DNA from: Symbiodinium sp. CCMP2592
Taxonomy: Eukaryota; Sar; Dinophyceae; Suessiales; Symbiodiniaceae
Reading direction: 5' to 3'
NCBI GenBank assembly: GCA_905221615.1
Contig: CAJNDT010003480.1
Location: 248,001-312,000, forward strand
DNA: 64,000 bases
A program made the translations under genes and the position numbers. Every line of letters begins with the position of its first letter. The first letter of the stretch is position 1. The notes under the pieces were generated by a model. The model ran no database searches, was not told the origin of the DNA, and worked only from the letters and a program-made list of their open reading frames with translations. Shown here piece after piece: positions 1 to 64,000 of the stretch.

Positions 1-87
1 CTGAACACTATATCCCTACAGATCCTTTATAGATAGAACCCTTTAAGGAACCCTCTAATGCGCCCCTTCGGAGCTTTTTTATCTAAG

Positions 88-3000
88 GATCTGGAAGAGC
101 GCCGACGATTGCACCACGGTGCTCTTCACCTTCGAGCTCTTGGTGCCTAGGCTTTACTTGCCCTAAACATGTTTCAAAGGATCCTTTAAGGGGGTTGGGT
201 TCCTTTAAGAGTCCCCTTCAAAGGCTCCACACCCAAAACCCTAAATCCAATACATCCTAAATCCTAAACCCTGAACCCTAAATCCAAAAGCCTAAGCCCC
301 GCAGCCGTAAACCCTTCATCATGATATGGGTAGTTGTCAAGCTCAAAGTCCCTTTGTGGGTACCCTAAATAATAGGTGCCGTATTATAATAGGGACCCAA
401 AAAGGGACCCGTAATTTTGACAACCACCCGTTTGGTTGCCAGCTCTGAGTCCGATGGCCAGGGCACAGAATTTTATAGGGATCATCATGATTTCAATAGA
501 GTTTCGGGGCTTATTGTAGTATACAGTATACATTATAGGAGCAGTGATGATTTCCACACGGTATTGGGGCCCATTGAAGAACAGAGACTTTGATCGGGAA
601 TATGGGGGGGACACTATTACAAGTTATCCCGACCATCATGTTAAGTCTCGAGCCTCCTGACCAATCGATCACAACTCTTGTCAAAATTATGGTCCCTTTT
701 TGTACGGCACCTACTATGTAGGGTACCCAAGGGACCTTAATTTTGACAACCACTTATATGTTTCCATCAGGCGGCATCCACGCCCTTCTCGTTCGTGCAA
801 TGCCCTCGCAGGCAATGCCCTAGACCTTCCTAGATGCCCATAACATGAGACTGGGGACTTTCCATTCCGGTTCTGCCCAAAGACTCCCAGCATGTGCGCC
901 GTTCCCAGGTACGCATCTTCGAGAAAGGCGTGCCAGCATGCGGTGATCTTCCATCACTCTCCCAAAGGGTCCAAAATATCCATGTAGTAGAATGTAGGGT
1001 TTCCATGTTACGAATTACTAGTATGATTTGGGGAAGTACCCCCCATTACAGTAGCTAGGACCCTTTGGGTCTTTGATAGGTCTTTGCATTGACAGCCAGT
1101 GAGAACATTCATGCGTCCAGCGATCGTTGATTGGTGTCCCTCAAAACCCAAGCCGTGCCAAGCTTACGTAGGCTAGAGTTCGGAAGGATACCTGTTCTTC
1201 GTCGAAGATGACAAGAATTGGAACTTCTTCGATGCTTTAGTCGCCTGGATGCATCACTTCCAGTGTTTTGCGCTGGCTTACTCCAGGACCTCGCAGCCAC
1301 CGAAAGTTGAAATCCCTCACCCCGAACCTTTCGGTGCGCTATGCCCTAAACCCTGAAAGCCCCTGCAATGAACCCTAAACCCAAAGCCCCTAGCATGAAA
1401 AACAGGGTGGGTTTAAATGGAACCTCTCATAGAAGAACAGGACACTCTTCTCAGAGACCTAAACCCTAAGCCCTAAACCCTTTACTCAAAAGGCCCCATT
1501 GCACCTAAAAAACCCTTTACCTGAGGTAGTGGCCATCTCGCTCTTCAGTATGGCTGGAGCCTCAGTTCTCGCTTCGTATCTCCGATGGGTGCAAACAACT
1601 ACAACTAATATGCTCGCAACAGGGGTTTAGGGTTTGAGGTGCAAGGTTTAGAGTTTGGGGGTAGCTAACGGGAGTACAAAATCGTTTAAGTACGATGGTT
1701 CGTGGTGAGAAGAGTGAAGCTGAAGCAACAACACTACTTCAGTGGCAATGGCCATAGCACCACTAGAGATGCACAATGACATGTGCATTGCGGTAAGCCT
1801 GCTGAAAAAACGAAGCAGCTGCAGGCATTGATCAGTTCTACCCCTGTGCAGAGTGCGTAGCTCAAGGACGGAACAGGAAGTACCCAGCTTCGCCGCGGTA
1901 GTAGCTGCTAAAGTTTTAGGAGCAGCAGCGGTGGTACTGCTGCGGTACAAGTAGCGCAGTAGTTAGTACTGTACTGGCGCAGCCGCTCCAGCTGTACTGT
2001 GGTTGTGTCTTAGCAGTACCGATGCTGGTAGTAGTGGTGATAGGGATACTCGTGCAGCATCGTTGTGACTCGTGCAGTATCGCTGTGGGCGTGGCAGTGG
2101 TGGTAGTAGTAGTTCATAATACTAATATAAGTAAAGATAGCGACAAAAGGATAAGAGTAACAAGACGAATAGTAATGCTAATCATCAATGATAATAGCAA
2201 TAACGGTAGTGATACTCAATTTGCAGTTCCTCAGCGGAGATGCAGGACAGTCATGAGAGGCCATGCAGGCCATGAGAGGCGATGAAGGCCATGAAGACGA
2301 TGCCGTAGCTGTGAACGTTCAGAGACCTTTTGCGTAAAGAGTTAAAAGTGCCCCGTTTGTCTTCTGCATTCGATCATCATTCTGTTTTTCTAGCTGGTAG
2401 CGGAGCCCTGCAGACCAGGGCGAGGATGCGCCAGTTCCTTTTCACCGTGATGGCTTTCGCCACTTGTGGGCTGTCTGGAAGCCTCACTGACGACGCGCTG
2501 TCGCTTAGAGCTTCCGCATTCGTCAGTGAGGCCAAAGACGTTAGTCCCAACCGGCAAGGGTCCCCTGGAGAGGGACGATCAGCAACTCCTTCGGCTATCG
2601 ACAAGGTCTTTGGCTTTATGGGAACTGCGCGTATCGTTCGACTTCAGATCCTTTGTATTATTCTTCTTTGTTGTATAGCGTTTACAATGGTGTGCTTCAT
2701 GTATCAGCCGCAGCAAGGTGGTGCGAACAGTTTGCGGTTGCCGCCGCGATGGGATCCCAGTATGGAAGGAAGCTTACCGTTTCGGAACTGGATGCAAGAC
2801 TTGATGCTTTGGACGATTTGCACTGACTTGAATCCTGCTCAGCAATGTGCTGCCATTATATCACAACTTGGTGGAGCTGCACGCGACCTCGCGCGTACGC
2901 TGACACCCGCCGAGGTGTACCAAGGTGGAATTATTAATGGACAGCAGTTGGACCCCGTGTCATTTTTGCTACATGGACTTCAGGTGCGCTTCGCCCCCCT

Positions 3001-6000
3001 GGACGAGGAGAATCGCTTGAGAGCTGCTCAAGATCTTTTGTCCTTCAGTCGAAGAACTGGAGAATCCGTTGACACACTGATCTCAAGGTTCGAGATCACC
3101 AGACAACGGGCCAGAGACGAGGGCGGAGGCGCCATTTCCTTGGAAACAGCTTCTTTGCTTCTTCTTAGAGCTTGTGGAGTGTCTGCAGAGCAATTCCAGT
3201 CCCTCACTCAACCCTTCGGGTATAGGCTTCCTACGACGGAGATGGAGTTCACACAGCTTGGTCATCACCTTCGGCGGATGGGACATATCGTCGAAAGGTT
3301 TCCCAACAATATTGCTTCAGGTCTTCGCCAATCTGCCCACTACAGCCAAGCGTTTGTTGCAGAGGCAGACACCGGTTCATCAACGGGTGAGCATTGGCAG
3401 GAAGCCCCCACTGAGGCGCCGAACCAGTGGGATGCTTTTCACAGCGCTCCGGCGGGAGCCGCCGATGATTGGGCGTATGCTGCGTTGTCGAGAGACCCAG
3501 CCGCTTCAGACACTGAATCGGCAACAAGTTCTGACAACGATGAGGCGCTGCCAATGGAAGACTTGAGCGGGATGGCCCCAGCTGAGGTGGACGAGTACCT
3601 GTTCGGCCAGTACCAACATGCGAAGAAGCGGTGGCGTCGCTTCACAGGGAAGCCAGTGCGTGCTCTCAGGCGCACTTTGCGCAAGAAGGGCAAAGGCAAA
3701 GGTAAGGGAAAGCGCAGCAGCTTTCTGAACATAGGCGAGGCTTTGCAGCAGTCAGCATACTTCCGTGCCAAAGGCAAAGGAGGCAAGAGCTCAGGAAAGG
3801 GGTTTGGGCGCAAGGTCAACCCCACCGGGAGGGATGGCGAGCCATTGAGATGCAGCGTGTGTGGCTCATCATATCACCTCCGAGCTCGATGTCCGCGCCG
3901 CACGGATACCCCTGCGAGTGCACCTGCTGCTGGTTCCCAGCCGCAGTCAGCTGGGCCTTCCTTTCCAGTTCAAAGCTCGGGTTTGCATTTTGCCGCCTTT
4001 GAATCAGATGGATCGTGGGCCAATGTGTTGACGCCGCGTAGCACGGCTTCGGTTGCACCTTCTAGGGGTGGTTCAGTAGTAGATCCTCCTGAGCCCGAGC
4101 CTGCTAGAAACCTCAGACCCAGTGCTCCCCCTTCTGTGCATCACATGTCACCAGACCCCTGGCAGACAGATCAGGACCCATGGATGCAATGGTATCAGGA
4201 AGGTCCCTCGCATGCTCAGCCTTCGGCCCAGCAAGCAGTGCAATCTGAGACCAGGTCCACATGGACGATCCCAGGCATTGGCAATGTTGGGGTTTCGCAG
4301 TCCTTCAGTGAAGTTCTTGGGTTCATAGGTCGTGAGCCTCCGCCTCTTCCTGTCGAGTACCGCCGTGAGTCAACACCCCAAACTTTGCCCACCTGGTTTA
4401 GTGATACCCAGCAAGGCATTGCACAGGCTCAGCAGCGACAGGGCCAGCGCAGGCACTCTGACTTCAGCCGACCATCCTTGCCACAGCAGATGCCTTCTGT
4501 GTTTTCGCGACAGGTGAGTGCACCAGCGCAGAACATGATGGCCAACAGTGCTGTACAGGCAGTTGGCAGTGTAGTGCAACCCACTGCGGCCAGCATGATC
4601 CGGCCTCCGGCGACCCCTGCTTCAGTGAGCATCTTTAGCCAAGTGCATGCCTTCAGACAGGCCAGTGCTCAAGGCTCGTCAGCAGCCTCTCGCGTGGTTG
4701 CACAGACCATCCCTGAAAGCCCAGCTCGCCAGTCGTACGCTGGGCATGTGGCTACATGCACGCTGTGCCTGTCTCAGTTTGAGCCCGGAGAACATGTTGC
4801 CAGGCTTGAATGTGGGCATGTGTTTCATTGCTTATGCCTTGGCGAGATGCTTCTCCACAGCACGGTGCCGGAGAATCAAGAAGGCGTTGTTGTGGACTGC
4901 CCTAACTGCCGCGCTCAAACTCAGGTGTTGAGGTCCTGGCACTACCCGCGTTTCTCTTCAGAGCCTTCAGATTCACCAGCCGCTGCTGTTGCAACTGCGG
5001 GCGCAGCCGGTGTTGCTGAGCCTCCTGTGGAGCCTGAAGACCAGTCGGCGGGTCACCAAGTCCCGATGGAGCCAGATCAGGACAATGCGTACATCATGAC
5101 GCCCGTCGGCCATGACAGCTCTCCCGAGTTCATGACTCCTGAAGCTGACACGTCAGCGTTCCCATGGTGGCCCGTGCCTGAGCCGCCGCAGACTGGGAGT
5201 GGAGATGCCGGTAGTTCCTCCAGCTCCCGTGGGCCGTCGATGGCCACAGCCTACCACAGCAACGTGCGGCTTCCTGATGGCAGGATTGGTCTGCTTGTAG
5301 ACCCAGGTTCTTACGGGAATCTGGTGGGCGAGATGTGGTTGAAGGAGTCCTCAGCCCACATTGCCCGAACGCCTCAGATTGTTCCACGAGCGTCGCCGCT
5401 TCAGGTTGGAGGCGTTGGTAAAGGCGCCCAGGTTTGCACAAACGACTGCAAGCTTCCAATCGCTATCTCGCGGTTGGATGGATCGGCTGCTACAGGTTCC
5501 TTCACCAGCCCAATTGTGCAGCAGAGCGCCTGCCCAGCATTGCTGGGACTACGAGCCCTGACCGAGAACAGAGCCATTCTCGACTTGGGAACAAAGCAGC
5601 TGCACTTCCTTGGTGAAGGTCAGCCAATCTTGAAGCTGCCTCCTGGTTCAGAAACCTTTCAGCTGGAATCGGCCCTGTCAGGTCACCTGCTACTCCCATG
5701 TTCGGAGTTCGACAAGGTGTCTCCTCAAGCCGTTCAGGGAGAGCATCATCTGTTCACGGACAATTCTCAGAATGGTGCGACCTCTGGTGCACAAGCCCCA
5801 TCGCAGCAAGATTCACAACCAGTCTCCTTTGATCAGGTCCTCATTAGCGAGCTCTCCCCAGAGAGTCTGTCTGTGGAAGAGCAGCAATGTGCAGATGTTT
5901 TGGCCGCATTCACATACGAGGAGGCTGCCCAACTTCTTACCAAGCTTGCTGTTAGTTGGTGTGCTACCTCTGTCAGCTCAGAGCGTTTTGAGAATTGCAG

Positions 6001-9000
6001 TGGGTTCTCGCTGTGCTTGGGCATGTACATGCGCGGTGGCATGCAGGGTCTGACCAATGCTACGAGTCAGAGGCCCCAGCTCACCAAGATGTTAGCCACC
6101 ATGATTAGGTCAAGATGCCCTCAAAGCACTTTCACATCGTTGATGCTTAATGTCAATATGCAAGCCCCACTACATATCGACAAGTACAACTGTGGCCAGA
6201 ACATTGTGCTGCCAATCCACATGCCGAGGCATGGTGGTGACCTGTGGGTAGAGCTGCGTCAAGGAGACGTTGTGCAGCACCCCATTGTGGTGCAGAGTCA
6301 CGATGGCCAGCAGCTAGCCGGTCAAGTGATCAAGTTGCAGGCCGGCCAACCAGTGCTATTCAATCCCAAAGCAAAGCACTGCGTCGAGCCGTGGAAGTCA
6401 GGGAACCGTGTCACGCTAGCAGCCTACAGCATCGGTAGCCACCACAAGGTTGAACAGGAGCAACGTGACACATTGCACTCGCTCGACTTTCCTCTTCCAA
6501 GCTCAGTTGCTGCCCAAGCCATAGCTGCAGTATGTGTAGCCCCGTCGCAAGATTCACAGCCAGTCTCCTCTGATCAGGTCTACTCAGCAACAGTGAAGTC
6601 ACCACGCAAAGCATCTTCAACAGAGCAGGCGCCTAGTCGGTCATCTCCCAGGCCAACATGTCTGAGCCTTTTCAAGAAGGTTCTGTTGATCACCATCTAC
6701 CACTCCACTGTTTCGGCTTTCCTCAATCACGGTTGGCAACCTGTCAAGATCAGGCCGCTTGAGCTGCTCAGAGATGGCTTTGACGACTCGCTGAGCCGAA
6801 TCCGCCGCAGCGAGTTCTCTGCTCTATGGGTGGACTTTGCTGACGCACGGCAATTTGCCGGCGTTGAGCGCACATCACAAGTATGCAATCGTCTCAGCAC
6901 CCTCATTACCTGTGCTGATCGTCATGAAGTACCCGTTTTCCTTGCAGCCAGTCGCCGCACAGCATGGCGTCACATTGCCATTGAGAATCTTCTTCAGCAG
7001 CAGAAGTACCACACCAGCCATCATGCCTGGTGTCGCGCCTCAGCAAGTCTCCAGCCCGGAGTTGTCAGCTCTGTGAAGTTGAAAGTGCTGAGTACTGTCC
7101 CGCTTCCAAATCATGATTGCTGCTGTAAGCCTGGCACAGAACATGTGTTCGACCTTGATGGACAAAAGGGCCCAGGCTATGCACGCGCACGTGCAGCAGC
7201 TGAAGCCAAAGCCGTTGGAATGATTGTTGCCGCTCTTGAGCGCGCTCTGGAAGCCAGACGCTCTCGAGAGTCCGCAAAACCATCCGACCCAATTTGCAGT
7301 TCAACGACTTATGTGTGTGCCACCTGCGGCTGCCTGCAAACCAATTCCATATGCACGATTTGTGAAGAGGCATCCTGTATTGCTGCACCCAGTCAGGTAA
7401 TTCCTGTTAGTGGTGCCCACGCAGCCTCCACCGCACCACGAGTGTTTCAAGTTAATGATTCTGGAAACCGCGCTCTCGCTGCACCGGTTGAGCCTCAGCC
7501 TGAGCATCGCAGTTTCCCCACTGAACAAAAGCTACAGCAAAGACTTCGTCGTCAGGAACAACAATCACAAGGCATCGAGCCTACTGTCCGCCGCAAGAAG
7601 AAGGTTGTGGAGCAACACTTCGATGATTGCGGTGATGATCTGTCCAGCCTCAACATTCCCTCTTGTGAGTACTTAGTGGATTGCTCTTCGGATTCAGATG
7701 ACGGTGTATGTGCGGATGAAGCTGTAAGCTGGGCCAGACCACAGCTGAACCTTGCGTCGGTGTGGTCATTCTTGGGATCATCCTGCCCAGATCCTCCCGA
7801 TCTGCATCCACGTGCCATGCTAGCCGCCAGTATCGAGGAGATGCTTCTTGTTCTTAACAATCCTGCTTACCAGAGCTACGGGATTGAGATAGTTGAGATT
7901 TGTGGCGGCTGCGGGCCAACATCGTACTTCTGTGTTCGCCGTCGCCTCCAGTCAGGCCAAGGCTTCGAGTTGATCACCGGCACTGACCTCGCAAGTGCTG
8001 CAGTTCAGCAGCAAATCACTGCATACCTGAATCATGCTAAATCGCTTGTGGTGATAATGGCCCCTGTATGTACACCGCTCAAACCTGCGGCGTCACGAAG
8101 TGAAGCGGGCAACGCTCCTCGTGATGCGCGCGGGGCAATGGTTCATCCACAAATGCGGGAGCTCATGGAGCTCTCCTTGCGCAGTGCAGCTCCGTTGGCT
8201 GCCTTCTGTGGCAAAGTAGCGTTGTATCAACTACAGCACAGCCGTTACTTCCTGATTGAGCAATCGTATCCTTCCAGGTTGTACACCATTGAGCCGTGGC
8301 CTTCAGTCCGTGCCAACCCTGGCAGCTTTAGTGTTGTCTTCCACCAGTGCATGACAGGCCAGCAAGTCAATGGTGCGTTCTGTAAGAGGCCCACTGAGCT
8401 CTTAAGCAACGCAGTGCCAATCCTTCAGAAGTTCTCAGACCTGCAGTGTGATGAATCACACCGCCACACAATTGCATCGCCCGGGCAGGCTGAGATTGCC
8501 ACACGATGGACATATGACATGTGCCAACGACTTGCCAGTGGCATTGAGGCCCTGATATGTCAGCTTGCCAAGCATGACCGCGCTGTGCTCACCACAGCAG
8601 CACCCAACATGACATTCGGCACTGCTGCTTCTTTTCCTTCTGTCGGCAGTGGCCCTGGGGATGAGGGCGAGGTGCCTGTCAGTGCGCCTTGGAGAAAATG
8701 CAAGGGATGCTTGTGGCGTCTCCACAAGTACGATCCTCTCCACACCAGGACACGAGGTGAGTGTAAGCACCCCGACGTTGAGCCTGTTGACTTTGCCTGT
8801 CCTGGATGTGTGGCCCATAAAACACGTGCGGATCCGAGCCACACGTATGGCCCCGACTGCAGGCATGCCCTCACTTCACCGCGCACTTCTGTGCAGCGGC
8901 GGCCTTATGGCCGCAAGCCTGCAAAATCTGAGCCGACCGCAGGACTGCGCGCTTCGGACTTAGGACAACAAGCTGAGAGGCAAGCCGAAGAAGCATCTGC

Positions 9001-12000
9001 AGATGCCCCTGCCGAGCCAGCAAGCAGTAGCACGGACCCAGCTCCTGTTCGCGCTCATCGTGGGCCCGATTTAGAGCCTCGTGAGCGTAGAACATGGTCG
9101 GAGGCAGATGTGCAAACACCGTCACCGTCTGATTGGACCTCGTTTGATGTGCAAGCCTCGTTGCGAGGCCTCCGACATGGAACAGAGGCACAGCGCCGAC
9201 AAATCCTTCGGAAATTACATCTGAGATGGTGGCATTCCTCCACCGACCGCATGACTCGCATCCTTAAGGCCGCAGGTCTCGGCAAAGACATCCTTGATTT
9301 GGTGCCGGCGATTCAGGACACCTGCAAGGTGTGCAGGCATTGGTCCCGGCCTCAACCCGATGCCAAAGCCACCTGCCGTATGGTCGTAGGGTTTAACATC
9401 GAGGTTGAAGGAGACATCATGTTTTGCCGCCATGAAGGTAAGCAAAATGCGGTTCTAGTGCTTGCTGATAGAGGGGTTCGGTGGGTAGCCACGACTGTGA
9501 TTTCGGACCGTCAGACATCAACTCTCCTTACCGCGCTTGACACATGCTGGATCGCAGTCTATGGTCCCATGCAAGTTTTGCTCTTTGACGGTGAGACCGG
9601 CTTGGATGATGACGAGTCCACTGTCTTCTTTCAGCTCAAGGGCATCTGTAAGCGCACGTCGGCGCCAGGCCAGCACACACGCATTGTTGATCGCAAGATA
9701 CAGGTTCTGCGCGACACAGTGCATAAGCTTGGAACCCAACTTCATGAGGAAGGCCTCCCAGTGCCTTTTCCGCGAATCGTAAGTGAAGCAACTTTTGCGA
9801 TCAATGCGCTGTCCTCTCTGAATGGCATGTCACCGTATGCTGCAGTGCTCGGTAGGATACCAGCTATCCTCCCCGGCGATGACACGATGATGAGTGACAA
9901 CGTGCCTGATGACTGCTCTCGGCACATCTTCAGAGTGCGGGAGATAGCCGTTCAGGCCATCGCTGAAGGCACAGCCAGAGAGCGCATGAAGCATGCATTG
10001 CACAGCAAGACTCAACCCGCTGGTGCAGAGTTCGAGTTCAAAGTTGGCCAATCCGTTGATTGGCACCGCCCTCCTGCAAACAAGGACGCTTCTGGTTGGC
10101 GTGGTCCAGGAACGGTGGTTGATCTGTCCAGACTTGAACATGGGCGGATAGGCATCCGCACGAACACTGACCAAGTGATCACCTGCAGATTGCAGGATGT
10201 TCGTCATAGTCTGACATTGTGGTCAGAAGAGCTTTCGACCTACTTCGGTCATCCTGACTACACTTCGCCCGCTGGCAGTCAAGCCAACCATGCTCAATAC
10301 CACGCACAGCAAGTTGTTGACGCCCTGAGAACAGGGACAGTCCTCACTCTGGGCCAAGTACGCACCGCTTCAGGCCATTGGGTAGAATCCGCCCAGACTG
10401 CAAGCCATCGAGCTACACATCAGGCTTGTATGTTTGTTGCAGAGACTGTCTTCTGCCTTCGAAATGTGGTAGCTGTGCGCCTGTGCAGGGCCGTGCGCCA
10501 ACTGACACCACGTGAGGAGTTCAGCTCTTCATTATGCGTGTACTGGATGCAAGAAGGCTCCAAACAGCTAAGCTTCTTGCACGCTGATGGGTCCAAGCTG
10601 TCAGTTGTTGACTTGCTCGGGCAAACATGGTCAGACTTTCGTTGCATCCAATTTCTGTGTGTCCCTGATGAAGAAGAGTGGGCAACAGTACTGCGTTGGT
10701 CTGTGCCAGCTCCTAGTGAAACGCTAGAGGCGTCGCCTGAAAATGAGACGCAGAGTCAAGGGAGTGCAGCTCGCTTGTCAACGATCCCTGAAGGATCAGA
10801 TGAGTCTGAAAGCCACTCCTCTGAGCCAGTGAGCTGGACGGCTCTGTGTGAGGTCTTTGGTGATTCAATCAAGGGCAGTGATCGTGAGGCTCTTGAGCAA
10901 GCATATGCAGCATGCGCGTCCGAGGATGCCTCTGACAGGCCTACTGTGCTCTCCATCCCAGACCTCATTCACCATGTTCACGGCACAGTGTCCATGGATC
11001 TAGAGATCCCTTCTTGGCAAGAAGTCTGCATGAATCAGCAAGAGTCAGAGCAATCTGTTTCCTTTGATGCGACGCTTGCAGCGTGCGACACTGAGTCTAC
11101 ATCATTTCTTGCCCTTGATTCTGACGACACTGGGACATATGTAGCTGTCGAAGCTTATGGAGACCAGTGCAAGCTTTTCGAAGGCTTGGACCGTCTGCCC
11201 CACGCAGACGAACATGTGGAGCTGCGCATCTACGAAACCCACTGCAGAAAGGTCATCATCGAGCGTTCCGATGATTTGCTCACCCCTGAAGAAGTGGAGC
11301 AAAACAAAGCTGCAGTGACGCAGGCCATCCTGGATGAGCTCAAGACGTGGGAAGGCTATAAGTGCTTCTGTCGGCGACCGCGGAAGTCAGCTCCCTGCGT
11401 CATCGATGTTCGATGGGTGTTCAAATACAAAATCGTCAAAGGCGAGCGCAAGATTCGTGCAAGATTGTGCTTGCGTGGATTCAAGGAATCAGGCGCAGAT
11501 GATCAGTCAAACTTCGCCGCTACAGCATCACGGTTCAGCCAGCGTGTCATAGTATCAGAATGTGCAGTGCGCGGCTGGTGCATAGCCAGCTCTGATGTGC
11601 CCAAGGCTTGCTTGCAGGGGATCACGTATCAAGAGCTATCTGAAGCTACTGGCAAACCTATGCGTGATGTTAGCTTTGAGCTCACCGGCGATGGTCTCAA
11701 ATGTCTTCAAAGCATGCCCAACTTCAAAGGTTTTAATCCAGCCACAGAGGTTTTACATTGCTTGAAGCCCGGGACGGGATGCAGAGACGCACCTCGATGC
11801 TTCAGCATGAAACTTCGAAAAGTGACCAGGGAGTTTGGCATGGTGTGCTCGACCATTGACCCTGAGCTTGAAATGCTCTTTGATGAGCGCGGAACCGAAT
11901 TGTTGATGGCAATCATCAAGCATGTCGATGATTTGAAAATGATAGGTCCGCGTAAGCTGATTGAAGAGTTTGTGGCTCACCTCTGTCGAGCTTTCGGCAA

Positions 12001-13944
12001 GCTTGAGATCGATTGGAAGGACTTTACCTTCTGTGGTGTTCACCACCTGCAGGATGATGAAGGAAGTATCCATCTTGATCAGGTGAAGTTCCTTGCCGCC
12101 TGTAAGGTGATTTCAGATCCAGTTGCACTCAATGGCAAGGCTGATACCCTCTTGCCAGAAGCTGCGCGTAGGTTGTTTCTGAGCTTGTTGATGACAGTAG
12201 CGTATGCGCTGCTGACCCGACCTGATGTCGCGGTCTTTGTGGTTGCATTGCAACGCGAGTCACACAAGGCCCAGGTGCAACATGTGAAAAGATTGAATGT
12301 CCTCTTGAAGTGGTTGCAGCGAAACCCTCGCAAGATGTCTTATCCGACTATGCAGTACCCGGATACGTTGTTGCAGATTTCGGATTCTTCCTACAGAGCA
12401 AAGGCCGAAGACGGCCTGTCAGTGCGTGGGTTGGTCAGCTTGCGTGTGTGCTCAACTGCTATTCATGAGGGATGTCGTGATACAACTTGTCACTTGGTTG
12501 ACTTTGCAAGCAAAGCCCAGAGACACGTGACAAGAAGCACCTTCAGTTCGGAGCTCTTCGCGGCTACAGATGCGCTTGATATCGGGCTCCTCCACAGTAT
12601 CGTGCTTTACGAGCTTCGTCATGGAAAGGTGTCCATGGACGTAGCACGGCAGCTGATTGAAGGCAGTATGCCAAGCAGCGATGTCAACCTTGACCTTGTC
12701 ATTGACGCCAAGTCAGTAAGCTCTGCCGTCACCGCTCCGAATGTCAAAGTGCCAGCTGAGCCCTCGCTTTTACTTCACGTGGCTTGGGTGCGCTCACTGT
12801 TAGCCAAAGGAAGATTGCGGAAGCTCTTTTGGGCAGACACGCGATCTATGGTGGCCGACGCTATGACTAAGGGCAGTGCACCGAGAGAGTTGATTGTGGC
12901 AGCAATGGCAGGCACACTTTTGATGCCACAGCCATACCAGCAGCAAGTGATTCTTGGATGACCTGTGCAGTTGCTACGCATCTGCACACCGCAAAACCAT
13001 CCGACTCAATTTGCAGTTCCTCAGCGGAGATGCAGGACAGTCATGAGAGGCCATGCAGGCCATGAGAGGCGATGAAGGCCATGAAGACGATGCCGTAGCT
13101 GTGAACGTTCAGAGACCTTTTGCGTAAAGAGTTAAAAGTGCCCCGTTTGTCTTCTGCATTCGATCATCATTCTGTTTTTCTAGCGTGATTGTGGTAGTAA
13201 TAAGTAGTAGCACGAGAGGGAGCTGATGTATCTCCCAGAAAGACGTATCCAGATCCGAAATCATCGGGACCCTGAGGGGGGTAGGGGGAGGGGGAAATTT
13301 GGGGGGCGGGGGTAGGAGACTTGCTCTGAAGTTTCCAGGCCTTCCCAGAGCCTCCAAAACCTCCTAACAAGGGAATATACATTAAAACATAATGGGATTT
13401 CCCTAATGTGACTTAAGGCATATTCCTTTCATTAAGGGTTTTTGGATGCTCTGAGTTAAGCCGTAAACGCCCTGAACCTTCCAACGCCTGAAAATCTCGG
13501 AGGTCATGTCCCAACAGGCGGCGGCTTCAGCTAATGGCCAGGCGCCGAATGGTGCACCCCGGCTAGTTTGACCTTGGCGGCAGCTTCTTGTTGAAGCCTC
13601 GAACGCTGAAGAGTTGAAGCTAAGAACTTACTGGAATTTTATGTACTTTTGAGGGTCTAGGTAGACCTCCAATCCACCTGAGCAGCCCAAAGCAGCCATG
13701 AGCTCAGCCGAGCCAGGCGCGGCCATGCAGAAGATGAAGGCACACTGGATGGCATTCCATGGTGGAGAGTTTGGACACGTTTCAGAATGCGAGGACACCG
13801 TAGGATGGCCCACCTCTGGGGGTAGGGGGTACACGGAGGATCATGGGACTTAGTAGGCACCCGTTGAGCCCTGTAGCCTTTCTCGTTAGGTCCTGCGGAC
13901 ACTGCGCTTGCTCCGGCTGCTGCGGCTCTTTCGGGTCTTCAAAG
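88..13944 (+). CDS. Voltage-gated cation channel, partial (S2-S4 exons), interrupted by a retrotransposon
   Basis: Five phase-compatible exons: 88-142, 909-927, 1187-1242, 1526-1588 and 13890-13944. The first three encode S2 and the S2-S3 loop (TVLFTFELL, VRIFEKG, then NWNFFDALV with the conserved S3 Asp). The fourth encodes the rest of S3 (VVAISLFS). The fifth is a textbook voltage-sensor S4, LRTLRLLRLLRLFRVFK, with Arg or Lys at every third residue (six gating charges). All acceptors are AG|G; donors are GT, GC, GC and GT, and phases agree at each junction. The family forms voltage-gated Na+/Ca2+/K+ channels in the plasma membrane; ion selectivity cannot be judged because the S5-pore-S6 exons were not found. 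The gene is cut off at the left edge (S1 missing). The 12.3-kb intron 1589-13889 contains the copia element in the same orientation. A possible next exon is 14278-14317 (VNRFVELLLNSAT), which would suit the S4-S5 linker. Confidence 0.83.
326..430. repeat. Foldback element family B, copy 1
   Basis: Inverted ends of the form GGGTGGTTGTCAAAATTA (here slightly changed), then GTCCCTTT...AAAGGGAC, with a core around TAGGTGCCGTA. It lies in the first visible channel intron. Other copies: 671-755, 26024-26136, 28394-28500. Confidence 0.75.
671..755. repeat. Foldback element family B, copy 2 (short)
   Basis: Same inverted ends and core as 326-430, with part of one arm deleted; also in the first channel intron. 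Confidence 0.65.
2209..2213. repeat. Target-site duplication, left copy
   Basis: GTGAT directly abuts the 5' LTR and recurs at 13185-13189 directly after the 3' LTR. Five bases is the usual copia duplication length. Confidence 0.9.
2214..2394 (+). repeat. 5' LTR of the copia element
   Basis: 181 bp, matching 13004-13184 without a difference that I could see. It contains a short internal repetition of ATGAGAGGC and ATGAAGGC words near 2252-2300. An ATG inside it (2330) opens the long polyprotein frame. Confidence 0.95.
2330..12961 (+). CDS. Copia polyprotein: Gag, RING, protease, 2OG-oxygenase-like, methyltransferase-like, integrase, RT, RNase H
   Basis: 3543 codons; residues are numbered from the ATG at 2330, which lies inside the LTR. 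Met33 (2426) just after the primer-binding site is the more likely start. Order: hydrophobic segment ~104-126; Gag ~130-345; Lys/Gly-rich tract ~443-494; CCHC knuckle 508-521; RING-H2 810-860; aspartic protease DPGS at 991; 2OG/Fe(II)-oxygenase-like fold ~1180-1390 (H1282, D1284, H1350, R1360); a Cys-rich finger ~1662-1682; C5-methyltransferase-like ~1830-2110 (EICGGCG 1856, Cys1914, Glu1977); a Cys/His cluster ~2124-2180; integrase zinc site H2297, H2302, C2332, C2335; integrase D2362, D2420 and D2454, the third being Asp where Glu is usual; RT D3089 and HVDD at 3200-3201; RNase H D3352, E3408, D3459, D3510. All RT and RNase H catalytic residues are present. The core identification is firm; the oxygenase and methyltransferase calls rest on motif pattern only. 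Confidence 0.95.
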   Translation: MRKELKVPRLSSAFDHHSVFLAGSGALQTRARMRQFLFTVMAFATCGLSGSLTDDALSLRASAFVSEAKDVSPNRQGSPGEGRSATPSAIDKVFGFMGTARIVRLQILCIILLCCIAFTMVCFMYQPQQGGANSLRLPPRWDPSMEGSLPFRNWMQDLMLWTICTDLNPAQQCAAIISQLGGAARDLARTLTPAEVYQGGIINGQQLDPVSFLLHGLQVRFAPLDEENRLRAAQDLLSFSRRTGESVDTLISRFEITRQRARDEGGGAISLETASLLLLRACGVSAEQFQSLTQPFGYRLPTTEMEFTQLGHHLRRMGHIVERFPNNIASGLRQSAHYSQAFVAEADTGSSTGEHWQEAPTEAPNQWDAFHSAPAGAADDWAYAALSRDPAASDTESATSSDNDEALPMEDLSGMAPAEVDEYLFGQYQHAKKRWRRFTGKPVRALRRTLRKKGKGKGKGKRSSFLNIGEALQQSAYFRAKGKGGKSSGKGFGRKVNPTGRDGEPLRCSVCGSSYHLRARCPRRTDTPASAPAAGSQPQSAGPSFPVQSSGLHFAAFESDGSWANVLTPRSTASVAPSRGGSVVDPPEPEPARNLRPSAPPSVHHMSPDPWQTDQDPWMQWYQEGPSHAQPSAQQAVQSETRSTWTIPGIGNVGVSQSFSEVLGFIGREPPPLPVEYRRESTPQTLPTWFSDTQQGIAQAQQRQGQRRHSDFSRPSLPQQMPSVFSRQVSAPAQNMMANSAVQAVGSVVQPTAASMIRPPATPASVSIFSQVHAFRQASAQGSSAASRVVAQTIPESPARQSYAGHVATCTLCLSQFEPGEHVARLECGHVFHCLCLGEMLLHSTVPENQEGVVVDCPNCRAQTQVLRSWHYPRFSSEPSDSPAAAVATAGAAGVAEPPVEPEDQSAGHQVPMEPDQDNAYIMTPVGHDSSPEFMTPEADTSAFPWWPVPEPPQTGSGDAGSSSSSRGPSMATAYHSNVRLPDGRIGLLVDPGSYGNLVGEMWLKESSAHIARTPQIVPRASPLQVGGVGKGAQVCTNDCKLPIAISRLDGSAATGSFTSPIVQQSACPALLGLRALTENRAILDLGTKQLHFLGEGQPILKLPPGSETFQLESALSGHLLLPCSEFDKVSPQAVQGEHHLFTDNSQNGATSGAQAPSQQDSQPVSFDQVLISELSPESLSVEEQQCADVLAAFTYEEAAQLLTKLAVSWCATSVSSERFENCSGFSLCLGMYMRGGMQGLTNATSQRPQLTKMLATMIRSRCPQSTFTSLMLNVNMQAPLHIDKYNCGQNIVLPIHMPRHGGDLWVELRQGDVVQHPIVVQSHDGQQLAGQVIKLQAGQPVLFNPKAKHCVEPWKSGNRVTLAAYSIGSHHKVEQEQRDTLHSLDFPLPSSVAAQAIAAVCVAPSQDSQPVSSDQVYSATVKSPRKASSTEQAPSRSSPRPTCLSLFKKVLLITIYHSTVSAFLNHGWQPVKIRPLELLRDGFDDSLSRIRRSEFSALWVDFADARQFAGVERTSQVCNRLSTLITCADRHEVPVFLAASRRTAWRHIAIENLLQQQKYHTSHHAWCRASASLQPGVVSSVKLKVLSTVPLPNHDCCCKPGTEHVFDLDGQKGPGYARARAAAEAKAVGMIVAALERALEARRSRESAKPSDPICSSTTYVCATCGCLQTNSICTICEEASCIAAPSQVIPVSGAHAASTAPRVFQVNDSGNRALAAPVEPQPEHRSFPTEQKLQQRLRRQEQQSQGIEPTVRRKKKVVEQHFDDCGDDLSSLNIPSCEYLVDCSSDSDDGVCADEAVSWARPQLNLASVWSFLGSSCPDPPDLHPRAMLAASIEEMLLVLNNPAYQSYGIEIVEICGGCGPTSYFCVRRRLQSGQGFELITGTDLASAAVQQQITAYLNHAKSLVVIMAPVCTPLKPAASRSEAGNAPRDARGAMVHPQMRELMELSLRSAAPLAAFCGKVALYQLQHSRYFLIEQSYPSRLYTIEPWPSVRANPGSFSVVFHQCMTGQQVNGAFCKRPTELLSNAVPILQKFSDLQCDESHRHTIASPGQAEIATRWTYDMCQRLASGIEALICQLAKHDRAVLTTAAPNMTFGTAASFPSVGSGPGDEGEVPVSAPWRKCKGCLWRLHKYDPLHTRTRGECKHPDVEPVDFACPGCVAHKTRADPSHTYGPDCRHALTSPRTSVQRRPYGRKPAKSEPTAGLRASDLGQQAERQAEEASADAPAEPASSSTDPAPVRAHRGPDLEPRERRTWSEADVQTPSPSDWTSFDVQASLRGLRHGTEAQRRQILRKLHLRWWHSSTDRMTRILKAAGLGKDILDLVPAIQDTCKVCRHWSRPQPDAKATCRMVVGFNIEVEGDIMFCRHEGKQNAVLVLADRGVRWVATTVISDRQTSTLLTALDTCWIAVYGPMQVLLFDGETGLDDDESTVFFQLKGICKRTSAPGQHTRIVDRKIQVLRDTVHKLGTQLHEEGLPVPFPRIVSEATFAINALSSLNGMSPYAAVLGRIPAILPGDDTMMSDNVPDDCSRHIFRVREIAVQAIAEGTARERMKHALHSKTQPAGAEFEFKVGQSVDWHRPPANKDASGWRGPGTVVDLSRLEHGRIGIRTNTDQVITCRLQDVRHSLTLWSEELSTYFGHPDYTSPAGSQANHAQYHAQQVVDALRTGTVLTLGQVRTASGHWVESAQTASHRATHQACMFVAETVFCLRNVVAVRLCRAVRQLTPREEFSSSLCVYWMQEGSKQLSFLHADGSKLSVVDLLGQTWSDFRCIQFLCVPDEEEWATVLRWSVPAPSETLEASPENETQSQGSAARLSTIPEGSDESESHSSEPVSWTALCEVFGDSIKGSDREALEQAYAACASEDASDRPTVLSIPDLIHHVHGTVSMDLEIPSWQEVCMNQQESEQSVSFDATLAACDTESTSFLALDSDDTGTYVAVEAYGDQCKLFEGLDRLPHADEHVELRIYETHCRKVIIERSDDLLTPEEVEQNKAAVTQAILDELKTWEGYKCFCRRPRKSAPCVIDVRWVFKYKIVKGERKIRARLCLRGFKESGADDQSNFAATASRFSQRVIVSECAVRGWCIASSDVPKACLQGITYQELSEATGKPMRDVSFELTGDGLKCLQSMPNFKGFNPATEVLHCLKPGTGCRDAPRCFSMKLRKVTREFGMVCSTIDPELEMLFDERGTELLMAIIKHVDDLKMIGPRKLIEEFVAHLCRAFGKLEIDWKDFTFCGVHHLQDDEGSIHLDQVKFLAACKVISDPVALNGKADTLLPEAARRLFLSLLMTVAYALLTRPDVAVFVVALQRESHKAQVQHVKRLNVLLKWLQRNPRKMSYPTMQYPDTLLQISDSSYRAKAEDGLSVRGLVSLRVCSTAIHEGCRDTTCHLVDFASKAQRHVTRSTFSSELFAATDALDIGLLHSIVLYELRHGKVSMDVARQLIEGSMPSSDVNLDLVIDAKSVSSAVTAPNVKVPAEPSLLLHVAWVRSLLAKGRLRKLFWADTRSMVADAMTKGSAPRELIVAAMAGTLLMPQPYQQQVILG
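2395..2410 (+). promoter_or_regulatory. Primer-binding site, initiator-Met tRNA type
   Basis: TGGTAGCGGAGCCCTG begins at the first base after the 5' LTR. TGGTAGC followed by GAG is complementary to the 3' end of eukaryotic initiator-methionine tRNA (GCUACCA end), the usual primer of copia elements. The exact host tRNA is not in this window. Confidence 0.75.
7272..7302 (+). repeat. Internal copy of the 3' LTR junction
   Basis: 31 bases of coding sequence match 12989-13019, the junction between internal sequence and the 3' LTR, with one mismatch. It lies in the polyprotein just before the Cys-rich finger. Confidence 0.85.
13004..13184 (+). repeat. 3' LTR of the copia element
   Basis: Second copy of the 181-bp LTR, followed immediately by the target duplication GTGAT at 13185-13189. 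The sequence just upstream (12989-13003) is not purine-rich, so a classical polypurine tract is not visible. Confidence 0.95.
13185..13189. repeat. Target-site duplication, right copy
   Basis: GTGAT directly after the 3' LTR, partner of 2209-2213. Confidence 0.9.
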
Positions 13945-15372
13945 GCGTGGAGGAGGCGACCTGCTTTACCCTCCCAAAGGGTCCAAAGTACCCATCTACT
14001 AGAATGTAGGGTTTCCATATTAGGAATTGCTATTATGACTTGGGGAAGTATTCCCCCATATCAGTACCTAGGACCCTTTGGGCCTGAACCCGAGATTTCC
14101 CAATGCCTCCCATTCCAAGCACCCCGACGCTTGATCATGAAGTAATTAATGGATTTGACCACGAGAAAATTAGCAGGAAGTTCATTCTGCTTTAAAAACG
14201 ATGAAGCTAATGTGTACAGAATTTCGAGAACCACAAATCATATCATTGTGCCAGAGATCGATTCGGAACGCTCTCAGGTGAATCGCTTCGTAGAGCTGCT
14301 CCTGAACAGCGCCACGGGCTCGGCCTTGCGCCCTTGGCACTGCTCTTTCCATGGGTTTGAGGTTTCAGGGTCTGAGGTTCAGGGTTTAAAGTTTAGGTTT
14401 TGGGGTTTGGGGTTGGGTGGTTAGGGGCTTATAAGAGTTTAAGTTTAGGGTTTGAGAGCATTCCCCTTTCATGTGCGAAACGTGTTGAGGAGAGACCCAA
14501 GCTCCGACCGAGTCGATTGTGCAAGGAGCCGCCTCAGGAAACCTGTGCCTCCTAACCTTCTGCAAGCCTGCTAAACCCGACGCTTTGCGCTGAATTTGTA
14601 AACAGACAGTCCTAAAGCGATTCCACTTCGCTTCAGGTCCGGACCGTTTTCCTCGCCATGCTCATTGCACGGTGCCCCAGTGCCGACATCTTGATGTCGG
14701 GACCACGACATGTCTACGTTCACCTGTTGTGGTTGTGCGTGTCTATGTACATATGCAATGTCGGTGTCTGCGCTTTCAAACACTTCCAAGATGAAGATCA
14801 GTTCAGGCAGATGTGTGCCAGGGGTGAGGGGCACATTCGCCCCTCCACGACAAATCCGATGATTCAACACTGATTGTTACGTAAGTGCTAATCCTTAAAG
14901 TCTGCCATTAAAGACTACGGCTACTACGACGATGACTAGCTCACTACTACGACTGGTATTTTCTTCAGTTGTACTCTCAAAGCATAGCACAACTGGGTCT
15001 CATAAGGGTCAAACGACCTCTGAAGTAGCTTCTCAGCAGTGCATCAGGAGGATCACCCCACATAGGCCTCACATAGGCTAGGGTCCTTTAACTTCATGTC
15101 GAAACTCACGCACCAATCATGTTCCCCGAGATTTCCCATAACCGAAGCACACCACGGCAGAGTCAGACGAGAGAGCAGGCAGAGGAAAGCCCTTATGCAC
15201 CATTGACAAAGCCCTTCGAACTCCACCAAAGCCCGGTCACATGCGCACAGCCCGAAACCCTAAACCTTAAACCCTAAACCCGAAGCCTTAAACCCTAAAC
15301 TCAAAGTCCAAAACGTAAACCCTAACTAGACCTTGAACCCTCAACCCAAAGCCTAAACCCCCTTAACCGCAG

Positions 15373-15431
15373 GTGGCTGCAGTGGCTGCTCTCGTGGCCA
15401 CGGTGATCATCGCCTGCGGTGCGACGGCTCG
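15373..15431 (+). CDS. Possible membrane-segment exon
   Basis: AG|G at 15372, then VAAVAALVATVIIAC, a hydrophobic run long enough for a membrane helix, followed by possible GT or GA donors. It could be a later helix of the channel gene, but its phase does not join directly to the S4 exon. Confidence 0.25.
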
Positions 15432-15558
15432 GAGGCCAAGAAAATGGAGCCTTGGGAGTCTACTATAAGGGCCTCAATAAGTACCTATACTATTTTGGGG
15501 GCTATCCCTTTAAAGGGATTTTTAAAAGGGTTTTGTATAAGGGCTACTATAAAGATAC

Positions 15559-15669
15559 TATAGTATCGGGGCCTTAATAATTACCTATACTATTTTGGGG
15601 TTTCTCATTATAGCTATAGTAAAAAAATGGTCCCTAAACCCTGTTCTAATTGTTTTGGCCCCTATACTA
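15559..15669. repeat. Foldback element family A
   Basis: Family A ends read TATAGGGGCCTNAATAATTA and the complement TAATTATTAAGGCCCCTATA, with an inner TACTATTTTGGGG ... CCCCAAA arm and TATAGTTATAGTATAAT core. This copy has a degenerate left end; a second left half lies at 15461-15505. Confidence 0.75.
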
Positions 15670-16155
15670 CAGGTGCTGCAAGTGTTCAGGTTCCGTTTTA
15701 GGTTCCTGGATGAATATGGGTTACTATATGGGTTATTGTTAGGATTTCCAGAATGGTTCGTATAAGGGTTACTACAAGGGCTCTTCCAGTGGGGTCGTTG
15801 CAGAAAACTTCGAGGGGTCGGAGTTTATGGTCAGGTCTGCGAAGATTTTGCCAAGACTGCGGCCGAAGTGAATATGGGTTACTGTATGGGGTACTATAAG
15901 AATTACCAACAGGGTTCCTGTAACCCTAAACCCTAAGCCCCAAACTTACTTCAAGGGTTACTGTAAGCCTAAACCGTAAGCCTTAAAGATACCATAAGGG
16001 TTACTATTCAGGGCTCACCTATAACCCTGAACCCCTAAACCCTAAGCTCTAAGCTCTAAGCTTACCTCTAAACCCCTAAGCCCCTAAACCCCTAAATCCC
16101 AAGCTCTAAGCTTACCATAAGGGTTACTAGAAAGTCCTAGGGTCGCTTCGCCGAG

Positions 16156-16204
16156 GTGAATGCGTGGTTGCGCGACCACAAGCTGCCCAAGCTCCCTGAG
16201 ATCC
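16156..16204 (+). CDS. Possible short exon (VNAWLRDHKLPKLPE)
   Basis: It follows an AG|G and is protein-like; the ..LRDHKLP.. pattern is faintly like linker segments of cyclic-nucleotide-regulated channels. No clear donor; very tentative. Confidence 0.2.
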
Positions 16205-16432
16205 ACTAACAAGCGGAGTGGCCCCGGTTTAGGGTTTAGGGTTCAGGGTATAGGGGTTGGGATTTAGGGTTTAGGGTTTAAGAAGAAGCGGCCTTCTTGC
16301 GAGCACTGCAAGGGATGGAAAAGGGGGTGGGGGTTGTGTAATCGTAGCCTAGCTGCAGAAGAGTAACGCTATTATAGTATACATAGTTCCCTACAGCAAA
16401 CTACTAAGTCTGAGAACTAAGAATACTTAGAC

Positions 16433-17029
16433 CGCCCTCCATCTACCCTCTATTAGGCGCCTTATTTGGGACCATATACCCCTATTTGAAGGTACAAGGA
16501 AAGTCCTGGTAAGATCAAAACCTTGAAAGCTTACCAGAGAGGCTTGCTGAAGTGAACCGGGCTCTTGAAAAGAGCCCCAGAGCTTCGAGTGGCACTTCCC
16601 AGCCGGGCTTTGACTGGAGCCGAGTTCGTCGGAAGGACCTCTGGAGAAGCTAGGGCTCTTGGGTAGGAGTTGGAGATCTATCATAGGGGCCTGAATAATT
16701 TCGAAAAGGGTAGCATACTATACTAATGGAAAAGAACCATCAACATGATATTGGTAATTATTCTGGCTTCTACATTTCGGGTATTCATTCGGCCGGGTCT
16801 TCGCCTTCGGTCTGCTGCATTGCGTAGTTGCTTCTCGCTGTTGCTCCTAGTCTTTCTTGCCTTCCTCTGCTGGGATGTCCCGTGAGTGGATTCGTGCAAC
16901 ACGAGAGTTCAGTTTTGATGGAAGTTCTTCGTAATGACCAAGACCCTCCTTGTACCCTCAAATAGGGGTATATGGTCCCAAATAAGGGGCATTTAGGGTC
17001 TAATAGACGGTAGATGGAGGGTCTAGGGA
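16433..17029. repeat. Large inverted repeat, ~75-90 bp arms
   Basis: The left arm 16433-16505 (CCCTCCATCTACC...TTATTTGGGACCATATACCC...) is the complement of the right arm 16942-17029 with a few mismatches; about 435 bases lie between, including half of a family A element at 16676-16730. Confidence 0.75.
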
Positions 17030-17578
17030 TATTGCCAACCTCACTGCTGTTTTGGATTCCGATGTGGCGGTGTGTGGCAGTGTGTGGCTCCTTGGGCTTC
17101 CGGCATCGGCACCAGCGCCACCAAGCGGCTATGCAGACCTCTAAGACGGGATGTCGTCCAAAGAAAGAGACTGAGACATTGTGCCGCGCCACGCCAAAAG
17201 CTTCAGCATCTGCAGCGGGAGGCAGGGGTGATTGCAAACATGCGCCGCAGTCTAGCCGCATCGTTTGCCAAGCCTGCGCATAGAAAATTCCAAGCTCCAT
17301 GAACGTGATACACTGCCTCTGAAGAATGTTACTTCAACTGTCATTCGTAGTTGGACATGGGGCTTAACTGATGTTGTGCCTGCCCCATGCATGGCATGGC
17401 GTCGTGTTTTCGATTACCCGTGAACACACCATGCCATCCAACATTTTAACTGGCTGCTGTACTCGTCGCATGCACCTGTCACAAACCAGACCCAAAGGCC
17501 AGAGAAAAGCTGCGTGAGGTGGTGTCAAAGTCACTCTCATGAGTTCCACCCGCTCCCGGTTCCCATGCTGTTGCCATC

Positions 17579-17694
17579 TACTATAGGGGCCTTTTGCAAT
17601 TTGAACAGGCTTCTGGGGGTTCCTTATTGTAATCAGAGCATAATGAGCCCCCCCAACCCCCCCCCCCCATTCAATTCTTTAATGCGCCTATACT
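17579..17694. repeat. Foldback element family A
   Basis: TATAGGGGCC at the left, CGCCTATA at the right; the inner right arm is enlarged by a run of 13 C. Confidence 0.7.
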
Positions 17695-19362
17695 ACAGCT
17701 CAATAGAGATGGGACTCGAGAGAGAGCTCTGTTCATCTCGACTCAACACTCGATAGAAACGCCGTAGCGGCAGCGAGCATGGCGAGCGCAGCTGCAAGTT
17801 GAAAGATCAAGTAGGTCGTGTCTTCAGCATTGCCTCAGCAGGTCTTGTCCCTGTTTTCAACTTGACAGCAGCCGTACCGGCTTCCCCTGCACCGTTTGCG
17901 AGCTGATGTCGTGTACGTGCCACGTCAGTTGATGCACTCGTTCGTTCAGCATTGCTGTGACTCATTCCCTGGTGCACTTGCAGACACAGGTTCGTTCTTT
18001 TGCAGCCTGCTTGGCTTCAGTGGCATCAGAGACAGTTAGCAGCCCCTGCCCAGTTGGAGCCGTTTTGGGGTGTGGCGGCAATGGTTGAAGCCGCCATCTC
18101 TCCAAGCCCGGAGCTTAGCGGGTTTGGCTTGAGGTTTAGGGCTCAGGGTTTAGGCTCTATGGTTTTGGGTTTAAATTAGGGTTTACTGTTTAAGGTTTCT
18201 GGTTTCGGGATGTTTGGAGTCTAGGGCAGTCTAGAGTTTAGGGTGTAAGGTTGAGGGGTTAGGGTAGTTAGGGTTTCGGGTTAACAACTCAGGGAAGTTT
18301 AGGGTACGGGTACACGGTTTAGAAGTTGGGGCACCCTCGTCGCGTGCTGGGTCTGTTCACCTGCACACATAGAGCTGGATACGTCACCGTTACGCCGCAT
18401 ACCCAAACCCGGCTTCCTTGTCATGATTGTACTATAAGGTTCCCTAAAACCCTAGATTCTTTTGATCATTAATGCAGGGCCCATGTCTAACGGCTTTTGC
18501 CTTACCTTCGCGGTTGTCCATTTCCTTGCCAGACGCAGAGTGTCGAAACATGTTGCAACCATACACCCTCAACCATATAATCCCTAAACCCCAAGCCCTC
18601 AACCCTCGACCATGTCATCCCGAAGCATCCCGAAGCCTTCAAGCCCGAAACCGTAATCCGATAAACCAAAACCCACAACCCAAACTCCCATAAGCCCTTT
18701 CCCCCCCCCTCCCCCTGCTAAGCCCAAAGCCCCATATCCTAAGCCATATAGACAAAATCCGGAACCCTGGAAGCCCTATAAGCTTTTTTTAACCGAAGAA
18801 GAACCCTCAATAGAACGCTTAAAGAAACCCCTAAAAGAGCCCTGACAGAGCCCTTTAAAAGAGCCTTTTAACTGTATAAGCCGCAAAGCATCACAGCATC
18901 TGAGTTGGAGATCCACCGCCGGCCGCTGCTGCTTCTGATGCGCTCCTCATGCAAACACGGCCTCTTGCCCACACTCTTTTTGTAAGGTTTTGGGAGGATT
19001 TACGGTTTCAGAGGTTTAGGGATTCAGGGTTGTGTCACCAAAGGATGCAGGGTCGTGTAGGCAAGTTTCCTGCAATCTCAGCGGTTCTTCAACCGGAAAG
19101 AACCCTTAATTCCAAACCGGTTTTCCAAGCATAGCGCAGGCCGAAGGTCTGGGAGACCCTTCTGGCCAACCTCGTTTGTGGGTTTATGGTTCCTTGCGTG
19201 CCCGAAACTGCTGCACTCAGTTGGTTAATGTAGATGCATGTGCCTAAAGTTTCTAAAGCGTCACCAATACCATGCCGTAGGGTTCCTTATCACGATTCTA
19301 CCATAAGATACCCCCAAACCATATTCCGATTAGTCAGGCCCTTGCGTTACTCACCCTCTGAG

Positions 19363-19616
19363 GTCTTCTGCGGCCCTGTGGCCGCGACTCACGTTGCTGC
19401 TGGCCGGAATTCTGCAAATGCGCTGACGCCTCGTGCTTTTGAAAGGACTGCAGTGAGGTAAGGTCACAGCAAGTGTGGGCTGCAGCCTGCGATTGCCTCA
19501 CAGGGCTTCCCATTTCCGGGTCGAAGAGGCGCTGCAAACTGCCGATAAGAACGCTAGTTGCAGTGTCAAAGCCAAAGAGCCCTGCATCTCTGCCCGAGTG
19601 CTCTCTGTCTTCCAAG
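19363..19616 (+). CDS. Two joined coding-like exons, unknown protein
   Basis: Exon 19363-19445 (VFCGPVAATHVAAGRN...) ends with two bases of a codon before GA. Exon 19529-19616 begins after AG|G with the missing base, so the frame continues (RCKLPIRTLVAVSKP...) and stops before GC. Both lack telomere-like repeats and read as ordinary protein. They could be 5' exons of the kinase-like gene at 20.4 kb. No family recognised. Confidence 0.4.
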
Positions 19617-20368
19617 GCTATCACCACCTAGGCACTCTATGAAAAAGCAGCCACTTTCCGCCCTTTCCTGTCTGAGGCTCAGGTCCTAGAGGCCCAGTGA
19701 TTCTGAAGGAGATTCTAGGTTTCAGAGGCCTTGCGGAAGGCGGGCGCAGGCGGCGCAGGTGCAAAGGTCCCTGCGGTGGCATGGGCTCTGTGGGAGTGGG
19801 CCGCCACGCTGCGCCTGCACATCGACATCAATCACTAGATCGTCGGGCGTATGTTGAAGATACTCCAGCGATGCAAGCCGTGGCCCCACAGCAGCTCCTC
19901 ATAAGCAGTCGGAGTCAGTGTCGTGAAGGCTTGCTTGCTGCCCGCCCGCAGTTTCAGGACAGCTGAGCTTCAAACCCAGGCTTTGTTGGGTGGTGGCCCT
20001 GGTTCCTCGCCTGTCTTGATCACCAGCCCACGCAGAAGCCACATCTCCAGTGTGGAGCCTTCAGCATGCTGCCCTTCTTTGCCGCCCTTTTCCACATAAA
20101 GGGCCAGAAGTGGAGATTCAGAGCCTAAGCCCTAAAATCGCGAGAACCTGAAGCTGCGCGGCGCTGCTCCGAGGCTGCCTCTGACTAGGCTCCCTGAAAA
20201 TGCCTTAAAGGTAACAGTAAAGGCGAGGCTTTTGGGTTTAGGGATCTCATCTTCCTGTGAAGGTGGTGGCCCAAAGATGGCACCCAAGTCGAAGGTAGGA
20301 AGAGCCCTGATTCAACCAGAAAGAAGTGCTGATCCGCGGCCCCGACTACCCTTTAATGACTGTCACAG

Positions 20369-21206
20369 GATGAAGAAAACACTCCCAGTGCCGTCCAAAA
20401 CCTGCAGGAAATTCAATCTGCTGGGTCAGGGTGGTCAGGGCATGAGCTATAAGATCGTAGCTGCAACTACCGGTACAAGGGGGGCGCGGTGCAAAGCAAG
20501 ATAGCACAGATCACCGCGACAGGTGTTTCCCTCAAAGTAGAGCATGCCAGAGCTGTGTCTCTGCATCCACGCACAGTGCTGAACGGCCCTTCCTGGAGGG
20601 CTTCACTAAAGATTTTCCCAAACAGATCCTCCCAGCAAAGCTCTTGCAGTCCTAGTCGAACTTTTCAGTATTGTCAGCATCATCCTCGAGCATTGTGGTG
20701 CACCCAGTTTTCGAGGTTGTGCGGATCCTGCATTTGGACAGGTTTGTCGACGAAATTTCGAAAAAAGCTGAGCAAGACGCGGGCCAGGAACATGCTCCCC
20801 TCGCCGTATGTGCAATGGCGGAGGCTTGGCCACTCGCCCTCGGGGTTTGAGTACAGGGAGTACGGGAGCAAGGCTGGATAGGGTATAGATGACGGGCTCT
20901 GAGTTCACCACAAAACCACGTTCGCACTGACTGAGGCCTAGGCGTTGCGTAGCAAGTCGGCAAAGCTTCTTCCTCTCGGACACCCAAGCCTTCGCTGGCA
21001 CAGCAAATGATAGTTGAAAATGCGGCGGGTGCTCATGCTGGTTTCTGTTCCGCGGCCCGCGGCAGCTTGAGAGCTCGCTCACCATCTGCAGTGCCCGGGT
21101 AAGGCTAACAGCACACGGGAGCCGCTCCTGCGGCAGGACATACTCCCCTGCAGGATATGAGTCAGCTGGCTAAATTCTTCGTGATGCTGCATTACGCTGG
21201 GCTCAG
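20369..21206 (+). CDS. Protein-kinase-like N-lobe exons
   Basis: Exon 20369-20472 ends its frame with FNLLGQGGQGMSYKIVAATT, a kinase glycine-rich loop. Exon 20523-20551 continues in phase with GVSLKVEHAR, placing a lysine where the ATP-binding VAIK lysine belongs. Exon 21154-21206 (DMSQLAKFFVMLHYAGL) resembles the helix before the catalytic loop (typically LH..G). Acceptors are AG|G and donors GT or GC. A further candidate at 20709-20879 (VVRILHLDRFVDE) fills the gap. I could not find an HRD or DFG motif, so the rest is missing, divergent or a pseudokinase. Function and substrate are unknown. Confidence 0.45.
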
Positions 21207-22907
21207 GTGCGCTAAGTGGCAGGGTTTAGACCATAGCCTCGCTTCGTCCCAGCAGAGTCAACCCAGCCTCACGAAGCAGCGTAGCCTTCGGCCTGTCCGT
21301 TTCTCTGTCTCCGATGCCTCCGAAGACAGGTAAAGGTGTCATTCGGTCAACCTTGTTTTGCCGGGCTAGGTGGTCTGTCTTGCTTCTGAGACCGGTTTGG
21401 GTTGCCATCTGGAGTTTCAGTATGTTTCAGTGTCCTGCGAAAGGCAACGAACGAGACATGGGGAAGCTTAGAGTGAAAGCTTTGGAACTACAGGGAGAAG
21501 TTGCGGGATCGCCCGTTGAACTGAGAGCCCGCAGTGAATGTACTAGAGACGAACTGGCGCTGCTGGAATCTCGACCTTTTCCGAGTTTGAACCCAAAAGC
21601 ATGCCGAATCTCCAGCCGATGGTTTCAAGGCCCCCGTCCAGAGGCCCAGGCAAAGCGACAGGTTTTTTCCCTTGTCCCGAGCTGACTCCGTTCAAAGGGC
21701 GTTTCCAAAGGCTCGGACTTCGCCTCAGAATAAATCTTGCCCCCATCCTGAGGAGTCTCAAGCGTCGGTGTCGGTCTCAAGGACTTACATCTAGGTGAAA
21801 TTGTGAAAGTACCCCTTCCTCTGCTATCAGAAACAGGGATGAGCCTTTTTGGTAGAGAAGACTCTTCTGCGCAGAGGTCTGGTCTCCACTTATTAAACCG
21901 CTTCTCTGTTTCCGTGCGCGGTGTTGCATGGACGGGAAGCAATCTGCCTCGGCTGCGTGTGCTAGCCGCGAAGCTATGAAGGCCTTGACGTAGAAGTTCC
22001 CGATTTCTGAGTTTCCCTGCCGCACGCATGCAAAAGGCTCCTCGCTTGATGGGAATGCTGGCCCTCAGTATAGAAAGTGCCCTCCGTCTACCATTAATGC
22101 CAGCTCACAATCTCTAAGCCGCGCCAAAGCTCAAAAAGGCTTCCCTGGTCCTAGACACCCGTCGGAATTGATTGCGACCTTTCGATGTTCTGGAAATTCG
22201 AGAACCGAAGCCACACATCCAGCTGCTGCCTGGTCCTCCTGGCAGCCGCACAGGGCAGCGTGCTGCACGCGTTGACGCGTTCTGTGGCATAAGGGGCGCA
22301 CGGGCCAGGTTCAAAAACTTAGAGCAGAGAGCAGAAGGGTGTGATTGGCCGATTCTTGAACCGTGCCGGCCCATATTTCCGAAACCATCAGCACAAGGCC
22401 GGTGGACGTCTATAGGACATCCCACATACGTATCAGATACGCCTGAAACCAAGTAAGCTGGTGTTGCAACTCGAGCTCACAGCAATCTAAAGTATCCGTC
22501 TCCACTATGATATCTCCAATCTCTGCGCTGTCTCCGCAAATCTGGCATGCCTTTTGGGCTGGGCTTTGGCTTGGGCTCCTGCTTCAGAGCCCCAAAAGAG
22601 TGCGAGGTTTCGGCTGCCAAGTTTGTTACGGTGGTTGGCCAATTTTGCCAGGAAGCCCGTTAAGGTAGGGGGGTGTCATCTCCCGTGCAAGTTGGCGGCA
22701 GCCTGCATGGGGCACGCAAGCCTGTCTGGAGTGCTCAGCCGTCGGCTGCTGACATGCAGAACCATGGGCGGAGAGTGCGACGAAGGGTGATTAGGTTGGG
22801 CCTCAGGCCTCTCTCTCTGTGAGCCTTCGTTACAGCTTTGCAGGTGGAGGCAGCAGAGACGCTGCCCGCTCCCTGAACAGCACTGCAAGGCTAGACCAGT
22901 TCATGAT

Positions 22908-24009
22908 GTGGGCCCCGAGCCCTTGTGGGTTTGTTTGGGCAACCGGCTCTGCACTGAGGCAATGTTAACTGTTTGCCAGGGGTTGTGGAGTTTGGAGTGG
23001 CTCGGGTTTAGGATGGAGCTATTACCGGTTGTTGTGCTGCATGCAAAGCCCTTTCGCGAGCTACGAAAGGCTATGATGAAGGTTCGCGGCAGCCGCTTCG
23101 TTGCTTCCTGCGCAGAATCATCCATGCCGCAACCTAGAGATCTGGATCCCTGGATCAATTTCTCCTGTTCGCCTTGCTGGCTGGAGGTTCACTCCATCAG
23201 AGCCCCCTAGGCCTGAACTTCCATGGTTGCTTCCTTCAGACGGATCTACGCAGGCGCGATCAGGCGCGCATAGGTCATAGGCATACCTCAACCATCAGCG
23301 CAAACATTGTTCAGAAGTGACGCACCTCGCGGTGCCCCTGCAAGGGCCAGAGGCTCCGGTGTAGCACCAGGTCTGGCATGGCTTCTGACTTCCGGCATCT
23401 GCGATGATCTTGGTCCGAATCTAGGTGCTGCTTGTCGACGTCCCGCTGTTGTGCCATCGCAGATCTCAAATCTTTGAGGCCTCTGTCGTAAAATCCGATA
23501 ATGCCGAGGAACATGGCCCTCTAAAGCTCAATGAAAGCCTGTCGGTGAGGGTGTCAAGCCAGGTGAAAACACTGCTTAGTCAGGGAACTGTCGTACGCCG
23601 TCCGCGGCGTGGCCCGTCGTGCGTTGGGGAAGGGTTGCTACGGAAGTGCTTCTTGCTAGTTGCCCGTGTAGTCCTTGATTCCGATGCTTGAGCTTGAAGC
23701 TTCGAACTGCGGCTCATTCGGCTTGTGGGTTTCCCGTGAAGCGGACGCTCGATGCTCCCAAGCCTTCCCTAGACTTGTATACTTACGCAGCCCAATGACC
23801 ACCTCCGCCTTCAAGCCGCCACAGGCCTAAAGGCTGCTTTAGTCGAGGCCTTATCCCATCCCTCGCAAATGTTGGCAAGGCTGGGCCAGGCCTTTTATCG
23901 CGGTTACATGGAGCTTGCAGCACCGTGATCCCCGCGCAGCCGAGATTGCCAAAATCCTGGGGGCTGTAGGATGTCAACTGAGCTCGCAGATGTCCAAGAG
24001 AAGTTCCTG
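22908..24009 (+). CDS. Exon cluster of an unrecognised gene
   Basis: Three clean AG|G exons: 23012-23069 (ELLPVVVLHAKPFRELRK, GC donor), 23425-23544 (forty codons starting VLLVDVPLLCHRR, GTGAGG donor) and 23970-24009 (STELADVQEKFL, GT donor). They read as normal soluble protein and are free of the repeats that fill the flanks. Continuity between them is not proven because intervening exons were not found. No domain recognised. Confidence 0.4.
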
Positions 24010-24100
24010 GTGGGCAAGCTTTCGCAGCGACCTCGCAGCAAGTGAAAGAGCACGAGAGCTCCCGACTTGCTTGAGCGATTGTGGGTTCTTGGAGCCCACC

Positions 24101-24192
24101 AGAGGGGCCTCAATAATTACCAATACTATTGCGGGGGTTCCTTTTTTATGATAAAAGTCGAATATACCCCCAACCTGTTAAGGCCCCTCTAT
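24101..24192. repeat. Foldback element family A
   Basis: AGAGGGGCCTCAATAATTA at the left and TTAAGGCCCCTCT at the right; both outer ends carry the same change (AGAGG instead of ATAGG), so the pair is compensated. Confidence 0.8.
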
Positions 24193-24639
24193 TGCGAGGC
24201 GGGTCCGAAGCATCGCCGGCCTGCTGACCCTAAACCCTAAACTCTAAGGCACAGGTCAGAAGCATCGCAGGTATCTTCAGAAAAGCCACCATCTCTGGTC
24301 CATGTTGAGTGAGGTTGCGGCTCCTTGTAAAGCAGGGGCTATAAGCGCCAGGCAAGTCGGTGAGATCCGTCTCTCTCGCATGCAAACCGTTTCGGACCGG
24401 TTCAGGGCTTAAGGATCTCCCCCGATCCTGCCGCTTTGTGCATTCTTGCCGAGTGGCAACTCCTCTTTCGTCACTACCTGCAACTGGGGAGTGTCTGGTT
24501 CTAGGCCTCTCCATGACTGGACCCACCTCTTGGAGATCCTGGAGATACAGGAAGTCTCAGGGTTCGCAGGATTTCGTAACTTGGATTCCTTTTGAAGGTA
24601 TTATAGGGCTCGATTTTCGGAGTTCCCTTTAAGGTTTAT

Positions 24640-24774
24640 ACTTGGAGGGCCGGGGGACTTAGTAAGTAGGTAGTAAGTAGACTTATAAGTACCCGAAAAG
24701 GGGCCCTAATTGGGGTTATGGTACTTATAAGTCCCTAAACTAACCAGTTACTAAGTCCCCCGACCCTCCAAGTA
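24640..24774. repeat. Foldback element family C, copy 1
   Basis: Ends ACTTGGAGGGCCGGGGGACT and the near-perfect complement ...CCCCCGACCCTCCAAGT; the inner parts (ACTTAGTAA, ACTTATAAGTACC) are also self-complementary. Confidence 0.8.
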
Positions 24775-25194
24775 AGGGTGTACTTAAAGGTCAGGGCTTT
24801 ATGGGTTCCTTCAAAGAGAGTTCGAAGGGATCCTTGCGGAGGGTTTAGGAGTTTGGGGTCTATGAAAACTCAGGGTTTGGTGGTTTATGGCGCTTATGGT
24901 TTAGGATTTATAGGGTTTAGGGTCCAGGGTATTTAGGGATGAGGGTTTAGGAGGAGATTTACATCGACAAATCAGGGTTTCTGGGTTCCTTTAAGGGACC
25001 TTTCAGGGATCCATGCATAAAGGGTACTATTTAGGGTTTGTGGATTCCTTTAAGCGGCCTTTAAGGGATCTATAAGGGTATTATTTAGGGAGGGCTCAGG
25101 GTTGAGGGTTGAGGGCATGTGTCAGGGTTTAGGGTTTAGGGATTCCTTTTTTAAGGTTTCGTTAAAAGGTTCCTATTAGGGTTATGTCTTCTTT

Positions 25195-25460
25195 CGTGTT
25201 TAGGGTTGTGGGTTCAGGGTTTATGGGTTTAGAGTTCCGGGTTTATGGGTTTCACGTTCACGGTGTAGGGGTTTAAGGGCTATGGGCTTAGGGTTCAGAG
25301 TTTAGGGTAGGATGTTGGGGTTTCGGGATTGCAGGTTTGAGGTTTCATGTTCTTAATTTTAGGGATGCTTAGGGTTGAGGGGACGGTTTGGGTTTTAGGG
25401 TTTGGGAATGGGCTATGTAATGTATATAGGGTTCAGGGTTTAGGGTTTGTCCTAAACCCT
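25195..25460. repeat. Degenerate TTTAGGG-rich stretch
   Basis: Dense TTTAGGG, GTTCAGGG and GTTTATGGG words within a longer degenerate zone, 24840-25460. No gene seen there. Confidence 0.7.
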
Positions 25461-25541
25461 ACAGCCGATCAACCCCCAAAAAAATACCTGCACGACTCCT
25501 CACACAAACCTTTGAAAGCTCCCCATAGAATCCCGTGCAAG

Positions 25542-27502
25542 GACCAGTACAAGTTTGATCCAGAGGTCGTTGCAACCATGGTGGATCAGGCACGGAGCTG
25601 TGTAAAGGAACCCTTTAAGGACTTGAAGGAACCTCTGAAGGGACATTTATGACCACAGCAAAGTCCTTCTTAGGATCCTAGCCCCGGTGTCTCAAGCACG
25701 CAAACCCTTTAGGGCTCAGCATTACCCTGCCAGTATGGCCAGATAAGGGTTCTACAAGGGTGCGATTTTATGAGGGCACTACAAGAGTTCTATAATAAGG
25801 GTTTAGGGTTTAGGGTGTTAAGGCTTTATATATATATATATGCTACAATTTATGGAAATAGGTTAGGTCATTAAAACCATGATTAAAGGAATGTCGTTCG
25901 GGACTGAAGACCACATTGGTGGCATATATGGATCCTCTGGGCTAGGGGTCCAAGAGTACATTTGCCCAAACAGTATACACTTTGCCCGTAAAGTAGTCCC
26001 TATGTAGGTACTTCATGGCCAATGTATATGGGTGGTTGTCAAAATTAGGGTCCCTTTTTGGGTCCCTATTATAGTACGGCACCTTATATTTAGGGTACCC
26101 AAAAAGGGACCCGAATATTGACACCCACCCATATGCTAAATGGGCACATGGAACCTTAGGGCTAAAGCTCCAACCCGAAACCCTAAGATCCTCAACTCTA
26201 AACGGCCCGAAACTCTGAAACCCTCAACCCTATCCCGGAGTAGACACTCACAGGGGCGCAGTTCAGCCAGCAAAATTTCCTAAACCCCAAACCCAAAGCC
26301 TCAATCTTTGAACACTACAAGGTTACAAAAGCTCTAAGCCCCAAAGACTCACTCAATCTCTGAACCCTATAGAGTTAAGAAAATCTAAGCCTTGAATCCT
26401 TGAACTCCAAGCCCTAAAGACTCAACCTCTGAACCACGAAGATCCTAAACCCCAAACCGGTACATTTCGTATACTTGGAGTCTCAGGGCCAGACTCACAA
26501 TTTCTGAGTCCTACAAAGTTGCAAAACATCCTAAACCCTAAACCCCAAAGACTCACAATCTCTGAGCCCCAGAGACGCCAAGTCTCGCTTCGTGCACAGG
26601 GCAGTGGCCTGGAAGACCTGTCAGAGCATCTTTGCGAGGTCTTCTGGTGCAGAAGACAGGGTTTAGGGGGCTTGGGCGTTTAGGGGTTCCTTTAAAGGAA
26701 CCCCACGGTTTCCTCTAAGGGATCTAGGGGGGTTTAGGGGTTTTTGGTGCAGAAGACAGGGTTTAGGGCCTTAGGCCCCATAAGAGTTCCTTTTGGGATG
26801 ACCTATAGGGTTCTTAATATGAACAACCCAAAGGGAACTACTATGGGGCATATGGGTAGGGCCTTAGGGTTTGGGGTTGAGGGTTTAGGGGTTGAGGGCC
26901 TTAGGGTTGGGGTTGCCGAGAATTGAGGGTTTAGGGCTGAGCGTTGAAGTTTTGTGGTTTTGGGTTGAGGGTATAGGGCATAGAGTGGAGGGTTGAGGGC
27001 TTACCACATACACCCAAAAAGGTTTGCATAGTATGGGTGTTTGGTCCATTTACCCCAAAAGTCGACATGCTCCAAGAATAGTAAGGCGGGCCCCTTAGGT
27101 TTCTGTCGAGCACCCTCAGAACGCTGAACCCCAACCACCACAACCCAATTCCAACCTCTAACTCCGTTTGTTCCTGATTTGAGCACTAGGCCCTCAGGAC
27201 CTGTCTGTCTTGCAGAAGTGCATCATAGTATGATTATGTAAAGGGATTGCAAGTACCCTCTGGCGATGGTTGGCTGCAGGTGCCGCCATTAGGATTCGGT
27301 AAGCCTCAGCGGAAAACCCGATGACAAGGTCCCAAGTACCGAATAATCATAAACACTCGCAAATACTGCCACCCACATATCTGCTGCCTTGAACCCAAGT
27401 AATTGCCCAAGTGCATGTACAGGGTACTTTGTGCCCCTACTTGGATGTTCACGGGGCTTAGGAAGTACAACTATCTATATTTTGATTAGAGCCCCAGTTG
27501 AG

Positions 27503-27555
<53 letters not shown>

Positions 27556-29821
27556 GTGTATATATATATACACCTCAACTGGGGCTTTAATCAACTATAA
27601 GTATATCAACCTTGCTTATAACCCTTGGTTCTACGTCCCATGATCCTCCAAGTAGACTGGGGGGGGTCAGGAAGATCCCAACACGATCATACTACAACCC
27701 TACAGCACGAACCCTCAGCGTTTAGGACGTTTAGGGTTTCAGGGTCTTTAGGTTTTTCAGGTGTAGGGTGGACGGTTTTGAAGGGCGCGAACCTTAAGCT
27801 CTGGCAGGTCATGGCCAATGGCCTGGAAGAGCATGCCGAGGACAACCGTAACAGAAACCCGACTTGGACCCTTAAGTGTGGTTCTTTTTCGGGTGGCCAT
27901 GTTGTAGTGATGAAAGCATAACTCAGGTTCTCTAAAACAAGATACTGCAACCCAGCGACTAGCTAGAACTGAAGCCGCGAAGCTTGTTGAACCCCAATCC
28001 CTTATCTTTGTGTGAAAGCTCCACACGTGTTAAATCCTAAACTGCCCCAAACACTGTTGACCTAACCCTGAACCACAAAGCTACCCAGAGACTCCAAAAC
28101 CCCTCAATCAAAGAATTGCTTTTTACATCATAATAGGATCCTTGATATTGAGCCCAAGGCCCTGCCGACTTGTAAATTCCAAAGCCTTCCGAGTGCTAAA
28201 GCTCTATCACAACTCCTGGAAACCATAGGGTTGAGGAGTTTAGGGTTTAGGGCTGAGGCAGCCTTTGAAGCCCGTGTGGAACCCCGAAAGGACTCTGATT
28301 ACAACTTTGGACGCGTTTAGGAACATGAAAGATCTCGTACCAAAGTATAAGCCCTGTACCGTGACACCCTAAAGCCGTACACCCCAGTAGACAAATGGGT
28401 GGTTGTCAAAACTATGATCCCTTTTTGGGCACCTTAAATAATAGGTGCCGTACCATATTAGGGACCCACAAAGGAACCATAATTTTGACAACCACCCACA
28501 TAGACACCTGAACTCTCGAGCCCTCAACCCAGTAAATCAATATGGAACCTCATCAGAACTCGCCTGCCCCAAGCCACACACTGCTGCAAAGGCCTTCGTA
28601 AGCCCCTTTCGTTCCCAAGCCCCAACCCCCCAAACCCTAAGAGCCTGTATCGACCATGTATTCATATCCCTGTGGAGGGTCGGGGGACTTAGTAACTGGT
28701 TATTTTAGGGACTTATAAGTACCATAACCCCAATTAGAGTCCCTTTTAGGGCACTTATAAGTCTACTTACTACCTACTTACTAAGTCCCTGAACCCTAAA
28801 CCCTGAACCCTATAGCACCCTTATAGAGCCCTTTAAACCCTTATAATCCCCTTTAAAGGAGCCCCCTACTTACTAAGTCCCCCGACCCTCCAAGTGTGGA
28901 GGACAAAGTCTCGGCCAATGGCAGCGCAATGGCCTCAAGCGAGGACGGAGATTTCAAGCCTTACCTATAGTCTGCATTGTAGTTCCTTTTTTGGGTTACC
29001 TTATCGGATCCTTACTATATAATTGGTTAAACCACAAAAGGAACTACAATGGCGACAAAAGGTAGGGTTGAATGGGTGGAATTCTGTATAATTACTTTGA
29101 GGTCCCCTGGTTTCTAAACTCAAAAGCCAGGGCACGGACCATCATAAGAACCTTTCCAAGCCCTGCAAACCCCCTTGCAGGTCACTCCGACTCGGCGTCG
29201 TCTTTGGAGGTGATCATGCGCCAGAGCAAGTCGCAGGACCTCGACAGCCTATGCAGCCTAGGGTGGGCCTTGCAACAGTTTTCATGCCCGTGAGGGCTTG
29301 CCCAAGAGCATGGCCATGGAACTCAGCAGAATGCCACAGACAGATCTGGATCTTGGCATGTCCTCTTGGGTGCGATGGAATGACCGAGCCATGAAGCGAC
29401 CTCGGGAACCGGATCCTCCACATCTTCAGGTTGCCTAGGACCCTAGGACTAGGAGACCTTTGTGATTTTGCGCATGCTTCACCCACCTGTCAGAATTCGG
29501 CTTCACCAAGCGTTCCTGTAAAGGCCATTGACTTGTTCCTGCACCTTGGCATACCTTGATGCCGTCCGGAGTCTTTTACGTTCATGACATCCTTCACTCT
29601 TGTGCGTGTCTGTTCGGGTCCCGCAAACGGAGTCTCCATGCAGTGTCGTGCAGCGTGCCATGATCGCCCTGCCATCGCCTGCCAGACATCCCGAGACCCT
29701 AAGAAAATGCACCGTAAGTTGTCGGAAGGAAACTGTAAGACCTCTGGTGCCGCTCATGCTTTCAATTTCAATGGCTGTCTGCAGTTGTCTCACAGGCCTG
29801 GCGCCGGGTATCGTACGGCCC
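25542..29821 (+). CDS. Multi-exon gene of unknown function
   Basis: AG|G exons: 25542-25599 (DQYKFDPEVVATMVDQ), 26600-26633 (AVAWKTCQSIF), 27808-27840 (VMANGLEEHAE), 28902-28943 (DKVSANGSAMASSE), 29181-29236 (HSDSASSLEVIMRQ) and 29295-29429 (45 codons including DLDLGMSSWVRWNDR and KRPREPDPPHLQ). A possible next exon is 29729-29821 (31 codons, hydrophobic PLVPLMLSISMAVCSCL). Donors are GC, GA and GT. Phases agree from 26600 to 28943 and from 29295 to 29821; one or more exons are probably missing between the two groups. The foldback element at 28672-28894 ends seven bases before exon 28902. No protein family recognised. Confidence 0.42.
26024..26136. repeat. Foldback element family B, copy 3
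   Basis: Best-preserved copy: ATGGGTGGTTGTCAAAATTA at the left and the near-complement ending CACCCAT at the right, with GGTCCC/GGGACC inside. Confidence 0.8.
26774..26850. repeat. Foldback element family F, copy 1
   Basis: GCCCCATAAGAGTTCCTTTT at the left and AAAGGGAACTACTATGGGGC at the right. Confidence 0.75.
27482..27593. repeat. Inverted repeat with (TA)n core
   Basis: GATTAGAGCCCCAGTTGAGG and CCTCAACTGGGGCTTTAATC flank about 70 bases of GT/TA repeats. Could extrude as a cruciform. Confidence 0.8.
28394..28500. repeat. Foldback element family B, copy 4
   Basis: TGGGTGGTTGTCAAAACTA at the left, TTTTGACAACCACCCA at the right, and the same core TAGGTGCCGTACC. Confidence 0.8.
28672..28894. 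repeat. Foldback element family C, copy 2 (compound)
   Basis: TGGAGGGTCGGGGGACTTAG to CCCCCGACCCTCCA, with an inserted stretch of CCTAAACCCT-type words before the right end. Its right end is seven bases before the AG|G exon at 28902. Confidence 0.75.
28974..29050. repeat. Foldback element family F, copy 2
   Basis: CATTGTAGTTCCTTTTTTGG at the left and AAAAGGAACTACAATG at the right. Confidence 0.8.
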
Positions 29822-32400
29822 GTGCTCCAGTATATCTTAGAACAAAGAGGGCTCCGACGGATGTGGCCGAGGAGGCCTTTGCCCCCAAAGAGCGCCGGGC
29901 CAGCTTTTTTGCCCATGTGCTGCGGTGGGGATCGAGGCTGAATCCACGGCACGGGCACTCAAAGGATGTCGCCGCCGGCAGTTGCTCGCTGAGGTTGCCC
30001 GAACGCGCGCACCTTGCACGACACTGATGCACTGATGCATACTATTTCTTGCTAGCGGCGCTACGAGACGGTCTTTCGGATTTCTGGTCGATGTCATTCA
30101 TGGTCGAGCTTCACGCTCCGGCAAGGGTCAGACCATGCAGGGCTTATGGGGGGTTTGTTACTGCAGCCCTGTGCCGCCGTGTGAACTCAGCTCAGGAACG
30201 TTCCAGGGCATTCTCCGAAGTCCTGCCGGCTAGTCGTATGACGTGACACCCATTTCCGATGGCCATGTCTTCTCAACGACGATGCAGTACCGCATCAAAA
30301 GCACCCAGGGACCAAGAGCACACGACTTGCCAGACCACGCGTTCTTGCCTTAATGACCCGTCCCGGAATGCGTTTTTGCGGAATGCGTTTTTGGATAATT
30401 GCCAGTCAAACCTTGGACTCTATAGGCCTATAAACCTAAACCCTGCGATCAGGGTTGCGGTCTCGCGCAGTCCGAGTCGTATTCCTTGAGTCTTGCAAGC
30501 CCATGTAAGTTGTTGACATCTCGAAGGCTGCAGTTTCGAGGACAAAGCCGTGGGGTGCCTCATGTCTCATCGGAGGTCCACCTCCCAAAGGTGCTGAGCG
30601 CCATAGAAAGCCAGGGTCGCGTCGATGCCTCGGACGAGCCTGCGTTCCATGCTTCCGTCCCTGCCCTTTGTGACCCTTGGCACTCTCTCGGCACAATACA
30701 TCCACGCTTTCTGCTCTCCCGCTGAATGTCCCAGAGCTTCAGCTGAGTGGGCGTCTGCAGTCAGCTCCGGCACAGCCAAAGAAAGTCCCTCCTCCGAGAC
30801 CTGGAGGTCAAAATGCCTCCGAGCAGGATCTGATGAGGCCTGGTGGCTCTGGGCCGGCTGTGTTGGGCCCGGGCCCTGTTCCTGGTGGGGGACCTCAGAA
30901 GTAGGGGTCCTGGTTTTTGAACCTTCGAGGGTTCATCTGGGCCCAGTGTCTGTGGTTTTTGCAAGGGCGCTGGCTTTTCGTCTGAGCCTCGAACGACTCC
31001 CTCCTTTTCTTCTGGCCGTCTTTCCAGAAAAGCTGTGGCTGTGCCCTTTTGGGGGGCGATCTCTTCGAGGAGATGGAAAGGTCCCCCGCTGAGGGCAGGC
31101 CCAATCGCTGAATCCCTCAGAGTCCATCGGGTCATGCATTCTTGTAGCGTTTGGGGAGCGCGCTTCAAAATTTCTACCGAAACCTCCGGCAAGGAGGCTT
31201 TGCTTTCGATTCACACAACTTTTTGAGAAGCTAGAACTTGAGAACCTAAGGCCTTGAAGCCCCTGCCACTGCTGTCTGTTTCTCGGCTGAGTCAACTCCG
31301 GGGGGCTTTGGTCGAAGAGAGAGTGGCTGCTAAGTTCTGCATAGCCGTCCTGGCCTCAAGGCCCAAAGAGGCCCAAGGAGGCTGCATCTGTTGAGCCAGG
31401 CGTCTCTTCCCAAGAAGAGGCTCCCGGTGGGCCCCGAGCAGGAGGAGGCCTATCTTCGGCCTTAGGGACATCCCTCTTCGGAACTCGGCCTCTTGGGGCT
31501 TCTTGAGGCCTGCTGGCCTGTGATTACGAGAAGTAAGGCCCCAAGAAGCCTCCCTCTGAAGCACTCCCTGAGTCTCACCACCCCCACCTCTGCCCCAGAA
31601 AGCCGAAACAAGGGCTCGCGATCCCGGCCCTATCGGCCTCCGGAGCTTTCCTCCTTGGAATCCGAAGCCGATGCCTCCTTCTGCTCCCTCTGCTCCGAGT
31701 CTCTTCGGCCACCTGTGCTCGTAGCATTGAGTCCTCGATGTTTTGGCGCACCCCATGCAGTTGGAGCAGCGTCGAGTCTCGGGACGATGCGCTTGAGCCC
31801 CGACGCCGCCCTAAGAACTACAGTAACCAAAGCCTAAAGCTTAAAGCGTCGAGGCGGATGCAGCTCCAGCGCACGACTTTCCAAGTGCACGCTTCATACC
31901 CGGTATCGAGGGTGCTGATCTTTCATACCGACTGGCTAGTCGCGCTGCTGCCAGGGGCAGTCGACCCTAAGCAGCAAAGCGGGAACCCGAAAATCGAGCT
32001 ACAAACCTAATAATTCGGAACAGCTGTGCCGCCTGAGCAGCATCCAACCTGGCATAGCAAGTCTTAGGCTTCAGCCGCCAGCGGGCGGCACGCCATGTGC
32101 TTCCCAACATGCAAAGTGAATACCTAACCCCCCCCCCCCCCCCAAAAGAGTAGGTCAAATAATGGCCTAACACCTTTAAAAGGCTGCTATTCCACTTTCT
32201 TTTGGGGTCAATGAGTCACCGCGCCCCTTGGCTTCGCGATCAGGCATCAGAGCTGGGCGCAGAGGCTCAGGGCTTGGATGAGGCTTTGGCTTTCGGGCCC
32301 CAGCGGCGAGCTTGGCCTCCCCCAACTGAGCTAAGCTTTTAGGGTTTAGGGTAGCTTAATTTGGAGAAGTCTACCACAGCACACAGCATTCGACAGCAGA
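29822..32400. other. GC-rich, repeat-poor stretch; exons likely but not resolved
   Basis: Several overlapping frames stay open on both strands, which is expected from high G+C. On the + strand 29850-30027, 30700-30900 (Pro/Gln-rich) and 31540-31720 (Ser/Pro/Glu-rich) read most like protein. Since all firm genes are on +, these are the likelier exons. The matching minus-strand frames (for example 30761-31192 and 31292-31756) look like shadows. A run of 16 C lies at 32128-32143. Confidence 0.3.
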
Positions 32401-32691
32401 ACCGCAAAAGTGCAGAGCAGCTGAGGCGTAGCCGCAATCCTTTCTTGAGGCGTAGTGGGTGCGTAGGAGCCCTGCAAGCCCTCGGGCAGTCAATCCTATC
32501 AGGGCGATATCTGACGGCCTGAATTTTGATGCATCCACAGCGTCCGCACTCTGGGGAAGCACGTCTACCCTGCCAAGCCTATTCATGTCTGCAGCATGCT
32601 TTCGTGCTGGTTTGATTTTCATTCCCTAGGCATCTAACCCAAATCCCAGCATAGCGGGAAAACCTCTGAACACTCCATCCTGCATTCCTTG

Positions 32692-32915
32692 GAAATCCAC
32701 CGCAAACGTCAGTTTCTGCGGCTGGTATACATCAGAGTCAGTGTCTAGTTGGGAGTAGCTTCTTAACCCGAAACCCTAAACCCTGATGTGCGATTTCCTA
32801 ATCGAAATCCACCGCAAACGTCAGTTTCTGCGGCTGGTATACATCAGAGTCAGTGTCTAGTTGGGATTAGCTTCTTAACCCGAAACCCTAAACCCTGATG
32901 TGCGATTTCCTAATC
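32692..32915. repeat. 112-bp tandem duplication
   Basis: Units 32692-32803 and 32804-32915 differ at one visible base (GGGAGTAGC versus GGGATTAGC). Each unit ends with telomere-like ACCCTAAACCCTGA. Confidence 0.9.
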
Positions 32916-33075
32916 TCGCCTCTGCCAAGAGTGCCGAGATGCCTCAGCCGTGTTATGCTCGGAGATCACCGGTGCAGCATGGCGCGTTGAAACTGAGCAG
33001 GGAAAGGGAGTGCCGGATAGTGCGACGTTCCGACAAGAACCGTAGAAGGCCATCAGCGAGTGCCTGCGCTCGCAG

Positions 33076-34264
33076 GCAAAAGCTGCTTGCAATCGCCTAT
33101 GGTTTGGAAGGGATGTTGGAGGCAAGGTGTCCTCGCCTTGCAGTCTCGGAGGGCTCCAGATTCTGGATTTCGGGGCTGCCTTGCCACGTTCTGCATCTGC
33201 GATCTGTTTTCAAAATTGTCAACAGGGCAGGCATCCGTTTCTGACCCCAAAACCAGAAACCCAAAAAGCCAAAAACCCAAAATCCTAAAATTCCTGCGGG
33301 GTTCCAAAGCAGAGTCAAGGAGGGGCTTTCTGAAGCACCCCGGAAGGTTCGAGGATTCGGGGCTCCTGGGGCTCCTGGGGCCGCTCCCTTCCTGAGCAGG
33401 TACCCAACTCAGGCCCACGTATGGTATAAGTAGATCTGTGCACCTGATATGTGCCCCCGTTTTTTAATATGACGGTGAGTGCGCAGCAGCTGTGGTGACG
33501 AGCCGGGCATGGAGCGGGGCGAGAGGGAGCGGGTGAAGCTGAAACGCTGCTCGCAGAGCCCGGCCGAGGCCGAGGATTCAGTGCTGGCAAAGGCCTCCGT
33601 AAGAGCCAGAGCTTCGAAGGGCTTCCCAGCAAAACGCGGGGGCTCTCACAGCTCATGCTGTGGTATTCAGCTGCAGTAGGTGCCGCGTGGGCGTTAGGGC
33701 CAGGGCAAGGTCTTCGCCTAGGAAGGGCTGAGGCACAGCTTCCGAACTGGCTGACGCAGACTGTTTTCGTGTCAAGGTTGCCTCGTAAGAAGGCGGCGTG
33801 GCTGAGTTGCTTTGCCGCAGGCGTTCCGAACTGTTGTCGGTCGAGACAGCCGAATCTTGGGGCATGAGAGGGCTTGCGCGGTCCAATCTGCAGGCAGCCG
33901 TGACTCGGCGTCGACTCAGTGCACAGGCCGTGTGGCCCAGTCCTGCTGGGGCGAGATCCTCTTCGGATGCATCTCTGCTGGAGTCTTTTCCGCGGTCTTG
34001 GCTTCGCATCTGCTTCAGCGCTTGATCTTGAACTCCATTATTGCGGGACCGGGGCCCCAAAAGGCTAAACCGACTGTCCCGATCAGGATGGCCAAGGAGT
34101 GGAGTTTGGGCCGAGCCAGTGGGGTCGTATGTGCCCCCTTGCGGCTGGAGTCGGGCGAGTCTATGTGGGACCTAGGGGTAGACCTGAAGGCTGCGGGGAA
34201 AAAGCCGCAGGGCACAGGGCTTAGGCTCCGGGCAGGGCTTCTACTGTTCCGCAGTCTTTCATAG
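33076..34264 (+). CDS. Exon cluster of an unrecognised gene
   Basis: AG|G exons with GC donors: 33076-33121 (QKLLAIAYGLEGMLE), 33526-33592 (ERVKLKRCSQSPAEAED) and 33793-33926 (44 codons, GVAELLCRRRSELLSVET...). A further open stretch to 34264 can be read in two frames; one contains a hydrophobic run near 33960-34040. The G+C is high and repeats are few. It may be the 3' part of the gene whose exons start near 25.5 kb, or a separate gene. No domain recognised. Confidence 0.36.
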
Positions 34265-34269
34265 GGACA

Positions 34270-36850
34270 AGCTTCCCGGCACCACAAAGCCCATCTGTAG
34301 CTTTTTGCTGGATCCTAAACATCATGGCAATGCACCAATCTGCAGCTGGCATCCTACAGAAGCTATGCAAACACACAAGCAGACAGACACATAAAGCGAG
34401 TACACCCAAGAAGCATTGCACATCCAGAGGCTAGAGAAAAAACCGCCAAAGTCGCTGGCAGCCCAAAGTCACTCTCATGAGTTCCCCGCGCTCTAGCTGC
34501 CCACAGCTCAAGCTTTGCTTAACACCAAAGGGGTTGAGGGTGCAGTTTAGGGTTCAGGGGTTTAGGGTTCAGGGTTTATAGGTCACAGAATAAATGAAAC
34601 TCGAACAGAATTTCATCTAGCAACGTTCAAAGAGATGCTCCGTGTCCGTCTGCTTGGCGTTTGACTTGAACTACAAGGCTGGCCCATGTAGCTTGAGGTA
34701 AGAGGATCAGAGCTTCTCTGCTCATCGTTCCAATGCTAGTTGCAGAGATGAGCTGCTTGTTGCCATAGTTCCTGTATGTTCCTGTTAGATCTTCCTGATT
34801 GGGGTTGGCGGAGCCGCAGCTTCTTCCAACAGGCAGCAAGAATTTCCTGTTCCAAACTTGTGAGACGCGTCTCCAGCGGCCTGCACAAAGCTTGGCGACG
34901 TCCTGTTGGTTGGGGCGATAGGTCGTGAACCGCGCCCATGATCTCAGCAAGTGCACGCTGGAGTCCCACCGACACCTTCCACAGACTACTTACGAATACT
35001 CCTACCACTACGACGACGACGACTACTACTACTACTACGACTACTCCCACTCCCACTCCCACTCCTACTCCTACTCCTACTCCCACTCCCACTCCTACTC
35101 AAACTACTACTCCTACTCCTACTCCTACTCCCACTCCTCCCACTACCTCCTCCTCCTCCTGCTCCTACTGCCCCTGTATGTTAAGGGAACCCTCATAGCA
35201 CTCTTTCAAGGAACCCTTCCACATCGTTTAAGGAAACCTTTATTCGGCCCTGATATGAATGTAGGGGTCTAAATAATTACCAAGCAGATCCAAACTGGTG
35301 GCAAGTCCTAGCCCAGGGATCGTATGCGTAAGGGTTTAGGGTTTAGGGCTCTGGGCTTCTAGGGTGTCTAGGGTTGAGTGCAAGGGTGTATAGGGTTCCG
35401 GTTTATGGCTTGATTAGGGGCTTCGGACTTCGCCGCCCTTTCCCATCTCTTTTCGGCGTCAACGACTTGGCTCCAGCAAGCACGTTGCGATGACAGCGAG
35501 TAGGAAGAGGTTGCAGCAAATTGAGTATCAAGAGCATGTGTTTTATGTGGTCGCAAGCTTCGGCGATCAATGACCCAAGCATCCCACGTGAACGCGCTTA
35601 CCAGCAAAGGCCTGAAATTCAAACATGCATAAAACTCTCGGGCCATAGCACCCCACCTCTACGCAAGCTTCACACAGCTGCTGCATGAAAGAGTGGCAAT
35701 CCTGGCATTAGCACTCCATCTCGGACTGTTCCGCAGATTTCCGTTTCCCGAGGGCAAGGCACAAGAGCGCCGGGACACTCAGTGAGAGAGCCTGTTTGGT
35801 GCAAGCGGAAGCTGCTTAAGTGCCATAGCCTGCTGTTTAACTAGCTGTTATAATGCAGGAGACCAAAACTTCATCAATATTGCCGGTTCCTTATCTCTAC
35901 GAGTATAAATACCGTAAGATGCGCCCCCAAAAAGTATTCTGATTCCCAAGGCCCCTGTACTACCTGTATTGAACATTTCGAGGTTCGACTTCCCAAACTC
36001 TAAGAAAGCTCGGAGTGCCGGCCGCAGTAGTCTGTTGTAGCAGCCCTTGCAGTAGCCCTAATCCCTAAACGCCTGAAGCCCTAAACCCTATAAGCCCTAA
36101 ACCCTATAACCCCTTATGGCAGGCCTTAGTGTAACAGAGGCCGGAGCTTGTACCGTACGTCGACAAGCACCCTCACTTAAAGCTCATGGCTCTGATGGTG
36201 GTGATGTCGATGCTGATGCTGACTTAGTTAGTTGATGTTGTCTATGACGTTGTTGTTGTCGTCGTCAATGGTGATTAACATGGTGGTCCTGAGGAGTCGG
36301 TCGACGAGGAAGTTTGGTGTCATCTTCGACACGTGCGATGACACAAACGGCCATGCTAGTTGGTGCGCACCATGCAGGCCCACACCCTCCTCTTCTGATC
36401 TCTACCGGGCTGTTGGGTTGTATTAGGGTTTAGGAATACTTAATAGTATTCCGTTTTACGTTGTCGCAGAGGCTGAATGAGTTAGTACTGATTCTTCCGA
36501 CAGTGTTCCGTTCTTAGTCCTTGCAGACTTGCAGTCATATCAAAATAAAATGCGCCGAAGCCCGAGGCAGACGATTCAGGCCCCTGTATGGCTTGCTTTG
36601 CGGTTGGGCCATTCTCTAGACAAGCCCTGAAACCCCTACTTCTGGAACCCTTACAGAACCGTTATAGCGTACAGAAGCTGTATAGAACCCCGTGTTGTAT
36701 ATAGAGCCCCTATGGAGCGGTTATAGAACCCTCGTAGAATCCTGATAGAACCCCCAATAGAAACAGTCAAGAACCGCTCTAGGACCGCTATAGAACCTGT
36801 AAGGAGAGTCCTTGTCATAGAGCCCCGATAAAACCCGCAGAGAAAGTCTC
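34270..36850. other. Interval between the unknown gene and ARL1
   Basis: Holds the triplet microsatellite, half copies of family A (35262-35290, 35880-35962), telomere-like words and short frames on both strands (for example minus 34736-34960, which is protein-like but isolated). No gene can be supported. Confidence 0.4.
34980..35165. repeat. Trinucleotide/hexanucleotide microsatellite
   Basis: ACTACT/ACGACG triplets grading into ACTCCT and ACTCCC hexamers. Open frames on both strands here are repeat artefacts. Confidence 0.9.
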
Positions 36851-36855
36851 AGGCC

Positions 36856-38457
36856 ATGGGCATCCTCTTCTCCTCGATCTTCGGATCCCTGCTGGGCAGC
36901 AAAGAGGTGCATGGGGTGTAAGCAAAATATCTTGATGCACAGGGAGCGTAAGGGTATGTCTGTGCTAATATTCATCAAACCCAAAACAGAACCCGTTTAG
37001 GGCAGAATATTCTTATTCCGAAAGCTTGAAACCGGGTCATGGCGGGCTTTTGGCTTGCTTGGTGGGAGGTAGACGCTTGGTGGCTCGCGGGTCCGTGGGG
37101 GTTAAGGGCCTATAATGTTCTGCAAGCAGGTTTGCGGAATATTGGCTGATGCGCACACATGCTTCGCAGGAGGGTCTTCGGTTCGGTGGTCTAGTATCTC
37201 GCGTGTGTGGGGGGGTGGGGGGGAAGGGGGCTCCAGGTGATGTTGAGGCTTCAGGCTTGGATGTGGTGTGCAGCGCAGTTGATCCTGGGCCATCGATTCT
37301 CGAGCATCCAGTGTAGTTGTTTTCTGTTCATATCTAGAAGCCAATAACCTAGACAACAAGCGCGATTAGAGCCATACCCTCAGGTTACCATGGTCTTTTC
37401 TGCACAGTACGCTTGTACTGCTTCAGTAGCCTCAGGTAGAGTCAGGTTTCCGGCCTATAGGTTTTGGCTGTGGCACCAGGGTCCAAGCACAGAAAATCCC
37501 ACACGCTTTTTCAGATTGTCTCCGGCTTGGAAAACTAGAAACCCAGACCCTCGAAGCCTCAACCCTTAAACAATCCCAAAACCCTTGCCTCTCGTGCTTG
37601 GCACTCCAGAGTCGTGCCTCCAGGTCAGAATCCTGATCTTGGGCTTGGCCGCAGCCCTAGGGTCCACCCATGGAGTCAGTGAAAGTCCGTCAGACAGAGA
37701 TGTGAACGTAAAATTCAGGTTTCAACAATTCAACAGAGTTTTGGTGTATAGTATGTTAAAACCCCTTATACATTCTACCTACGCTTACTTGTTTCATTTG
37801 CTGCTCCGGGGGGCATGGTTCTCTGGCTTTCATGAGTTGCCTTTGTGCTCGTCGTAGCAACGATAGGCTTCGTCTCTGCCCGATGACTACCTACCTACTT
37901 ATATACTATCAATGACTCAAACAGAAATGGGTCTAAAGCTGCTAGCTCGCAGTTGCTATGTTCCGTTGCATACTGTCGCCGTGCTGCAGATGCAATTTTG
38001 CTTTCGTTGTTTGACGCTCAGGTCATATCCCTAAAGCTTGTTAATTGTTACAGTATGGCTTGACTTGGGTTCGTGTTGGCATGCACTACCATGCTACATT
38101 GCAACTTTGAGCACCTGCTTTTTGTATGACTGCCGTCTACTATTTTACCTTGTCAAACGGTGCCATTTTTGCTGCAGTCTTTCACACATGGCTTTGTATG
38201 CCGCTTAGCATCCGCTTAGCTTGGTAGATACAAGTGCATTCACATCATGGCTTTCGGCTATGCGATGCTGGCCAGCTTTTTGCTCTCGACAGTCGTGCAT
38301 GGCAGGGCAGTTGGCAGGCTAGAGGCAAAGGTTTTCTCGAGCTCAATCAGAGTAGTTGTCAGGGTGCCTGTCGACTCCGGTCGCATAACATAGGGGCCTC
38401 CATAATTAGAATAGGTTTTGGGGCCCATTATATTGTATTTAGAAGAGGGACCCACCC

Positions 38458-38488
<31 letters not shown>

Positions 38489-41400
38489 AAAAAAAAAAAA
38501 AAAGAAAAAAAGACACAATCATTTAGGCCCCTATATTATGTTCTTGCTTCTTCGTCACCCAAATCCTGCAAGAGCACAGGACAATGCAGGAAAGACGACG
38601 ATCCTCTACAGGCTGCAGGTCGACGAGGCCACCCGGACACCTAAAATGAGTGCAGCATTGATGAAGCTCCGGCTGCGGAACCGCAAATGACTTATTAACA
38701 CATCCTTGAAGCCTGCATAGCTGCTTGTAGTGATACTCTTCCTTAGGATTCCTGCCGCCTCTAGTAAAACCTCTTTGAAAAAAGGCCGGAACAAGCCCGA
38801 ACGAAGGCTCCTACAGTAGGCTTCTTCCGTGGGCCTTTCCTGATACAACAGCAAGTTGTTTCTGCGAGCCGTTGAAGTGGCTGTTCGTGTCCGCGCTGCA
38901 TTCGTAGGGTGTTGGGTTATGCTATACCATGGCACTAGACGAGAACCGTCAGGAATGACACTGAAATCATCGTGGCAACTGGACGTGGGATGTGGGTTTG
39001 TCTTTTAGACTCCTGGTCATTGAGCAAGGGACTCTGATTGCTGTTGTCATTAGAGCGATTTTGGCATAGACTGGAGAAGATGTGGTCGAGTGGCCTGAAC
39101 AGGTCGTGCAGACCATACCCACGATCGGCTTCAATGTCGAGACTGCCTCTGGGTGCAAATTCTGAGTTCTATAGCGGCCTAGATAATTACAAATACTATT
39201 TTGGGTTTCCTTATTGCAGTTGTAGTATTAATTGGCCCCGCACCCTATTGTAATTGCTAAGGCCCCTATAGCACACTTTGTTTCTTAGCTTCATCCTTCA
39301 TCTTGTGCTTCACCTGAACCCTAAACCTCTAAACCCAAAAACCCGTAAACCCTAAGTGCATGGGCTCTTGCGCAACACTGCAAAGCTGACGTTTCTGAGG
39401 CTCTTTCGCGCGTCTTTGCCAACCCTAAACCCCAAACCCCAAAGCCAATAAACCCTCAACCCCAAACCCGAAACCCAAGCTCCCAAATCCCTAAACCTTC
39501 ATCCCTGAACCTGTCGGGTGCCTAAATCCCATATAGATCCCTTAAAGGAGCCCTTTAAGGAACCCTAAACCCAAACTCCCAAATCCCTAAGCTTTTTCCC
39601 CTAAACCCCTAAGGTGCAGTACAAGAACATCAAATTCCAGGCCCGGCCCTCGGCCCCAGGAGTTTAAGGTCAAGGACTCGAAGAGGAACGGGCGACAAAA
39701 ATGCAGAAACGGTGCATCTCATGGTGGTCGGTTCTCATGGGAATGAGTTTCGGGATTGGGGTTTGACGTTTTTTGGGTTTAAGGGTTTAGGGTTTTGTTT
39801 TTGAGGGTTTGAGGGGTTGGGTAGGGTTTTGGGTTTTGGGGTTCAGGGGTTCGGGTTTGACGTTTGGGGTTTAAGGGTTCAGGTGCTAGAGTTTAGGGTT
39901 TAGGGTTTCTCCCATGATCAGCTCTTATTATTTGATGTCGAGCACCGGTTTTCCGTTTGCGACGGGTGGTAGAGAAGAGATTGTCTGCGGCCGAGAGTGC
40001 TGAGGTGTGGGACCTGGGAGGACAGACCAGCATTCGGCCGTATTGGAGGCTCAGGGTTTAGGGTTATACTTGGAGGCCCAGGGGACTTAGTACGTCGGTT
40101 ATAAGTATGGTTATAATTGGGGTAACTCCACTTACGGTGCTTCTAACTTCACTGTTCAGGGTTTAGGGTTTAGGCTGGACATCATGCTGTCAGGGTCCTA
40201 GACAGGGCATGGAGTCACAACTGCCGTCGGATGGATCTGACGGTTGGTGCAGCAGGTGCTACTACCCCAACACAAACGCCATCATTTATGCGGCGAGCTC
40301 AGGTGAATGGAAGCTGCTGTTCTGGGGTCTGCCTGTGGTCCACCCTTGTGCTGCATGCTGTGCTCACAACACTGCAAAAACCGATTTTCCAAGAGTCACT
40401 GTTGTAGCAGACAGCAAGACTTCTATCGCGACTTGCATATGGATCGTGAGATGGACAAACAAAGTCTACCATGCTGGCTATTCACAGCCACACCCGCATG
40501 CAGACAGACAGCAGATGCTGGATTGATGTCAAGATTACCACCATGCACATATGCATGCACATATGCACATATGTACGCTCTCCGAAACCTCGCCTGAGGT
40601 CGTCGACTCTGCCGATCCCGACCGAATCGGTGACTCAAAGGAAGAGTTGCGCCTAATGCTCGAGGACCTAAGCGGACCCTAAACTCGAAACCCTGAATGT
40701 TTACCTGCACCCGCAAAGACCTGTGCCTTTTTTGCAAAGTTTGTAAGGGATTGCAAAAGGGGGTTTCGTAGTGTGCTGCTACCCTAATCATCTAAGCCAC
40801 TTTGGGGTAACAGGTCCCAACAGGGCTGAGGGTGTAGGCTTCAGGAACCCTAGGCTTGAAGCAGAAAAGAGAAAGCCAGCTCAGATCCACCTTTAGGGTT
40901 TTCGTGTTTAGGGTTTAGGGATCTTTGGACAGGAGGCTTTGCTGATATCTGCTTTGTCCATGGCTGATTTGGCATTTAAAATAGGTGCTGGCCAAGTGCC
41001 AGTCTATGTTTTTTGATGTGGATCCGACGACGAAGCGTGGTTGCTTTCCGAATCAATCGGTCCAGAAATCAAACCAGGCAAAGGCTGGAAACTTCAAGCG
41101 GCAAAACCTAATCCTACCGGAGCCTTCCTGACCACAAGCCGTTTGGACCTTGTGCGGGTCAGCGGCTGCAGGTGTGTTGCAGAACCTAAACCCTAAACTT
41201 CCCTAAACCCACCCTAAACCCTAAAGCCTAAGCCCTGAAGCCTAAACCCCAAGCCCTATAAGTGTTTCTGGCCAGTTCTTCGGCTCGATCTCACCTGTTC
41301 AGGCACTCAAACCTGAAGCCTTGGTCTGCAGCGTGTTGGTAGCAGTCCTTCAAGGTCTCCTATAAGGCTTTAAGGGGCACTATAAGGGTACCCGAGGTTT

Positions 41401-44400
41401 TGGGGTTTAGGGTACATCATTACTTTAGTAGTAGAGTTGGTAACCTTCCGCCTTTCTGAGATACTCCCAAAGGTTAACCTTCAGTTCCCCAGGATACCGG
41501 ACAAGTAGGAGTCTATTCTCCCAGATGATCCACTGTGCAGGAAGAGGAGCTCAAGGGTGTGACTTTGCTGGTCCTGGCAAACAAACAGGACTGTCAGCTT
41601 GGGCAAGGCTGCCCTATGTGTTTGCACGTTGATCTACCTGCTCATCTGTATATATGTATTGAACCACCTGTCCACATGGCTGCAGACAAGCATTGCCGTA
41701 TGCACATATATATATATACACACATAAGAGACGCGTCGTCGGGACATTTTTTGTGGGACATGACCAACAGACAACAGATAGTGTGCTTGTCACTCTCTCT
41801 TTCTCTCGCTCTCTCTCTGTCTCTCTCTCTCGATCTCTGCCTCTCTCCGCTCTCCCTCTCTCTCTCTCTCTCTCTCGCACATCCACACATGTGTCGCAAT
41901 GCACTCCTACATTCATGTACAGGTACCTGCACATGCTCAGCAAAGGGACGAGACACGCGAACATGCAATTCAAGTCTATTTTCGTGTTTGGCCGTGTTGG
42001 CCAACTGCGGTCAATCGGCCATTGCTCATATTTTGTCCACCATACACGTCGAAACCCATTTTTGACCTTTGATCCGGACATACTTAGTGGATCCCGTCCT
42101 ACAGGATATTATCGACCCTAACCCCAACCCCACTTGGGGTAGGGGCACTCGTAATTTGAAGTTGGGCCGCAGACCTTCGTTGTTCGAAAACTAGTGAAGC
42201 TCGGATTTCTCAAGAGAGAGAGTGTCCAAATGAAGGAACTTAGTCGCGGGTGCCCGTGTCTTCGCAACGCCGACGCCGCAGAAACTGAGCGTGCTATAGG
42301 GGCCTAAATTACCAATGCTGTTTTGGGGTTTTCCGTATTATAATTTTAGCTTAATGGGCCCCCAAAGCCCAGACTAGTTATTAAGGACGCTGCATAGGAG
42401 CCTTAATAACTAAATTAGGTTTTTGGGGTGTAGTATGCCACGGTTTGCTAAGGCCCCCATATTATCTATAATACCAATCGTGGCTGCCAGGACCTGCCTG
42501 GGGCCCTGAGTGCTGCGGAGGCCAACGGGCCTATGAGTGGTGTTCAGGGTTCGGTTTAGGGTTCAGGGTTTAGGGTTTAGGGTGGTGTTCAGGGTTCAGG
42601 GGTTGCTTTGATCCAGAGGGATGTGTTCAATGGGATTGAATGAGGGCTGGTTGTAGTTGTTTTTAGCACGGTCGGGCCAAAACCCATCGCGAGGTTCATT
42701 TTTTCTTTTTTTGGAAAGTGCTCTTTCAGCTCTGATGCGCGCTGAAAGCCGTGCCTACAGCACAGACAATAGGACACTCTCGAGACTGGTGTCTTTAGCT
42801 GCCCTACACACGCACACATATACATATATATATATATATATATATACACATACTATATCGACATATACATGCATGTGTATATATATATATGTATTGTATA
42901 GTATTCAGTCCATATTCTATATCATTGTTTGATCAGACATGGTACGTGACATACTGTATAAAATGCAGAGTATGTGACATGTCATATGCACGTGTATATA
43001 CACATGCATATGTAAAAGTTTTACATATATATATATATGTACACATACACCACACACACCTACATATACACATACATATACATATACATGTACATCATAT
43101 ACATATACATATACATACTACAGGGGTTACAATTCTTAACAACCGCAATACTACGCCGTTGTAGTCCCTACATGTCTCTACGAGAATGACTGGTAGAATA
43201 GAATCAACGTAAACTGTCTTCCAGTTACTAAGACCCCGACACCATGTGCTTTCCTAGAACTTATCGTTGTGCTAAAGGAACCGAATTCAAACACCTGCTT
43301 GTAATGTCATGAGCTCCCTACAAAAACCCCTATAGAGCTTTTCAAAATCCTATAAGGCGTCGAGACTCCCATAAAGCCAAAAGGTATCCCTAAAGAAATC
43401 CTATAGAACCCTGCTGAAACGTGAGGTGTCAGAGTCCCTGGGCCTCACTGTGCCTTGGCCAGAGATGCCGGGAGCTCCCCATTGAGCGTTCAGGGTTTTG
43501 AGTTTCGGGTTTGGGTTTAGGGTTTAGGGGTTTTAGGGTTTAGGGTTCAGGGTTTGGGGTTCAGGGTTTGGGGTTTTGGTGTTTCGGGTTTCCACGTTTT
43601 GAGGGTGGGTGGGTAGGGAGTTCCGACACTTTTCTCAGCACACTGCAGTCCGAGACATGGACCCCAGTGCTCAGAATTTTCCCCCTATTTAAACGGTTTG
43701 GGGAAGTTTAGGTTTTTTTAGCGCTTAGGGCTCTAGCACCTGCTTCATGTGGCATGGCTCAGCCATACGTTGCCCTCTCAGGCGATCCGGAACCGGCAAT
43801 GGGCAATTTTCCAGACGCCCGCATCCCAGCTCTGAGATTTCGGGTTCAAGGGAGTCAGGTTTAGGGCTTAACGTTGGGGTTCAGGGTTCAAGGGGTTAGG
43901 GTGGTATGGTTCTGGGGGTTCAGGGGAGTCAGGGCTTTGGGGGTTTGAGGTACAGGTTTCAGGCAGTTAGGGACCTCGGGAACCGGTAGCGACTGGAGCG
44001 AAGCTCCAAACAGCCCTGGGCACTGCCAGCACCCCCCAACTACCCTCGAGTATATCCCAGGAACCCACTATTCAGGACCATAAGGGCTCCATTAAAGGGT
44101 TCTTGAGGGTTTCCTGATATTATGATCATAGTACAATAGCATACTATACATAATTATAGTACTAGGCCCTTGGGCTCTGGATTCCTGTCAAGGCTCCCAG
44201 CATTCAACAGCTGGATCTTTTGAAGCCTAGAGCCTCCTGTCTCTGAAGCCCTAACCCCTAAATCCCTTAACCCCTAACCCCTAAACCCTAACCCTCAAAT
44301 CCTAATCCCTAAAGCCTAAGCCGTGTTCTCCCGCATGGAGAACCCTTGCATTTCGAGCTGGCAAAAGCTTTCTGAGCCCAAGGTCTGCGTTGAAGGGCTC

Positions 44401-45114
44401 CGGCATCAACGAAGGTGCGGGACATGCTGCAGTGCATGGACTGCATGGACGGTTCGACACATTTTCCCGCTGGCGGTGGTGCAGATGATTGCACAGCTGT
44501 AGTAGTGAAAGTCTGTGATTCCAGTCTGTTACAGTGAGTGCCTTCGTCTCAGAAATAGGTGTATACCCGTGAGTTCAAGGGCACCCTGGAAGGTGGTAGA
44601 ATGACTTGCAGTGATGCTGCAGATTCCTTAGGATCTAATGTAGACTCCTGATTAACACCCGCTTTTCTTTGGGTGCTTGGAGGATGAGAGCATCCAAAGC
44701 CCAAAATTTGAAGGCTTAGGATTTAGTCTTTGAATTTAGGGTAAAGGTTTGAAGATCCTCCCGCAGAATTATCACACTTAGGCAATGATTCAGGACCCAC
44801 TTTGGGAGACGCTTGGGTCCAATGACCAGATTTGAAAAATACGTTTGGGTTTGTAGGGCCCCGCGGCTTTAGTAACCTTAAACTTAAAGATATGGGAGTT
44901 TCAGATAATTGCAGACTTGGGACCTAGGATGCTTACAGTATGAACCGCGCACTAAGGTAAGCTTCGGGCTTGGGGTCTTAGAGGCCTTGAAGAACCCCTG
45001 TAGGATTTGTATGAAGCCCGTGTGGAACCTTTTTCTTGGAAGCTTTCAAGAACTCCATATCAAAGAGCTCCAACAGGTCTCGACTGGCTCGTCAGCGTCT
45101 TGTCTAGCACCTGA
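36856..45114 (+). CDS. ARL1: ARL1-type ADP-ribosylation-factor-like small GTPase, complete, 14 exons
   Basis: Exons: 36856-36906, 37624-37647, 38580-38627, 39103-39144, 39614-39640, 40005-40048, 40256-40289, 40599-40664, 41541-41588, 42491-42520, 43426-43449, 43782-43816, 44383-44414, 45077-45114. They join in phase to 180 codons plus TGA; ARL1 is normally about 181. The start MGILFSSIFG carries the N-myristoylation Gly2. The P-loop is GLDNAGKTT, switch I has IPTIGFN, and G3 is WDLGGQ followed by TSIRPYWRCYY, the ARL1/ARF signature. G4 is NKQD (split by an intron) and G5 is SAL. ARL1 recruits golgin tethers to the trans-Golgi when GTP-bound. All 13 acceptors are AG|G; donors are 8 GC, 3 GT and 2 GA. 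An AG|G lies three bases upstream of the ATG (36851-36853), a candidate trans-spliced-leader acceptor. Introns of 207-932 bp hold foldback elements and microsatellites. Confidence 0.95.
38389..38537. repeat. Foldback element family A with homopolymer core (ARL1 intron 2)
   Basis: ATAGGGGCCTCCATAATTAG at the left, CATTTAGGCCCCTATA at the right. The inner right arm is replaced by about 24 C followed by 25 A (38455-38503). It ends about 42 bases before ARL1 exon 3. Confidence 0.8.
39169..39270. repeat. Foldback element family A (ARL1 intron 4)
   Basis: CTATAGCGGCCTAGATAATTA to GCTAAGGCCCCTATAG; starts 24 bases after the donor at 39145. Confidence 0.8.
40067..40150. repeat. Family C element, left half only
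   Basis: ACTTGGAGGCCCAGGGGACT then TTATAAGTATGG; the right end is lost. It lies in ARL1 intron 6, starting 19 bases after the exon ends at 40048. Confidence 0.6.
41788..41880. repeat. (CT)n microsatellite in ARL1 intron 9
   Basis: Runs of TCTC interrupted by CG and TG; strongly pyrimidine-biased on the + strand. Confidence 0.9.
42294..42466. repeat. Two abutting family A elements (ARL1 intron 9)
   Basis: One copy runs 42294-42396 and a second, with a deleted centre, 42392-42466. The right end lies 24 bases before ARL1 exon 10. Confidence 0.75.
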
Positions 45115-45215
45115 GGCAGCTGCTAACGGCCGTTCTGACACTCCCATAGGTTTCGAGGTCCCTGCGGAAGCATAAGGGATAGACGGAGTGGTGTACGCAT
45201 AGCTGTGTGCATGCG

Positions 45216-45262
45216 TGTATGTATGTATGTATGTATGTATGTATGTATGTATGTATGTATGC
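45216..45262. repeat. (GTAT)n microsatellite
   Basis: About eleven GTAT units followed by GTGTGTGTATATATGTG. It begins about 100 bases after the ARL1 stop codon. Confidence 0.9.
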
Positions 45263-45483
45263 ATGTGTGTGTGTATATATGTGTGTATGTGTGTGTGTGT
45301 GGGTATGCACGTGTACATACAGATATTCATAATTAGTTCTGTTTTACATTTGTATTTATATTCATATCATCATATTGGCACTCTGCGTTTGTTGTAGTAC
45401 ATTCATATTGTTTTATACATGTGTATATTATAGCTATGTTTATAACTGTATTTACATGTATGTATTTGTCTTATCTCTATAAT

Positions 45484-45484
<1 letters not shown>

Positions 45485-45532
<48 letters not shown>
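45485..45532. repeat. (TA)n microsatellite
   Basis: ATACATATATACA then an uninterrupted TA run. Other TA runs: 42818-42848, 43024-43041, 48860-48890. Confidence 0.9.
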
Positions 45533-45539
<7 letters not shown>

Positions 45540-45894
45540 ACGCTTTATGCATTTACCATGTATACATACATCTATGTATATATATATATACACAGATAAA
45601 TACATAAAATGCACATACTGCGGATTAGCGAATGTTACCGAAAGTTATGAGGACAGACACGCACACAAATTACCTGCTTATGCGCTTGTAGAGTCATCAT
45701 TAGAAGGACCTGCAGATATGTGTCATCGTCACTCAGTCAAGTGTTCTGCTGGGGCATGCATAGATTGGGCTTGGGAATTCGATTGAATGGAAGGGCATCC
45801 GGTAGCGCATCCCTGCAACCGCCCCGAACCCCAAGAAGTCAGTGAAGCTGGAGGGGGTGTCGAGTTAGTCTTTCCCTTGACAGGGTCGAATTCG

Positions 45895-46047
45895 TCAGTG
45901 CATGGCAAACTGCCCCGCTTCCCGGATTGGTTGGCTTTGCCTGAGCGTGAGAAACGAAGCCGGGCAGCTCAGTTGTTGACATTTGGGTTCTTGACAAACA
46001 ATGCCTGCTCCAGGGCGCGAGAGCTGGTTTTCGGGGAGACTGAAGGA
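45895..46047 (+). CDS. Coding-like stretch, unknown
   Basis: Within a 99-codon open frame this segment reads as ordinary protein (PRFPDWLALPEREKRSRAAQ...) and could end at a GA donor after ACTGAAG. No AG|G exon start is certain and no family is recognised. It lies between the ARL1 stop and the assemblin-like gene, in a region otherwise made of TA/TATG microsatellites and telomere-like words. Confidence 0.25.
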
Positions 46048-48138
46048 CATGTTGCTGGGGACGTCCCTCCAGCCACGCGGCTCTAACTTCTTGTTGAATC
46101 CTCGAGCCCACTTGATTCCAGGATGTCCGGGAAGCATCACAGAAGAAGAGACCCTGATCGCAAATCTCCTCTCGCCGTGCCCTGTTGCCATGATGCTCAT
46201 GTCTACAGTATATTATATAGTATATATACTTTATTTATAGTATATATTGCATGTCATATATATTATACATTACACATTTATAGTATATGTCACGTATTAT
46301 ATATACAGTACAGAAGAGGAGGTACCATCCTGATGGAAAGAGATGCAACGCTTCTAAGCTGATAAAGGTGCCTAGCAGTCGCACCTGGCAGCTGACTGAA
46401 CGAGCGGCTCCTTCTGCATCCCAGAAGACCCTTAATAAGCCCTCGGAGGTTCCTGACCCAGCTGGCACTCAGAATATTTTTGGGGTTTACGGTTTAGGGT
46501 TTTATAACTCTTGCTGATACTATGGCTTTTAGTATAATCCATACACCTTTGACAGCTAAGCAGTTCTTGCGGTGTTCGTCTCGCATGGCCTTGGCGTGCT
46601 GGTAGCTGCGCGGATTTGCGTCGAGATTCGCCGACCCAGGCCGGGGCAACTCGAGCATCCTCCAGCCCTGGGAATGCGAGTAAGGGTTTAGGGTTTAGGA
46701 AACCCTAATAACATTTATGTATCAGATTGATAAAAGTCATGATAATGCAATGACAAGCAAAAGTAAGATTACTAATAACACCGATTACAGTTATATAGCA
46801 ATAGTTATATAACACAGCTATAATTACAATAACACAATAACAGCAATAGCAATAAACACAGTAACTAGGAGGCCCGAAAGGGTGTAGGGTTGTGCCTATT
46901 CGGGTTTTCTAAACCTTATTACCCTAACAGATGCCTTTGATTGCCATACAGGGCGTAAGCCACTCTGGGTCCTGGGAGTCCTGGGAAGATGCAGTGCAGG
47001 GAAGGTTGCTTGGTTTATGCGCTGGACCCGACCGCAAACGGCTATTTTGTCGGCAAAATCGTATCAAGAAGTCGATATAGACGTACTTCCTTGAGCATCA
47101 GCTAATTTCGGTTGGAGCGGGCAGCGCCAAGTAAGTAGAATGGCACTCTGTGGAATGGCACTCTGTGCGGCAGCAGAGTTGCAGGGCCTCGGCTCTAAGC
47201 ATTGGTTACGTCCGCTGAAGAAGCAACATGGCTGGGGTCGAATGTTTAAGCAGATGGACAACTCAAAAAGCCTAAGCTAAAAAAATGCGCCTGGTTTCCG
47301 CAGAATTCGGTGCGGAGGCCGTGCGATGGCGAGTGGAGCGGCAGGGGGAAACTACTACGAGCGGATCAGCAGGCCCGACTCCAATACTGGTTCTGGGGCC
47401 CTAAGTATATCTGCATAAGTCTGCCAACAGTGCTCTCGAAGTATCCGGAACCACTTGCGGAAGAGGAGACTAGTGTTCATTACTCAGTCAGGCCCCTACA
47501 TTCATCGAGCCGCCCATAGTCAGGCCTCAGACGTTGCAGCCTTCGTCTGCACGACCGTGGGATGGGCTTTGCTAGGCCTCGTCTCCCTTCTTCCGAGATC
47601 CCAGGCCCTAGACCAAGACCCTGGGTGCTGCTAAGTGCTAAGCGGTTTAGGGTTTAGGGCATACAGCTGCACGTCCTAAACTCTAAACCCAAGTCAACAG
47701 TGGAAACAGATCGGTCCTCGACTGAGCCGCAGAAAATTCGCTGATCTTCCCGAATCCGACACAGCTTAAACCTGACTGACTGCAAGGGTGACTTACTAAA
47801 GGCTCACTCATCATGAGGTTCCCCTGAGGCAGATTCCCCTGAGGCAGAAGCCCAGACCTTTGCCAGGCTGTCCGAGCGGTTGTCTGGCTTGCAGCAAGGC
47901 CGGGGCTCATCTGGGGGGGGGGCTTTCTGTGGATTCGAGGGCGCTGTCGTGGTGTGAGGAGGGTTTGGGGTTTAGGAGTTTAGGGTTTGGGCTCAGGATG
48001 CGGAGAAAACCGCGGGATTAGGGGCTTAGGCTTAGGGCTTACTGTTTCTTAAGGTTTAGCGTTTAGAGGATTTTGACTCGGGGTGTCGTTCTTCCGGGGC
48101 CCTGCGTGTGGCACATCAGAATCAGAGCACACGGCTTA

Positions 48139-48250
48139 TTATGGGGGGGCTGAATAAGTAAAGTGCCAGTGCCATTTTGTTCAATACTATCCCCAATTTA
48201 CAGATTGTCTGATACCCCAAACTTCAGCTCTTTCTATTGAGGCCCCTATA
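48139..48250. repeat. Foldback element family A, diverged
   Basis: Left end TATGGGGGGGCTGAATAA, right end TTGAGGCCCCTATACTA. Confidence 0.65.
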
Positions 48251-48354
48251 CTATCGTGTTGCGAGCCTTGTCCTTTTGGAGGTCGCCAACACGCACTCAG
48301 TTTTGCAGTGCCACTCTTGCTAATGGTATAAAAAGCATTTACTTTACTGCTGCG

Positions 48355-48530
48355 GCTGCTGCGACTACAACAACAGCAACAACTACAGAGACAACAGCGG
48401 CAACAGCAACGACAACAACATCAACACAAGCAACAGCAGCAGCAGCCGCGGCGGCAGCAGCAGCGGCGGCAGCAGCAGCAGCAGCGGCAGCAGCAGCAAC
48501 AGCAACAGCAATGGCAATACTACTGCTCCT
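48355..48530. repeat. CAG/CAA/GCGGCAG microsatellite
   Basis: ACAACAGC words grading into GCAGCAGCGGCGGC. It could encode Ala or Thr/Gln runs, but nothing shows that it is an exon. Confidence 0.85.
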
Positions 48531-48584
48531 GCTACTGCTGCTATGTTCACTAGCTCGGCACAGCCAGAGGGGGCACAGCGGGAG

Positions 48585-48640
48585 GCCTCGAGCATGAGCG
48601 CAACTCGCGCTTCGATCAGCTCAGTCAGCGCATGTCCGGA
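48585..48640 (+). CDS. Possible upstream coiled-coil exon of the assemblin-like gene
   Basis: After AG|G this reads (one base carried in) LEHERNSRFDQLSQRMSG and ends before GC, in the same style as the exons from 50.5 kb on. It could belong to the N-terminal part of the assemblin-like protein. Just upstream (48355-48530) is a CAG/CAA microsatellite. Linkage to the gene is not proven. Confidence 0.35.
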
Positions 48641-48851
48641 GCCCTGTTGTGCCGTGAAGCAACGGAACAGGGAAATGTTGCATGAGAAGATTGTATTCGC
48701 TGCCACGTATATACATACAAATACATACATACACATAAGTAATTGGATACATAGGGTTATGTATATGTACGGTGCATACGTATTGTTGTTGCATACACAT
48801 GCATACCTTATCATTGCCATGTGTTTGGCTCGATATACACATATATACATA

Positions 48852-48887
<36 letters not shown>

Positions 48888-48936
48888 AATATCATAGACA
48901 GACATGAAAGGCATGAGGAATCATACATGTCTTTGC

Positions 48937-48978
48937 AGCACTTCGGTCAAGGGTCATTCGGCATAGCGTATGTTGTTC
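48937..48978 (+). CDS. Possible protein-kinase glycine-loop exon fragment
   Basis: The frame reads HFGQGSFGIAYVV, matching the kinase ATP loop GxGxFGxA-x-V, directly after a CTTTGCAG acceptor. The acceptor is AG|C rather than the AG|G used everywhere else here, and no partner exon was found nearby. It may be a relic or a chance match. Confidence 0.28.
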
Positions 48979-49938
48979 GCATAACTGTTCTTGGGCCATG
49001 ACCTATTTGCTGTGTGCCAGGATGCCCCCAGCCGCGCAATAGATGCAAAGGTAGGCAAAGCGTGGGAGACTAAACCCGCTCGTTGCAGCTTTTGCTTCGT
49101 ATGAAGTACGGTATGTGGGGCACCGTCCGGGTCAGTGCTTTAGAAACCTCGCGGTCGAATCGCAAATACACGACTGACGTGTCAAGCTGTGCCAATAGTG
49201 TATACTTAAAACTGGCCCCCAAACACCGAAACCCAAACCCAAACTCTAAACCCAACACCCTAAACCCTAAACCTTATACTGTAACCCTAAAGCCTATACT
49301 ATGACCCCCCAAACCCCTAAACCCAAAACCCTAAACCGATGTACTTCGACTCAAAGGTACGATGTCGACTTGAAGCTCCAGCAAAGCCAGGAGCCTTTCG
49401 CCGCCTAGCAATCGTCGCGTAGCCTTTGGGCAGGGAGAGCTCTCGGAAAAACGGCGGCTATGTGAAAGCTTGGTTTTCGAGTCTATTGTTATAGTATACC
49501 ATCGTATATTATCGTAGGGTTAGAGTATGTGGGTTTATATCATACTATGTTGTGTATCTGTCAGTATCTTATGGCATATGACGGAAGCTCGGGCCCATGA
49601 GGGTCCAATCCCGAAGAAAACGCCAAAGCACCAGCACCTCAACTCCCGGAATGGATTATATGGACGATACAGAAACACCAAAAAAGATATTAGAAATTCC
49701 GTTTCTTTTATGCAAGGAGTCTCTCCATTCAGACCTAGCGCTCCTCAAGGAGCGCTGCTCGGCCAGCTCGTTTTGATCGGCAGGGTTGGATTGCAGGTTG
49801 GATTGGAACCCTAAGCTCTAAACCCTAAACCGTAACCCCCAAAACCTAAACATCCCTAAACCCTAGATCCTAAACCCTAAGCCCTAAACCTTTGCATCAG
49901 TTCATGCCAACAGTCTGCCTCTGCACGGAGAGCACGTT

Positions 49939-50036
49939 CGGGAGTTTCCGATAATTAGGGGTACCTCAGTCCTTATAATACGGATCCTACTATTTAGGGT
50001 ACTATCTTAGGGTCCCCTATTTTCGGAAACCCCCAT
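49939..50036. repeat. Foldback element family D, copy 1
   Basis: GGGAGTTTCCGATAATTAGG at the left and CCTATTTTCGGAAACCCCC at the right, core GGATCCTACTATTTAGGG. It ends 14 bases before the AG|G exon candidate at 50051. Confidence 0.8.
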
Positions 50037-50050
50037 TCTGCAATTTACAG

Positions 50051-53000
50051 GTGAGCCGTGGTGGCCGTCCTGCGACGGCAACTGAACAAAAAGTACCTGC
50101 AAGCACCAGCGGAGCCAGCAGCACCAAAAGCACCCGCAACACCAGCAACACCAGCAACACCAGCAGCATCAACACCTGCAGCAGCAGGATGCCACCAGGG
50201 TTATATATGATAGAATTTCCACTTCCACTGCTGGTGCTGCTAGCGATACTGTGCTCCTACTTGTGCGACTGCAGTTGCTTTTCGTGCATTGTTGTGCTAG
50301 TGTTCAGGCTACCTTGTTTTCTTTTTGCGGACTTGTCAGCGGCGGTTGGCGGAGCCAACGCCCCCCCTTGGGACAAACCTTCGAATAACCCGAAATGAAG
50401 ACATGCATGCGTCTGAATAATCAGGAATAGTAGCTCCCTGTAGTAAGAATATTTACACACATTGTTATATAGTTGACCTAGATAAGGAAGCCCCTGCCTT
50501 ACTCTGCCTGTGCGTAAGCTCCATAGGATCAGCTCCTGAAGTTCCAGCGCGACTTTGACGAGGAGCGGTTGGGCCGCGAGGCGCACTGTTTGAACCTTCT
50601 TGTGTCGTAGCCGGTGGATGTGGCTTCAAGTTTCCAAAGTTTCAACTTCCCACCCTAAACCCTAAACCCTGAACTCTAAACCCTAAACCCTATAAACCCT
50701 AAACCCTAAACCCGAAACTCTAAACCCTGATCGGAATCCGATATCCAGGAAGGCCTAGGAGGCTTCGCCACGAAGTTGAGGTTCCTGTTTCGGCTCTCTT
50801 CTTCGGGCTTGCTTCGGGGTCCTCATGCTTTAGCAAGAGCGCTTACTGCAATTGTAGTCTAATGGGCCCCAAAATGCTATTCTATAGCAACGGTGGAACT
50901 GCTCCATCCAGGATCTTCTATCGCATGGCAGCGGATTTTTTTTACTACTTCGGCGGTCGAAATGTTTATTTTGCCCGTGCTTTCAAACTTCGACCCCGAA
51001 GCATCCCTATACGAGTTTAAGGTCCCAAGCGCTATAAACCCTGTCAAAACTGAAAGCCGTAAAGAACCCTAGATACCCTACCTGCGCAAAACATCCCATA
51101 GTCCTATAGGCCCTTACAAACCCTGTCAAGCCTAGAAACCCTTTGTTCAAAGCCTACAAAACCGACACCCTATAGAGTCTAGTATAAACCTTACATACGC
51201 CCTAACGTCCCAAGCTTTTTTCCACTTGAGGCCATGACGGAGTCACGCTCCAAAGAGCTTGGCGCCGCGCACCCGAAAGGAGCTGATGGGGTCCCTCCCA
51301 GAGACCTTAGAATTACAAAAGGATCCCCTAATATGATTTAAGGTACATGTATATTAATAGGATCCCTTAGTATGATTTACGGTATATGCATATTAATAGG
51401 ATCCCCTAGTATAATTTAAGGTATATTCCGTAATTCAGGGGTTTTGGGCGGCAGTGCAGGAGTTTTCTTCTCAGCAGAACGAGCCTAGTGTGGTCCCATG
51501 TATATATCATAAGTTGTATACTTGTGTAGATTACATGTTACGTTAAGTCGAATGCATATGTGTCCCTGAGACCCAAGACCAACAACCTTGAAGAGGGCAC
51601 AGAGTAAAGATTTGCTCTCCCGGTATCTAAGACTCGTCGCAGTGCCCGCCCCCGCCCCCCCCCGCCATCGAGAAGTTAGGGCAGTGACGGGGGTTATGGA
51701 AACCCTAAGGCTGCGGACATGCGGCTGCAGCAAGCACTGGAGGCAGAGCAGCAGGCGGGATGCAGAGAGGTGAACTCGAAACCCTAAACCCTGAACCCTA
51801 ACAACCCTACACCCCCAAATCCTAGAATACCCTGAGCCCTACTCGCCCAAAACTCTACAAACCCTAATCCGAAACTGCCAAGAGGAGTCCAAGTGCTGCT
51901 TGCAGGCCCGGCGGGATGCGGAGGCAAAGGTCTTGAGAACCTTCGATGAGCGGACGGCGCTGCTTCGAGAGGCGCTCTCTCCACTCGCTTGGTCATCGGG
52001 GGCCCCAAAAAAAGAGTACTATTTTGGGTTCCTTATGATAGTTATAGTGTAATATGCCGCGACACCCCACTCTAATGATTAAGGCACCTATATTACCTTT
52101 CAACTTTGATTTTTGCTTCTTTGCACGGCACTTGCATGTGCTGATGTCGTAGCTGAGAACAACCGGAGCCTGACTTGCATAGGAGCCTGTTTTTGCGGTG
52201 TGGTAAGCGTCACAGGAAATCGCTCGTGAAGGACGCTCCCGGGCCAGAGGGCTCAGAACTGTCCAAGGGACGGCCGATTCGGCTTCGGGTTTCCGGCTTT
52301 GCGAGTAGATGGGTTTGCAGGCTCCTAGAGAGTCGTTTTCTTGAGGTCAGGTCGGGAGGGGCTTTGTGGCTGAGCTCGATTCGAAGCTTCGGTTTGGCCC
52401 AGCTCGATTTGCTTCCTCGAACGCTACTTACGTCTTGCGTCTTAATCTCCGTGACGCAGAGCAGGCGTACTCCTAAAGCCAGAGGCAACCGAAAAGCCAA
52501 GAACTTCTCGACCCTTAATTCCTGAACCCTAGACCCGGAGCCCTAAACCCTGAACCTTAGACTCTAAACCCTGAGCCTTAAACCCTAATTAAACCCTGAA
52601 CTCAAAACCCTAAACCCCAAACCCTGAAGCCTTAAGCCCTGAACCCTAAGCCTAAACTTAAACCCTAAACCTGGACCCTCGTAAGCCTCAACTGCAGAGT
52701 CTGAGGCCGAAGCCGAAGCTGCCCTACGCCGGTACGTCCGAAGCCCTGCTAAAGAAAGGGCGGTATACGGTACATTCCTTATGGACGAAATGAAGCACGA
52801 AATGATCCGGGTTCTACAGGCTTTGCGGGGTTTGGGGTGTAGGATTTAAAAACGAGATGAAGCCTAAAAGGGTTTAAGGCTCACATACCGTGTAGGGGCG
52901 GGGTTTGGGGTGTAGGATTTAAAAACGAGATGAAGCCTAAAAGGGTTTAAGGCTCACATACCGTGTAGGGATGCCTAAACCCTAAACCCTAGATTCGATC

Positions 53001-56000
53001 ATAGTATAAGGTTACAGGGCCCCTACTTCCAAGGGTCCTTTCCTAGATCCTCTCCCCTCCCCTGAAATTTGAGGCAGCTTCATACGGTTCCCTTAAAGGG
53101 ATCTGTATGGGATCTGCTTTTTGGGGGTTTAGAGTTGGGTTTAGGGCTTAGGCTTGCCCAGACCCGCCGACTACCGCTCTATTAACGGGCCCTTGGGGGG
53201 CCCCGGTTCGGGTAGGAAACAATGCTACGCCTGCTGCCAACTCCAAGGATGTCTAGGAAACAGGTTCAAGACGAGATTGTTCAGGAGCCCTTGCAAAGTC
53301 TGTTTGCCAAGCGTCCAAAGCTCAATCAATGTAGCAACTGATGTGAGGCTGCTACCGGGCATCGTCAGTCCATATGGTTCACACAAGATCCCTCGAGACA
53401 TCTCCTCGTAGCCTCATGCGGGTACGTACATGTGTCTGCATTTCAGTTCCGGCAGCCTGATGAAGCTTGCAGTCCTACAAACCCTTGGTCCCTAATCCAG
53501 GAGCTTGCTGCTATTCTTTAGGGTTAGTTATAGCTATAACCCCCAAACCCTCTTCTAGCTGTTAAGGCTATTGAAGCTCCTATTTCAGACAAGGTCGACG
53601 TGGACATACCCAAGTTGTACGAAAGCCTGCGAGAGGCCCGGCGCCTGGTATCGCCGGGTGGTTGGCTGCCTTTCCGGGGTCAAGGGATTAGATAGTGTAT
53701 CAGTCAGACCATCCATTCAGAAAGCAGCATTGTTTGTTCTCTGGATGTTCAAGCACAAGCTAGGGTCTTGATTGCTTCTAGTCATGATACAGGCAGGATT
53801 CGAGATCCATGTGCTGTCGTGTTTCCGTGGTGTAACTCTTCCTTGCTAAGTCTGGGATGACATCTTTAGTCATGCCCTTCCTTCCCGAAGCGGCGACCTC
53901 TCCAGCAAAAGTCCCTACAATCAGCGCAGCTCTGTGGAACCCTCGAAACACCACTGCGAACCCGTCGGAGGAAGCCCAGTCCCGCGAGACCATGGAAGAC
54001 CGCATCGTCAGGCACGAAAGTCAAGCGATTCAGCAATTAAGTCGTTTAGTGTTTCAGGTCATCGGCCCTTGGGGGTGATTTCGAAGGGCACTCTAGCGTG
54101 CAGCTCTTCTGTTTTCGAGAGACCAGACCTTGCAGTGAGCGCTGCCGGTCCCACTTGTAAGCTTCGAGTCCTCGGTGCTCAGCCTGAGATGGGGGTTTCC
54201 GAAAATAGGGGACCCTAAGATAGTACCCCAAATAGTAGGATCCTTATTACAAGGACCCCTAAATAAGGTACCCCTCATTTTCGGAAACTCCCAGATGTGA
54301 AGGCGAGCATCCGACGAGATCGCGAGACTGCAAGAGGCGCTGGAAAGACCAGGGCCAGGGGCTTCGAGAGGAAGGGGATTACTTGGAGGTTCATGGCTGG
54401 TTATAAGTAGGGTGTCTTATTCCCCTGATACAAGTATGGTTTATAACTATAGTTATCCCGCTTATAACCCCGATTATAATAACCCATGAACCTCCAAGGA
54501 GGGCACTTTCTTTCGAGAGCCTCAGACGTCGCCTCGGGCTTCCTTCGCTCAGAGCCAGACGACGCTCTGAGAACCCTCCGCATGTCACAACTCCAAACTA
54601 CTCCTCACTTCCCTCAGCGTGCTGAAGCGGCCCCCGAAAGGCCATCCTCACAGAGAAGAAGGCCCGGGAAGATACAGAAGAGGCGCTTCTGAGGATGATG
54701 GAGGACTGGTGCCACCTCTCTTGCTTGCTGCAGCAGCACATACGGACTTTTAGGGACCATGGTGTCAGTGGTTCGTTTAGCTTTTATGTCGGGGAGATAA
54801 GGGTCGAACAAAAACCGCTGTTTGCAGATCCGGTTGCTGGATGAAGGGCTTGGGGATCGCGTTGGCAAGCAGCCTGCAGGACACAGTTGCCAAGATGAGG
54901 GCCGAGATTGCCCAGGCGAGCATCGGTGCTTTGCCTTCAAATCGGCGGGACACCTACTGTAGGCGCCTCGATAATTACCAATACCGTTTTGGGGGGCTTC
55001 CTGATTATAGTTATAGCATAATGGGCCCCCAAACCCTGTTTTTGAATCAATAAGGTCCCTATAGTACTGGTAGCAAGTCCACCGCCACCTGCAAGTAGCA
55101 AGTCTATCGAAATTTGTCGAGATAGAAGTTTGTGAATGTATGCTGGCCTTCAGAAACTACTTGACAGTTCAGAAACATCAAACGACCCATGATCATCATG
55201 TTCATATCGATTGCGCCCATGCCTTCATGTGCAGATGTAGCGCCCCATGCAAGTAGGGGCTTGTTGCAAGGGTGCTTGAAAGGGTGGAGTTGGCACAGCC
55301 CGAAGGAGACTCCGCGAAGTATTCGGGAGGCCTTTTCAATGTCGACCTCACAGATCGTCGGATCCTCATCGCCAGTTGGCCCCAATGGAAACTCTCAGTT
55401 TTGAAGACCGCCCGAAATCAAACTTCAATGAAGTCCCCAGAGAGCCCAATACCCCTTATTAATGAATCTAGCTTAAACAATAAGGGGATTCATATTATGA
55501 TTTAAGCTACATTCCTCAATTAAGGGGTATTGGGCTCTCTGTGTCCCCTCCATTCCAAGCTCCCGCTCCTGAACAAGTCCGGCTGCAACGGCCCTTCACC
55601 TGATGTTGGTTCCCATGGGTGGAACTTGGGGTCTTAGAGCTCGGCAATCTTGAAGCATAGCCAAGACTCACTGGGTCAGCCGCATCTGGCTCTGGCCCCT
55701 GCATGGCTGAAGAGCAGTTCTTATCAACTTTTGCAGAGATGTCCCCGGGCCCGAAGGGTCCTCCACTCCTTTGCTGCAGACGACTTGCAATATAGAGGCC
55801 TTTAAGAACTTCTAATACACTTGTTTGGGGGTTCCTTAACGATATTATAGTATAATTGCTAATGCTATCTTGGGTGTTCCTTACTATAGTTACAGTATAA
55901 TGGGCCCCAAAACCGTATTCTAATTATTAAGGCCTCTATATTATGGCCACGGCGTCTCGTTTTTCTGCGGTCGACTCAGCGACTTGGACCCGCAGGCTGG

Positions 56001-57241
56001 AGCCGTCCACGGTCCCATGAAGCCTGCGTTGTACCACGCACACCTTAGGGTTTAGGGTTTAGGGGTTTAGGGGTTTAGGGTTTAGGGTATACTTCAATGC
56101 TTGAGACGCCCAGGTTTGATGGTCTTACTTCCACAGCATGTTCTTCTGTTGAAGAAGATGCTGTGGAAGGAAGACCGAGAACAATGGATTGCGGCAAAGG
56201 TGGAAGGGCATGACCGACAGTTTACACTTTCGCGGTTCTCGCAAGCCGTGAGCGAGCAAGGATTGATCGCCGATTGATCATTCGAGATCAGCCATCATGC
56301 AGGAACGCATGAATCCACGACGAAACCTCTCTCACACAAATGTAAAGCCGAGGTTAAGTTACTAGCATGAAAAGTTACCGATCCTATTCTTCAGGGTTCC
56401 TGAAGTCATGCAGTTTAATTAGTTTTTAGGGGTCCCTAAATCTAACAAACCCTAAAGCCCTTGCGGACCCGGTAAAGCAACCTTACTCTCAATCTCTAAG
56501 GCCCCTATCTTGGGCCATTCCTCCCGGCCAGGAACGGGCTGACAGGGAGACCACCGAGGAAACTCTCTTGAAGTTGCTGGAGGCGCCTACACTGGTTTAG
56601 GGATTGGGGTTTTCCACTCTAAAAGTTGAGGGTTTAGGGAAGCCCTAGACCGTATATATGGACACCCCAAACTCTGAAGAGCATGAACCCAGGAACTTCG
56701 GCCTAGGTGGCGTCAAGCTACTTTGGGGGGGTGGGATACCTGCTTTCAGCATTAAGGTCTATATATTCCCCAAATATTTTGTGGATGGCTTGATGGCTCT
56801 CAGCGAGTCTTAGTGGTTAGTGCTGTTCTGTTGCAAAAGAGAGAGTTGTTGAGCAGATTCCATCGCTCAGGATCTATTGCGCGGTCGGCACAATCACTTG
56901 CGGCTAATAGGATTCCTCCGTGTTCCTTACTACAGCCATTGTCTTACTGTATAAGATGCCACCCCCCTCCAAAAAGAAATGAAGCCCCTATTCAGGCTGC
57001 TTCTAGCCTCGGGGCTCTGTGTGACTCAGGGTTTGGATTGTTCACCGCTTCAGTTTGCGGCTTCGGCATCAACATTTCAGGATCCTGTAGATACCTTGGA
57101 GCAACCGTGGGTTTGGGGCTTAGGGTTTGGGCCTTAAACCCTAAACCCTAAACCCTACTTTGGGGTGTAGGGTCCCTGGGCTCATGACAGTGTTCTCAGG
57201 AGACTTGCAACAAGCTGAATGCGGCCTCCCAGGTGTTGTGA
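50051..57241 (+). CDS. SF-assemblin / beta-giardin-like coiled-coil protein, at least 12 exons
   Basis: Supported exons: 50527-50580, 51231-51254, 51710-51769, 51906-51971, 53264-53284, 53594-53635, 53971-54057, 54303-54329, 54662-54703, 54880-54915, 56532-56582 and 57200-57241 with TGA. Less sure: 50051-50092 and the 15-base 52706-52720. Every exon is phase 0 and begins after AG|G; donors are GC, GA or GT. The product is almost wholly heptad coiled coil. Its landmarks are QRDFDEERLGRE, RRDAEAKVLRTFDER, VDIPKLYESLRE, TEEALLRMME then DTVAKMRAEIAQ, and the C-terminal TEETLLKLLE then ETCNKLNAAS. These fit the SF-assemblin family, which builds striated root fibres at basal bodies. About 190 residues are accounted for against roughly 270 in the family, so N-terminal exons are missing or lie before 50 kb (see 48585-48640). 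The family name is by memory of motif style; the coiled-coil gene itself is well supported. Confidence 0.82.
50100..50195. repeat. ACCAGC-type short tandem repeat
   Basis: CACCAGCAAC/AGCACC words just after the candidate exon 50051-50092. Confidence 0.75.
50649..50729. repeat. Interstitial telomere-like tract (CCCTAAA)n
   Basis: About ten CCCTAAA-type words, some altered. It is one of the longer tracts; similar ones lie at 16220-16285, 25195-25450, 39775-39910, 42539-42595, 43495-43590, 52505-52680, 56046-56092 and 59340-59600, in both orientations. Confidence 0.8.
51301..51445. repeat. Family E element with internal tandem unit
   Basis: Three copies of a ~57-base unit, TAGGATCCC(C/T)TAGTATGATTTA..GTATAT, between GAATTAC and GTAATTC ends. 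Related to 55437-55541 and 13378-13440. Confidence 0.6.
51998..52093. repeat. Foldback element family A, 5' end truncated (assemblin intron)
   Basis: The core TACTATTTTGGGTTCC...TATAGTTATAGTGTAAT and right end ATTAAGGCACCTATATT are intact; the outer left arm is lost. It starts 27 bases after exon end 51971. Confidence 0.7.
52825..52970. repeat. 73-bp tandem duplication
   Basis: Units 52825-52897 and 52898-52970 appear identical. They lie in an assemblin-gene intron, just upstream of telomere-like words. Confidence 0.9.
54189..54293. repeat. Foldback element family D, copy 2
   Basis: Inverted orientation of the same element (GGGGGTTTCCGAAAATAGGG ... ATTTTCGGAAACTCCC). It ends nine bases before assemblin exon 54303. 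Confidence 0.8.
54380..54498. repeat. Foldback element family C, copy in assemblin intron
   Basis: ACTTGGAGGTTCATGG at the left, CCATGAACCTCCAAG at the right, with TTATAA-rich self-complementary interior. Confidence 0.75.
54957..55065. repeat. Foldback element family A (assemblin intron)
   Basis: CTGTAGGCGCCTCGATAATT to CAATAAGGTCCCTATAG; full core. Starts about 42 bases after exon end 54915. Confidence 0.8.
55437..55541. repeat. Foldback element family E
   Basis: AGAGAGCCCAATACCCCTTA at the left, TAAGGGGTATTGGGCTCTCT at the right (exact complements); the inner arm pairs GAATGTAGCTTAAA-like words. Confidence 0.85.
55791..55940. repeat. Foldback element family A with duplicated core (assemblin intron)
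   Basis: TATAGAGGCCTTTAAGAA to TTATTAAGGCCTCTATA. The core segment GGTTCCTTA...TATAGTATAAT occurs twice, giving a 150-bp copy. Both outer ends show the same compensating G-to-A type change. Confidence 0.8.
56158..56277 (+). CDS. Short 39-codon open frame inside an assemblin-gene intron
   Basis: It starts MLWKEDREQWIAAKVEG and ends TGA. It is protein-like but lies wholly within the intron 54916-56531 and has no splice signals matching the host gene. It could be a relic of a retroelement or a chance frame. Confidence 0.2.
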   Translation: MLWKEDREQWIAAKVEGHDRQFTLSRFSQAVSEQGLIAD

Positions 57242-57505
57242 CACACTCTGTCGGGGGTTTCAGGTTTAGGGTAGGGTTCAGGGTTTAGGGTCTCGTTATA
57301 GTTATAGTGGTGGTTGCAGTTGGGCTTTTCGGTCGCACTTTTCGGACTTTTGACTTGAAAGTTCATCGTTGAGGTTTTCGGGTTTGGGGTGCAGGATATG
57401 CCTGTGCAGGATGCAAATGCTCATAGAGTCCCATGAAGGATCCCCGGCGAAAAAAGTTCAGTCCCGTTGGCCCACGGTGTCATGAAGCTGTCTTGCAAAA
57501 AAACG

Positions 57506-57595
57506 TATATAGAAGCCAGAATAATTACCTATACATGGTTCTGCTACGCCACAATAAACTCCAAAACTCGGTTCAAGTTCTTGAGGCCCCTAGAT
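57506..57595. repeat. Foldback element family A, diverged
   Basis: ATATAGAAGCCAGAATAATTA to TCTTGAGGCCCCTAGA. Confidence 0.65.
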
Positions 57596-57910
57596 TGAGC
57601 CCGAAACTGCGTTGTCTCTTTTGGGATCCTTGCCGGGACTCCATTCTTGACTGGGCCGTGGTCCTCAAGCAAGACTCCATGTAAGGTCTCAGCAGATTGC
57701 TGCGAGAAAGGTTGGGAGTGTGTTAATACAGGCGTTGTCGGAGTTGTGCTGGGACTTCCCAAATCATTGTAGGGTTACACTACAAGGGTGCTACGGTGTT
57801 AATGCCATCTTACCATGGGAATTTTTGTCCAAAAATTATAGGATTGTTACAGAAACTTAACTTGGGGATTTAGAATTGTTCGTCTTACCGGATTTGAGTT
57901 TCGAGATAGG

Positions 57911-57980
57911 CGGCATCTGCGGAGTCCTCCGGGTCGGAAAGGCAGACTTCGACGGGGCGAGTGTCGGCAAGCCAAAATGT
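57911..57980 (+). CDS. Possible exon downstream of the assemblin-like gene
   Basis: After AG|G at 57910 the frame reads GICGVLRVGKADFDGASVGK and continues to about 58010. It is coding-like but unrecognised. Confidence 0.25.
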
Positions 57981-58204
57981 GCGCTTTCTTTTCACGTTTG
58001 GATGTTTCTCCTTTTCAAGTTTGGATTTTTCTGTCTTTCAAGTTCGGATTTTTCAGGTTTAGGGTTGGGGCTTAGGGTTTAGGGTTAAGGTTTGGCCGAA
58101 GATTTAGGGCTCAGGGTCGTTGGTGCAAACTCTTAGCAGAAGCTCGTCTCAAGTTGCTCCAGTAGCAAGAATCCCCCTTAAGCCCTTACAAACCTGATTG
58201 ACGC

Positions 58205-58312
58205 TACTTGGAGGATCATGGGACTTAGTACTTAGGGTTATAGAGAATCATACTTATAACTCCAATTAGGGTACTTATAACCTTACTTACTAAGTCCCAT
58301 GATCCTCCAAGT
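58205..58312. repeat. Foldback element family C, compact copy
   Basis: ACTTGGAGGATCATGGGACT and AGTCCCATGATCCTCCAAGT are exact complements; the core repeats the ACTTATAA words. Confidence 0.85.
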
Positions 58313-59730
58313 CAGCCCTTATAAACCTGACTGACACTAGGATCGCCATCCTGGGGAGGTTCGTGCGAAGACTCCGTAGGACAGCCACATGCATGGATGG
58401 AGGTTGCTGTCGGTTCTGTCCTTGGCTTGGTCTGTGCTTGTCAACCCTGATGTCGAGGGCTGCAGCAAGGGTCAGTTTTATTCGAGTTTAACACGGCGCA
58501 CGAAGCGGGCATCGTGCCTCCTGCCTGCTCAGATTCTGCTTTCGGTCACGGAACTCTAAAAAGGACCCGCTTCAGATCAAGTCACTTATTCCCTGGCCCA
58601 GCTATTGTCTAAAGACATGTGCCTGCATCCTTGAGCAAGCCAGCAGCCCCTGAAACCTAAATCTTTCACCAAGCCACATGGCCCTGAAAAGCCGCAAGCA
58701 GAGAAGAAAGGGGTTCTCCAACATATGAGCTTCGGAATAACTAGTCGAGTCACCACATTGCATATATACACGAAAGCCCCGTTCTTGATATTCGGGCCCC
58801 TAGACCTCAAAACTACATACAACCCTTGTAGAACCCTTATAGCACAAAAGGAACGTTCAAGGAGCCCCATTGAAACTTGTAAAGGTCCGTAAAACCCTAA
58901 ACCCTAGCCCTAGCCCTTATGATACGCCCTCAAAGGTAGCCTTAAAGGAACTCCAACCCCAGAGCCCCAAGGCTTAAAGGAACCCTTAAGCGGGACATAC
59001 TTCGCGACGTCATGGCCGACTCAAAACGACCGACTTTGGACTACGGTCAGCGTCTCAAACATGGGGCGATGCATTGTTCCGACTGTTACGATGGTTGCTT
59101 CAACGGGTACTTTAAGGGTTGCTGTATGTCAGCGGTTAGCACTTTCGTGTTTTGGGTTCTGAGGTTTGGGAGGCATGGATTTTCTGAGGGTTCAGGGCGC
59201 AGGAGCATCCTGAGGAGCACGGGAGTTAGGCTTTGAAGTGCCAGAGGCATGCAACACCCACGCTCAGAGGCCCTTCACAAGATGTATTCCAGTGAGATCC
59301 GCCCAGACCAGCAAAGCCTCGTGGGTGCGAGGCCTTTGAATCCTAAACTCCGAAACCGCGAAACTAAACCCCGAAACCCCGAAGCGCTAAACCCCCGCAA
59401 GCACAGCCCTGAACCCCGAGACCCCAAAACCCGAAGCTCTTCAACTTCAAGCCTAAAACCTTAACTACACCCCAAAAACTCAAAACCACAAACCCCAAAA
59501 ACCCGAAATCCTAAAAACTTTAAATCCCAAAATCCTAAACCCTAAACCCGAAATCCCAAAACCCCAAAACCCCAAGCCCCGCAACCCCTAAACAACCCGC
59601 GAACCCGGAAGGTTTCCCCTTCGCTGTTCCAACAGAGCCAACAAGGTCGGGGGGTCCTCAACTTTGGCGACGAAGGTCTCTACTTGGCCCCCTGCCTGCA
59701 CTATGGCTATACCGTTGCTAATACGAGCGC

Positions 59731-59828
59731 TTCCGAAAATTAGGGGTACCTTGTTTTGGGGTCCTGATAATAAGGATCCTACTATCTAGGGTAATATGTC
59801 AGGGTCCCCCATTTTCGGAAACTCCCAT
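59731..59828. repeat. Foldback element family D, copy 3
   Basis: Left end TTCCGAAAATTAGGGGTACC, right end CCCATTTTCGGAAACTCCC, same core AAGGATCCTACTAT. Confidence 0.8.
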
Positions 59829-60164
59829 ATTAAGCTAGTAATACCTGTAGCAGCATTAGTTACTATTCGCATCAGTTCTAGAATCATCATGATTATGTAG
59901 CGTTTGTACTTCTAGTACCATTGTTGTTCTTATCATATTACGATTTAGGGTTTAGGGCTTAGGGATCGTAAGGCATCTCGAGATGCAGACAGAGAGAGCT
60001 GGGGAGCTCTGGGTCGAATGCGTTAGGCAAGCATAGGGCCGAGTGGATCAAGCGGCAGAGGATAGTACGGTTGATGATGTAAATCCTGGGGTTCCTTTAA
60101 AGGGATCTATATGGGATACCTTTAAGGGCCCCTTTAAGGGATCCATAGGGGGCTTAGGGTTTAG

Positions 60165-60238
60165 GGTTGATGATATAAGTCCTGGATTACCCATAATAAG
60201 GAACATACCAGGTAATGCAGGGTTTATATCATCAACAG
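60165..60238. repeat. Small foldback around TGATGATATAAGTCCTG
   Basis: GTTGATGATATAAGTCCTGG pairs with CAGGGTTTATATCATCAAC; a related single arm occurs at 60070-60093. Confidence 0.7.
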
Positions 60239-60659
60239 TAGTATCCCGTTGTATACACAAACGGGGAAAGGGAGGAGCAGAAAGGAACGAGCGAGAGGCG
60301 CCCTCATACTTGAAATTGTTCTGCGACTCCCATTTCGATACAGCGAGGCTGTGCTGAGCGACTACGCCTCACAGCTGCTCGTAACCGTGGCCTGGCCATA
60401 GACGCACGGGCTTTGCACGGTCTGGTGCCTTCTGAGGTTCGCCATCAAGACTACATTGAATCGGTCGGATTTGGGCTTCCACTGGCCGCGACAGGGTACT
60501 TGGGTTCACACGAAACTGAAGTTTTCTCGGCGAGCTTGTGCTCAGTCACGACTGTCCAACCCTCAACCCCGTTGTAAGCCGATGATGTGTGGTCGGCTGC
60601 TGATCTAGTGTCGGTCCTTAGGACCGTGGGGGACTCGACCTCAACTCCAAGATTATATT

Positions 60660-60785
60660 ATAGTATATTCTCGAATATTACATTATGCCCCGTATACTAT
60701 AGCATATTATGGTTGTAGTATATGATAGTATATTATAGCATGTTATAGTATATCATAGTATATTATAGTATATTACATTATCATC
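60660..60785. repeat. TATAGTATATTA-rich stretch
   Basis: Repeated TATTATAGTATAT words; AT-rich with no coding frame. Confidence 0.8.
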
Positions 60786-60882
60786 CGTTCAGGTAAAGCA
60801 AGTTGAGTCCTTCTCCGCAAGCGGGGAGCGATCAGCGCAGGGACCTTGGACAGCTGCATCAATGCTCGAGGCGCTAGTTTAA

Positions 60883-60985
60883 TACAGGGGCCTTATTGAT
60901 TAGAATAGGGTTTTGGGGGCCCATGATGCTTTATTTATAACATGGAGCCCCCAAAATAGTATTGGTAATTATGTAGGCGCCCATA
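60883..60985. repeat. Foldback element family A, reverse orientation
   Basis: ACAGGGGCCTTATTGATTAG to TAATTATGTAGGCGCCCATA; the core reads GGGGGCCCATGATGC on this strand. Confidence 0.75.
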
Positions 60986-61280
60986 TTCACAGGGACAAGC
61001 ATTTTCGGAGCGGTTTCTGGCACGTCTAATGAGCAATGTCTCGTGGGCAGATGTGCCTTGTAGTAAGGTTCATGGGGCTTAGCAAGTAAGGTTATAAGTG
61101 CTTATTTCTAACTGGGATTATAACCACAACTACTACCAGTTGGGAAAGTCCTTGCGTTTCGTTCGTGGCAGCGCCAAGCCTTCGGGGGAAGCTTTGTTGC
61201 GGGGTCGTTGCGTTTCGGTGTGCACATGGGGGAAAGGCTTTGAAGATGATGATCTGCGGTGTTGGTTTGTTGCAGGGTCC

Positions 61281-61570
61281 ATGAGCGGCTGCTTGCAAAA
61301 TCGAGTGTCGGCATGGAGAATGGCTGCTTTTGATGTGCTGTTTGCTGTAATGCCCCCGATGTGTTTCTCGAGCGGCTGCTTGCAAAATCGAGCGTCTACA
61401 TGGGGAAAGGTGCTTTTGACGTGCTGTTTGTTGTGATGCCGCTGATGTGTTTCTTGAGCGGCTGCTTGTAAAATCGAGCGTCTACATGGGGAATGAGTGC
61501 TTTTGATGTGCTGTTTGCTGTGATGCCGCTGATGTGCTTCTTGAGCGGCTGGCTTCAAATCACACCGGAG
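61281..61570. repeat. 86-87-bp tandem array, about 3.3 units
   Basis: GAGCGGCTGCTTGCAAAATC and close variants recur at 61283, 61370, 61456 and 61543, then the array ends. Units carry GTGCTGTTTGCTGTGATGCC. Confidence 0.9.
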
Positions 61571-61730
61571 GGTATCGTTCACCCCCATGTATTGATGTAC
61601 GACCGGGCATCGTTCAACCCATGCAAAAAAATGTGAAAACCCGGCCTGGAGTGACAGCGCAGGCGTTGCAACTGCAGGCAGGCAAAGCGGAGCCGTTTTA
61701 GGTTTGCGGCGCAGGGCTTCTTCTTTACGT

Positions 61731-62953
61731 GCAGTTGCAGAAGGCTGCAAAACCGAACCGCAGCACGCAGGTCTAAGCGCATGCATCTCAGGGTTCGTTC
61801 TTCACCTGTCCCCGGAGGTGTGCAGTTGCAGAAGGCTGCAAAAACGAACCGCAGCACGCAGGTCCAAGCGCATGCATCTCAGGGTCCGTTCTTCACCTGT
61901 CCCCGGAGGTGTGCACTTGCAGAAGGCTGCAAAAACGATCCGCAACACGCAGGTATAACTGCATGCATGTCGGGGTCCGTTCTTCACCTGTCCCCGGAGG
62001 TGTGCAGTTGCAGAAGGCTGCAAAAACGAACCGCAACACGCAGGTATAAGTGCATGCATGTCGGGGTCCGTTCTTCACCTGTCCCCGGAGGTCTGCAGTT
62101 GCAGAAGGCTGCAAAAACGAACCGCAGCACGCAGGTATAAGTGCATGCATGTCGGGGTCCGTTCTTCACCTGTCCCGGAGGTGTGCAGTTGCAGAAGGCT
62201 ACAAAAAACGAACCGCAGCACGCAGGTTTAAGCGCATGCATCTCAGGGTCCGTTCTTCACCTGTCCCCGGAGGTGTGCACTTGCAGAAGGCTTCAAACAC
62301 GATCCGCAACACGCAGGTCTAAGTGCATGCATGTCGGGGTCCGTTCTTCACCTGTCCCCGGAGGTGTGCAGTTGCAGAAGGCTGCAAAAACGAACCGCAA
62401 CACGCAGGTATAAGTGCATGCATGTCGGGGTCCGTTCTTCACCTGTCCCCGGAGGTGTGCAGTTGCAGAAGGCTGCAAAAACGAACCGCAGCACGCAGGT
62501 ATAAGTGCATGCATGTCGGGGTCCGTTCTTCACCTGTCCCGGAGGTGTGCAGTTGCAGAAGGCTACAAAAAACGAACCGCAGCACGCAGGTCTAAGCGCA
62601 TGCATCTCAGGGTCCGTTCTTCACCTGTCCCCGGAGGTGTGCACTTGCAGAAGGCTTCAAAAACGATCCGCAACACGCAGGTCAAGTGCATGCATGTCGG
62701 GGTCCGTTCTTCACCTGTCCCCGGAGGTGTGCAGTTGCAGAAGGCTGCAAAAACGAACCGCAACACGCAGGTATAAGTGCATGCATGTCGGGGTCCGTTC
62801 TTCACCTGTCCCCGGAGGTGTGCAGTTGCAGAAGGCTGCAAAAACGAACCGCAGCACGCAGGTATAAGTGCATGCATGTCGGGGTCCGTTCTTCACCTGT
62901 CCCCGGAGGTGTGCAGTTGCAGAAGGCTGCAAAAAACGAACCGCGCCACGCCG
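61731..62953. repeat. 91-bp satellite, about 14 units, with 4-unit higher-order repeat
   Basis: CAGAAGGCT starts at 61738, 61829, 61920, 62011, 62102, 62192, 62284, 62375, 62466, 62556, 62648, 62738, 62829 and 62920. Variant units recur every fourth place: the CACTTGCAG/GATCCGCAACAC type at 61920, 62284, 62648, and the CTACAAAAAACG type at 62192, 62556. The period is therefore 364 bp. Each unit holds the near-palindrome CACCTGTCCCCGGAGGTG and GCATGCATG. Since 91 is not a multiple of 3, long open frames here are by-products. Confidence 0.93.
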
Positions 62954-63180
62954 GCTTTCACACGAGTTGTTCACTCTTGGGGGACGGTGTGCACGGGGTG
63001 TGCTCTTGCGGAAACGGCAAATGCAAGGACTTTGCAGTGACCCCAGTCGTTGCGTGTGTGCAGATGGGGGAAACATCAAAAACGCGAAATGCAACGACAA
63101 ACTCGCGTAGGAGTAAGTATAGTTATCGTAATTGTAACCCTATTTACTCAGTCCCATGAACCTTTAAATGCATCTTCGAG

Positions 63181-63214
63181 GCTTCGGGATGAGGTGGCGC
63201 TGCTTCAGAACTCT
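63181..63214 (+). CDS. Possible coiled-coil exon near the right edge
   Basis: AG|G, then LRDEVALLQNS, then a GC donor. The heptad style resembles the assemblin-like exons, but it follows the satellite array and has no partner in the window. Confidence 0.25.
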
Positions 63215-63631
63215 GCTTCGTGCGCCCTTTTGCCGAAGCTGCGCGCAGGGCCATGAGATGTGATCTAATTGCAGTCAAAGTAGCAGTATCGTTTAGATCT
63301 AGTATATACCTATCTATCTATCTACCTTATGCATGTCTGTATGTACATGTACATGTAGATCTTTATGCATATACTTATGGAACTTTTTTTGGGAAGAGAA
63401 CAAAGCCCGGGCTCGCCCCTGTAATTTTAGCCCCGGTGAGTCCAGGTACTCAAATAGCATCTACTCTGGTCTTACAGTCGTCCCAATAGGTACCTTAGGC
63501 TTAAGGGGTTAGGGTTTAGGGTACTATTTGGGTACAGGTACCTCGCTGCTGACCGGCTGAGTTTGGCTGCCGCGGTGCTTCTGCGAGCCTTAGAGTCGAG
63601 ACAAGGCGGGGCATATATGTAAAGCTACGAA

Positions 63632-63744
63632 ATGGGAGTTCCTGAAAATTCGGGGTATCCTATTTTGGGGTCCTTATAATAAGGATCCTACTATGTCGTG
63701 CACGATATTAGGGTCCCCCCCCCCATTTTCGGAAACTGCCATAT
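63632..63744. repeat. Foldback element family D, copy 4
   Basis: GGGAGTTCCTGAAAATTCGG at the left, CATTTTCGGAAACTGCC at the right; the core carries an extra GTCGTGCACGA and a run of nine C. Confidence 0.75.
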
Positions 63745-64000
63745 AGGGGTGTAGAGGGACCTCAAGAATTGCTGGATGATAATGGGGGGATGCCTCAGAA
63801 CCCTATTCTAACTATTAACTAGGGTGCCCGGTAGTACCCTTATTCGCTTTTCGTAGTCCTAGGTTCGTCATAAACTTACCCAATACGAAAAAGGGAGCAC
63901 TTTCTTCCTAGGTTACATACTGGGCATCCTAGATAAGGCACTCTATTGGGCCTGTTTGGGCCTGCACGGGTTGTAAAGCCTGCCTCGCAGAACCAGGCAG

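Follow-up and report, generated by a model that had tools for sequence, protein, structure and literature searches.

Fungal mobile elements that carry TET/JBP dioxygenases (TET+) are DNA transposons, namely Kyakuja and others, and some Helitrons. In the excerpted text of the 2025 study that described them, no retrotransposon encoding TET/JBP was found (PMC12730594). Phage hypermodification cassettes combine C5-methyltransferases (C5-MTases), TET/JBP enzymes, and glycosyltransferases (PMC12730594). For dinoflagellate retrotransposons, the preliminary description of the locus studied here had cited cytosine methyltransferases (DNMTs). The precedent held for LINE and DIRS elements, but Copia elements are said to be without a DNMT in the excerpted text of that source (PMC5890265). 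In a later paper, DNMT3 is described from streptophyte and dinoflagellate elements of the Copia and DIRS types (PMC12344493). In dinoflagellate DNA, 5-hydroxymethyluracil (5-hmU) replaces 12-68% of thymines, with 12% in Symbiodinium microadriaticum, and it is enriched over repeats in Breviolum (PMC11071213). Here we analysed a window of 64,000 nucleotides of Symbiodinium sp. CCMP2592 DNA, in which one retrotransposon polyprotein had been described as pairing a 2OG-oxygenase-like with a C5-MTase-like (MT-like) domain.

Structure of the element

The window element is a Copia-type LTR retrotransposon, recently inserted and intact-looking, on the basis of identical LTRs, a target-site duplication, and one open frame (Table 1). 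The duplication was 5 bp long when both LTR flanks were compared. The frame comprised gag-like, zinc knuckle, RING, protease-like, 2OG, domain X, MT-like, integrase, and RT/RNase H parts, labelled by eye wherever a profile match was absent. The domain X block was also read by eye in L002, L004, L006, and L009, and the stretch containing it (6566-7699) gave a top Pfam match of only E 0.22. The weak rve match lay upstream of the HVDD region. The Pfam scan gave no match in the RT part of the window element, and its assignment as Copia-type (RVT_2) is suggested by profile matches of relatives. Homologue P0003, which was 53% identical to the window in the 2OG region, matched RVT_2 (PF07727) with E 2.3e-7 and 31.1 bits against a cut-off of 31.6. 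RVT_2 was above the cut-off in all three more distant elements tested (L019, L025, and L028).

Table 1. Features of the Copia-type element, in window coordinates
Feature	Position	Strand	Remarks
Target-site duplication GTGAT, left copy	2209..2213	.	abuts 5' LTR on its outer side
5' LTR	2214..2394	+	181 bp, identical to 3' LTR; termini AC...GC
Single open frame, 3,543 codons	2330..12961	+	first ATG at 2426
Likely primer-binding site TGGTAGCGGAGCCC...	2395..2410	+	immediately 3' of 5' LTR; taken by us to resemble 3' end of initiator tRNA-Met
CCHC-like zinc knuckle CSVCGSSYHLRARCP	3851..3895	+	located by motif; presumably a zinc knuckle
RING-H2 finger, residues 809-861	4754..4912	+	PF13639 E 4.3e-8, above cut-off
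Protease-like motif LVDPGSYGNLVG	5294..5329	+	located by motif; which we take to be protease-like
2OG-Fe(II) oxygenase domain, TET/JBP-like, residues 1171-1397	5840..6520	+	profiles, conservation, predicted fold
HxDxxN: H1282 and D1284 (predicted iron ligands), N1287 (+5 Asn)	6173..6190	+	invariant in 20/20 rows
Second iron-ligand His H1350 to 2OG-binding Arg R1360 (predicted)	6377..6409	+	invariant in 20/20 rows
Conserved domain X, between 2OG and MT-like, ~residues 1445-1620	6662..7189	+	bounds approximate
C5-DNA-methyltransferase-like domain, residues 1803-2082	7736..8575	+	profile homology, structural matches
Candidate catalytic Cys C1914 (PVC)	8069..8071	+	not conserved in sister copies
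Integrase core, weak match	9404..9673	+	rve E 0.016, below cut-off
Reverse transcriptase active-site region	11915..11941	+	HVDD by eye
3' LTR	13004..13184	+	181 bp
Target-site duplication GTGAT, right copy	13185..13189	.	abuts 3' LTR on its outer side

2OG oxygenase domain

The motifs behind the original 2OG-oxygenase reading, PLHIDKYN (6167-6190), KHCVEPW (6374-6394), and NRVTLAAYS (6404-6430), were found where they had been placed. Their spacing alone was dismissed as evidence: when the residues of the ORF were shuffled 500 times, 84% of the shuffles contained a loosely defined HxD-(40-90)-H-(8-11)-R pattern, with a mean of 1.72 per shuffle versus 2 in the actual ORF. The joint observation of the 2OG and MT-like domains stood above chance because of conservation, predicted fold, and profile homology of both domains. 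The 2OG reading was borne out and sharpened to TET/JBP-like.

Conservation was followed in alignment A1, which had 20 rows, one for the window and the others for 19 loci out of 30. It omitted L001, which is the window itself, the near-duplicates L003, L007, L011, L014, L015, L016, L018, and L024, and also L021 and L022; the 2OG segment of L021 contained a stop. Although the rows were only 33-45% identical to the window, the H, D, N+5, H, and R were all kept in 20/20 rows. The predicted model of the domain was a double-stranded beta-helix with HxD...H...R, in line with the preliminary description. The nearest solved fold to this model was that of a TET enzyme, with NgTET1 at the top of the VIA list by ~2 Z units among the matches listed. 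NgTET1 was only 26th in Foldseek's own ordering, in which the first PDB row was a bacterial 2OG oxygenase. AspH entries started at rank 20 of the Foldseek list and were absent from the best 50 VIA rows. The window 2OG domain looks like a working TET/JBP relative with a complete active site.

Two positions bear on the substrate. In the aligned rows, the Tyr/Phe at R+6 was conserved, and the His at R+8, the cytosine-reading residue in the TET/JBP family, was not. The second observation speaks against 5mC, and we regard it as somewhat unlikely that the oxygenase would oxidise 5mC (to 5hmC or further) and undo host methylation, in analogy with the anti-silencing demethylase of the fungal proposal. 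Such an activity would agree with the TET-like predicted fold, the conserved +5 Asn and R+6 Tyr/Phe, the mostly CG-methylated state of Symbiodinium genomes (PMC5890265), and the precedent of the fungal TET+ DNA transposons (PMC12730594). It is opposed by the 5-hmU that stands in place of 12-68% of dinoflagellate thymines and is enriched over Breviolum repeats; this abundance points to T as the substrate (PMC11071213).

Profile searches were compared with these structural results. The Pfam scan of the window 2OG domain gave no match to Tet_JBP (PF12851, curated cut-off 34.9 bits). Tet_JBP was weak in 2/20 Copia rows of A1, and it was found at E<=0.1 in 6/19 members of A6 and 3/31 of A5 (31 of the 92 homologues of the second retroelement's Pol), none above the cut-off. 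In PDB sequence searches, A1 gave 11 rows, none credible. The top row for A6, a histidine-kinase sensor (E 6e-5), was rejected because its match consisted of short, scattered pieces, each 24-46 positions long; TET2 was second with E 0.15. PHROGs matches were weak and inconsistent, and no relatives in viral contigs were confirmed.

The top Pfam family of the window domain was PF05118 (E 0.00025, 21.4 bits), which was also matched in 9/20 A1 members (21.9 bits in that scan). Both scores fell just below the cut-off of 22.6 bits. These matches raise the reading that the domain is an Asp/Asn (PF05118) or PKHD-type amino-acid or protein hydroxylase, which would act on the capsid of the element itself or on a host protein and be unrelated to DNA. 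It is favoured further by NCBIfam PKHD/YbiX models, which matched the C-terminal part of the window row alone (1/20 rows, E 6e-4), by the bacterial enzyme first in Foldseek, and by four listed viral structural matches that bear the name Asp/Asn-type hydroxylase. The lead of NgTET1 in the VIA list argues against it, as does a homologous 2OG domain in an RVT_1-type retroelement (L045). This domain matched Tet_JBP (29.2 bits, E 6.2e-7, below the cut-off), had AHRDxHNM in common with TET2, and directly preceded a C5-MTase-like domain with motif IV intact. We therefore hold the hydroxylase reading to be unlikely.

A second retroelement with the same domain pair

The 2OG domain occupied two different positions in Copia polyproteins. 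The 2OG and MT pairing recurred outside them, as 25/92 homologues of the Pol of a different retroelement matched both domains, some with partial 2OG matches (19 had >=140 aligned 2OG positions, and the others went down to ~40 residues). The RVT_1-type 2OG alignment had 20 rows, including P0097, which was without the MT part. Profile comparison indicated that both Copia domains were homologous to the cassette of this RVT_1-type retroelement. L049 was compared with DIRS-like retroelements, for which a tyrosine recombinase and an RVT_1-type RT are expected. The RVT_1 match of L049 was weak (E 0.005), and RVT_1 was found at E<=0.1 in 23/31 scanned homologues. The recombinase-like ORF of L049 had no Pfam match, and in the PDB two chains with the name Integrase were matched at no better than E 0.94. 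In the whole genome, at least 145 2OG matches were scored; this is the number taken to scoring out of 4,836 first-look candidates.

C5-methyltransferase-like domain

EICGGCG (7895-7915), APVCTP (8060-8077, with C1914), and FLIEQ (8249-8263) lay at the places given for them in the preliminary description. Its C5-methyltransferase reading stood for descent and, more tentatively, for fold, through profile homology and structural matches, but activity became doubtful because the motif-IV Cys was often missing. This Cys, located after Pro, was in place in two of seven sister copies (PRC and PYC), shifted in one, and absent in four. PVC was present in the window, P0002, and P0003. In the second Copia arrangement, none of the 5 elements aligned had the Cys at that place. 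In these alignments, the catalytic Cys appears not to be conserved across the Copia MT-like family.

Descent was examined by comparing alignments. In A3, the MT part of the window was aligned with that of 7 sister loci out of 10 (L003, L007, and L010 were left out). A4 contained 5 of 7 upstream regions; it omitted L041, whose frame is broken, and L044, whose divergence was too great for alignment by eye. The 91-row MT alignment contained the L049 query and 90 of 91 MT-matching homologues, one being too short. The window-type domain matched this family with an hhalign E of 2.1e-17, and PPCGT and ENP were near-invariant in the family. Clear MT homology emerged solely with the 91-row family; the MT of L045 alone gave a probability of only 46-49 against A3 or A4. 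For the predicted model, 50/50 VIA rows listed were C5-MTase entries. The family match and the VIA list make it quite improbable that the domain is a chance Rossmann-like look-alike without C5-methyltransferase relatives. That reading would draw on the Pfam scan, with no DNA_methylase match, on the Foldseek search of the model, with no match at E<=1e-3, and on the direct comparison of A3 with A4, which was not significant.

Selection on the 2OG domain

The dN/dS of the 2OG domain was ~0.02 in three informative pairs among 14 locus pairs computed. Near-identical pairs had few changes and dN/dS up to 0.91 (L020/L025: 1 synonymous, 3 nonsynonymous), and the remaining pairs were saturated or close to saturation. 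The related 2OG domains are under purifying selection. Alternatively, the two domains could be host genes that were captured and are carried neutrally, as passengers of no benefit to the element. This reading fits the loss of the MT-like Cys in many copies but is very improbable given this low dN/dS, the invariant catalytic residues in such diverged rows, and the retention of the domains at both Copia positions as well as in another class of retroelement; for the 2OG domain it is already disfavoured.

Discussion

Predicted models and sequence comparison suggest that the polyprotein probably derives two of its domains from DNA-base-modifying enzymes: a TET/JBP-family-like 2OG oxygenase, and an MT-like domain whose catalytic Cys is disappearing in the Copia lineage. 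The polyprotein would be translated whole and then cut by its own protease. The oxygenase would flip a pyrimidine and hydroxylate it at the 5-methyl group; its target would be the DNA of the element itself, as cDNA or as the inserted copy. Conversion of thymine to 5-hmU would be the first-choice reaction, with 5mC oxidation second, and the resulting mark would tune host silencing of the element. The preliminary description had proposed that the element may both write and edit modifications, on its DNA or that of the host, and in this way evade silencing. The MT-like domain probably started as the partner in a two-step cassette (methylate, oxidise), which still appears intact in the RVT_1-type retroelement of the same genome. 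The Copia MT-like domain may now more likely be DNA- or cofactor-binding, or structural. A PNAS paper of 2024 by Li et al. reportedly names a dinoflagellate 5-hydroxymethyluridine enzyme in its title.

It is doubtful that the TET/JBP-like and C5-MTase cassette passed between RVT_1-type and Copia elements and that its oxygenases, of which this genome has at least 145 scored matches, once supplied or still supply some of the unusually abundant 5-hmU of dinoflagellates. If the TET/JBP-like reading is correct, retrotransposons of Copia and a second class would encode TET/JBP-like oxygenases, of which the excerpted text of the fungal TET+ study reports none (PMC12730594). The partner of the oxygenase would be a relative of DNA methyltransferases, in organisms that carry 12-68% of T as 5-hmU (PMC11071213). 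The question of whether host or element writes the marks on dinoflagellate transposons would then reduce to the biochemistry of one 230-residue domain.

Compared with Naegleria NgTET1 and the TET/JBP family, the window domain had ~17% identity and passed no Pfam cut-off. Unlike NgTET1, it was without the base-reading His at R+8 and was embedded in a polyprotein. SymbioLINE-Dnmt and SymbioDIRS-Dnmt3 are similar as Symbiodinium retroelements with DNMTs in or beside Pol, and the terms 2OG and TET occur 0 times in the main text of their paper, as excerpted (PMC5890265). In contrast, the window Copia element has a TET-like domain and a degraded DNMT-like domain. The fungal TET+ transposons also carry a TET/JBP dioxygenase on a mobile element, with a proposed role in anti-silencing or pyrimidine hypermodification. 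They are DNA transposons, whereas here the domain is fused into a retroelement polyprotein with a C5-MTase-like domain. Phage hypermodification cassettes likewise pair a C5-MTase with a TET/JBP-like oxygenase on a mobile genome; there the two are separate genes, whereas in the window they are domains of one retroelement polyprotein.

The 2OG domain in a second retroelement class

All motifs that the preliminary description had named for the 2OG-Fe(II) oxygenase (2OG) and C5-methyltransferase-like (MT-like) domains were found at the residues it gave in the window ORF. A loose 2OG pattern turned up in 84% of 500 shuffles of this ORF, so the 2OG spacing by itself proves nothing. The genome was searched with the Tet_JBP profile, and four loci (L045-L048) scored 29.2-29.6 bits, all under the cut-off of 34.9 bits. 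The same search gave a match in 0 of 14 control genomes. The stretch around L045, termed L049, contained a Pol frame (2738-6562) with the order 2OG, MT-like, RT/RNase H. Its RVT_1 match was weak (E 0.005), and RVT_1 was matched in 23 of 31 scanned homologues. An upstream ORF was labelled by eye as a putative tyrosine recombinase. The L049 2OG domain matched Tet_JBP (E 6.2e-7) and shared AHRDxHNM with human TET2 (E 0.29). Against the Copia 2OG profile, hhalign gave E 1.1e-21, and 6.3e-36 with 21 rows. Judged by these sequence comparisons, it is homologous to the Copia 2OG domains. D, N+5 and R were invariant in the 21 aligned rows, and the two His were retained in 19 and 20 of them.

Homologues of the L049 Pol region (n=92) matched both domains in 25 cases, MT only in 66 and 2OG only in one. 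The number of 2OG positions was at least 140 in 19 of the 25, and the order was 2OG-MT in 22. Since MT precedes 2OG in the other three (P0042, P0043 and P0068), the pair may have been reshuffled.

Domain order in Copia elements

In the window and its sister loci, the 2OG domain lay between protease and MT-like domain (context read for L002, L004, L006 and L009). At six other loci (L017, L019, L021, L025, L026 and L028), it directly followed integrase-like sequence by eye. RT-like sequence, also by eye, came after it in the five other than L021, where a stop cuts the sequence. In Pfam, L019 had an rve match below cut-off upstream of the domain, and RVT_2 scored over its cut-off downstream of it in L019, L025 and L028.

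Features of the window element, in order within the polyprotein where applicable (labels without a profile match were assigned by eye)
Feature	Position	Strand	Basis or remark
LTR retrotransposon	2214-13184		termini at 2214 and 13184
Open frame	2330-12961		first ATG at 2426
Gag-like part		+	first; by eye
Zinc knuckle		+	by eye
RING-H2 finger	4754-4912	+	PF13639, E 4e-8
Protease-like motif		+	by eye
34-nt repeat, first copy	5806-5839
2OG domain
34-nt repeat, second copy	6547-6580
Domain X	about 6662-7189
31-nt copy	7272-7302		copy of 12989-13019
MT-like domain
Integrase			weak Pfam match
Reverse transcriptase region with HVDD			last; by eye

The RT part of the window gave no match in Pfam. Homologue P0003, 53% identical to the window in the 2OG region, matched RVT_2, the RT family of Copia type, at E 2.3e-7, marginally below the cut-off. 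The RING-H2 finger, a ubiquitin-ligase-like domain inside a retrotransposon polyprotein, was also listed for P0002 and P0003. Domain X had no significant match in the Pfam search; the window-type copies read shared the block LELLRDGFDD...WVDxxDxRQFAGxERT...AASRRxAWRH. The copies of the 34-nt direct repeat (peptide QDSQPVSxDQV) were 94% identical, as if the 2OG domain had been inserted or its flank duplicated.

Insertion of the window element

A single element was identified, and its open frame runs to 3,543 codons. Its LTRs were 181 bp each, with the direct repeat GTGAT immediately before the 5' LTR and again immediately after the 3' LTR. Because the LTRs are identical, the element is, on sequence grounds, recently inserted. 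The LTR termini were AC...GC, yet the 5-bp target duplication fitted exactly; usual LTR termini are TG...CA. The junction of the internal region with the 3' LTR recurred as a 31-nt copy (30/31 identical) within the ORF, close to the element's middle. This copy may be a second, central start for the plus strand, as known in some LTR elements, though it is not polypurine.

Several protein homologues were named Symbiodinium and one Durusdinium, which makes a dinoflagellate the likely host. The ENA sequence P0002 was 78% identical to the window in the 2OG domain. The freshly inserted appearance contrasts with the nearest scored relative in the same 1.1-Gb assembly (L002), whose 2OG domain was just 45% identical. 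The element may belong to a low-copy or a recently arrived lineage, or the assembly or scoring may have gaps.

Proposed function and comparison with known systems

The two domains are best read as a mobile cassette for pyrimidine modification, of which the oxygenase is the maintained half. In TET structures, the Asn at +5 contacts the base, the aromatic residue at R+6 stacks on it, and the His at R+8 reads cytosine. TET2 has N at +5 in alignment with the L049 2OG domain. The +5 Asn and R+6 aromatic were both retained here, and the R+8 His was not. According to passages of PMC11071213, 5-hydroxymethyluracil replaces 12-68% of T in dinoflagellate DNA (12% in Symbiodinium microadriaticum), and repeats are enriched for it in Breviolum. 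Since the R+8 His is missing and 5-hydroxymethyluracil is abundant in dinoflagellate DNA, we infer thymine as the first-choice substrate.

A literature search by title and start of abstract, covering mostly open-access journal papers, listed no description of a dinoflagellate retrotransposon with a TET-like domain. A passage of PMC5890265 describes DNMTs in Symbiodinium LINE and DIRS elements and Copia as without them. One in PMC12344493 names both Copia and DIRS elements, in streptophytes and dinoflagellates, as carriers of DNMT3, and the two differ in wording on DNMT in Copia. A passage of PMC12730594, a 2025 study in which no retrotransposon was seen to encode TET/JBP, states that such domains are carried by fungal DNA transposons.
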